Part shown: piece after piece, positions 1 through 37,030 of the stretch
Position numbering within the stretch: the first letter of the stretch is position 1
Layout of the letters: each line of letters opens with the position of its first letter
Assembly (NCBI GenBank): GCA_016794325.1
Contig: JAEUKG010001157.1
Coordinates: 1 to 37,030, forward strand
Direction of reading: 5' to 3'
Length of the DNA: 37,030 nucleotides
Source of the DNA: Myxococcales bacterium
GTDB taxonomy: Bacteria > Myxococcota_A > Polyangia > Polyangiales > Polyangiaceae
Notes under the pieces: model-generated
What the model was told of the DNA's origin: nothing
What the model saw: only the letters and a program-made list of their open reading frames with translations
The model's database searches: none
Translations under genes and position numbers: made by a program

Positions 1-1533
1 CGCGACGATCGCGCCCGGTCCGCCGAGGGTCGAGGCGACGGGCGGCGTGGTGGCGGCGGGGATCGAGTCGGACGCGGTCGACTCCGGCGAGGCGGCCGCC
101 GTTCGGCCTTGCCGCACGATCACCGCGGCCACGATCATCGCGACGGCGAGCGCCCCCGCGCCCGCGATCATCAGGCCGAGGTGCGATCGGCGCTCGGTCG
201 CCGGGAGGTCGCTGTGGCGCCCGGTCGCGACCGAGATGCTCGACGGCTGCGTGACCGGCGGCGTCGGCTCGACGTGGACGAGGTTGCGCGGCACGGGCAT
301 CGGGCTCGTGCTCTCGCTGATCACCATCTGGTGGGCCGACATCGGGCCTCCCCACTGGCCCTGGTTGCTCGGCAGCGGCAACGTGCGCTTCGGGTCGATC
401 CCGCCGCTCGGCGGCGGCGTGGGCACCGACACGCTCGGCGCGCTCGCAGCGCTCGCCGCGCTCGCGGGCCCCGACGCCGGGCTCGACGTCGGCGCGGGCG
501 GGGCCTGGATCTCCTTCATCAACGCCGGCAGATCGAAGTCCTGCGACCGGCTCTCGATCTCGGCGATGCGCGCCGCGCGCGTCGACAGGACCTCGCGCGC
601 GGTCGTCTCGACCCACTCGCCGATGACGGACGCGGTCGCGGGGTGACACACGTTCTCGAGGGCGAGCGCCATCTCGCGCGCGGTCGCGTAGCGGAGGTCG
701 GGCTTCGGGGCCAGCGCCTTGAGGACGATCGCGTCGATGGCCTCGAGGAGGCGCATCTGCGCGTCGGTCAGCGTCGACGAGTGCGTGGCGATGACGCGGC
801 TCGGCGGCGTGACCTTGCCCTCGAGGATGCGCGTGACGATGACGCCCTCGTTGTCGCCCTGGAAGAGCCGCTGCCCGGTGAGCATCTCCCAGAGGAGGAC
901 GCCGGTCGCGTAGATGTCCGTCGTCCGAGTGAGGGTCGCCCCCCGGAGCTGCTCCGGCGGCATGTACGCGAGCTTGCCCTTGATCTGCCCGTCGCGCGTC
1001 GTCTGCGAGCGGCCGGCCGCCTTGGCCACGCCGAAGTCGAGGATCTTGGGTACGCCGTCGACGCCGACGAGCACGTTCTGCGGCGAGACGTCGCGGTGGA
1101 CGATGCCGAGGGGCATCCCGCGCTCGTCGCGCGCCTCGTGCGCGGCGTGGAGGCCGTGCAACGCGCCGGACACGATGGCGCTGATGATGCGGAGGTTCGC
1201 GCGCTCCTTGCCGCGCGTCAGGCGCGCGAGCGACTCGCCCTGGACGTAGTCCATGACGAGGAAGAGCTCGCCGCCGGTCGCCACGACGTCCAGCGTCGGC
1301 ACCACGTTCGGGTGCCGAATGCGGGCCGCGAGCCGCGCCTCGTCCAGGAACATGGACACGAACTCTGGATCCTGGGCGAACTGGGCGTGCAGCCGCTTGA
1401 TCGCCACAGTGCGCGAGAAGCCCACCGGCCCGAGCAGACGCCCGAAATGCACGGTGGCCATGCCTCCAGACGCGATCGCGCCATAGAGGGCATAGCGCCC
1501 GACGATGCGGACGCTCTCCTTCCCGCTCTCCAC
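1..1533 (-). CDS. Ser/Thr protein kinase with C-terminal membrane segment (3' end cut by window edge)
   Basis: This is a eukaryotic-type (PknB-like) protein kinase that phosphorylates Ser/Thr on unknown partners. The 511 visible residues show the Gly-rich loop (GAIASGGMATVHFG, residues 18-31), the ATP-binding lysine in VAIKRL (K46), the catalytic loop HRDVSPQN (H146, D148) and the DFG metal site (D166). A Pro/Ser/Ala-rich juxtamembrane linker (about 300-445) leads to one hydrophobic segment (about 453-474). The kinase domain is therefore cytoplasmic and an outside domain continues beyond the window. I read the start as GTG at 1533, just before ESGKESVRIVGRY; an in-frame TTG at 1539 is possible and neither has a strong ribosome binding site. 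HRDVSPQN is the form typical of myxobacterial kinases. All key catalytic residues are present, so it should be active. Confidence 0.93.
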   Translation of the reverse strand, partial: MESGKESVRIVGRYALYGAIASGGMATVHFGRLLGPVGFSRTVAIKRLHAQFAQDPEFVSMFLDEARLAARIRHPNVVPTLDVVATGGELFLVMDYVQGESLARLTRGKERANLRIISAIVSGALHGLHAAHEARDERGMPLGIVHRDVSPQNVLVGVDGVPKILDFGVAKAAGRSQTTRDGQIKGKLAYMPPEQLRGATLTRTTDIYATGVLLWEMLTGQRLFQGDNEGVIVTRILEGKVTPPSRVIATHSSTLTDAQMRLLEAIDAIVLKALAPKPDLRYATAREMALALENVCHPATASVIGEWVETTAREVLSTRAARIAEIESRSQDFDLPALMKEIQAPPAPTSSPASGPASAASAASAPSVSVPTPPPSGGIDPKRTLPLPSNQGQWGGPMSAHQMVISESTSPMPVPRNLVHVEPTPPVTQPSSISVATGRHSDLPATERRSHLGLMIAGAGALAVAMIVAAVIVRQGRTAAASPESTASDSIPAATTPPVASTLGGPGAIVA

Positions 1534-1670
1534 ACACAAAACGTACCCCAAGCGAAAAAGGCGAGCGGACATTTCTGCCAGCTCGCCTCGCGCGGAGACC
1601 TACACCGGTGAGGCCGCTCCCACCTACGACGAGGATGGGAGCCGCGCGCTCACCTGAGCAAACGTGGAGC

Positions 1671-2807
1671 TCAGACCTTCTCGGCCGCCGCCTGGAGCGC
1701 CTGCTGCTGCTGCTGCAGCATCTGGGCGATGGCGCGCGAGCGCTCGATCGCGAACTGCTTCACCTCTTGGTTGGGCGACGTCGCGAGCTTGTTCAGGAGC
1801 TGGGTGATCTTCTGCAGGTCGCGCGACTGGAAGAGCGCCTCGAAGTAGTTGTGGGCGATGCGCACGTCGCGGAGCATGAGCGGCTCGTGCGGCGCGAGGA
1901 GCTTGATCACGTCGTCGAGCTTGCCGGCCTGACCGTAGAGCGCCGAGAGGCAGAGGAGCGCGAGGGGGTCGCCGGGGGCGCGGTCGACGCCCTTCTTGGC
2001 GAAGCCGATGGCCTTGTCGCGCGTGGCCTCTTCGCCCGCGAAGTAGCCCTGGAGCGCGACGTATGGGGCGGCGGTCTTCGCGTTCACGGGGGCCTGCGCG
2101 AGGTCTTCGATCTCCTTGATCGCCTTCTCGTCGTCGCTCGTGGTCTTGAGGAGGTTGAAGAGGTACGCCCAGCCGTCGACCGCGTTCGGCGCGATCGAGA
2201 TCGCGCGCTCCGCGTGCTCGCGCTCCGCCTTCTCGTCCTTCTTCGCGTGCGCGACCTTGGCGAGGTGGAGGGCGGGGTAGGGGTTGTCCTTCATCAGGTT
2301 CTGCGCGCCCTTGAGCGTCATCTCGGCCTTCTCGAGCTTGTCCTGCGCGAGCTGCACGACGCCGAGCGCGAGCCAGTCTTCGCCGTCGCCGCCCTTGGCG
2401 ACGATCTTGGCGAGCACCTGCTCCGCCTTCGCGTGGCGCTCGTACTTCATGAGCTCCTGCGCGTAGATGCGGCCGCGCATGAGATCGTCGGGGTTCTCCT
2501 GCCAGTGCTTCTCGAGGCCGCCGAGCAGGTCCTCGAGGCCGATGGCGATCGGCCGCCCCTGGTCGTCTTGCACCTGGACCGCGGGCCCGTTGAAGCCGAG
2601 GAGCTTCCAGACCTCTTCCATCTTCAGCGCGACCGGCCCGTTCACGACCTCCTTCTCGAGCGGCGCGCCGTTGGCGCCGAGCGGGATCAGCACCATCGCG
2701 TTGCTCGGCACCCCGTTCGGGAACGCGGTGATGGGGGCGAGGATGGCCGCGCCACCTTGGAGAGACACGGCGCCTTCGTTCTTCTGCTCGGGGGAGTTCT
2801 GGGTCAT
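1671..2807 (-). CDS. TPR-repeat protein, cytoplasmic
   Basis: A 378-residue soluble protein with no signal peptide or membrane segment. From about residue 115 onward it consists of helical pairs with the tetratricopeptide pattern, for example WLALGVVQLAQDKLEKAEMTL and a repeat ending AERAISIAP. It is therefore likely a protein-protein interaction scaffold. The first 110 residues do not look like TPR and I do not recognise them; they include the segment AVQVQDDQGRPIAIGLEDLL. The C terminus is Gln/Ala-rich (MLQQQQQALQAAAEKV). The ATG start at 2807 has only a weak AGG 11 bases upstream. It lies upstream of the kinase gene on the same strand with about 137 bases between them, so a shared transcript is possible but not shown. 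The partner is unknown. Confidence 0.85.
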   Translation of the reverse strand: MTQNSPEQKNEGAVSLQGGAAILAPITAFPNGVPSNAMVLIPLGANGAPLEKEVVNGPVALKMEEVWKLLGFNGPAVQVQDDQGRPIAIGLEDLLGGLEKHWQENPDDLMRGRIYAQELMKYERHAKAEQVLAKIVAKGGDGEDWLALGVVQLAQDKLEKAEMTLKGAQNLMKDNPYPALHLAKVAHAKKDEKAEREHAERAISIAPNAVDGWAYLFNLLKTTSDDEKAIKEIEDLAQAPVNAKTAAPYVALQGYFAGEEATRDKAIGFAKKGVDRAPGDPLALLCLSALYGQAGKLDDVIKLLAPHEPLMLRDVRIAHNYFEALFQSRDLQKITQLLNKLATSPNQEVKQFAIERSRAIAQMLQQQQQALQAAAEKV

Positions 2808-2949
2808 GGCGGCGTCGTACCTACCACGGAGGAAATGCGGCGCCTAGGGTGCCTGCCCCCCGTTTGGGCGACGTTCGGGGCCGTTGCGCGGCCGGGCGTG
2901 CGGTGGGACGCTGAGCCTTGGTGCCCCTGCCGGGGGCACGAGGAGATCC

Positions 2950-4662
2950 ATGCGCAATCGGGTCGTTGCGTCCGCCGTCGTGTCGCTCTCGTGTCTCGTG
3001 CTCACGGGTTGCCCGACGGGCAACGAGGACGACCCTGGCTCGAGCGGCGATCCGGGCTCGAGCTCGTCGAGCTCGGGCGGCGCCGTCGAGCCTCCCCAGA
3101 CGCCGGCTCCGACCGACGAGGGGTGCGGCGGCACGCAGAACCCGCCCTGCGCCAACGGCAAGAAGTGCAAGGTCAGCAAGGACTGCCAGAGCGGCGCCTG
3201 CAAGGACGGCGTGTGCGTCGTCGCGACGGGAAGCGACGGCATCCAGAACGGGACCGAGAGCGACGTGGACTGCGGCGGCGCCGCGCCCACCAACGCCCCC
3301 AAGTGCGCCGACGGGACGAAGTGCGGCGCCGGCGATGACTGCGTGAGCCTGTCGTGCAAGGGCGGCGTGTGCGCGGCGCCGACGAGCGACGACGGGGTGA
3401 AGAACGGGACGGAGACGGACGTGGACTGCGGCGGCTCGGCGGCGGCGCCGAAGTGCCTCGACGGGAAGAAGTGCGCCGCCGCCGGCGACTGCGCGAGCGG
3501 CGTGTGCACCGGCGGCACCTGCCAAGCGCCCACCAAGACCGACGGGGTGAAGAACGGGACGGAGACGGACGTGGACTGCGGCGGCGGGGCCCCGACCAAC
3601 GCCCCCAAGTGCGCGGCCGGCAAAACGTGCAAAGTGCACGCAGACTGCGGCTCCGACGGCTGCGGCGACGACGGCAAGTGCGCGACGACCCGGAGCTGCG
3701 CCCAGCAGAACGGCGGACGGACGTGCGGCGCGGGTCAGAACGAGGACTGCTGCACCTCGATCACCGTCCCTGCGGGCACCCCCTACAAGCTCGACAAGTT
3801 CTCGATCACGTCGGGGCGCATGCGCCAGTTCGTGACGCGCACCAACGGCAACATGCGCGCCTTCATCCAGGCCAACCGGCCCGCGGGCTGGAACGCCTCC
3901 TGGGATGCGTACCTCCCGAACCGCATCGGCGATCAGAACGACGCCGCGGAGTACGACACCGTGGTCTCCGAGCTCGGCCCCGTGATCCACGGCACGCCCG
4001 GCGGCGCCAACATGGGCTGCTACATCTCCAACGTCGACTACGGCGCGCGCACCTATTGGCTGCCGCCGGCGGTGAACGCGGCGTTCTGCGAGCCGGGGAA
4101 GACGTGCGCCCAGAAGTACGATCAGGCGACGCTCGACAAGAAGCTCCTGAACTGCGTGCCGTTCGCGGTCCTCGCCGCGTTCTGCCACTGGGACGGCGGG
4201 CGGCTCGCGAGCATCACCGAGCTCGACACCGCGTGGAACGGCGTGGGCACGACCCGGACCTATCCGTGGGGGAATACTCCGGCGCCGACCGGCTACAACA
4301 ACGCCTACCCCGACAAAGGCACGGCCGGCACGAGCTACCAGAGCCCGGTGCCTCCGGCCGACCCCAACCGCGCCAACTACTTCTACAACTTCTGGAGCCC
4401 GGCGGCGGTCTCGGGCCTCGATCAGAGCATCTACGTCGCCATCCCCGGGAGCTTCCCGACCGGCGCAGGCCCGTACGGTCACATGGACCTCGCGGGCGGC
4501 GTCTTCAACATGACGACGCCCGCCAACTTCGCCGGCCAAGGCAGCGCGGTGCGCTGGTCGCGCAACGGCTCCTGGCAAGGACACGGGATCCCCTACGGGG
4601 CGCTCTCGCCGCCGATCACCAACAAATACTGGGCCACCGGCGGCCGCTGCTCTCGCCCTTGA
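2950..4662 (+). CDS. Lipoprotein with Cys-rich tandem repeats and an FGE/sulfatase-modifying-factor-like domain
   Basis: The 570-residue product begins with a lipoprotein signal (LTGC, lipid-modified Cys at 21) and a Ser/Gly linker (30-45). Cys-rich repeats follow to about residue 275, each carrying the motif DGxxNGTExDVDCGG (three copies), a surface-module type common in myxobacteria. Residues 275-570 resemble the formylglycine-generating-enzyme (SUMF1) fold: YPWGN (438-442), a GHMDLAGGVFN block (510-520), RNGSW (538-542) and a terminal NKYWATGGRC. The two redox/copper cysteines of true FGE normally follow GSW; here that stretch reads QGHGIPYG, so FGE catalysis is unlikely and a binding role is more probable. 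The ATG at 2950 is chosen because AGGAG lies five bases upstream and the signal peptide starts there; the frame is open further upstream. It is transcribed away from the TPR gene. Confidence 0.88.
   Translation: MRNRVVASAVVSLSCLVLTGCPTGNEDDPGSSGDPGSSSSSSGGAVEPPQTPAPTDEGCGGTQNPPCANGKKCKVSKDCQSGACKDGVCVVATGSDGIQNGTESDVDCGGAAPTNAPKCADGTKCGAGDDCVSLSCKGGVCAAPTSDDGVKNGTETDVDCGGSAAAPKCLDGKKCAAAGDCASGVCTGGTCQAPTKTDGVKNGTETDVDCGGGAPTNAPKCAAGKTCKVHADCGSDGCGDDGKCATTRSCAQQNGGRTCGAGQNEDCCTSITVPAGTPYKLDKFSITSGRMRQFVTRTNGNMRAFIQANRPAGWNASWDAYLPNRIGDQNDAAEYDTVVSELGPVIHGTPGGANMGCYISNVDYGARTYWLPPAVNAAFCEPGKTCAQKYDQATLDKKLLNCVPFAVLAAFCHWDGGRLASITELDTAWNGVGTTRTYPWGNTPAPTGYNNAYPDKGTAGTSYQSPVPPADPNRANYFYNFWSPAAVSGLDQSIYVAIPGSFPTGAGPYGHMDLAGGVFNMTTPANFAGQGSAVRWSRNGSWQGHGIPYGALSPPITNKYWATGGRCSRP
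3391..3585 (+). repeat. Exact 45-bp direct repeat, 150-bp period, inside the FGE-like lipoprotein gene
   Basis: Positions 3391-3435 and 3541-3585 are identical over 45 bases and encode DGVKNGTETDVDCGG. A diverged third copy starts near 3237 (DGIQNGTESDVDCGG). The identity at synonymous positions points to recent duplication or gene conversion of the 50-residue Cys module. Confidence 0.9.
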
Positions 4663-4793
4663 TCGGCGAAACCACGAGCTTTTTCGCGGCGGAGCCCTCG
4701 GTCACCGCGCGCCGCGCGCGCGCCGAGCGCGACCGTATTTCGACCGAGCTTGGCGCTCGCCGATTTTGGCCGCGCTGCTGCTAGCATTCCTTC

Positions 4794-5888
4794 ATGTCGA
4801 TCGCTTCGTACCTCCTGGCGATCTTGGGGCTCGCCGTCCTCATGATCGTGCACGAGGGAGGCCACTACCTTGCGGCGCGCAAGTTCGGGATGCGCGTCAC
4901 CAAGTTCTCGATCGGCTTCGGGCCGACGCTCTTCAAGCACCGCCCCAAGGACAGCCCGACGACCTTCCAGATCGCGGTCATCCCGTTCCTCGCCTACGTG
5001 CAGATCGCGGGGATGAACCCGTTCGAGGAGCACGACCCGAACGACAAGGCGAGCTACGCGAACGCCTCGCTCCTGGCCCGCGTCGCGACCATCGCCGCCG
5101 GGCCGATCGCCAACTACCTGTTCGCCTCCATCTTCATGTTCCTGGGCTTCATGCTCGGGGGCAACACGGTCCAGGACGAGATGCGGGTGCGGGTGAGCCC
5201 CGACGGGCCCGCCGCCCACGCGGGCATCCTCGACGGCGACAACGTCATCGCGGTCAACGGCTCCAAGGTCGCCGACTGGGACGCGCTGAAGCGAGCGATC
5301 GGCGCTCACCCCGGCGAGCCCGTCGACGTCGAGGTCGAGCGCGCGAGCGAGCACCTCCACATCAAGGTCACGCCCGTCGGCGAAGGGGAGAACAAGGGCA
5401 AGATCCTCATCATCCCCAAATACAAGGTGGTGAAGGTCGGGGTCGGCGAGGCCGCGCTCCTCAGCGTGAAGGAGCCTCCCCGCGTCGTCATCGGGCTCAT
5501 CCAGGGCCTCGTCCGCATCGTGACCGGCAAAGACAAACCGGAGCTCTCGGGCCCCGTCGGCATCACGAAGGAGGTCGCGGCCGCGGTGCGCAGCGGCGCG
5601 GGCGACGCGTTCAAGCTGCTCGGCATGATCAGCGCCTACCTCGGCGGCTTCAACCTCCTGCCGTTCCCGGCGCTCGACGGAGGGCGCCTCCTCTTCCTCG
5701 GCTTCGAGGCGGCGTCGCGCCGCAAGGCCGACGCGAAGGTGGAGGCGAAGGTGCACGCGGTGGGGCTCCTCATGTTCCTCACCCTCATCGCGTTCGTGAC
5801 CTACACCGAGATCATCCCGAAGCGCGACGCGGCGTCGCCCGTCAATTCTGCGGCGTCAGCACAGTCATCTCCGGCGACCTCGCGATGA
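4794..5888 (+). CDS. rseP: Site-2 (M50) intramembrane metalloprotease, RseP family
   Basis: This intramembrane zinc protease cuts membrane-spanning substrates such as anti-sigma factors and signal-peptide remnants. HEGGH (H20, E21, H24) in the first membrane helix supplies two zinc ligands and the catalytic Glu, and LDGGR (294-298) in a later helix supplies the aspartate ligand. One PDZ domain lies between (about 130-200: SPDGPAAHAGILDGD, with NVIAVNGS). There are four hydrophobic segments, near 4-24, 100-122, 278-300 and 322-342. At 364 residues with a single PDZ it is shorter than E. coli RseP, which has about 450 residues and two PDZ domains; this form is common outside Enterobacteria. Its 3' end overlaps the convergent erythromycin-esterase-like gene by 47 bases. 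No anti-sigma factor or site-1 protease gene is adjacent, so the substrate is unknown. Confidence 0.93.
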   Translation: MSIASYLLAILGLAVLMIVHEGGHYLAARKFGMRVTKFSIGFGPTLFKHRPKDSPTTFQIAVIPFLAYVQIAGMNPFEEHDPNDKASYANASLLARVATIAAGPIANYLFASIFMFLGFMLGGNTVQDEMRVRVSPDGPAAHAGILDGDNVIAVNGSKVADWDALKRAIGAHPGEPVDVEVERASEHLHIKVTPVGEGENKGKILIIPKYKVVKVGVGEAALLSVKEPPRVVIGLIQGLVRIVTGKDKPELSGPVGITKEVAAAVRSGAGDAFKLLGMISAYLGGFNLLPFPALDGGRLLFLGFEAASRRKADAKVEAKVHAVGLLMFLTLIAFVTYTEIIPKRDAASPVNSAASAQSSPATSR

Positions 5889-7098
5889 AGACGACGCCGT
5901 CGAGCTGACGGCGGGGGACGGCGCGCTCCGACTTCGGGTGGCCGATGGGCTGCGCAGCGTTCGCGTCGGCGACGGAGGGGTCGAGCCGCGCGAGATCCAG
6001 CACGAGGCCGGGGCGGCGCAGCGTGTTCAGCTTCGCCTCGAAGGAGTCGGCCCCGGCGACGCTGCTCGAGCCCGCCTCGCCCGGCTCCCGGGTGCCGACG
6101 TCGTAGCCGAGCACGCCGACCGCCTTGTAGCCGGAGCCGAGGTCCTTGCGGAGCATGGTGCCGAGCGTGGTGCGGGCCCAGCGCGGCGCCTCGATCTCGG
6201 CGTGTGCGGCGGACACGGTGTAGCCGTGGGCCCAGAGGATGGTGCGCTTGTTCGGCGCCCGCCACCCTCGGTAGTGCTTGAACAGCTCGTAGATGCCCCC
6301 CTCGCGGACGTCCCACGACTCGGTCTCGCGCTTCTCGTTCCACAGCTTGACCGACCGCTGCCACTCCTCGAGCGCGTAGACCGCGGTGCAGGCGCGGTGG
6401 TAGCGCTCCTGCCCGAAGCGCTTGGTGAGGTCGGCCTCGCGGCTCGTGAGCGCGGCGTGCACCGAGGCGAGCCCGCCCTGGCACCGCGTGTAGTCGGCCT
6501 CGCTGAGCGTCGCGTCCGCGGGCGCGGGGCAGGCGCCGCCGGCGGCGGCACCCATGAACGACGGCTCGCCGAGCTGAGCCTCGGTCATGAACTCGCGGAG
6601 GACCCGCGCCTCGTAGTCGGTGTCGTCTTGCACGAGGCCGAAGACGTCCACCTTGTCCGCCGGGTGAGCTCGGTTGTACTCGCAGAGCCACTTCGTGAGG
6701 TCGCGCATCTCGGTCGAGTGGAAGTGGTCGTCGAGGGCGAGGGTCGCGCCCTCCGCCGTGCCCCGGCACGAAACGACGTAGGGCCGCACCGTGTCTTCGA
6801 CCTGACCGAACGAGGACTCGAACGCGATCGCGCGGAAGCCCCTCTTCTCGACGAGATACCGGACGATCTGCGCCTTCGACTTGGTGATGGCGCCCGAGCG
6901 GAACGTCGCCTCGCCGAGGCCCACCACCTGCGCGTTGCCGACGATGGCCCCGACGTTGGCGAGCTCCGCCTCGCCCGCGCCGTCGGGGGCGAGCGTCGCT
7001 GCACCCTTCGGCAGAGGCGGCGGCGGCGGCTCCCCCGCCACGTCGTACGAGCAGGCGGCGAGCGCGAGCAGCGATAGCGTGGACCAAGCGCGCGGCAT
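5842..7098 (-). CDS. Erythromycin-esterase-like lipoprotein with substituted catalytic histidines
   Basis: A 418-residue exported protein. The lipobox LAAC (Cys16) puts it in the envelope. The fold signatures of the Ere family are present: GLGEATF (60-66), AIAFES with Glu94, an STEMRDLTKWLCEYN block (128-142) and ILWAHGYT (H291). In characterised Ere enzymes the first motif is GEATH or GESTH, whose His acts as general base, and the last is WAHNxH. Here the first His is Phe66 and the second His of WAHNxH is Thr294. Macrolide-ester hydrolysis is therefore doubtful; many family members have unrelated, unknown roles. The ATG at 7098 is chosen over an open extension to 7182 because it begins the signal peptide and has a GGGGGAG purine run upstream. 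It faces the lipoprotein at 7379 across a 280-base divergent region. Confidence 0.85.
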   Translation of the reverse strand: MPRAWSTLSLLALAACSYDVAGEPPPPPLPKGAATLAPDGAGEAELANVGAIVGNAQVVGLGEATFRSGAITKSKAQIVRYLVEKRGFRAIAFESSFGQVEDTVRPYVVSCRGTAEGATLALDDHFHSTEMRDLTKWLCEYNRAHPADKVDVFGLVQDDTDYEARVLREFMTEAQLGEPSFMGAAAGGACPAPADATLSEADYTRCQGGLASVHAALTSREADLTKRFGQERYHRACTAVYALEEWQRSVKLWNEKRETESWDVREGGIYELFKHYRGWRAPNKRTILWAHGYTVSAAHAEIEAPRWARTTLGTMLRKDLGSGYKAVGVLGYDVGTREPGEAGSSSVAGADSFEAKLNTLRRPGLVLDLARLDPSVADANAAQPIGHPKSERAVPRRQLDGVVFIARSPEMTVLTPQN

Positions 7099-7170
7099 GT
7101 CAGGGCTCCCCCGCCCGGCATGGAGCAAGGCGGGTGCCAGACGCCCGCGCCGCACCCGCCGCCGAATGCG

Positions 7171-7181
7171 TGCAATTTGCA
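7171..7181. promoter_or_regulatory. Small palindrome in the divergent Ere-like/lipoprotein region
   Basis: TGCAATTTGCA is a perfect odd palindrome (5-bp arms, 1-base centre), and the most AT-rich spot of the 280-base divergent spacer 7099-7378. It could be an operator, but it is short. I see no clear -35/-10 pair here and nothing else in this spacer. Confidence 0.25.
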
Positions 7182-7378
7182 AGGGTGATCGGCGGCGCCC
7201 GCCTCGGCCTCACGTCGCCCCACACGTCGCATGGAGGCACGAAGGTCCATCGACGGCGATGTGCGCTTTCCACCGCGTTTCTGCGGTGTTGGCGGGCGTC
7301 GTGGGCGCCGGGGCGCGGAGTCCCCCAAACGGACGACCTTGGATGCGGGGCGCGCGCTTTTCCCGTAGAATCATCCCC

Positions 7379-8611
7379 GTGAAGCGCTTCCTCTTTCTCG
7401 CGGCTGGCACCGCGCTCGGGACCCTTGCTTTGACCGCGTGCGGAGCCATCCTCGGCTCCTTCGAGGTCGACCCCAACTCCGACGGCGGCGCGTCGTCGAC
7501 GAGCAGCGGGAGCTCGAGCGGCGGCAGCTCGAGCGGCGGCAGCTCGAGCGGCGGCAGCTCGAGCGGCGACGCCGCCATCGACGCCCCGAAGTGCACCGCG
7601 CCCCTCGTGGCCTGCGGCGCCGCGTGCGTCGACCTCGACAAGGACGACAAGAACTGCGGCAAGTGCGGGCGCGTCTGCGGCGCTCGGTGCTCGAAGGGTG
7701 TCTGCGATCCGAGCAAGGTGATCAGCGGAACCGACACCATCAACGGCATCGCGCCCACCGGGCCGCAGGTCTTCTTCACCGCGGGCTCGCGCGTGCTCGC
7801 CTGCCCGGCCGCGGGGTGCCCGGCGACCCCGCAGCAGCTCGTCACGATGAGCTACCCGGCCAACGGGATCGTCACCACGGCGGGCACGGTGGTCTTCCAG
7901 TCCGCGCCCACCCAGGCCACGGAGCGTCCGGCGGTGTTCGCGTGCCCCCTCACGGGGTGCGTGGGGGTGCCGACCTTCTTCGTGCAGGACGGCCTCAACG
8001 GCTTCAAGGACCCGACGCCGGTCAGGTCGGGCAACCGCGTCGCCTGGAACGGCGGCGGCATCGGCATGGGCTCGGCCGACTGCTCGGCTGGCGTCTGCAA
8101 CGCGCCAACCAACGTCGGGTTCAAGGCGCGGACGACCGCCGTCGACTCGACGCACATCTACTACGTCGAGAACCTCGCCCCGAACGCGGCCATCAAGCGC
8201 TGCAAGCACGGGATCAACCCGTGCGTCGCCGACACGGTGATGAGCGGCGCGTTCGAGTCCGTCGACGTGATGACGATCGACGGCACGACGCTTTACTACG
8301 TGCTCCCGGGCCGCGTCGGCTTCAACGAGGCCAAGCTCTTCTCCTGCGGAGTGAACAACTGCGCGGGCACCCTGAAGCAGCTCGCCAACGGCCTCGAGAT
8401 CCCCACCGAGTTGGTCGCCGATCCGAGCGGAATCTACTGGATCACGAAGAACGATCAGACCCCGGCCAGCTTCGAGATCCAGGCGTGCGCGCCGGGCTGC
8501 GTCGGCGGCCCGCGGTCCGTGGTCAAGCCGAGCACGGCGAAGGCCTTGGCGACCGACGCCGACTTCCTCTACTACGGCGAAGGCTCCGTCCTCTGGCGGA
8601 TCCAGAAGTAG
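7379..8611 (+). CDS. Lipoprotein with Ser/Gly repeat linker, Cys motif and beta-propeller-like domain
   Basis: A 410-residue predicted lipoprotein: signal KRFLFLAAGTALGTLALTAC (Cys21), then a GGSSS repeat linker (about 38-62). A Cys-rich module CGAACVDLDKDDKNCGKCG, very common in myxobacterial surface proteins, follows. The remainder (about 118-410) is built from recurrent blades that each end in a Cys pair (VLACPAAGC, VFACPLTGC, KRCKHGINPC, LFSCGVNNC, IQACAPGC), which suggests a beta-propeller. There is no catalytic motif, so binding is the best guess. I chose GTG at 7379 because it gives a normal signal peptide; an in-frame ATG at 7343 would lengthen the n-region by 12 residues. The ribosome binding site is weak for both. 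It converges with proC, with only 7 bases between the stops. Confidence 0.8.
   Translation: MKRFLFLAAGTALGTLALTACGAILGSFEVDPNSDGGASSTSSGSSSGGSSSGGSSSGGSSSGDAAIDAPKCTAPLVACGAACVDLDKDDKNCGKCGRVCGARCSKGVCDPSKVISGTDTINGIAPTGPQVFFTAGSRVLACPAAGCPATPQQLVTMSYPANGIVTTAGTVVFQSAPTQATERPAVFACPLTGCVGVPTFFVQDGLNGFKDPTPVRSGNRVAWNGGGIGMGSADCSAGVCNAPTNVGFKARTTAVDSTHIYYVENLAPNAAIKRCKHGINPCVADTVMSGAFESVDVMTIDGTTLYYVLPGRVGFNEAKLFSCGVNNCAGTLKQLANGLEIPTELVADPSGIYWITKNDQTPASFEIQACAPGCVGGPRSVVKPSTAKALATDADFLYYGEGSVLWRIQK
7511..7570 (+). repeat. 15-bp tandem repeat encoding SSSGG linker
   Basis: The unit agctcgagcggcggc occurs three times perfectly (7511-7555) and a fourth time with one mismatch (7556-7570). It encodes SSSGG units between the lipobox and the Cys-rich module. 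In-frame gain or loss of units by slippage would only change linker length. Confidence 0.9.
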
Positions 8612-8618
8612 GCGGCGC

Positions 8619-9452
8619 TCAGCCCGCGCCCATCTTCTTCGCCATCTGCTCGCCGAGGGCGGCGGCGCGCGCCGTCGCCGCCTCGACGGCGTCGATGAGC
8701 GTCTTGCGGAGCGCTCCCGACTCGAGGGTGTGGAGGCCGGCGATCGCAGTGCCGCCCGGGCTCGTCACCATGTCCTTGAGGCGGCCGGGGTGCTCGCCGG
8801 TCTCGAGGAGGAGCTTCGCGGATCCGAAGACGGTCTGGGCGGCGAGGAGGAGGGCGGTGTCGCGGTGCAGGCCGACCTTCACGCCCCCGTCGGCGAGCGC
8901 CTCGATGATCAGCATCACGTAGGCGGGCCCGCTGCCCGAGAGCCCCGTCACCGCGTCGAGCAGCGACTCGTCGAGCGTGACCACGCGCCCGACCGCGGCG
9001 AAGAGCGCCTCCGCGGTCTCCATGTCCTCCGCGGTGGCGAGGGCGCCCGCGGAGATCGCGGTCGCGCCCGCGAGGGCGGTCGCGGGCGTGTTGGGCATCG
9101 AGCGGACCACGCGCGCGCCCGGCAGGCGCGCCTCGAGGGCCGACAGCGGCACGCCCGCGGCGACCGACACCACGAGCTTGTCGGCGGTGACGTCGCCGCG
9201 GATCGCGTCGAGCACCTTGTCGACGACCTGCGGCTTCACCGACAACACGAGCACGTCGCACGCGCGGACGAGCTCGTGGTTGTCTTGGGTGACGTGGATG
9301 CCGTGGGTCCCCTTCAGGTGCGCGAGGCGCTCCGCCTTGACGTCGCTCGCCCAGATCCGCTCGGGCGCGGTCGTCCCCGAGACGATGAGGCCTTTGACCA
9401 GGGCTGCGGCCATGTTGCCCGCGCCCAAGAACCCGAGGATCTTCGATTGCAC
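8619..9452 (-). CDS. proC: Pyrroline-5-carboxylate reductase
   Basis: Catalyses the last step of proline synthesis, NAD(P)H-dependent reduction of 1-pyrroline-5-carboxylate to L-proline, in the cytoplasm. The 277 residues match the usual family length. A Rossmann motif FLGAGNMA starts at residue 8, VLSVKPQ and RSMPNTPA lie in the middle, and the C-terminal dimerisation domain carries the family signature GLSGSGPAYV followed by EALADGGVKVGL. The start is GTG at 9452, immediately before QSKILGFLGAGNM. The frame stays open far upstream through the neighbouring gene, but no Met suits and that extension has no coding sense. It lies 44 bases downstream of the trypsin-like lipoprotein gene on the same strand, so co-transcription is possible although the functions look unrelated. 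No other proline genes are in the window. Confidence 0.95.
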   Translation of the reverse strand: MQSKILGFLGAGNMAAALVKGLIVSGTTAPERIWASDVKAERLAHLKGTHGIHVTQDNHELVRACDVLVLSVKPQVVDKVLDAIRGDVTADKLVVSVAAGVPLSALEARLPGARVVRSMPNTPATALAGATAISAGALATAEDMETAEALFAAVGRVVTLDESLLDAVTGLSGSGPAYVMLIIEALADGGVKVGLHRDTALLLAAQTVFGSAKLLLETGEHPGRLKDMVTSPGGTAIAGLHTLESGALRKTLIDAVEAATARAAALGEQMAKKMGAG

Positions 9453-9496
9453 GCCGCGAGACTGCCCGAAAGCGGCGCCGACGGAAAGCCCGACGA

Positions 9497-10615
9497 TCAG
9501 CGCGTGAGCGTGAGCCGGTACGACTGCGTGGCCGCGCCCGGCGACCACACCGCGGCGACGTAGCTGCCGCCGCTCGTCGACGTGTAGGCCACGCGCGTCG
9601 GGGTGTTGTTGGTCATGCGCGAGTACGAGCCGCCCGAGGCCTTCCAGACCGCGACCTGGGCGTCGCCGGAGGGCGACACCGACACGTCGTAGCGACCGCC
9701 CGCGGGCACGGTGAAGGTGAAGTAGTCGACGTCGCTCGCGGTCGCGAGCGCGCCGCAGGCGGCCGTGCCGAGCGCCTTCGCGGTCGCGACGCCGTCGTTG
9801 GGCTCGACCTCGGCGGCGCCGCTGCACGACGGCGGCGGCGGGGGCGGCGGAGGCGGCGGGGGAGGCGCGGCGCCGCCGGCGCCGCCGTGGGCCGCGATCT
9901 CGGTCGCGATCCAGGAGCCGACGAGGTCGACGCGCGCGAGCACCTGCGTCCCCTGTCCGCCGCCGGAGTTCACCGCGACGATCGTCCCGTCGGCGAGCTC
10001 GACGGGGCCGCCGGAGTCGCCCGACTCGATGATCTCGGTCGAGTAGTAGTCGAACGGGTAGCCGATGTTCGCTCCGTCCTTGAGCGACACCTTCTGACCC
10101 TCGAAGAGCTCGCTGAAGCTCGCGCGGCCCGATCCGATGCGGCCGATGTTGATCGCCTGCGTCCCCACCGGCTGCTTCGTGGTCCCGAGCTTCGGGTAGC
10201 TCGAGAGGTTGATGGGGGTCGACAAGAACACGAGCCCGATGTCGTGCTTGGTGGGGTCGACGGTGTCGCCCGTGTTCTTCCAGTCGTACACCGCCGACGC
10301 CGTCGCCGAGGCGCGCTGGCCGCCGGCGTAGGGGGTCGTGACGCGCCAGCCGTTCATCCCGTCGACGCAGTGCCCCGCGGTGAGCACGACCTTCGGGGCG
10401 ATCACGGCGCCGGAGCAGATGGCGACCTGGCGGCCGTTCTGCAGCATGTCGACGAGCGCGGCCTCGGCGTGGCTCCGGGCCGGGGTGCCGGCGACGATGG
10501 GCGCCGAGGTTTGCTCGGCCACCTGCTCTTCGGCGTCGGTGGCGGTCGGCGCGAGGCAAGCGGCGAGGGTGAGCGGCAACGAGGTCACGAGCGCGCGCAG
10601 CAGGATCTTGGGCAT
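9497..10615 (-). CDS. Trypsin-like (S1) protease lipoprotein with polyproline linker and PPC-like domain
   Basis: A 372-residue exported serine protease. The lipobox LAAC gives Cys20. The chymotrypsin-fold catalytic triad is intact: H82 in LTAGHC, D125 in HDIGLV and S201 in SGDSGGP. The IVAG at residues 40-43 would be the mature N terminus after activation cleavage. A run of 12 prolines separates the protease from a C-terminal bacterial pre-peptidase (PPC)-like beta domain (about 279-372, AAEVEPNDG through VDYFTFTVPAGG), which usually helps binding or secretion. The ATG at 10615 is chosen because GGAG lies nine bases upstream and the signal peptide starts there; 11 further residues are possible. 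It is the only one of the three trypsin-like proteins here without a MYXO-CTERM tail. Substrate unknown. Confidence 0.92.
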   Translation of the reverse strand: MPKILLRALVTSLPLTLAACLAPTATDAEEQVAEQTSAPIVAGTPARSHAEAALVDMLQNGRQVAICSGAVIAPKVVLTAGHCVDGMNGWRVTTPYAGGQRASATASAVYDWKNTGDTVDPTKHDIGLVFLSTPINLSSYPKLGTTKQPVGTQAINIGRIGSGRASFSELFEGQKVSLKDGANIGYPFDYYSTEIIESGDSGGPVELADGTIVAVNSGGGQGTQVLARVDLVGSWIATEIAAHGGAGGAAPPPPPPPPPPPPSCSGAAEVEPNDGVATAKALGTAACGALATASDVDYFTFTVPAGGRYDVSVSPSGDAQVAVWKASGGSYSRMTNNTPTRVAYTSTSGGSYVAAVWSPGAATQSYRLTLTR

Positions 10616-10660
10616 GGCGATCTCCGAAGGGGGGCCGCGCGCGGGCACACGATCACCCCT

Positions 10661-10683
10661 CGGCGCGCCATCGCGGCGCGCCG
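10661..10683. repeat. Perfect 9-bp inverted repeat, 5-base loop
   Basis: The arms cggcgcgcc and ggcgcgccg flank the loop atcgc. No T-run follows on either strand, so it is not a standard intrinsic terminator. It lies 46 bases upstream of the protease start codon. The hairpin is strong, but such GC-rich repeats occur by chance in this genome. Confidence 0.5.
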
Positions 10684-10895
10684 CTCCCGGAGGTCGTACG
10701 TGTCCGTGCGCGACGCGAGGTCACGCGGTTTCACCCAGGCCGTGTTTTTCCAGCGTCGAGTCGTCCCCCCGGACGACGTGCCTCGTCAGAGGCGGCTACC
10801 TTGGGCGCGCACATCATCGCGCTCGCGCGCGGCCGATGGAAGCCCCAGGTGGTTCATCGCGCTTTGCTCGACGGGAAACCCACCTCGGGCGACGC

Positions 10896-10914
10896 GTGTA
10901 GGTTGCAACCACAC
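10896..10914. promoter_or_regulatory. Palindrome GGTTGCAACC with imperfect extended arms
   Basis: A perfect 10-bp palindrome (10901-10910) is extended on both sides by GTGT and ACAC with a one-base bulge. It is AT-richer than its surroundings. It could be an operator or an RNA hairpin downstream of the TerB-like gene. No function can be assigned. Confidence 0.3.
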
Positions 10915-11021
10915 CGCCGTCGCGTGCGCGTGCGCGTTTTCCGCCTCGCTTGTCGATCTCGTCGCACGCCATCCGACCCCACCCCCCATGACCCGATGAG
11001 GACAGTCGGCAGCGGGTGCGA

Positions 11022-12152
11022 TCAGGGCGTTCCCATCGGGAAGGCCGCGGGCGCCATCACGTCCGCGATCCAGTCGTCGACCTGGGCGCGCACCTTGAGC
11101 CCGTCCTCGCCGAGATCTTGCGCGACGCGATCGTGGCGCGCGCGGAGGAGGGCGCGGCGCGAGATCGACGGGTCTTCGATGAGCCCGGCGGCCCAAGCGA
11201 GCCCGAGCACCGCGACCTTGTCGTCGCTGCCGAGGTCCTTGTACCGCTTGGCGAGCTGCACCGGCGCGCCGTGCCCGATCTGCGCGAGCGCCTCGTCGCG
11301 GTAGCGGCGCGGGAGCATGAGCTGGCCGGCCTTGGCCGCGATCGTGACGCCGTTGCCGGGCACGCGATCCATGAGCACGTAGCGGATCGCGTCGACGGCC
11401 GCGAGCCCCGCCATCCGCCGCGAGTCGACGCGCGCGATGGAGTCGGCGCGCAGCGCCTCGACCTCTTGCGGCTGCACCAGCACCTTCTGGGCGACGGTGC
11501 GGATGATCTGCTCCTCGCGCGGGTCGATCTGATCCCACGCGGCGGCGAGCCAAGCGCCGCGGACGATGGCCTTCGCGACCGCCGGCTCGATCTCGCCGTA
11601 CACGTCCAGCTGCTCGACCGCGACCGGCGCCTCGCCGTAGAGCGGGTTCGAGTCCTCGGGCGGCAACCCGAGCGACCCGATGAGCCCCGCCACCGTCCGC
11701 GCCTCCTCGGCGTCGAGCGCGCCGTCGGCCGCGAAGGTCGAGCGGAGAACCCGCACCGCGAGCGTCCCGAGGCGCTTCACCCGCTGCACCTCCTTGTCGC
11801 TCGGCTTGTTCGAGAAGAAGGACCGCAGGCCCTTCGCGCCGCCCTCGAGCGTCACCTTCTCGCGCAGGACCTCGCCCATCGGCATCCACAGCGGGGCCGC
11901 GATGGGCGCGACCACGCGCGTCATCTCGACGATCCAGTGGTCGAACTGGTTCATCATCGAGTTGAGCGCGTGGCCCGCGAGGATCGCGGAGTACGCCTCG
12001 CCGCGGCGCTTGCCGACGGGATCGAGCGCGGTCGGTCCGCCGCCGGCGGCGAGGGTGAAGATGGCGTCCTCCGCCAGGGCCGTGAGCACGCGGCTCAGCG
12101 CGAGGGTCTTGGCGTCGTGGGCTTGGGGGGCGGCGTAGGCGTCGGTGGTCAT
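11022..12152 (-). CDS. Conserved cytoplasmic protein, TerB-like helical region
   Basis: A 376-residue protein without signal peptide or clear membrane helices. Two helical stretches resemble the acidic DG-x-D-xEE pattern of TerB/tellurite-resistance domains: FAADGALDAEEARTVAGLIG and, about 70 residues later, AWDQIDPREEQIIRTVAQK. The C-terminal third (YVLMDRVPGNGVTIAAKAGQ, YRDEALAQIGHGAPVQLAKRY) is not recognised. The TerB link is an inference from pattern only, and the role is unknown. The ATG at 12152 is preferred because GGAG sits about six bases upstream. The frame is open far upstream through unrelated genes, which is typical of this GC content. It is divergent from the small lipoprotein at 12229, with a 76-base spacer. 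Confidence 0.75.
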   Translation of the reverse strand: MTTDAYAAPQAHDAKTLALSRVLTALAEDAIFTLAAGGGPTALDPVGKRRGEAYSAILAGHALNSMMNQFDHWIVEMTRVVAPIAAPLWMPMGEVLREKVTLEGGAKGLRSFFSNKPSDKEVQRVKRLGTLAVRVLRSTFAADGALDAEEARTVAGLIGSLGLPPEDSNPLYGEAPVAVEQLDVYGEIEPAVAKAIVRGAWLAAAWDQIDPREEQIIRTVAQKVLVQPQEVEALRADSIARVDSRRMAGLAAVDAIRYVLMDRVPGNGVTIAAKAGQLMLPRRYRDEALAQIGHGAPVQLAKRYKDLGSDDKVAVLGLAWAAGLIEDPSISRRALLRARHDRVAQDLGEDGLKVRAQVDDWIADVMAPAAFPMGTP

Positions 12153-12228
12153 CGCGCTCCGAAGGTACCCGAAGCTCGCCCCGACCACAAAGTTGGCCAC
12201 TCCCCCGCGGGCGTGCGAGGGGTCGGGT

Positions 12229-12765
12229 ATGTCACCCGCCCGCCTGCCGTTCGGCGCCGCCGCAGCCGTCGCGGTCACCGCGCTCGTCCTCGCCTGTGCC
12301 CAGCCCAACGACGGCCTCGGGGTCGGCGCCGACGGCGGGGCCACGTCCCCCTCCGACGCGGGCGGCGACGCTCCGAAGGTCACCGGGACGCAGTGCGGGC
12401 AGCTCCCCGACGGGCAGCTCTGCCGCACGACCACCTGGTGCCCCACGGTGAAGGTCGACCCCTCGCGCTTCCCCAACTGCGGCTTCCGCATCCGCGGGAG
12501 CGCGGTGGACCTCCAGTGCGTCTGCAACGGCGAGTGGCTCTGCCCGATGGGCACGCCCTCGACCTGCGCCCAGGCGGCGCAGCTCGTCTCGAGCCAGAAC
12601 GAGCTCATCGTGTGCGCGCAGATCTCCGAGGATCGCTGCGCGTCGCTCCGCACCACCGCCGGCAGCACCTCGAGCAGCGGCGGCGGCACACCCGACTGCG
12701 ACAAGATGTGCCTGTCGACGTGCGACCCCGGCGACAGCGGCTGCCGCAAGCTCTGCGGCTGCTGA
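12229..12765 (+). CDS. Small Cys-rich lipoprotein
   Basis: A 178-residue predicted lipoprotein. The hydrophobic signal ends in VLAC (Cys23), followed by an Asp/Gly/Ala linker. The mature part has about 17 cysteines, including QCVCNGEWLCPMG and a C-terminal block CDKMCLSTCDPGDSGCRKLCGC, so it is probably a disulfide-stabilised envelope protein. I do not recognise a family. The ATG at 12229 is chosen because it begins the signal peptide and has GAGGGG upstream; the frame is open 28 codons further. A competing minus-strand frame over the same bases lacks coding sense. Confidence 0.72.
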   Translation: MSPARLPFGAAAAVAVTALVLACAQPNDGLGVGADGGATSPSDAGGDAPKVTGTQCGQLPDGQLCRTTTWCPTVKVDPSRFPNCGFRIRGSAVDLQCVCNGEWLCPMGTPSTCAQAAQLVSSQNELIVCAQISEDRCASLRTTAGSTSSSGGGTPDCDKMCLSTCDPGDSGCRKLCGC

Positions 12766-12856
12766 GCGACCGACCACCACCGGGCCGCGAGCTCCGCACG
12801 CCCGCGCGGCGCGCGAGAGCGCGGGGGGGCGCCGAGCGTCGTCGGGGGCCGAGCGA

Positions 12857-13507
12857 CTATCCTTCTCGAGATAGTAGCCACGCGATCGCGAACGCCGCTG
12901 CGACCGCGCCCGCGGCGACCACCCGCTGCTTGCCCTCGCTCGGGACCTTGCCGGCGTTGTGGCGGGCGACGGCCAGCGGCGAGAGCAGGGCGTCGCCGGC
13001 GACCAGGATCGCCGACGCCACGAACGCCCACGGCGCGCGCCCGGCGATGGTCGCGATCATCCCTCCGAGGATACCCGCGAGGACGATGGCCGCCGCCGCG
13101 CCGTGGTGGGCGTAGAAGTGGCCGGAGCCGATCGGGAGGAGGAGCGCGAGCGCGAACGCGGCCCGGCGGGTCCTCTTCTTCGGCCCTCGGTCGTCGCCCT
13201 CGCCCTCCTGCTCCACCACCTTCGAGGAGTCCTCGGAGGCGCCGCGGTAGGGGTGCGCGTCGCGCCGCTCGCTCCGCAGTGCGGCGAGCGCCTCCGTCGC
13301 CTCCTCGACGTCGGCCTCGCGCACCGCGATGCGGATGTCGACGATGGTCTGGAAGCGGTTGAGGACGGCGACCTGCGGCGCGTTGCCGAGCTGCCGGAGC
13401 GTGATGCCGTGCGTCTTCAGGAAATCGCACGTCATCTCGGCCTCGACCGGATCGTCGAAGCTCGCGATCGTCACCCAGTCGTCGCCCTCGTGCTCTCCCT
13501 CGCTCAC
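12857..13507 (-). CDS. Membrane protein with N-terminal DUF2007-like domain
   Basis: A 216-residue protein. Residues 11-80 (TIASFDDPVEAEMTCDFLKTHGI through DIRIAVREADVEEATEAL) resemble the DUF2007 small ferredoxin-like fold, annotated as putative signal transducing. An acidic/basic linker (80-110) follows, then three to four hydrophobic segments from about 112 to 212, including LLLPIGSGHFYAHHG, which recalls TM2-type membrane domains. The DUF2007 part would lie in the cytoplasm. The role is unknown. The start is ATG at 13507, beginning MSEGEHEGDDWV. It lies 55 bases downstream of the PEP synthase/PPDK regulator gene on the same strand and may share its transcript. Confidence 0.8.
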   Translation of the reverse strand: MSEGEHEGDDWVTIASFDDPVEAEMTCDFLKTHGITLRQLGNAPQVAVLNRFQTIVDIRIAVREADVEEATEALAALRSERRDAHPYRGASEDSSKVVEQEGEGDDRGPKKRTRRAAFALALLLPIGSGHFYAHHGAAAAIVLAGILGGMIATIAGRAPWAFVASAILVAGDALLSPLAVARHNAGKVPSEGKQRVVAAGAVAAAFAIAWLLSREG

Positions 13508-13562
13508 CCAGGGATCATAGGCCGTGGATCCCTCGAGCGCGAGCCGCGCGGCGCGGCGCTCG

Positions 13563-14420
13563 TCAGACGAGGGCGGCGCGGGCGTTCTTCGCGGCCTCGT
13601 CGCGCTCTTTGAGCGACTCGAGGATGATCACGGCCGTCTCCTCGATCGCGCGCCCCGTCACGTCGATGACCGGCCAGTGCGGGTGCCGGGCGAAGATCTT
13701 CCCCGCGTAGTCGATCTCCTCCTTGACCTGCTCCTTGAGCCCGTAGGCGGCGTCCACGCTCATCCCGAGCTGCTTCAGGCGCGCCTTGCGGATCTCGACG
13801 AGCGGCTCGAGCCCGATCGTGAGGCCGACCACGCGGTCCTGCGAGGCCTCCTCGAGCTCGGGCGGCGGCTCCACGCCGAGGACGATGGGGAGGTTCGCGA
13901 CCTTGAGGCCGCGCTGCGCGAGGAGCGTCGACAGCGGCGTCTTGGACGTGCGGCTCACGCCGACGAGCACGAGATCGGCCTTCTTGAAGTTCCGGGGCTC
14001 CTTGCCGTCGTCGCTCTTCACGGTGAACTCGACCGCCTCGATGCGGCGGAAGTATTCGTCCGACAGCGGGAGCATCCCGCTCGGCATGTTGATCGGTTGG
14101 CGCTCGAGGAAGATCCCGAGCTTGCCGATCAAGGAGCCGATGAGGTCGAGCGCCTCGAGGCGCAGCTCGTACGACAGCGTGTGGATGAACTCGCGGAGCT
14201 CGGGGCTCACGACCGTGAACACGACGAGCGCCCCCTCTTGCGCGGCGCGCTCGAGGATGGGGCGCGCGGCCTCTTTGGTGCGCACGCGCGTGTGGAGGCG
14301 GATCTTCGCGCCCGAGTGGGGGAACTGCAGCATCGCGGCGCGCACGACCTTCTCCGCGGTCTCCCCCGTCGAGTCGGAGAGGACGTCGATGCGCTTACCC
14401 TCTTGGACGCTTTCGGGCAT
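13563..14420 (-). CDS. PEP synthase / pyruvate phosphate dikinase regulatory protein (bifunctional kinase/phosphorylase)
   Basis: A DUF299-family enzyme. It uses ADP to inactivate PEP synthase or pyruvate, phosphate dikinase by phosphorylating a Thr, and uses phosphate to reverse this, so it switches PEP formation from pyruvate. Evidence: the N-terminal signature LSDSTGETAEK (14-24), the P-loop GVSRTSKTPLS (154-164), and a C-terminal WPVIDVTGRAIEETAVIIL. The 285-residue length is normal for the family. No ppsA or ppdK lies in the window, so I cannot say which of the two targets it serves. The start is ATG at 14420, preceded by a 249-base divergent region shared with the gene at 14670. Confidence 0.93.
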   Translation of the reverse strand: MPESVQEGKRIDVLSDSTGETAEKVVRAAMLQFPHSGAKIRLHTRVRTKEAARPILERAAQEGALVVFTVVSPELREFIHTLSYELRLEALDLIGSLIGKLGIFLERQPINMPSGMLPLSDEYFRRIEAVEFTVKSDDGKEPRNFKKADLVLVGVSRTSKTPLSTLLAQRGLKVANLPIVLGVEPPPELEEASQDRVVGLTIGLEPLVEIRKARLKQLGMSVDAAYGLKEQVKEEIDYAGKIFARHPHWPVIDVTGRAIEETAVIILESLKERDEAAKNARAALV

Positions 14421-14620
14421 TGCGCGAGATCACTACCACGAATTCGGGGTGCCTCGCGGGAGCCTCCGGGCGGAGACCGAAAAGGGCCGCGTTTTCATGG
14501 CTCTCGGGGTGGCCTGGGGCGCCGGTATGGACGGAATGGAGCCCAAGGATGGGGCCTCGGGGATCCATGGCCCGCGGCAAACCCCCCGATTCCATCGATT
14601 CCCCGCCGATTATGGTGAGC

Positions 14621-14643
14621 ACGGAACATGCATCCATGTCCGT
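14621..14643 (+). promoter_or_regulatory. Imperfect inverted repeat upstream of the gene at 14670
   Basis: ACGGAACATG and CATGTCCGT pair with one bulged base around a four-base centre, 27 bases before the start codon. It could be an operator or a leader hairpin. The rest of the divergent region 14421-14669 is less GC-rich than the genes around it, but I see no convincing promoter boxes. Confidence 0.3.
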
Positions 14644-14669
14644 CGTCCTGGAGAGGGGACACGAGGGAG

Positions 14670-16157
14670 ATGGCTAACCTTCCGAAGTTTCGACCTGTGA
14701 TGCTGAACGCGCCGCGCAAGCCCGCGCTGCGCGCGCTCGTGCGTCCGGCGCCGGCCCCCTCGCCGCCGCGCCGCCGGGTCCCGTCGCCCTCGCCGCCCCC
14801 CGCGATCCGCAAGCGCGAGGCCTCCGAGCCCGGCCAAGACGAGTTCCGCGGCTCGCTCGAGCCCCGCACCCTCCGCCAGCAGCCCCGCCCGCGCGAAGAG
14901 TCGTATTCGGACGAGACGATGACCGCGGTCCGGCCCGTCGATCCCGGCCTCCTGCGCGCCTCGCAGGAGCTCGACGCGATCGAGGACGACGCGATCTCCA
15001 CCGGCGAATACGACTCGGTCACCAAGATGCGCATCGAGCCCCGCGGTCGCCGCGAGCAGTCCGGCGCGTCGGTGGTGAGCTCGCTCCCGCGCGAGTCGCT
15101 CTACGAAGACTCGTCCCCGGGCGAGCTCGGCGGCCGCGACACCTACCCCGAGAGCGGCGACTACGCCCAGGCCGACGTTCGCGAGCCCTCGTCGTACACG
15201 CCCCCGCCGGTGGCGGACGACATCGACGTGGTGGTGGAGCCCTCCTCGATTCAGGTCCACGCCGAGCGCTTCTCGTCGCGCGCTCGCATCGCGGCCGCCG
15301 CCCAGCCCCCGACTCGTCCCCTCATGCCGCCGGCCGCGACCGCCGCATACGGCTCGATGGGCCGTGACGCCTTCGCGTCGAACGCGGGCTACCAGGCCGC
15401 GCCGCAGGCGCCGACGCCGCACTACGGCATGCCGCACGCGTTCCCGGCCGCGCAGCTCCGCACTCCGCCGATGCCGGCGCACTTCGCCCAGTATCCGCAC
15501 CAGCAGGGCTACGCGATGCAGCCCACCGTCCCCCCGGCGCGGCGCTCTTCGGGCATGGGCGTCCCCCAGGGGATGGCGATCAGCGTGCCGCCCCCGGCGC
15601 AGGCGAAGAAGCGCGCCGACATCAAGCGCATCGCCTGGTTCGTCGTCGGCATGGCCGTCGGCATGGTCGCGATGTTCGCGGTGTACGGCCGCCCCTGGCT
15701 CCGCGGCGAGACCGACCCCTCCGCGGCCGACGACTCGACCAGCACCCCGACGCTCGCCGCCGCCGCTCCGACGACGCCGCCCCAGCTCGTCGCTCCGCAG
15801 CCGCTCCCCGTCGCGCAGCCCGTCGCGCAGCCGCTCCCCGTCGCGCAGCCGCTCCCCGTCGCGCAGCCGGCGGTGGCGCCGACCGCCCCCGCGGTCGCGG
15901 CTCCGCCCGTGGTCGCGGCGCCCCCGCCGGTCGCGCAGCCCGCGGCGCCGAAGCCGGCCGCGAAGCCCTACACCCCGCCGCGCGCGCCCGCCGCGCCGGC
16001 GCGCCCGAAGGCGCAGCCCAAGTCCGACAACGAGCGCCCGACGCCCCTCGGCGAGGACGGCCCGACCCTCGGCGGCTCCTCGGCCCCCGCGCCCGCCAGC
16101 CCCGCCGCGCCGAGCGCGGTCGACAACCCGGCCGACCTCCTCTCGAAGGGGCTCTGA
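14670..16157 (+). CDS. Single-pass membrane protein with disordered Pro/Ala-rich arms
   Basis: A 495-residue protein of unknown function. The first 320 residues are low in hydrophobic content and mostly disordered, apart from an acidic patch near 80-120 (DETMTAVRPVDPGLL, ELDAIEDDAISTGEYDSV) that may be a conserved interaction segment. One membrane helix (about 321-341, RIAWFVVGMAVGMVAMFAVYG) follows a basic stretch, AKKRADIKR, indicating a cytoplasmic N terminus. The C-terminal 150 residues are Pro/Ala/Val-rich with QPLPVA repeats, probably in the periplasm. Similar proteins in myxobacteria often accompany Ser/Thr kinase signalling, but nothing here proves that. The ATG at 14670 has GAGGGAG directly upstream; 14 more codons are open. 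It converges with pyrE. Confidence 0.72.
   Translation: MANLPKFRPVMLNAPRKPALRALVRPAPAPSPPRRRVPSPSPPPAIRKREASEPGQDEFRGSLEPRTLRQQPRPREESYSDETMTAVRPVDPGLLRASQELDAIEDDAISTGEYDSVTKMRIEPRGRREQSGASVVSSLPRESLYEDSSPGELGGRDTYPESGDYAQADVREPSSYTPPPVADDIDVVVEPSSIQVHAERFSSRARIAAAAQPPTRPLMPPAATAAYGSMGRDAFASNAGYQAAPQAPTPHYGMPHAFPAAQLRTPPMPAHFAQYPHQQGYAMQPTVPPARRSSGMGVPQGMAISVPPPAQAKKRADIKRIAWFVVGMAVGMVAMFAVYGRPWLRGETDPSAADDSTSTPTLAAAAPTTPPQLVAPQPLPVAQPVAQPLPVAQPLPVAQPAVAPTAPAVAAPPVVAAPPPVAQPAAPKPAAKPYTPPRAPAAPARPKAQPKSDNERPTPLGEDGPTLGGSSAPAPASPAAPSAVDNPADLLSKGL
15798..15863 (+). repeat. 18-bp repeats encoding QPLPVA
   Basis: The unit cagccgctccccgtcgcg is found at 15798-15815, 15828-15845 and 15846-15863, with a 12-base shortened unit between the first two. 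The repeats lie in the Pro-rich extracytoplasmic arm and keep frame. Confidence 0.85.
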
Positions 16158-16205
16158 GCCCCGTCGAAGGGCCTCGGCCGCTCGAGCGCCCGCCCCCGCG
16201 CGCGA

Positions 16206-16754
16206 TCAGTCGGGGATGAAGTCCCGTCGCGTGTAGAGTGCACGGAACGGGTAGCGCGCGGCGATCGCCTCGCCGCCGCCCTCGAGGCGATCGACGAGCG
16301 CGACCACGGCGGTCACGACGTAGCCCGCGGACTCGAGCTTGGCTGCGGCCTTGAGGGTCGAGCCGCCGGTGGTCACCACGTCCTCGAGGAGGGCGACGCG
16401 GGCGCCCTGCGGGAGGTGGAGGTTGCCCTCGAGGTCCCGCCGGGAGCCGTGTTCCTTCGCCTCTTTCCTGACGAAAATCGCGTCCTTGGCGGCGCCGTCC
16501 TGGTGGGTCACGAGCGCCACCGCGCTCGCCAGGGGGCAACCGCCGAGCTCGACGCCAGCGACCGCGTCGCAGGCGGGCAGGTCGCGCAGGGCGTCGGCGA
16601 AGAGGCGGCCGACGAGGGCGTGCGCCTCACCCGACAGGACCGTCTGCTTGCAGTCGATGAAGAAATCGCTCTCGCGCCCCGACGCGAGGACGACCTTGCG
16701 GCGCGCGAACGATCGCTCCCGAAGGAGCTCGAGCAAGCGCGCGCGCGCGGTCAT
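16206..16754 (-). CDS. pyrE: Orotate phosphoribosyltransferase
   Basis: Converts orotate and PRPP to orotidine 5'-phosphate in UMP synthesis, in the cytoplasm. The type I PRTase PRPP-binding motif VALLEDVVTTGGST lies at 120-133, and the flexible catalytic loop with KEAKEHGSRRDLEG lies before it. GVELGGCPLA matches the family's ribose-phosphate contact region. The length, 182 residues, is at the short end of the usual range of about 180-215. Its ATG overlaps the stop of the bactofilin upstream (ATGA), implying translational coupling, so a nucleotide-synthesis gene is tied to a cytoskeletal operon. It ends 48 bases from the convergent gene at 14670-16157. Confidence 0.94.
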   Translation of the reverse strand: MTARARLLELLRERSFARRKVVLASGRESDFFIDCKQTVLSGEAHALVGRLFADALRDLPACDAVAGVELGGCPLASAVALVTHQDGAAKDAIFVRKEAKEHGSRRDLEGNLHLPQGARVALLEDVVTTGGSTLKAAAKLESAGYVVTAVVALVDRLEGGGEAIAARYPFRALYTRRDFIPD

Positions 16755-17347
16755 GCGCGCTTCTTGTGGACGGCCTTCGCGCCTTTGCGCAGCGCGGGCA
16801 CGACGGGGGCGGGCGGGCCAGGGCGCGCCCCGGCGATGGTGGCGCCGCGCGCGGGGGCGCTCTTCGCCGCCGGCTTCGCGGGGATCTTGGCGACCGGCTT
16901 CGGCGGCTCGGCCTTCTTCGCCGCGGGCGCCGACTGCGGCGCTTCGACCTTCTTCGGCGCGACCGCGGGCTTGGGCGCGGGCCGGGCGGCGCTCGCGGCG
17001 GCGGTGCGGCTCTTCGTGGCGCCGGGCTCGCGGGGCCCGGTGGTGACGAAGCCGCGGATGAGCGCGCCAGGCGCGACGCGGATGCGGGGCGCGCGTGCGT
17101 CGCCGACGACGCGGGCGCCGGCGTCGAGCTCGATGGACTCGGCGCCCACGAGGTCGCCACGGACGGCGCCGCGGACGACGACGCGCTGACCGGTCAGGTT
17201 GGCCGCCACGAGGCCTTTGACCTCGACGACGATCTCCCCGCTCACCTCGACGTCGCCCTCGACGCGCCCAGCGATCGCGAGGTCGCCCTCGCCCTGGATG
17301 CGACCTCGTACGACCGCGCCTTCACCGATGACCGTGACGTTCGACAT
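16751..17347 (-). CDS. Bactofilin with long basic Pro/Ala/Lys tail
   Basis: Bactofilins polymerise into nucleotide-independent filaments through a right-handed beta-helix. Residues 1-110 show the regular hydrophobic/Gly repeat (VIGEGAVVRGRIQGEGDLAI, RVEGDVEVSGEIVV, VRGAVRGDLVGAESI). Residues 115-198 form a Lys/Pro/Ala-rich, positively charged tail ending KGAKAVHKKRA. Myxococcus xanthus BacP has a comparable extended tail that mediates partner binding, so this may be the partner-recruiting subunit; that equivalence is inference. It is the third bactofilin of the operon, 14 bases after the second, with GAGGGAG before its ATG. The final ATGA couples it to pyrE. Confidence 0.92.
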   Translation of the reverse strand: MSNVTVIGEGAVVRGRIQGEGDLAIAGRVEGDVEVSGEIVVEVKGLVAANLTGQRVVVRGAVRGDLVGAESIELDAGARVVGDARAPRIRVAPGALIRGFVTTGPREPGATKSRTAAASAARPAPKPAVAPKKVEAPQSAPAAKKAEPPKPVAKIPAKPAAKSAPARGATIAGARPGPPAPVVPALRKGAKAVHKKRA

Positions 17348-17361
17348 GCTCGTCCACTCCC

Positions 17362-17676
17362 TCAGACGTCCATGTCGACGCTGCCCTTGAACTGGGCGCC
17401 GTCGGCGATCGTGATCCGCGTGGCCTTGACGTTCCCGACGACCTTCGCGCCGTTCTGCAGATCGACGCGGTCGGTCGAGGTGATGTTGCCGGTGACGGCG
17501 CCCGCGATCTGGGCGGGGCCCGACGCGATGTCGGCTTCGACGCTGCCGCCCGCCTCGACCACCACGCCGTCGCGCGCGGTGAGCTTGCCCCGGAGGGTGC
17601 CCTGCACGACGACGTCGTCGTCCGTCGAAAGGTCCCCCTCGATCGTGATGCCTGCGCCAATCACCGTCGTGGCCAT
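17362..17676 (-). CDS. Short bactofilin
   Basis: A 104-residue protein consisting almost entirely of the bactofilin beta-helix core: TTVIGAGITIEGDLSTDDDV, LRGKLTARDGVVVEAGGSVE and VDLQNGAKVVGNVKATRITI. It has almost no N- or C-terminal tail. In M. xanthus the BacN/BacO/BacP proteins copolymerise; this one would be a core filament subunit. It is the second gene of the operon, 51 bases after the first bactofilin. Confidence 0.92.
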   Translation of the reverse strand: MATTVIGAGITIEGDLSTDDDVVVQGTLRGKLTARDGVVVEAGGSVEADIASGPAQIAGAVTGNITSTDRVDLQNGAKVVGNVKATRITIADGAQFKGSVDMDV

Positions 17677-17727
17677 CTGCTCTCGTCTCCGTTCTTGCGT
17701 ATCTTGAGTTTGTCGCGCCCGCTCGGC

Positions 17728-18123
17728 TCAGCGGCGCCGGCCGCCGGCCCTCGCGCCGCCGAGCTCGGCGAGCTCGGCGGGGAGCTCGAAGTCCGCCTCG
17801 ACGCGGCCCGCGAACTCGGCTCCTTCGTCGATCGCCAAGGACTCGCCGCGGACGTCTCCGGTGAGCTTGGCGCCGGCGCGCACGTGCACGACGCCGCGCG
17901 CCGTGACGTCGCCCTCGAGCGTGCCCGCGACCGTCACGCTGTCGGCCTCCACGTTCGACTGGAGTCGGCCCGTGGCCTCCACCGTGAGGTCGCCGCGGAT
18001 CGCCACGTCGCCTTCGACGGCGCCCTCCACCAGGAGGTCGCCGTCGCCGTGCACGCGACCGCGGAGCTTCGCCCCGGCGCCGATCACGGCGTTGGACTGG
18101 GAAGATCGTTGCGCTCTAGCCAT
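17728..18123 (-). CDS. Bactofilin, first gene of the bactofilin-pyrE operon
   Basis: A 131-residue bactofilin. A short polar N terminus (ARAQRSSQSN) precedes the beta-helix (AVIGAGAKLRGRVHGDGDLL, VEGDVAIRGDLTVEA, VEADSVTVAGTLEGDVTARG). A short C-terminal tail ends GGARAGGRRR and may bind an acidic partner. It is the most upstream of three tandem bactofilins followed by pyrE. The spacer to the Cys-rich lipoprotein gene upstream is 78 bases (18124-18201), so the promoter probably lies there unless transcription reads through. Confidence 0.92.
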   Translation of the reverse strand: MARAQRSSQSNAVIGAGAKLRGRVHGDGDLLVEGAVEGDVAIRGDLTVEATGRLQSNVEADSVTVAGTLEGDVTARGVVHVRAGAKLTGDVRGESLAIDEGAEFAGRVEADFELPAELAELGGARAGGRRR

Positions 18124-18201
18124 CGAGCGCCGTCTTACTACAGGCGCACCTCGGGGGGCTATCGCGAACCGCTCCCCGCCCGCCGCCGCCGCGCGGGCGC
18201 T

Positions 18202-18657
18202 TCAGAGGACCCGGCACACCTTCTGCTGGACGCTGCAGCCGAGGTTCGGGCTGACGGCCGCGCACTCGGAGTCCTTGCTGCAGGCCTTCGTGCAGCGCTT
18301 GCCCCGCGCGGGGAAGTCGAAGCACACGTTCGACGCGCAGTCCTTGTCTTTGGAGCACGCCGCCCCGAACGCGCCCGGGGCAGCGCCGGCGTCCTTCGCT
18401 CCGCCGCCGGCGTCGCCGCTGCCCGCGTCTTTCGCGGGCGCGCCCGCGTCGCCGTCGTCGTCGTCGTCGCCGCCCTTCGGAGCCGGGGTCGCCGATCCAC
18501 CGCCGAGCCCGCCGCCCTGCGGATCCGACGGGGCCGGGAGCGTCGGCGCTGCGTTCTGCTCGCCCTCCATCGCGCCCACCTGCGCGTCCGGGTTGCCGCT
18601 GCAGGCGGTGAGCGACGCGAGCGCGAGGACGAGGGACCCGACGAGGGAGGTGCGCAT
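18202..18657 (-). CDS. Small Cys-rich lipoprotein with acidic linker
   Basis: A 151-residue predicted lipoprotein: lipobox LTAC (Cys19), a long Gly/Pro/Asp linker including five consecutive Asp, and a C-terminal domain of about 55 residues with eight cysteines (ACSKDKDCASNVCF, RCTKACSKDSEC, LGCSVQQKVC). This is a small disulfide domain seen in many myxobacterial surface lipoproteins. A strong GAGGAGG precedes the ATG at 18657, which fixes the start; the frame runs open far upstream. The ligand is unknown. It lies 149 bases downstream of the trypsin-like gene (stop 18807) on the same strand. Confidence 0.8.
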   Translation of the reverse strand: MRTSLVGSLVLALASLTACSGNPDAQVGAMEGEQNAAPTLPAPSDPQGGGLGGGSATPAPKGGDDDDDGDAGAPAKDAGSGDAGGGAKDAGAAPGAFGAACSKDKDCASNVCFDFPARGKRCTKACSKDSECAAVSPNLGCSVQQKVCRVL

Positions 18658-18806
18658 GCGCCCTCCTCGTGCAAGCGCCCTGCCTGTGCGTCGAGCGCGG
18701 CGAAGGTGGGCAATTCGGCGACGGCGCTCGCGCCCGCGCGGAAAAATCCAGCGCGAACGCGCGCCGCGAGGGCGCGCGGGGCCCCGCTGGAGGTCGCGCG
18801 ATCCGC

Positions 18807-20246
18807 TCAGGCCGCGCGGCGACGCCGGCGAGCGACGACGAAGAGCGCGAGCGCGAGCGGCGCGAGCCCCGCCGCCCCCGAGCTCGAGGGCGCGGCGGAG
18901 CAGCCGCCGCCGTCGCTCGCGCCGCCGCCCCCGCCGCTGCTCGAGCTCGAGCTCGCGGCCGGATCGGTCGGCGCGGGATCGCCGGGCGGCGGATCGGTGG
19001 CGGTGCCGTCGCCGAGGGAACCCTTGCAGACTGCACACTTCGACGTCTGGCAGGCGGCGAGCTTCTGGTAGGCGGCGTTCTTCGCGCACTGCGGATCGGC
19101 GCCGCCGGTCTTGATGCAGTCGTAGCCGCGCCCGTCCTTCGCCGCCGCTTGCAGCTCGGTGCAGCACGACGACTCCACGCACGTGCGGCAGTCGGCCCCG
19201 GAGATCTTGTAGCCGCACACCGGCGTGCCGAAGCAGCCGACGCCGCACGAAGACTTGCAGCCGCCGGCCAGGCACGAGCAGTAGCTGACGGCGTACGCGG
19301 GCCCGACCCCGAGCGGGTATTTGCCCTCGCACGTGGCGCGGCAAGCGTCGTCCTTGCAGGCGTTCACGCACTCGACGAAGTTGGTGCAATCGCGGTTGCC
19401 GGCGCACGCGGCCTGGTCGTTGGCGCAGGCGTTTTTCCCCGAAAACGCGCTCTTCTGGCAGATGGTGCACGCGCTGCCCGCGGGCGCCTTCGCGACCTCG
19501 CCGTCGGCCCACGTCGCGGCGGCCGAGATGCGCCCGCTCACCGACGTGCCGGTGCAGCCGCCCACGCCGTACGAGTGCACTCCGGCGACGTACTCCTTGC
19601 CGGCGATGGTGTAGAGGTCGGGCCCGCCGCTGTCGCCCTGGCACGTGCCGCCGCTCTGGAAGTCGAACGCGATCTTCGTCGACGACACCTGCGAGATCGA
19701 CAGCGAGATCGACTTGCGGCGCGACTGCGGAGGCTCGGGGTCGGTGGGCTGGACCTTGCCGTACCCGAGCGCGAGGATCGTCCTGCCGGCAGCGAGGTTG
19801 TCTTGGGCGGGCTTGAGGTAGGGGATGGTCGGCGTCGTCGCGTCGGCGCCGGCGGCGCGCACGATCGCGAGGTCGTAGCTCGAGTCGACCGCGCCCGTGT
19901 ACGAGGGGTGGGACGTGTAGTCGAGCACCTCGTAGAGGAGCGCCGAGGCCGCGTTGAAGTCGGGCCCCTGGATCACGTAGCGCGGCGGCGAGGTCACGCA
20001 GTGGGCGGCGGTGAGGACCCAGAGCACGCCGGTCGCGGGATCGGTCTTGACGATGGTGCCGGTGCAGAGCCCCTGGTCTTGGGCGATCGCGACGACGGCC
20101 TCGTGGGTGGTGTCGTATTGCCCGCCGATGATCGGCTGCTCGGTGCTCGACGCGCGCTCCGAAGGAAGCCCCGCCGGCTCGGTCGTGCACGCGGCGGCGG
20201 CGGCGACGAGGGCGATCGAGAGGGCGACGAAGGGACGGGTCGACAT
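18807..20246 (-). CDS. Trypsin-like (S1) protease with Cys-rich domain and MYXO-CTERM-like anchor
   Basis: A 479-residue exported serine protease. The triad is intact: H82 in LTAAHC, D125 in SYDLAIV and S206 in CQGDSGGP. The mature N terminus would be IIGG (39-42). Residues 265-430 hold about 30 cysteines in CxxxC-type patterns. The tail has a Ser/Gly linker, then GGCSAAPSSSG, a hydrophobic helix and RRRRRAA, the layout of MYXO-CTERM sorting signals that are processed at the Cys. The N terminus also ends in AAAC (Cys20), so a lipobox cannot be excluded. The ATG at 20246 is chosen for GGAGG about six bases upstream. The downstream neighbour is a Cys-rich lipoprotein, the upstream one trmH. Confidence 0.92.
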   Translation of the reverse strand: MSTRPFVALSIALVAAAAACTTEPAGLPSERASSTEQPIIGGQYDTTHEAVVAIAQDQGLCTGTIVKTDPATGVLWVLTAAHCVTSPPRYVIQGPDFNAASALLYEVLDYTSHPSYTGAVDSSYDLAIVRAAGADATTPTIPYLKPAQDNLAAGRTILALGYGKVQPTDPEPPQSRRKSISLSISQVSSTKIAFDFQSGGTCQGDSGGPDLYTIAGKEYVAGVHSYGVGGCTGTSVSGRISAAATWADGEVAKAPAGSACTICQKSAFSGKNACANDQAACAGNRDCTNFVECVNACKDDACRATCEGKYPLGVGPAYAVSYCSCLAGGCKSSCGVGCFGTPVCGYKISGADCRTCVESSCCTELQAAAKDGRGYDCIKTGGADPQCAKNAAYQKLAACQTSKCAVCKGSLGDGTATDPPPGDPAPTDPAASSSSSSGGGGGASDGGGCSAAPSSSGAAGLAPLALALFVVARRRRRAA

Positions 20247-20289
20247 GGAGCCTCCGGGGACGCGAAGCATGGCATTCGGTGGCTCGCGG

Positions 20290-20988
20290 TCAAGGAACCG
20301 CGAGCACCTCTTCTGCGCGCTCGACGGAAAAGTACAGCCCGCGTGCGTAGAGGCGCTTCTTGTCCGCCTCGGGGAGGTCCCCGGGGCGGCTGCGGGTCGC
20401 GTGGTCGAGCAGGATGGCCGACGTCACGCTCACGTTCAGGCTCTCGACGAAGCCGCGCATCGGCACGCGCACGCGGGCGGTGCACGCCGCGAGGATGTCG
20501 AACGCGACGCCGCCGCGCTCGTTGCCGAGCACGATCGCGACGCGAGGGATGCGGGCGAGGTCCTCGGGGAGGAGGTCGCCGTCGGCCGACGCGGACACCA
20601 TCGTGTAGTCCGCGGCGCGGAGCGCGTCGATCGCGCTCCGTCCCGTCTCGTGGCCGAAGACGTCGACCCAGTGTTGCGCGCCCCGGGCCACGGATTTGGC
20701 GGCGAGGAAGCCCTCGGCGCGCTCGACGACGTGGATCGCTTGCACGCCGAAGGCCTCGCACGAGCGGATCACCGCGGCGCCGTTGTGCGGGTCGTGGGGG
20801 GCGTCGAAGCACACGGCGACGCTGCCGAGGCGCCGATCGATGACCTCGCGCAGCCGCTCGCGCCGGCGCTCGAGCACGAGCGGCTCGAGGCGGGCGATGA
20901 CGCGGTCGGGGTCGTGCCGCTCGGCGCGGGCGATGGGCAGCGGGAGCAGGTCTCCGCGCCCCTCCACTCCTGGGGTCGAGCGTCGCAT
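20290..20988 (-). CDS. trmH: tRNA (guanosine-2'-O-)-methyltransferase, SpoU/TrmH family
   Basis: Uses S-adenosylmethionine to methylate the ribose 2'-OH of a guanosine, in TrmH position 18 of tRNA. The three SpoU-family motifs are present: NGAAVIRSCEAFG (motif 1, about 68-82), IVLGNERGGV (motif 2) and PMRGFVESLNVSVTSAILL (motif 3), which together form the trefoil-knot cofactor site. The N-terminal helix RLEPLVLERRRERLREVI resembles the TrmH extension. At 232 residues it matches TrmH (about 230) better than RlmB (about 245 with a different N-terminal domain). Exact substrate specificity is inferred. It is divergent from tamB across a 182-base region carrying two inverted repeats. Confidence 0.88.
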   Translation of the reverse strand: MRRSTPGVEGRGDLLPLPIARAERHDPDRVIARLEPLVLERRRERLREVIDRRLGSVAVCFDAPHDPHNGAAVIRSCEAFGVQAIHVVERAEGFLAAKSVARGAQHWVDVFGHETGRSAIDALRAADYTMVSASADGDLLPEDLARIPRVAIVLGNERGGVAFDILAACTARVRVPMRGFVESLNVSVTSAILLDHATRSRPGDLPEADKKRLYARGLYFSVERAEEVLAVP

Positions 20989-21037
20989 CGGGGCGGCTCT
21001 TAGCGCAAGTGCTCGAAGTTGCGCAGGATTTCAACGT

Positions 21038-21061
21038 GGCGGGGGCGCTCCCACCCCCGCC
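21038..21061. promoter_or_regulatory. Perfect 8-bp inverted repeat, 8-base loop (trmH/tamB spacer)
   Basis: The arms GGCGGGGG and CCCCCGCC flank CGCTCCCA. It lies in the divergent spacer, 50 bases upstream of the trmH start codon. It could fold in RNA or serve as a binding site. GC-rich arms make chance occurrence more likely than for the next repeat. Confidence 0.4.
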
Positions 21062-21080
21062 CAGGACGTGGGCGGCCCCC

Positions 21081-21104
21081 GTCGTAAAAGCCTGAATTTA
21101 CGAC
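21081..21104. promoter_or_regulatory. Perfect inverted repeat GTCGTAAA-N8-TTTACGAC upstream of tamB
   Basis: Two 8-bp arms separated by AGCCTGAA form a 24-base dyad spaced for a dimeric DNA-binding protein. It is the most AT-rich piece of the spacer and lies 67 bases before the tamB ATG and 92 bases before the trmH start. It is a good operator candidate for one or both genes. A possible -10 (TACAGT, 21123-21128) follows, but I see no matching -35 at proper distance. Confidence 0.5.
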
Positions 21105-21170
21105 CGTTTACTCGGTTCGCGCTACAGTCCCCGGCCCGGGCCCGTCCAACGGACAGGCCCTGGCCGCGCC

Positions 21171-24100
21171 ATGTCGGAACGCTCGACCCACACGATGTTG
21201 CCCCCGGTGGCCCGCCGCAAGAAGCGGCGCGACTTCGGCCGGCACTTCGCGCGGCTCGTCTGCGTGCTCTTCGCGATCGTGGGCTTCATCCCGGTCGGTG
21301 GTGCGCTGGTCTTGCGGTCGACGTGGGCGCGTCAGATCGCGTCGCGGGAGACGACCCGCATCGTTCGCGACCAAGGCTTCGAGGCCTCGTACGAGGTCGG
21401 CATCCGCCTCTGGCCGCTGTCGGTGGTGCTCACCCACGTGCGGGTCGAGTCGAAGGACGGAGGCGCGCCCGTCCTCGAGGCCGACCGCATCGTCGCCAAG
21501 CCGAAGATCTTCGCGCTCCTCGCCGGAAAGCTCGTCATCGACCAGGTCGAGGCCGAGCGCCCGCGGGTGCGCGTCGTCTACGCCGATCGGAAGATCGTCA
21601 ACCTCGGCATCGAGATCCCCGAGTCCAAAGACGACAAGGACGAGCCGTGGAAGGTCCCGTTCGACGTGGTGTCGCTCTCCGACGCGAGCTTCGACGTCGA
21701 CGTCGAGGGCGTCCACGCGGTGGTCGAGGGGGTGGACCTCGACGTCACCGCCGACGACGAGCGCGGGCTCGGGGCGTCCTTCGAGATCGCGGTGCACGTG
21801 GGGAAGGGGCGCGTCCGCATGTTGCGGACCTTCGAGCCCACCCCGAAGAAGCCCGTCAACATGGCCTCGTACGAGGACGTGCTCTGCAACGCGACCGGCC
21901 GGCTCCGCGTCGAGAAGAAGGGCATCCTCGTGCGTCGGCTGTCGCTCGGCGGGTACGCCGACCTCGACACCGAGGGCGACACGTGGCCGACGTGCGACCT
22001 GCCCCCGATCGACAAGCGGCGCGACGAGGGGACGGCGAGCCAGGTGTCGGTGAAGTTCCCCTCCAAGAAGGGGGAGTTCCCGGCCCTCGCGGGCCGGGTG
22101 TCGGCGCGCGCGCCCATCGGCGTGGTCGAGCGGATCGGCGGGTTGCCGTCGATGGACGGCACGGTGTCGGTGAGCGGCGACATGCGCTACGCGGCCGACG
22201 CCAAGCTGCCGGAGGTGCAAGACGGCAAGATCGAGGTGACGGGCGCGCGCGTCGACCACTACGAGTTCGCCCAGCGCATCGAGTCGGACTTCGGGATCCA
22301 GAAGGACGTCGTGAAGTCGCCCTACACCAAGGTGTGGATGGCGAACGGCACGGTCGTGCTGTCGGACACCCTCGTCGAGCCCCTCGCCAAGGACAAGGGC
22401 ATCCCGCTCAAGGTCGCGCGCGTCGACGTGAAGGACATCGACTTCACCGCGCTCATGCGCGAGCTCGGGATCGCGCGGCGCCCGCACGTCACGTGGGACA
22501 TCCAGACCGCGCGCGCGCTCGAGATCAAGGGCACCCTCGACCCCTTGAAGATCGACGCCCAGGTCGAGGCGCAGACCGCCAACTTCGCGGTGTACGCGGG
22601 GCCGGCCGACGCGCCGGACCGGTCGCGCATCATCGGCGTCCCGGCGGGCCACGTGCTCACCCACCTCGCGGTGCGCCCGGACGGCGTGAGCTTCTTGAGC
22701 TCCCACGTCGACATGCCCCACGGGACGGTCGACGGCGGCTCCGTGTACCTCGGCTACAAGAACGACCTCCGCGTCGACGTCCAGCACGTCAAGGTGGACC
22801 TCGTCGACGTCACGCCGCTCGGCTCCGTGCCCCTCGCGGGCCTGGTGGAGGGGGAGTGCCACGTCAGCGGCAAGTTCGGCGACCCCCACATCAAGGCCGA
22901 CGCGAGCATCCAGAACTTCGCGCTCGCGGGCATCCCGTTCGGGACAATCCACGCCGCGCACGGCGACTTCGACGGCGACTACGTCGAGCTCAGCGGGGTC
23001 CACGCCACCAAGGGCGGGAGCCCCTACGAGATGGTCACCGGGCGCCTCGACTTCCGGGGGCCGGCGAAGGTGAAGGTCGACGGCGTCGTCCGTTCGCCGT
23101 CGATGTCGATGCGCGACCTGCTCTCCATCTTCAAGCTCGAGGACGATCCGCGCTTCTTGCCCATCGACGCCAAGATCGCGGCGACCACGAACCTCCGGGT
23201 CGTGCTCGGCGGCCCCGAAGATCCGTGCGGTGAGGGCCGCATCGACGTCAGCGCCAACGCCGACCTCAAGGACATCAAGCTCTTCGGGGAGTCCTTCGAG
23301 GACGGGCACGCCGACTTCGCGCTGCGCTGGTTCGACCGGAACGCCGGCCTCGCGGGCGCGGAGATCGACGTCCACGGCGCCACCCTCAACAAGACGCATC
23401 GGCCGGGCGCGGCGCCCCAAGGCTGGATCCTCGGCCAGGCCGCGATCCACCTCGGCGGGGATCTGCGCGGCACGGTGGTGGTGGAGTCGATGCCGCTGTC
23501 GCGCATCGACAACCTCGGCAAAGGCGCGAAGCTCGTCGAGGGCGCGTTCTCGGGGCTCTTCCAGATCGGCGGAAAGGTGGACGCCTTCGACGTGCAGGGC
23601 GACCTCTCGGCGACGCCGGTGCGCATCTTCGACACCCAGCTCGGCGGGTCGCGGCTGCACTTCCGGATGACGCAGAAGCCGCCGCCGCCGTCGCCGCCGC
23701 TCGCGGGCGCGGACCAGCGGCCGCCGCAGTGCCGTTCGCCCCGGAGCACGCCCTTCGTGAAGGAGGCTTGGCTCGCGGACACCTCGTCGCAAGGGGACTA
23801 CATCCTCGACGGCACGCTCTTCGACGGCCAGCTCGGCCTCGAACGGGTCACCATCAGCCGCCAGAAATCGGCCAAAATCACGGGGAAGATCGCCGCGAAT
23901 CACCTCGACCTCTCGCGGCTGGCCCACATGGTCCTGCCGCCGCGCGAGGCCGACGACGCGAAGGAGGCGTTCGGCGGTGAGCTCTCGGGCGACCTGACGA
24001 TCGACCGCCTCGTCGTCGACGACCTCCCGCACGCGTCGGTGCGGTTCGCGCCCCGCTCGCTCGTCCTCAACCGCGACAAACAGGCGCTCGTGCTCCGGGC

Positions 24101-25667
24101 GACCAAGGACCCGCTCGTCCTCGACAACGACACCCTCGTGGTCCCCGCCTACACGTTCGATCTCAGCGCGCCCAACCAGCTCAAGGGCTCGGTGCTGCTC
24201 AAGGGCACGGTGGCGCGGCTCGTCCGCGACCCCGAGCTGCTCCTCGGCGCGGAGCTGTCGCCGGTCGACCTCGGGTTCTTGGCCGGCGTCGTCCCCAAGG
24301 TCACCCGCGCCCAGGGCACGCTCACCGGCGGGGTGCGCATCACCGGCCGCGCGAAGGATCCCGACGTCGACGGCGTCCTCCGGGTGCGCGGCGGCGAGAT
24401 CGCGATCCAAGGCGTGCCGGGCGCGATCTCCGCGATCGAGATGGACATCGCCGCGAGCGCGAGCGAGGCGCGGGTGACGCGCGCGTCGGCGTCGTTCGCC
24501 GGCGGTGACCTCGGGGTCACGGGGCGGCTCTCGCTGCGCGGGGCGAGCTTCGGCGCCTACGATTTCGCCGTCCAGGGCCGCGGCCTGCGCCTCGCCCCCA
24601 GCCCGGGGCTCAGCCTGTCGCTCGACGCCGACCTTCGGGTCGCCCAGAACCCGAGCGCTCAAGGCGTCGCCGCGTCCCGGCTCCCCCGCGTCTCCGGCGA
24701 GGTCACGCTCGGCTCGTTCGACTACACCCGCGTCACCAACATCGTGCCCGACATCGGCGGCTTCCGGGTCGGCGCCACGAAGCGCACCCAGGTCGACTCG
24801 TACGATCCCGCGCAGGACGCGGTCATCCTCGGGCCCGACCTCACCATCAAGGCGCGAGCGCCGCTCCACATCCACAACAACCTCGTCGACGTGCAGCTCG
24901 GCATCGAGTCGTCGGGCTTGCAGCTCAGCGGGTCGAACCAGCGGGTCGGGCTCCGGGGAGGCCTCTACGCCCTCCCCGGCGGCCACCTGCGCGTGTTCGC
25001 CAACGAGTTCGAGATCCAGCGGGCGTCGGTGCGCTTCGACGACCCCACCCGCATCAACCCGCACGTCGACGCGCTCGCGGTCACGGAGTACCGCCGCTAC
25101 ACGAGCACGCAAGTCGCGGCGTCGCCGGCGGCGGGCGCGGCGACGGCCGGAATCGGCGGGCGCTCCGGCGGTCTGTGGCGCATCGGCGTGCACGCCACCG
25201 GCGACGCCGAAGACCTCCGCCTCGAGATGACGAGCGATCCCGCGCTCTCGCAGGAGGACATCTTCCTCTTGCTCACGATCGGCCTCACCCGCGCCGAGCT
25301 CGATCAGGTGCAGGCGGGCTCGGTCGCGGCGAGCGCGGCCTTCGAAGCGCTCGGCACGGCTACCGGCGCCGACCGCGCGGTGAAGCAGGCCATCCCCGTG
25401 ATCGACGACTTCCGCTTCGGGAGCGCGTATTCACCTCGCACCGGCCGAGCGGAGCCGCAGCTCACCCTCGGCCGCCGCGTCTCCGACAACGTGCGGGCCC
25501 GCGTCACGACCGGCCTCACCGAAGACCGCCAGCTCCGCACCTTGATCGAGTGGCGCCTCTCGCAGCGCCTCAGCGTCCAGGGCTCGTACGACAACCTCAA
25601 CACCACCTCGTCGTCGACGATCGGTAACCTCGGCTTCGACGTGCGCTGGCGCCTGGAGTTCGAGTAG
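21171..25667 (+). CDS. tamB: TamB-like translocation and assembly module / AsmA-like bridge protein
   Basis: A 1498-residue inner-membrane-anchored protein of the TamB (DUF490) family. These long beta-taco proteins span the periplasm, work with TamA in outer-membrane assembly and probably move phospholipid. One N-terminal membrane helix (about 28-48) follows the basic stretch RRKKRRDFGRHF. Long beta-rich repeats of AsmA/TamB type fill the middle. The C terminus is the conserved TamB domain: SDPALSQEDIFLLLTIG, then RFGSAYSPRTGRAEPQLTLGRRVSDNVRARVTTGL and a final beta strand ending RWRLEFE (quoted in parts; the two long pieces adjoin). The length is close to E. coli TamB (about 1260) but larger. 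The ATG at 21171 lacks a strong ribosome binding site; Met9 at 21195 is an alternative. tamA begins one base after its stop. Confidence 0.9.
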   Translation: MSERSTHTMLPPVARRKKRRDFGRHFARLVCVLFAIVGFIPVGGALVLRSTWARQIASRETTRIVRDQGFEASYEVGIRLWPLSVVLTHVRVESKDGGAPVLEADRIVAKPKIFALLAGKLVIDQVEAERPRVRVVYADRKIVNLGIEIPESKDDKDEPWKVPFDVVSLSDASFDVDVEGVHAVVEGVDLDVTADDERGLGASFEIAVHVGKGRVRMLRTFEPTPKKPVNMASYEDVLCNATGRLRVEKKGILVRRLSLGGYADLDTEGDTWPTCDLPPIDKRRDEGTASQVSVKFPSKKGEFPALAGRVSARAPIGVVERIGGLPSMDGTVSVSGDMRYAADAKLPEVQDGKIEVTGARVDHYEFAQRIESDFGIQKDVVKSPYTKVWMANGTVVLSDTLVEPLAKDKGIPLKVARVDVKDIDFTALMRELGIARRPHVTWDIQTARALEIKGTLDPLKIDAQVEAQTANFAVYAGPADAPDRSRIIGVPAGHVLTHLAVRPDGVSFLSSHVDMPHGTVDGGSVYLGYKNDLRVDVQHVKVDLVDVTPLGSVPLAGLVEGECHVSGKFGDPHIKADASIQNFALAGIPFGTIHAAHGDFDGDYVELSGVHATKGGSPYEMVTGRLDFRGPAKVKVDGVVRSPSMSMRDLLSIFKLEDDPRFLPIDAKIAATTNLRVVLGGPEDPCGEGRIDVSANADLKDIKLFGESFEDGHADFALRWFDRNAGLAGAEIDVHGATLNKTHRPGAAPQGWILGQAAIHLGGDLRGTVVVESMPLSRIDNLGKGAKLVEGAFSGLFQIGGKVDAFDVQGDLSATPVRIFDTQLGGSRLHFRMTQKPPPPSPPLAGADQRPPQCRSPRSTPFVKEAWLADTSSQGDYILDGTLFDGQLGLERVTISRQKSAKITGKIAANHLDLSRLAHMVLPPREADDAKEAFGGELSGDLTIDRLVVDDLPHASVRFAPRSLVLNRDKQALVLRATKDPLVLDNDTLVVPAYTFDLSAPNQLKGSVLLKGTVARLVRDPELLLGAELSPVDLGFLAGVVPKVTRAQGTLTGGVRITGRAKDPDVDGVLRVRGGEIAIQGVPGAISAIEMDIAASASEARVTRASASFAGGDLGVTGRLSLRGASFGAYDFAVQGRGLRLAPSPGLSLSLDADLRVAQNPSAQGVAASRLPRVSGEVTLGSFDYTRVTNIVPDIGGFRVGATKRTQVDSYDPAQDAVILGPDLTIKARAPLHIHNNLVDVQLGIESSGLQLSGSNQRVGLRGGLYALPGGHLRVFANEFEIQRASVRFDDPTRINPHVDALAVTEYRRYTSTQVAASPAAGAATAGIGGRSGGLWRIGVHATGDAEDLRLEMTSDPALSQEDIFLLLTIGLTRAELDQVQAGSVAASAAFEALGTATGADRAVKQAIPVIDDFRFGSAYSPRTGRAEPQLTLGRRVSDNVRARVTTGLTEDRQLRTLIEWRLSQRLSVQGSYDNLNTTSSSTIGNLGFDVRWRLEFE

Positions 25668-25668
25668 G

Positions 25669-28600
25669 TTGTCGGGCGTGCGCGCACGGCGTGACAGCTT
25701 CTTGCGGCGCCTCGTGGCCGCCGCGCTCGTCGTGATCGGCGTCGCGGTGACGCTCGGGGCGGCGTGGGCCGCTCCCGAGCCGCAGCCCCTGCCGGCGGTC
25801 AAGGACGTGCCCGGCGTCTCCGAGATCCCCGCCGTGCCCGCCGCGCCCGACCCGGCCGCGTACGAGAACAAGCCGATCACCGGGCTCGACGTCGTCGTCG
25901 GGCAGGACGCGTTCGGGGACTCGAAGGCGCCGGCGCTCACGTGCGTGAAGGTGGGCGACGTGGCGACCGGCCAGGGCCTGCGCGCGTGCATCGGCGAAGC
26001 GCTCGCGACGGGCCTCTTCTCCGACGCGAGGGTGGAGGTCACGGCCGAGGGAAACGGCGTGCGCGTCGTCGTCCACCTCGTCCCCCGTCGCCTCGTGGCC
26101 GCGACCCGCGCCGACCTCCACGACGCGCCGTTCGAGATCGACGACGTGCTGCGGGAGGCCGATCTCGTCGCCGGCGCGGAGCTCGTCCCGCCCGATCTGC
26201 CGCGGCAGAAGGCCCGGATCGAGGCCTATTTCCAGCGGCGCGGCTTCCCCTCGCCGATCGTGACGATCTCGCTGCGGCCCACCGACGCCCGCGAGCGCGT
26301 GCTCGTGCTCGTCGACGTCGCCCCCGGCGTGCCCCGGAAGATCGGCCGCCGCGTCTTCTACGCCGTCGGCGGTCGCCGCGTCGACCTCGAGCCATATACT
26401 GACTCGTATAGCGTGAAGGTGGGCGACCGCGCCGACGAGGGCGCCCTCGCCACCGCCGACGTCGCCTTCGAGGGCACCCTCCGCAAGAAGGGGTTCCACA
26501 AGGCCGAGGTGACCCACGACGTCGTCCTCGATCAGGGCCGCGTCACCCTGCGCGTCCGCGTCGACGTCGGGCCGCGCTACGTGATGCGCTTCGACGGCAA
26601 CGACCACTACGACGCCGACGCCCTCACCGGCGCCCTGGGGCTCGAGGACGAGGCCGATCGGAGCGGCGCGAACCTCGTCGCGAAGCTCCGCACCTTCTAC
26701 CAGAAGCGCGGCTACCTCGACGTCGAGGTCTCGCTCGAGGAGCGCAGCCGGCCCGACGCCTACGACGTGTACTACGTCTTCCACGTCCGCGAGGGCCCGC
26801 GGGTGAAGGTCGCCGCCCGCGCCTACCCGTGCCTGCGCCAGGAGGAGATCCGCCGGCTGCGCAACGGCGGCCCGCGCTCGGCGTCGGAGATCGGCGATCA
26901 GATCGACACGTTCTTGCAGGAGGACCTGCCGTCGAGCGACTTCCTCCAGATCCCGTCGTTCCTGCGGAGCGCGCCCCTCGTGGGGCAGGGCGGGCCGTCC
27001 GGCCCCGAGTGGCTCGCGCTCGACCCCGACTCCGTGTACCTGGCCGACACCTACGACCGCGCCGCGGCGCACCTCGCCGACCTCTACCGCGCCGAGGGCT
27101 ACCTCGCGGTGAAGGTCGGTCCGGTGCACGTCCTGCGCCGGCGCTGCGATCCCAACGGGCCGCCGGGGGTGTGCAAGCCGCTCCCGCTCCCGCCGAACAA
27201 GCTCGACGTCTGCACCTACGACAACACGGGCTTGCCGCTGCCCCTGCCGCCCCAAGACCCGTCGGAGACCTGCGTGCCCGATCCGGTGAAGGGCGTGCGC
27301 TGCGAGCCCACCCTGTGGCTTAGTATCCCGATCAAGCTAGGTCCGCGGTCGATGCTCTACGACGCGCAGTTCTTCGGCGCGCGCGCCCTCGCCCCCAAGG
27401 CGCTGGCGGCGGCGGCGCAGCTCGACTTCGGCGGGCCGGTGAGCACCGCGCGGTTGGACGAGGCGCGCCGGCGGGTGCTCGACCTCTACCGCGAGGAGGG
27501 GTTCGCCTTCGCCGACGTCCGCTACTCGATCGAGCTGTCGGCCGACCACACGCGCGCGCGCGTGCGCTTCGACGTGAACGAGCTCGAGAGGGTCTACGTC
27601 CGGCGCATCGAGGTCCACGGGAACAGCAGGACCAACCTCGACGTCATCATGCGCCGCGTCGCGCTCGAGGTCGGCCAGCCCTACCGCGCGAGCGACGTCC
27701 GCAAGACGCAGGAGCGCGTGGCCACCCTCGGGACGTTCGCGAGCGTCACCGTGGCCCTCGAGGACCCCTACATCCCGCAGAAGGACAAGACCGTCATCAT
27801 CACCGTGGTCGAGCGGCTCCCGCAGTCGCTCGAGGTGCGCGAGGGCTTCTCCTCCGACGAAGGCGTCCGAACCGCGCTCGAGTACTCGCACATCAACATC
27901 ACCGGCCGCGCGATCGGCTTCGCGCTGCGCCTGCAGTTCTCCTACCTCCCCGAGCCGCTGATCTTCGACTCCGGCTTCCGCGAGAACTACTCGACGCTCT
28001 CGATCCGCGAACAGCTCCGCGCGCGCGTGACCGCCGGCCTCACCTTCCCCCAGGTCGGCCTCGGCCCGCTCGTGCGCGGCGCGGTCGACGGCGTCATCGC
28101 CCAGGACGTCCAGCGCGACTTCACCACCACCCGCGTCGCCGGCATCCCGAGCCTCACCTACCGCCCGGTGAAGGAGATCCAGGTCTCGCTGTCTCCGGGG
28201 ATCGAATACAACGACCTGTCGCTGTTCCGAGGCGCGCAGCTCGCCGACTACCTCGTCAACCAGGCCTTCACGCAGGGGCGGATCAACACCGAGCTCGTGC
28301 GCCTCCTCAACGTCCCTCAGGGCCAGAGCGTCGCCTACTCGCAGAAGCTCGTCTTCACCTGGGACCGCCGCGACAACCCGTTCAACGCGTCCACCGGAAC
28401 CCTGGTCACGCTCAGCATCGAGCACGTCGACGCCTTCCCCCTGAACCCTCCGGACAGCCCGATCCCCCAGAGCCGGGAGAGCCACTTCTTCCGCCTCACC
28501 CAGACGTTCGGCGGCTACGTGCCCCTCCCCCGCGGGATCCGCCTCGCGACGCTCCTCCGCCTCGGCGAGAACGTGCAGCTCACCGACCAGTCCCAGACCT

Positions 28601-29121
28601 ATCCCGACCGGCTCTTCTTCATGGGCGGCGTCGACTCGATGCGCGGGTGGTACAACGCGACCTTCCTCCCCCAGGACGTCGACGACGCGGTCACCGCGAC
28701 CCGGAACCTCCCCGATCGCGTCGTCAACGGCAGCGCCATCGCGTGCCCGGCCGACGAGCCGCCCGACTCGTCGCGCTGCGTCGCCAACCCCGACAAGGTC
28801 ACGCCCGACCGCCGGCCGGTGCGCGGCGGCAACCTGATGATCAACCCGCGTCTCGAGATCCGGATCCCGGTCCGCGCGGTGTCGAACGCGATCCCCAAGG
28901 CGCTCGACATCGTGGAGACGGTCGTCTTCACCGACGTCGGGAACCTCTGGGTCGACCCGAAGTACCCGCTCACCCACGGCTTCCCCATCCGCGCGTCGGT
29001 GGGCACCGGCCTGCGCGTGCAGACGCCGGTGGGCCCGCTCGCGATCGACGCCGGCCTGAACCTCACGCGGAAGTCGTACGAAGAGGTCGGCGCGTTCCAC
29101 TTCGCGATCGGCCTCTTCTGA
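25669..29121 (+). CDS. tamA: Omp85-family outer membrane protein, TamA-like, with Cys-containing insertion
   Basis: A 1150-residue BamA/TamA-type protein: signal peptide (cleavage near AWA/APE, about residue 34), several POTRA-like domains (about 55-385 and 640-735, the last with VRRIEVHGNSRTNLDVIMRR), then a 16-strand-type barrel ending in Phe1150. MRGW (991-994) is the equivalent of the conserved VRGF/Y loop-6 motif. The placement one base after tamB supports TamA rather than BamA. It is about twice the E. coli TamA length (577). Residues 490-550 form an insertion with Cys493, 502, 515, 535 and 545 among Pro-rich sequence; Cys388 gives a sixth. The start is TTG at 25669 with GGAG upstream; GTG at 25678 (VRARRDSFLRR) fits equally well. 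Confidence 0.9.
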   Translation: MSGVRARRDSFLRRLVAAALVVIGVAVTLGAAWAAPEPQPLPAVKDVPGVSEIPAVPAAPDPAAYENKPITGLDVVVGQDAFGDSKAPALTCVKVGDVATGQGLRACIGEALATGLFSDARVEVTAEGNGVRVVVHLVPRRLVAATRADLHDAPFEIDDVLREADLVAGAELVPPDLPRQKARIEAYFQRRGFPSPIVTISLRPTDARERVLVLVDVAPGVPRKIGRRVFYAVGGRRVDLEPYTDSYSVKVGDRADEGALATADVAFEGTLRKKGFHKAEVTHDVVLDQGRVTLRVRVDVGPRYVMRFDGNDHYDADALTGALGLEDEADRSGANLVAKLRTFYQKRGYLDVEVSLEERSRPDAYDVYYVFHVREGPRVKVAARAYPCLRQEEIRRLRNGGPRSASEIGDQIDTFLQEDLPSSDFLQIPSFLRSAPLVGQGGPSGPEWLALDPDSVYLADTYDRAAAHLADLYRAEGYLAVKVGPVHVLRRRCDPNGPPGVCKPLPLPPNKLDVCTYDNTGLPLPLPPQDPSETCVPDPVKGVRCEPTLWLSIPIKLGPRSMLYDAQFFGARALAPKALAAAAQLDFGGPVSTARLDEARRRVLDLYREEGFAFADVRYSIELSADHTRARVRFDVNELERVYVRRIEVHGNSRTNLDVIMRRVALEVGQPYRASDVRKTQERVATLGTFASVTVALEDPYIPQKDKTVIITVVERLPQSLEVREGFSSDEGVRTALEYSHINITGRAIGFALRLQFSYLPEPLIFDSGFRENYSTLSIREQLRARVTAGLTFPQVGLGPLVRGAVDGVIAQDVQRDFTTTRVAGIPSLTYRPVKEIQVSLSPGIEYNDLSLFRGAQLADYLVNQAFTQGRINTELVRLLNVPQGQSVAYSQKLVFTWDRRDNPFNASTGTLVTLSIEHVDAFPLNPPDSPIPQSRESHFFRLTQTFGGYVPLPRGIRLATLLRLGENVQLTDQSQTYPDRLFFMGGVDSMRGWYNATFLPQDVDDAVTATRNLPDRVVNGSAIACPADEPPDSSRCVANPDKVTPDRRPVRGGNLMINPRLEIRIPVRAVSNAIPKALDIVETVVFTDVGNLWVDPKYPLTHGFPIRASVGTGLRVQTPVGPLAIDAGLNLTRKSYEEVGAFHFAIGLF

Positions 29122-29136
29122 GGCGCCGCCGGGGGC

Positions 29137-29661
29137 TCACCGGCACCGCGCACGGTACGCGACCGCGAGCTCCTCCAGGCTCTCGCCGGAGCCGGCGGGG
29201 GCGGCGAGCTCCCGCGCGACCGCGGCCTCGGTCGCGTGCGCCTCGCGCTCGGCGGCCAGGACGCGCGAGAGCCAGGCGTCGCACCCGGCGACCGAGGGGG
29301 ACTCGCCGAAGAGCGAGGCCTCGCGTCGGTGCAGCGACAGGTGCGCCGCTCGCGCCGCGAGGCGTCGGTCGTCGTCCTGCGCAACCAAGACCAAGGTGCG
29401 CGGCCCCACGACGACCGATCGCGCGTCCGCGCCGGGGTCGAAGCAGATCTCCGGCTCGCTGACGCCCGCGAGCGCGCGCCGGCCCTCGGGGGTCGACCGC
29501 GCGAGGGAGAGGACGCGCGCGGCCCGCGCCGGCGACGGCCTCGCGTCGACGAAGCCACCGCACGCGGGCTCGGGGCTCGCGCCGGGGCTCAGGCCGAACG
29601 CGCCGACGACGGCGGCGCCGAGCACCGTGGTCACGACCCGGAGGAGCTCGTGGCCGGCCAT
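29137..29661 (-). CDS. Hypothetical exported protein
   Basis: A 174-residue protein with an N-terminal hydrophobic segment (LLRVVTTVLGAAVVGAFGLS), probably a signal peptide or anchor. The rest is Ala/Arg-rich with four cysteines and an ICFDPGADARSVVVGPRTLVL segment, followed by helices (RLAARAAHLSLHRREASL, WLSRVLAAEREAHATEAA). I recognise no family. The helix AARAAHLSLHR weakly recalls protease-like helices but has no HExxH. It was chosen over a longer shadow frame because of its signal-like N terminus. It ends 15 bases after the tamA stop (convergent) and starts 45 bases from the divergent gene at 29707. Confidence 0.6.
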   Translation of the reverse strand: MAGHELLRVVTTVLGAAVVGAFGLSPGASPEPACGGFVDARPSPARAARVLSLARSTPEGRRALAGVSEPEICFDPGADARSVVVGPRTLVLVAQDDDRRLAARAAHLSLHRREASLFGESPSVAGCDAWLSRVLAAEREAHATEAAVARELAAPAGSGESLEELAVAYRARCR

Positions 29662-29706
29662 GCCCGATCGGTATCACGGCGGCCGCCGTTGCTCTACTCT
29701 CGCGCC

Positions 29707-30207
29707 ATGAGGCTCACACCCGCGCTCGTCGTCGCACTCCTCGCCGGGGGCCTCGCGCTCACGCACGCCAGCGTCGCGAAGGCCGACGCCGTGCTCTCTC
29801 CGCCGAGCGACTGCGCGCCGGGCGCCGAGGGGCGGACCGACCACAACGGGCCCTACTGCGCGCCCTCCACGTGCACCGCGGAGAAGGGCTGCACCCACGG
29901 CGCGTGCCGCGAGCAGGCGCTCTGCGTGGGCACCGAGACGCTGAAGAGCGCGTCGGGCTGGAGCTTCGGCAAGGAGATCACGCACGTCGTCGCCTACGGG
30001 CCGTGCGGCGCCGGGGGCGCGTGCGCCAAGGGCCGATGCGAGACCGCGCTCCGGTGCGTGCCGGCGGCCAAGGGAGGCCGGTGCGGCGCCGCGCCCGTCG
30101 AGCCGGCGAGCGGGGGGCCGATCGTCGCCGCGGCCGCGGTCGGGCTCGCGCTCGCGGCGCGATCGCTCCGCCGGCGGCCGCCGGTCAGCGCGTCGCCTCG
30201 ACGATGA
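29707..30207 (+). CDS. Small exported Cys-rich protein with MYXO-CTERM-like anchor
   Basis: A 166-residue protein: a cleavable signal peptide (MRLTPALVVALLAGGLALTHA, cleavage near ASVAKADA), a Cys-rich body (CAPSTCTAEKGCTHGACREQ, YGPCGAGGACAKGRC), then KGGRCGAAPVEPASGG, a hydrophobic helix (IVAAAAVGLALAA) and an Arg-rich end RSLRRRP. This order of Cys, helix and Arg cluster is the MYXO-CTERM pattern. The ATG at 29707 gives a normal signal peptide. The role is unknown; it is probably cell-surface. The 3' end overlaps the convergent methyltransferase gene by 23 bases. Confidence 0.8.
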   Translation: MRLTPALVVALLAGGLALTHASVAKADAVLSPPSDCAPGAEGRTDHNGPYCAPSTCTAEKGCTHGACREQALCVGTETLKSASGWSFGKEITHVVAYGPCGAGGACAKGRCETALRCVPAAKGGRCGAAPVEPASGGPIVAAAAVGLALAARSLRRRPPVSASPRR

Positions 30208-30898
30208 CCGCGTTCGTGAACGGCGCGGGGCACGCGCCCTCGTGCGCCTTCACCGAGAAGCCGGCGCGCGTGAGCTTGCGCGCGACGTCGGGCCACTCGA
30301 ACGTGAGGTAGTACATGATGAACTGAGGCTCGAGGACGGCGTTGCGAACGCGCATCACGGCGTTGAAGCCGTGGGCCATCCAGAACCACTTGGACGTCGC
30401 CGGCGGGCGCGGCGCGGTGACGAAGACGAACCTGCCGCCCGGGCGCAAGCACCGGTGCACGCCGGCGATGAAGCGGTCTTCGTCCTCGACGAGGATGTGC
30501 CCGAAGGCGCCGATGCAGGTGACGACGTCGAACTCCTCGTGGAACGGGGGCGCGAGCGCCTCGCCGCGGACGAGCTCGACCTCGGCCTCGCCGGGGGCGT
30601 CCTTCAGCCGCCGCTCGGCCTCGTCGAGCATCCCCTGGCTGAAATCGAGGCCGACGACGCGTTCCGTGCAGAGTGCACGCAATCGCATCATCGACGCGCC
30701 CGTCCCGCAGCAGATGTCGAGCGCCGCTCGGATGGATCGAGGCTCGCCGATCACCTTGGCCATCGCCTCGACGACCGGGTCCGGCGTGCGGAACGGGGTG
30801 TGGTCGAACTTCTTGGCGATGAGGTCGTAGCCCTTCTCGGTGGACGAGAGGGCCTGGATCATGAGCTCGCGGAAGGAGGGGCCGTCGGGGTGAAACAC
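30185..30898 (-). CDS. Class I SAM-dependent methyltransferase
   Basis: A 237-residue methyltransferase with the Rossmann-like SAM-binding fold: motif I LDICCGTGAS (60-69), acidic motif II VVGLDFSQGMLDEAERRL, motif III FDVVTCIGAFGHIL and post-motif CLRPGGRFVFVTAP. The start is GTG at 30898. The substrate is not evident. It lies 18 bases downstream of the squalene/phytoene synthase gene, so an isoprenoid or quinone-like substrate is a reasonable guess; a small-molecule target is more likely than protein or DNA. It is the last gene of a four-gene minus-strand operon, and the first 30 residues (SSTEKGYDLIAKKFDHTPF) form a helical cap typical of UbiE-like enzymes. Confidence 0.9.
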   Translation of the reverse strand: MFHPDGPSFRELMIQALSSTEKGYDLIAKKFDHTPFRTPDPVVEAMAKVIGEPRSIRAALDICCGTGASMMRLRALCTERVVGLDFSQGMLDEAERRLKDAPGEAEVELVRGEALAPPFHEEFDVVTCIGAFGHILVEDEDRFIAGVHRCLRPGGRFVFVTAPRPPATSKWFWMAHGFNAVMRVRNAVLEPQFIMYYLTFEWPDVARKLTRAGFSVKAHEGACPAPFTNAVIVEATR

Positions 30899-30916
30899 GC
30901 GCCGATTCTACCTCAG

Positions 30917-31777
30917 TCACCGCGCCTTGGCCGCGCGCTCCTCTTCGAGGATGGCGAGCACGCGCTCGCGCCCGATCTTGGCGCCGGCGCCGCGGGCCTC
31001 GAGGGCGTCGAGCGTCTCCCGGGCGACGCGCAGCGGGAAGCGGGTGAAGGCGACGATCCCGGGCGAGGCCCCGCCCGCGGCCAGGGCATCCACGTAGTCG
31101 GTCGCGCGGTCGCAGTCGCGCCGGGCGCGCGCGAAGACGGCGTCGAGCGCCACCCCTCGCGGCAAGAAGCGGCGCCCCTCGCCCGCGTCGTCGTCGCGGT
31201 CTTTGAGGATGTTCACGAGCTGGAGGGCCTCACCGAACGCGGCGGCGTCGTGGTCGAGCAAGGCGCGGCGGGGCCGGAGCGCGGGGCACGCGAAGACGAA
31301 GAGGTCGGTGAGCATCTCGCCCACGATGCCGGCGACCACGTAGCAGTAGCGCTCGAGCTCCTCGAGCGTCGTGAGCTCCACCCGTCCTCCGTCGGCGGCG
31401 AGCAGGAACTCGCGCATGCCCTCGGCGGTGCGCTGCACGTGCCCGCGGATGCTCTCCGCGTGCGGCGCCGGGAGCTGGCCGAGCCGCGCGAAGATGTCGC
31501 CCGCGCCTGCGAACAGCGCCGCGTGGGCGTCGTCGAACCCCGGCGGCGCCGAGAGCGCCCCCCCGCGGCCCCCGCGGAGCATCTGGGCGAAGACGCTGAG
31601 CGCGTCGGCGCGCCGCTCGGTGTCCCAGGCCGCCGCGTCCTCGAAGGTGTCGGCGATCCGGAAGAGGAGGTAGGCGAGCGTCACCTCCTCGCGCAGCTCG
31701 CCGTCGAGGAGCGGGATCGCCGCCGCGAACGTCCGGCTGGTGCCGGCCAAGAGGTCGTCCAAGCTCACCGCGGGCAT
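30917..31777 (-). CDS. Squalene/phytoene synthase family protein
   Basis: A head-to-head prenyl synthase that condenses two farnesyl- or geranylgeranyl-diphosphates to squalene, presqualene or phytoene. The first Asp-rich motif is RIADTFED (D43, D47), which binds Mg-diphosphate. The middle signature is YCYVVAGIVGEMLTDLF, and the second Asp motif is LVNILKDRDDDAGEGRRFLP (D193-D197). At 286 residues it has no C-terminal membrane helix, unlike eukaryotic squalene synthases, so it is cytosolic or peripheral. Full-length-type squalene synthases carry VxxxVGxML as here, which favours squalene over phytoene, but the product cannot be fixed from sequence. It starts 51 bases after the pilin-like gene and is followed after 18 bases by a methyltransferase gene. 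Confidence 0.92.
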   Translation of the reverse strand: MPAVSLDDLLAGTSRTFAAAIPLLDGELREEVTLAYLLFRIADTFEDAAAWDTERRADALSVFAQMLRGGRGGALSAPPGFDDAHAALFAGAGDIFARLGQLPAPHAESIRGHVQRTAEGMREFLLAADGGRVELTTLEELERYCYVVAGIVGEMLTDLFVFACPALRPRRALLDHDAAAFGEALQLVNILKDRDDDAGEGRRFLPRGVALDAVFARARRDCDRATDYVDALAAGGASPGIVAFTRFPLRVARETLDALEARGAGAKIGRERVLAILEEERAAKAR

Positions 31778-31828
31778 CCTACACCGAGGAAAACCCGGCG
31801 CCAGCGTGGGAACGGGGGGGGCCCGCGC

Positions 31829-32446
31829 TCACTCCAGGGGGAAATTCTCCTCGGTGGACAGCTGCACGCCGCCGGGTTGGACGCGGCCGCGCGTCCGGAA
31901 CGTGGAGAGGACGCCGTCGCCGTTCAGGTCGCCGCGGGCCACGACCTCGAAGGAGTCGCCGTTCGAGATATACTCGTAGGAATAGTATTGCGGCGACGTC
32001 ATCTCGAAGCGCAAGCAGTCGAAGCCGGCCTCGCTCCACTCGCCGGACCGGCTCATGTACTTCTTGCCCGAGATTTCGCTCGGGTCCTTCGGCACCGCGC
32101 GCGTGCTCGGGCACAGCTTGCCGTCGCGCTCGTGGGCCGCGATCGCGGTCTTCGCGAGCAGGGCCGTGGTGTTGCGCGCCTCCATCGTCTTCGCGCTCGC
32201 GATGTATTTCCGGACCCCGTAGATCGCGAGCACGGACAGGATCCCGAGGATGACGACCAGGCCCCCGACCACGGCGAGCGCGACGATGATCCCGCTCGCG
32301 CTCCCGCTCGGCGGCGGGGGCGCGTGCCCGTAGGGAGTGGCGCCGCGAGGCGCGCCCGCGCCGAAGCCGCCGGGCGGCGGGAGGGGAGGGGTGGAGGGGC
32401 TCATCGGGCCCAGCATACCGCGCGCGCCCGGCCCGGGCGACGTCAT
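31829..32446 (-). CDS. Pilin-like membrane protein without prepilin cleavage motif
   Basis: A 205-residue protein: a Pro/Gly-rich cytoplasmic N terminus (1-51), a hydrophobic helix (53-76, IIVALAVVGGLVVILGILSVLAIYG) running into an amphipathic helix (VRKYIASAKTMEARNTTALL), and a beta-rich C-terminal domain with two Cys and the loop GDLNGDGVLSTF, a Ca-binding-like DxNxDG. This layout matches type IV pilin/minor pilin folds, yet the GFTLIE prepilin peptidase site and Glu5 are missing, so it is probably a fixed membrane protein with a pilin-like head. The ATG at 32446 overlaps the upstream stop (ATGA); an ATG at 32404 (MSPSTPPLPPP) is a plausible alternative giving 191 residues. It is in an operon with a hydrolase and lipid genes. 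Confidence 0.8.
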   Translation of the reverse strand: MTSPGPGARGMLGPMSPSTPPLPPPGGFGAGAPRGATPYGHAPPPPSGSASGIIVALAVVGGLVVILGILSVLAIYGVRKYIASAKTMEARNTTALLAKTAIAAHERDGKLCPSTRAVPKDPSEISGKKYMSRSGEWSEAGFDCLRFEMTSPQYYSYEYISNGDSFEVVARGDLNGDGVLSTFRTRGRVQPGGVQLSTEENFPLE

Positions 32447-33411
32447 GGCCCGGCGTCGCCGTCCTCTCGGGCCAAGATGTCGCGCAGCCCATCCCACCGT
32501 GGGTCGCCTTCGGTGACCCACCCGATCTTGGGGCCGAGCGTCTTGAACACGGGGTCGTCGAACCAGTGGCCGCGATCCCCGACGTCGTTCTGCTCCACCG
32601 CGACCCCGTACCGAGGCAACGTCTTCGCGAGCTCACGGCTCTTGCCCCGGCAAGGCGGGCTGGAGCAGGAGACCACGGCGCGGGTGACGGCGCCGGTCTT
32701 GAGCCCGAACCCCACCCCGTTCGCGTCGAGGGGCGTGTGCCCTATCTCGATCATGATAACCCGCTCGAACAGCCCCGGCCGCGCCGAGACGACCTGAGCG
32801 GTGAGCATCGCGCCCTGCGACCAACCCCCGTAGAGCACCGGGCCGTCGGCGACGTACGCGGGGTACCGGTCCTTGACGAGCGCGAGCGCCTTCTCCGCGC
32901 GCTTCACGATGAGGTCCGGCGAGCCCCAGGCGTAGAACTCCTTGCTCGTCGGGACGCCGCGCGGGCAGACGACGAACGGGTAGCGGCGCGCCGACGCCTG
33001 CCACTCCACGCACGACCAGTCGTGGCGGTCGCCCGCGCCGTGGACGCCGAGGATGACCGGCCGTGGCGAGGTCGCCCCGAGCGGCACGACGACGAACGCC
33101 TCCCCGCCGTCGTCGAGCTTGAACGAGAGCATCTCGGGGCCGTCGAGCGGCGCGAGCGCCGGGGCGGCCGGCGGTGGCGCGGGGGCGATCGCCAGCTCGG
33201 TTCGCGTCGAGGCGAGCGGCGCGCTCGTCGGCGCGGCGGTCGAGGCCGAGGCGCTCGCCGCGGCGGACCTCGCCGCGGGCACGGGGGGCGTGCTCTTCGC
33301 GGACCCGCGCGCCGCGCCGGTCGACGCGCGCGCGCTCGGCTCGGGCGCCTTGCACGCCTCCAGCGCGAGCGGGGCGACGAGCGCGACGACGAGGACGCCT
33401 GCGGAGCGCAT
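32443..33411 (-). CDS. Alpha/beta-hydrolase lipoprotein
   Basis: A 322-residue envelope hydrolase. The lipobox LEAC (Cys20) is followed by a long Ala/Ser/Pro linker (25-95). The alpha/beta-hydrolase core has the oxyanion strand VILGVHGAGDRHDW (H124), the nucleophile elbow YGGWSQGAM (S198) and a catalytic His in GDRGHWFDD (H282). The overall pattern is like dienelactone hydrolase/PHB-depolymerase-type esterases. Four cysteines, including CSSPPC, suggest extracytoplasmic disulfides. The substrate is unknown. The ATG at 33411 begins the signal peptide; eight more residues (MGTSRRPS) are open. It is the first gene of the four-gene minus-strand operon and is divergent from the trypsin-like gene at 33641 across a 229-base spacer in which I see no clear promoter. 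Confidence 0.88.
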   Translation of the reverse strand: MRSAGVLVVALVAPLALEACKAPEPSARASTGAARGSAKSTPPVPAARSAAASASASTAAPTSAPLASTRTELAIAPAPPPAAPALAPLDGPEMLSFKLDDGGEAFVVVPLGATSPRPVILGVHGAGDRHDWSCVEWQASARRYPFVVCPRGVPTSKEFYAWGSPDLIVKRAEKALALVKDRYPAYVADGPVLYGGWSQGAMLTAQVVSARPGLFERVIMIEIGHTPLDANGVGFGLKTGAVTRAVVSCSSPPCRGKSRELAKTLPRYGVAVEQNDVGDRGHWFDDPVFKTLGPKIGWVTEGDPRWDGLRDILAREDGDAGP

Positions 33412-33640
33412 GCTCGGTCGTCGTGACGTCCCCACGGTGTGTGACCGTAGCAGGCGCCTTCGTCCGCGCTCCCGCGCGTCGCGGCGCGCGAGCTGGATCG
33501 TCCGCCTGCGATCGGCGCGATCCGAGGCACGCGCGCGTCACCGCGGCGCACCCTCCGCCCCGCGGACCCGCGGAAGTACACGATGTTGCTGGAGAAATGT
33601 CGGTGTGGGCTTTGGTATGGAGAGTGCACACACGGAGGCC

Positions 33641-34927
33641 ATGAAACGCGCCGCCTTCGCCCTCGCCCTCCTCACCGCCGCCTCCTCCGCGGCCTGCCTC
33701 GTCACCCGCGCCGACGACGGACGATCCGAGGGGGCCGTGCAAGGAGGCGCCGCCGACGCGAAGCTCACGTACGCGGTCGGCGTGAGGACCTCCGGCGGCG
33801 TGTGCTCGGGCACCCTCATCGCGCCGAACCTCGTCCTCACCGCGCGTCACTGCGTGGCCGCCGGCGGCAGCTCGCCCATCGACTGCAAGCGCGATCGCTT
33901 CGGCGCCGTGACGTCCGGGCGCATCACCATCACCACCGACGCGAAGATGTCGTCGGGCAAGGGCGTGCACGCGGTCGCGAGCGTGATCGTCCCCGGCGAC
34001 GAGCCGCGCTTCTGCGGAGGCGACATCGCGCTCCTCGTGCTCGCCGACCTCGTGCCGTCGACGGAGGCGAAGCCCGCGACGCCCGCCGTGCGCTTCGCGA
34101 TGACCGATCGCGCGAAGGTCGGCGCGTCGGTCGCGGTCGCCGGATACGGCGTGACCGCCCCCGACGCGAAGGACGCGGGGCAGCGGCGGCTGCGCACCGA
34201 CGTCCCGATCGTCTGCATCCCCGGCGACGCGAAGCGTGGGTGCTCGCTCTACGACAGCGATCGCGAGTTCAGCACCGAGGGCTCGGTGTGCTTCGGGGAC
34301 TCCGGCTCCGGCGCCTACGAGCAGGCGAGCGTCGATCGCGGCGACCCGATCGTCCTCGGCGTGTTGTCGCGCGGCGCCGCGATCGGAAAGACGTGCGGCG
34401 ACGCGCTGTACACGCGGACCGATCGCTACGCGCGGCTCATCGTCGAGACCGCGGTCCTCGCCGCCAAGCGCGGCGGCTACGCGGCGCCCGCGTGGGCCGG
34501 GTCGGCTTCGGGGGACGCGGGGGTCGACGCGTCGCCCGACGCCTCGAGCACGCGCGACGCCTCCTCCTCCGCGGACGGCGGTCGCGACGCGAGCGCGCCG
34601 CCGGTCGATGCCGGGGCTTCGGCCGACTCCGGCTCCACCGTCGACGCCGGACCCGCCTACGACGCCGGCTCGGGCGTCGACGCGTCGTCGGAGCCGCCGC
34701 CCCCCGCGGTCGAAGAGACGCCGACGACGGACGCGACGGAGGAGGAGCCGTCCGGGCGGCCGTCGCGCTCGCTCCCCGAGCGGGAGAGCGAAGACGAGAC
34801 CGTCGACCCCGAGGCGCCCCCCGCGTCGTCGGGCTGCTCGAGCGCGCCGGCGCAGCCGCGCACACCGTTCGTCGCGCTCGGCTTCGTCCTCGCGTGCCTC
34901 GGCCTGCGCGGTCGTCGCCGCCGCTGA
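33641..34927 (+). CDS. Trypsin-like (S1) protease with variant motifs and MYXO-CTERM-like anchor
   Basis: A 428-residue exported protein. The signal ends SAAC (Cys19, possible lipobox). The triad can be aligned: H70 in LTARHC (usually TAAHC), D128 in CGGDIALL and S221 in CFGDSGSGAY (usually GDSGGP), so it should still be catalytic. Residues 285-390 are an Asp/Ala/Ser-rich linker. The end, SSGCSSAPAQPRTPFVALGF, then a hydrophobic stretch and GLRGRRRR, is a MYXO-CTERM-type signal. The ATG at 33641 gives the best signal peptide, but GGAGG is only two bases away; the in-frame ATG at 33617 (MESAHTEAMK) is the alternative. It is divergent from the hydrolase operon and lies 77 bases before the Kazal-like lipoprotein. 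Confidence 0.9.
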   Translation: MKRAAFALALLTAASSAACLVTRADDGRSEGAVQGGAADAKLTYAVGVRTSGGVCSGTLIAPNLVLTARHCVAAGGSSPIDCKRDRFGAVTSGRITITTDAKMSSGKGVHAVASVIVPGDEPRFCGGDIALLVLADLVPSTEAKPATPAVRFAMTDRAKVGASVAVAGYGVTAPDAKDAGQRRLRTDVPIVCIPGDAKRGCSLYDSDREFSTEGSVCFGDSGSGAYEQASVDRGDPIVLGVLSRGAAIGKTCGDALYTRTDRYARLIVETAVLAAKRGGYAAPAWAGSASGDAGVDASPDASSTRDASSSADGGRDASAPPVDAGASADSGSTVDAGPAYDAGSGVDASSEPPPPAVEETPTTDATEEEPSGRPSRSLPERESEDETVDPEAPPASSGCSSAPAQPRTPFVALGFVLACLGLRGRRRR

Positions 34928-35004
34928 GGGCGCGCATCCCGCGCGCCCGATCTCGCGGAATTTGCGCGTGAAATCGCCTTGTCGCGCTCGTCGCGCGTGT
35001 CACC

Positions 35005-35697
35005 ATGTCGTGCATGCGACACCCTGCTCTCCTTCCTTCGCTCGCGCTCTTGGTCGCCGCGCTTCCCGCCCTCGTCGCCGTCGCGTGCGGCGGGTCGAGC
35101 GCCGAGATCCCGCCCGCCGGCTCGCCCGACGCCTCGTCCACGCCCGACTCGCAGGCGGCCGACGGCGCGCTCGTCGACGGCTCGAAGGACGCCTCCGGGG
35201 GCGACGCCGCGGTCGAAGCGGGCGGCGACTCCTCGACGGGGTCGTGCACCTTCGGCAACACCGGCGAGTGCAAGGCCGACGAATATTGCGACGCGCCGAC
35301 CTGCGGGAAGGGCACGTGCGCGAAGATGCCCGCCGAGAAGGACAACCTCGATCCTGTGTGCGGGTGCGACGAGATCACGTACTGGAACGCGACCGTCGCC
35401 GCGAACGCGGGGGTCTCGGCCAAGGCGGCCGGCCGCTGCGGGAACACCGCGAAGGGGTGCGGCGGCATCGCGGGCCAGACGTGCCCCAAGGGGAGCTCGT
35501 GCGGCTACGAACTCGACAACGGCGGCCAGTGCGCGATCCTCGACCCGCGCGGCAAGTGCTGGGGTCTGCCGACGAAGTGCCCGACGATCCTCATCGGTCC
35601 GGTCACGCGCGGCTGCGGCGAGGCCAAGTGCGAGGGCGCGTGCGAGCTCATCAAGGCGCAGAAGCCGTTCTTCAAAGACGCCACCTGCCCGCAGTGA
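35005..35697 (+). CDS. Cys-rich lipoprotein with Kazal-like segment
   Basis: A 230-residue predicted lipoprotein. The signal ends AVAC (Cys28 when counted from the ATG at 35005; an ATG at 35014, MRHPALL, is equally possible and neither has a clear ribosome binding site). An Asp/Ala/Gly linker follows. Around residue 112 is NLDPVCGCDEITYWNATVAA and then AGVSAKAAGRC, which resembles a Kazal-type serine protease inhibitor loop (PVCGxDxxTYxN). Further Cys pairs follow (CPKGSSCGYELD, GKCWGLPTKC). It sits 77 bases downstream of a trypsin-like protease on the same strand, which makes an inhibitor or self-protection role attractive but unproven. Confidence 0.8.
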   Translation: MSCMRHPALLPSLALLVAALPALVAVACGGSSAEIPPAGSPDASSTPDSQAADGALVDGSKDASGGDAAVEAGGDSSTGSCTFGNTGECKADEYCDAPTCGKGTCAKMPAEKDNLDPVCGCDEITYWNATVAANAGVSAKAAGRCGNTAKGCGGIAGQTCPKGSSCGYELDNGGQCAILDPRGKCWGLPTKCPTILIGPVTRGCGEAKCEGACELIKAQKPFFKDATCPQ

Positions 35698-35736
35698 ACG
35701 CGGGCTCGAGGTCGGCTCGCGCCGGCGCTGCTGGCC

Positions 35737-36357
35737 TCAAGCGAGGACGTAGCGGACGATCACGTCGGTGATGTCGTCGATGGCGACCTCGGGGTCGACC
35801 TCCGGCGTCTTGCTGATCGACGCCATCGTCAGGTGCTCGCCGAGCTCCACCACGTACATCGCCGCGCGCCGCGGGCACGGCACGCGGAGGAGCGCCCGGT
35901 TGTCTTCGAAATAGGCGGCCACGACGCGCGTGATGTCCTCGATGCTCTCCTCGAACCTGCGGAGCCGGCCGACCTTCGGGAGCTGCTCGCGCAGGGCGCG
36001 CGAGAGCTTCGGGTCCTCGTGCTTGGCGCGGTAGATGGCGCCGACGAGCTCGCGGGTGAGCTCACGCGGGGGCAGGTGCCGCGCGCGCATGAAGACCCCG
36101 GCGAAGAGGCCGTTCATCCGATCGCAGTGGCGGTCGACCAGCTCGGCCACCATCGCCTCCTTGCTCGGGAAGTACTGGTACAGAGACCCGATGCTGACGC
36201 CCGCCCGCGCGGCCACGCGGTTGGTCGTGACCGCGTCGTACCCCTCGGCGCCAAGAATGTGAGCGCTCGCTCGCAAAATCGCCTCGACGGTGGCCTGGGC
36301 GCGGGCCTGGGTGGGCCTTTTCCTGGGCTTGGTGAGCGAGGCGGAGGGGCTCGGCAT
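35737..36357 (-). CDS. TetR/AcrR-family transcriptional regulator
   Basis: A 206-residue repressor-type protein. The N-terminal helix-turn-helix is typical: ILRASAHILGAEGYDAVTTN, RVAARAGVSIGSLYQYFPSK and EAMVAELVDRH (about residues 26-75). The C-terminal ligand domain is not recognisable to a specific effector. A basic tail (TKPRKRPTQARAQ) precedes the HTH. It is divergent from the Coq4-family gene with only 44 bases between start codons, filled by a palindrome and overlapping promoters, so it very likely represses itself and the Coq4 gene. The mRNA start predicted from the boxes lies about 6 bases before the ATG, with no ribosome binding site. No better in-frame start exists downstream before the HTH. 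Confidence 0.93.
   Translation of the reverse strand: MPSPSASLTKPRKRPTQARAQATVEAILRASAHILGAEGYDAVTTNRVAARAGVSIGSLYQYFPSKEAMVAELVDRHCDRMNGLFAGVFMRARHLPPRELTRELVGAIYRAKHEDPKLSRALREQLPKVGRLRRFEESIEDITRVVAAYFEDNRALLRVPCPRRAAMYVVELGEHLTMASISKTPEVDPEVAIDDITDVIVRYVLA
36256..36272 (+). promoter_or_regulatory. Second TetR-operator-like site inside the TetR gene
   Basis: AATGTGAGCGCTCGCTC matches the reverse complement of the promoter operator flank (36375-36391) at 16 of 17 bases. It covers codons for ASAHIL in the first HTH helix. It may be an auxiliary operator about 117 bp from the main one, centre to centre, or a coincidence of codon choice. Confidence 0.45.
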
Positions 36358-36364
36358 AGGCGAG

Positions 36365-36393
36365 TAGACAAAATGAGCGATCGCTCACATTCT
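36365..36393 (+). promoter_or_regulatory. Predicted promoter of the Coq4-family gene
   Basis: TAGACA (36365-36370) and CATTCT (36388-36393) are separated by 17 bases, close to a housekeeping -35/-10. Transcription would start near 36400, one or two bases before the ATG at 36402, so the mRNA would be leaderless. The spacer is filled by the palindrome. Confidence 0.55.
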
Positions 36394-36398
36394 GTCAA
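36370..36398 (-). promoter_or_regulatory. Predicted promoter of the TetR gene
   Basis: On the minus strand a perfect TTGACA (36398-36393) is followed after 17 bases by CATTTT (36375-36370). Transcription would start near 36363, about six bases before the ATG at 36357. It faces and overlaps the Coq4 promoter, and both share the palindrome in their spacers. Confidence 0.6.
36374..36387. promoter_or_regulatory. TetR operator palindrome
   Basis: TGAGCGATCGCTCA is a perfect 14-bp palindrome, centred in the 44-base divergent spacer and lying within the -35/-10 spacers of both promoters. Its size and symmetry suit a TetR-family dimer. Binding would block both promoters. Confidence 0.75.
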
Positions 36399-36401
36399 CT
36401 C

Positions 36402-37030
36402 ATGGAACTTCGAAAGTCGGTCGCGCTGATGTGGACGGGGCCCCGGGCGGTCCTCGCGTTCGGGAGGCTGGTGCGAGATCCGTCGCGCCTCGAGCAGGTG
36501 TTCACCATCCTCGACACCCTGGAGAAGCATGGTGGCGGCGAGGCGATCGTCCGCTACTTCGCCGACGACCCCGCGCACCGCGAGGCGTTCGTGAAGCGGC
36601 CGCGGATCGGGCGCCCCGATCTCGAGGCGCTGGCGAAGCTGCCCGAGGGCACGCTCGGTCGCGTCTTCGCCGACGAGATGCGCTCGCGCGGGCTCGACCC
36701 AGCGGCGATCGAGGTCAAGCCGGACGACGGCACCGACGCCGGGTACGTGTTCTCCCACCTGCGGGAGACCCACGACGTCTGGCACACCGCCACCGGGTTC
36801 GACGTGGACGTCGCCGGCGAGCTCGGGCTCCAGGCGTTCTACGTCACCCAGTTCTGCGCCCAGCTCTCGCTCGTCATCCTCTCGATGGGCCTCCTGAACA
36901 CGGCGTTCTTCGTCCCCGGCGAGCGTGAGGCGCGGATGGACGCGATCGCGCGCGGCTGGCAGCTGGGCCGACGCTCACGGTCGCTCTTCGGCTTCGACTG
37001 GGCCGCCCACTGGGCGACGCCGCTCGCCGA
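36402..37030 (+). CDS. Coq4-family protein (3' end cut by window edge)
   Basis: The 209 visible residues match the Coq4 family, known from ubiquinone synthesis, where Coq4 binds a metal and acts on the quinone ring or organises the complex. The family metal motif HDxxHx(11)E is complete: HDVWHTATGFDVDVAGE, within ETHDVWHTATG near residue 127. Flanking family features are the N-terminal helices LVRDPSRLEQVFTILDTLEK and the ending RGWQLGRRSRSLFGFDW, where Coq4 proteins carry a conserved GxxxG..W region. Nearly the whole family length is present; the stop lies outside. The ATG at 36402 has no ribosome binding site and lies one or two bases from the predicted mRNA start. It is divergent from, and probably repressed by, the TetR gene. 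Confidence 0.88.
   Translation, partial: MELRKSVALMWTGPRAVLAFGRLVRDPSRLEQVFTILDTLEKHGGGEAIVRYFADDPAHREAFVKRPRIGRPDLEALAKLPEGTLGRVFADEMRSRGLDPAAIEVKPDDGTDAGYVFSHLRETHDVWHTATGFDVDVAGELGLQAFYVTQFCAQLSLVILSMGLLNTAFFVPGEREARMDAIARGWQLGRRSRSLFGFDWAAHWATPLA

Follow-up and report, generated by a model that had tools for sequence, protein, structure and literature searches.

The minus strand of the window, which is the whole of a 37,030-nucleotide contig (C806) from an 8.7 Mb genome that is 88% complete in 1300 contigs, carries four genes in head-to-tail order: three bactofilins and then pyrE, with stop-to-start spacings, calculated from the coordinates, of 51 nt between Bac1 and Bac2, 14 nt between Bac2 and Bac3 and minus 4 nt between Bac3 and pyrE (Table 1). 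The preliminary description of this DNA had seen three head-to-tail bactofilins of different architecture, the last sharing ATGA with pyrE, and the minus-strand open reading frames and their coordinates bear this out; the tails beyond the bactofilin core measure 22 aa in Bac1, 2 aa in Bac2 and 96 aa in Bac3, the last having a high content of K, P and A and a basic end that terminates in PPAPVVPALRKGAKAVHKKRA.

Table 1 Features of the bactofilin–pyrE block in the window
Feature	Coordinates	Strand	Basis	Remark
bac1 (bactofilin, 131 aa)	18123..17728	-	ORF	First gene of array; positional counterpart of BacN
bac2 (core-only bactofilin, 104 aa, BacO group)	17676..17362	-	ORF	
bac3 (bactofilin, 198 aa)	17347..16751	-	ORF	Positional counterpart of BacP
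pyrE (orotate phosphoribosyltransferase, 182 aa)	16754..16206	-	ORF + TIGR00336	
bac3 stop / pyrE start overlap, ATGA	16751..16754	-	Sequence	

All three bactofilins pass PF04519 (85.2, 85.6 and 72.1 bits for Bac1, Bac2 and Bac3, against a gathering cut-off of 27.9), the Bac3 match spanning residues 5–100. Their layout is of the BacNOP type, with three in tandem and the third long-tailed, and this layout is found in 41 loci, 39 with a native-type pyrE and 2 with one of lower score. Bac2 is BacO-type: in a tree of 121 rows and 99 columns, all 28 Bac2 rows fall with MxO in the BacO clade with support of 100/99, a clade that also contains long-branched BacM rows, which may be misplaced. For Bac1 and Bac3, a BacN or BacP grouping took 8 label changes each in this tree of 99 columns for 121 rows; they occupy the BacN and BacP places as positional counterparts, Bac3 with a BacP-like long basic tail, and with the BacO placement of Bac2 the comparison with the M. 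xanthus trio in the preliminary description is apt. Two further bactofilins are encoded in the same genome, on contigs C739 and C423. The first clusters with Myxococcaceae BacM (support 99/96); the second is a divergent bactofilin (50 bits) slightly overlapped by the gene of a neighbouring pentapeptide-repeat protein (218 bits; L005:1125-2816).

The fourth gene is predicted to encode an orotate phosphoribosyltransferase: its product scores 127.7 bits against the cut-off of 106.8 for the NCBIfam equivalog TIGR00336, and most of the named solved structures closest to it are enzymes of that kind. It has the look of an ordinary enzyme and carries no extra domain. The idea of a duplicate or repurposed PyrE was rejected on these ordinary family scores and on there being one match above cut-off in the genome; as the assembly is 88% complete and split into 1300 contigs, it leaves room for a second copy.

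Bac2 is preceded by a GGAG-type ribosome-binding stretch, ACGGAGAC. No such stretch stands immediately before the pyrE ATG (caagaagcgcgcATGA), where there is just AAGAAG, which encodes the KK of the Bac3 tail. Across the loci described below, GGAG-type stretches are about equally common before linked (37/94) and unlinked (42/120) pyrE, in counts that include duplicates of some genomes, so ribosome-binding sites were rejected as general evidence for reinitiation. A scan of positions 16000–18700, of a kind that is weak for high-GC genomes, gave neither a promoter-like site nor, on the minus strand, a terminator-like one, and an Rfam search of the window gave no match, so a hidden RNA element was rejected.

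Upstream of the block, at 18807–20270 on the minus strand, lies a gene for a trypsin-like protease with a MYXO-CTERM sorting end, adjoined by a short Cys-rich lipoprotein-like reading frame (18202–18657); neither is kept beside the block in relatives, as judged from 61 loci of the window's order.

Conservation of the block across the phylum

The search for pyrE covered 115 genomes from the window's order, of which 108 gave a match, 144 from the class and 140 from the phylum; we collected the DNA around 99, 40 and 40 of the matches, respectively, which with the window made 180 loci. The class and phylum matches were hand-picked, 40 each, to spread families; within the order, 100 of the 108 genomes with a match were examined, the window's included, and those left out (G097, G029, G016, G023, G112, G096, G009 and G086) matched with E-values no better than 1.6e-19. 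Context was defined as 1500 nt or more ahead of pyrE, which 165 of the 180 loci have; the 15 shorter ones were counted as neither linked nor unlinked, and bactofilin matches below 35 bits were dropped.

On this basis, 84 of 165 loci, from 25 family groups and including the window, have one to three same-strand bactofilins directly upstream of pyrE (three in 41, two in 21 and one in 22), and 81 are unlinked; within the window's order, 57 of 86 loci with context are linked. Arrays of three genes are found in the family and the class of the window and also in further classes of the phylum (groups f38, f40, f46, f48 and f60). The preliminary description had proposed comparing synteny across Polyangia, and the junction proves to be conserved well beyond them. 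On the pyrE tree the linkage changes state 15–16 times, compared with about 37 times in shuffles, indicating that linked loci cluster strongly on the tree and that the linkage has arisen or, as is more likely, disappeared more than once.

The conservation is specific to the block. Among 61 loci of the order that are flanked on each side by 4 kb or more, Bac1 has matches in 41, Bac2 in 39, Bac3 in 39 and PyrE in 59, compared with 0 (four genes), 1, 7 and 8 for the genes outside the block. Where a genome has both a tandem array of at least two bactofilins and a native-type pyrE in context, the two are adjacent in 62 of 68 genomes and apart in 6; three of the 62 score below the 100-bit line for native type, and 57 of the 66 unlinked genomes were searched for arrays, the other nine belonging to genus g27 with 0 or 1 bactofilin. 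As the block is kept while its flanks are reshuffled, an accidental local junction is rejected, and the accidental coupling that the preliminary description had allowed for is unlikely. The bactofilin–pyrE pairing is old and widespread in the myxobacterial phylum.

The junction itself is short: among 87 junctions (counted without L240, L270, L295 and L296, three being repeat genomes and L240 a presumed one), the spacing is exactly minus 4 nt in 36, an overlap of any length in 41, 0–30 nt in 34 and more than 30 nt in 12, so that 75 of 87 lie within 30 nt. Where genes overlap in bacterial operons, they do so most often by 4 nt; an overlap of this length therefore indicates an operon and not a special tie.

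Blocks of three bactofilins and pyrE also occur in L265 (6686-8546; a Bdellovibrionales assembly) and L252, both outside Myxococcota by record title, for which transfer, mis-binning or deep origin may be the source; given L265, the block may be older than the phylum or may have been transferred. A contig titled as a Klebsiella pneumoniae metagenome-assembled genome (L274) has a pyrE near the delta-proteobacterial type (49% identity) and is probably mislabelled or mis-binned.

padC, purF and the tail of the last bactofilin

In Myxococcaceae a further gene lies within the block. Corallococcus sp. CA053C (L222) has three bactofilins, a 505-aa ParB-like protein and then pyrE 2 nt on; the ParB-like protein matches PDB 6RYK, which we take to be M. 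xanthus PadC, with 331 bits. PadC is present in 75 of 76 Myxococcaceae genomes, and in all 30 of the loci read padC is followed by pyrE at -4 to +27 nt; the end of bacP, visible in 25 of these, encodes KKKVVVKK in 23 and KKKVVLKK in 2. Three of 205 residues separate the PadC of L326 from 6RYK; at these L328, L329 and L330 have the 6RYK residues, making three Myxococcaceae genomes with a PadC identical to 6RYK over the 205 residues. Two genomes with 6RYK-type PadC (L376 and L377) show the full locus as bacN-bacO-bacP-padC-pyrE. The PadC-like gene overlaps pyrE by 4 nt in L219 and L225 (Anaeromyxobacter-like), L223, L224 and L263. In this order pyrE always comes last and padC has been added ahead of it, after bacP, which rules out the view of the preliminary description that pyrE takes the place of padC.

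The window has no PadC reading frame between bac3 and pyrE, and a PadC search of its genome (88% complete) gave no match. In its order, 18 of 115 genomes gave weak matches, the best of 31.7 bits, which are probably other ParB proteins. Lin et al. (2017) placed bacNOP in a putative operon with two uncharacterized reading frames, one of them padC, and described the bacNOP–padC clustering as conserved; pyrE is not named in the passages of that paper available to us (PMC5703909).

The linkage is not obligatory. Genus g27 has kept pyrE with at most one bactofilin, and five genomes of one family, the window's own (L363, L365, L367, L369 and L373), have an array with no pyrE after it in at least 3.3 kb of sequence read; another gene or none follows, and their pyrE is of a divergent type or was not found. 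G086, G094 and G110, which stop at a contig edge after the array, and G112, which stops soon after, are uninformative in this respect. What comes after the array in L363, L365 and L373 is a gene for a secreted-looking protein, similar in all three and containing PPPPPRHHG or PPPPPRYHG.

In family f15 the array is followed by another nucleotide gene: all five genomes (L391, L395, L396, L400 and L401) have purF on the same strand, 27–190 nt on by the listed starts and above the TIGR01134 cut-off. By our reading of the loci, purF also lies directly upstream of pyrE in 16 Desulfuromonadales-type loci, and L204 has it 3 kb downstream of an array followed by pyrE. One reading is that the ancestral neighbourhood held purF, pyrE and the array, with lineages keeping different pairs.

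The long tail is always on the last bactofilin of the array. In Bac3-type tails the K+R fraction averages 0.35 over the last 15 residues and 0.14 elsewhere, and the end is the more basic part in 82 of 87 (in the set without L240, L270, L295 and L296). The terminus is a motif of proline, hydrophobic and basic residues, repeated in the window's family in forms like PPPPVVPVLKKGTKAVQKKR. A single regular expression matched just 14 of 51 tails from six family groups and was abandoned; a Pro-hydrophobic-basic end that varies by lineage describes the motif better. The five genomes of the window's own family whose array lacks a following pyrE retain it, and the f15 tails, ahead of purF, end in AKKKIRRR, KKKVRRR, KKKLRRR or RKKAVKRR. 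Since the motif is kept both without PadC and without pyrE after the array, neither protein is likely to be its sole ligand.

In L194 and L216 the last bactofilin ends in a SAP domain (PF02037; 41.5 and 40.9 bits against a cut-off of 23.9), and a SAP-like end can be seen by eye in L215 and L275, the set comprising family group f38 and a named relative. SAP domains are usually considered to bind nucleic acid; such an end on a bactofilin would likely contact nucleic acid too, which fits a chromosome-linked scaffold.

Readings of the gene order

We think it probable that the block is an operon of long standing in the phylum, opened by a BacNOP-like array and closed by pyrE, in which expression of the scaffold is tied to UMP synthesis. 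The three scaffold proteins and PyrE would be made from one mRNA; in the window's genome, ribosomes finishing Bac3 would restart at the overlapping pyrE ATG, and pyrE would depend on transcription of the array. It would benefit the cell to coordinate the amount of a growth-linked scaffold with UMP synthesis, and this benefit and the dependence of pyrE would together have kept the gene order; PyrE would not need to bind the scaffold. The operon reading is supported by the 84 of 165 linked loci, the 36 of 87 junctions with a 4-nt overlap, the adjacency in 62 of 68 genomes, the persistence of the block against its flanks and the padC–pyrE order in 30 of 30 loci, by the array preceding another nucleotide gene, purF, in one family, and by the negative promoter and minus-strand terminator scan of 16000–18700, weak as such scans are for high-GC genomes. 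Against it stand the 81 of 165 unlinked loci, the 12 of 87 junctions wider than 30 nt and the five arrays of the window's family with no pyrE; the window's pyrE lacks a GGAG-type stretch, but the near-equal frequency of such stretches before linked and unlinked pyrE gives reinitiation no general support.

It is also possible, on a more tentative footing, that pyrE has lost its own promoter and stays by whatever transcribes it, with no benefit to the array; any well-expressed neighbour would then serve. This would account for the change of partner between phyla, with purF and not bactofilins directly upstream of pyrE in the Desulfuromonadales-type loci, and for pyrE surviving alone where the array is lost, as in genus g27; the array–purF pairs of f15 may be what is left of an ancestral neighbourhood of purF and pyrE. 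Such a passive lock-in sits poorly with array and pyrE being found together in 62 of 68 genomes amid flanks reshuffled across the phylum, and with padC having entered between bacP and pyrE while the block still held.

ParB is a CTP switch, and the M. xanthus bactofilin scaffold holds chromosome segregation machinery. The block, with padC in Myxococcaceae, might form a nucleotide-to-chromosome module in which scaffold dose, pyrimidine supply and the state of CTP-binding proteins are set together, although we consider this doubtful; were it true, the one family with purF in place of pyrE would show this coupling with a different nucleotide gene.

We consider it unlikely that PyrE is a client of the scaffold, bound by the Bac3 tail or polymer so that UMP synthesis is placed there, as PadC is by BacP. 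Adjacency, the long tail always borne by the last bactofilin and its basic end would suit such binding, and filaments of CTP synthase are a precedent for a pyrimidine enzyme in a cytoskeletal role. The M. xanthus BacP tail, which contains KKKVVVKK, is a docking site that binds PadC, according to the parts of the sources available to us (PMC5703909, PMC12448750). Yet the C-terminal motif outlasts the loss of pyrE in the five genomes named above, a similar basic end is found in purF-linked arrays, PyrE is kept in many genomes with no array, and the enzyme itself looks ordinary, lacking any additional domain. There is no support for PyrE binding the scaffold, and the suggestion in the preliminary description that the coupling could tie the enzyme's location to the scaffold has evidence against it.

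Very unlikely, in our view, is a direct coupling to nucleotide state, in which CTP-switched segregation machinery sits on the scaffold and the supply of UMP, UTP and CTP is set together with scaffold dose: the adapter PadC, which binds CTP without noticeable hydrolysis in the parts of the reports available to us (PMC8367383, PMC12704722), is encoded between bacP and pyrE in Myxococcaceae, but pyrE is still linked in the window's order, where PadC is not clearly present, and PyrE is two enzymatic branches away from CTP.

The BacNOP–PadC scaffold of M. xanthus is a model for cytoskeletal positioning of chromosome segregation. In the open-access literature, searched by title, we found no paper on a link of bactofilins with pyrE or purF, nor any mention of a scaffold block that ends in pyrE and is kept across the phylum. 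Deletions within the bacNOP-padC-pyrE operon warrant a check for effects on pyrE and pyrimidine pools, ParB and PadC being CTP binders. The gene order makes a link between nucleotide supply and chromosome organization testable in a tractable laboratory organism; if only lock-in is at work, it is a clean case of an enzyme gene long held by an unrelated scaffold.

Comparison with known systems

The E. coli rph–pyrE operon is governed by UTP-modulated attenuation. There pyrE is the second gene, its expression depending on the upstream gene; in the window, too, pyrE stands behind an unrelated-looking gene on which its expression may depend. Unlike E. coli, with its intercistronic attenuator, the window has a 4-nt overlap and no minus-strand terminator-like site in 16000–18700; an attenuator of the rph–pyrE kind was not found.

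The Desulfuromonadales-type purF–pyrE pairs (for example L220, L221, L228 and L231) resemble the window in that pyrE is the downstream gene of a same-strand two-gene block; they differ in that the partner, purF, is itself a nucleotide enzyme gene and no bactofilin lies nearby.

The closest parallel is bacNOP–padC. Unlike M. xanthus, the window has no padC between bac3 and pyrE and its genome has no PadC match, and the Bac3 tail ends in RKGAKAVHKKRA where M. xanthus BacP holds KKKVVVKK instead. Both have three bactofilins in tandem and of comparable length, the third carrying a long, disordered tail with a basic motif at its end, and in Myxococcaceae, as in the window, the block ends with pyrE.
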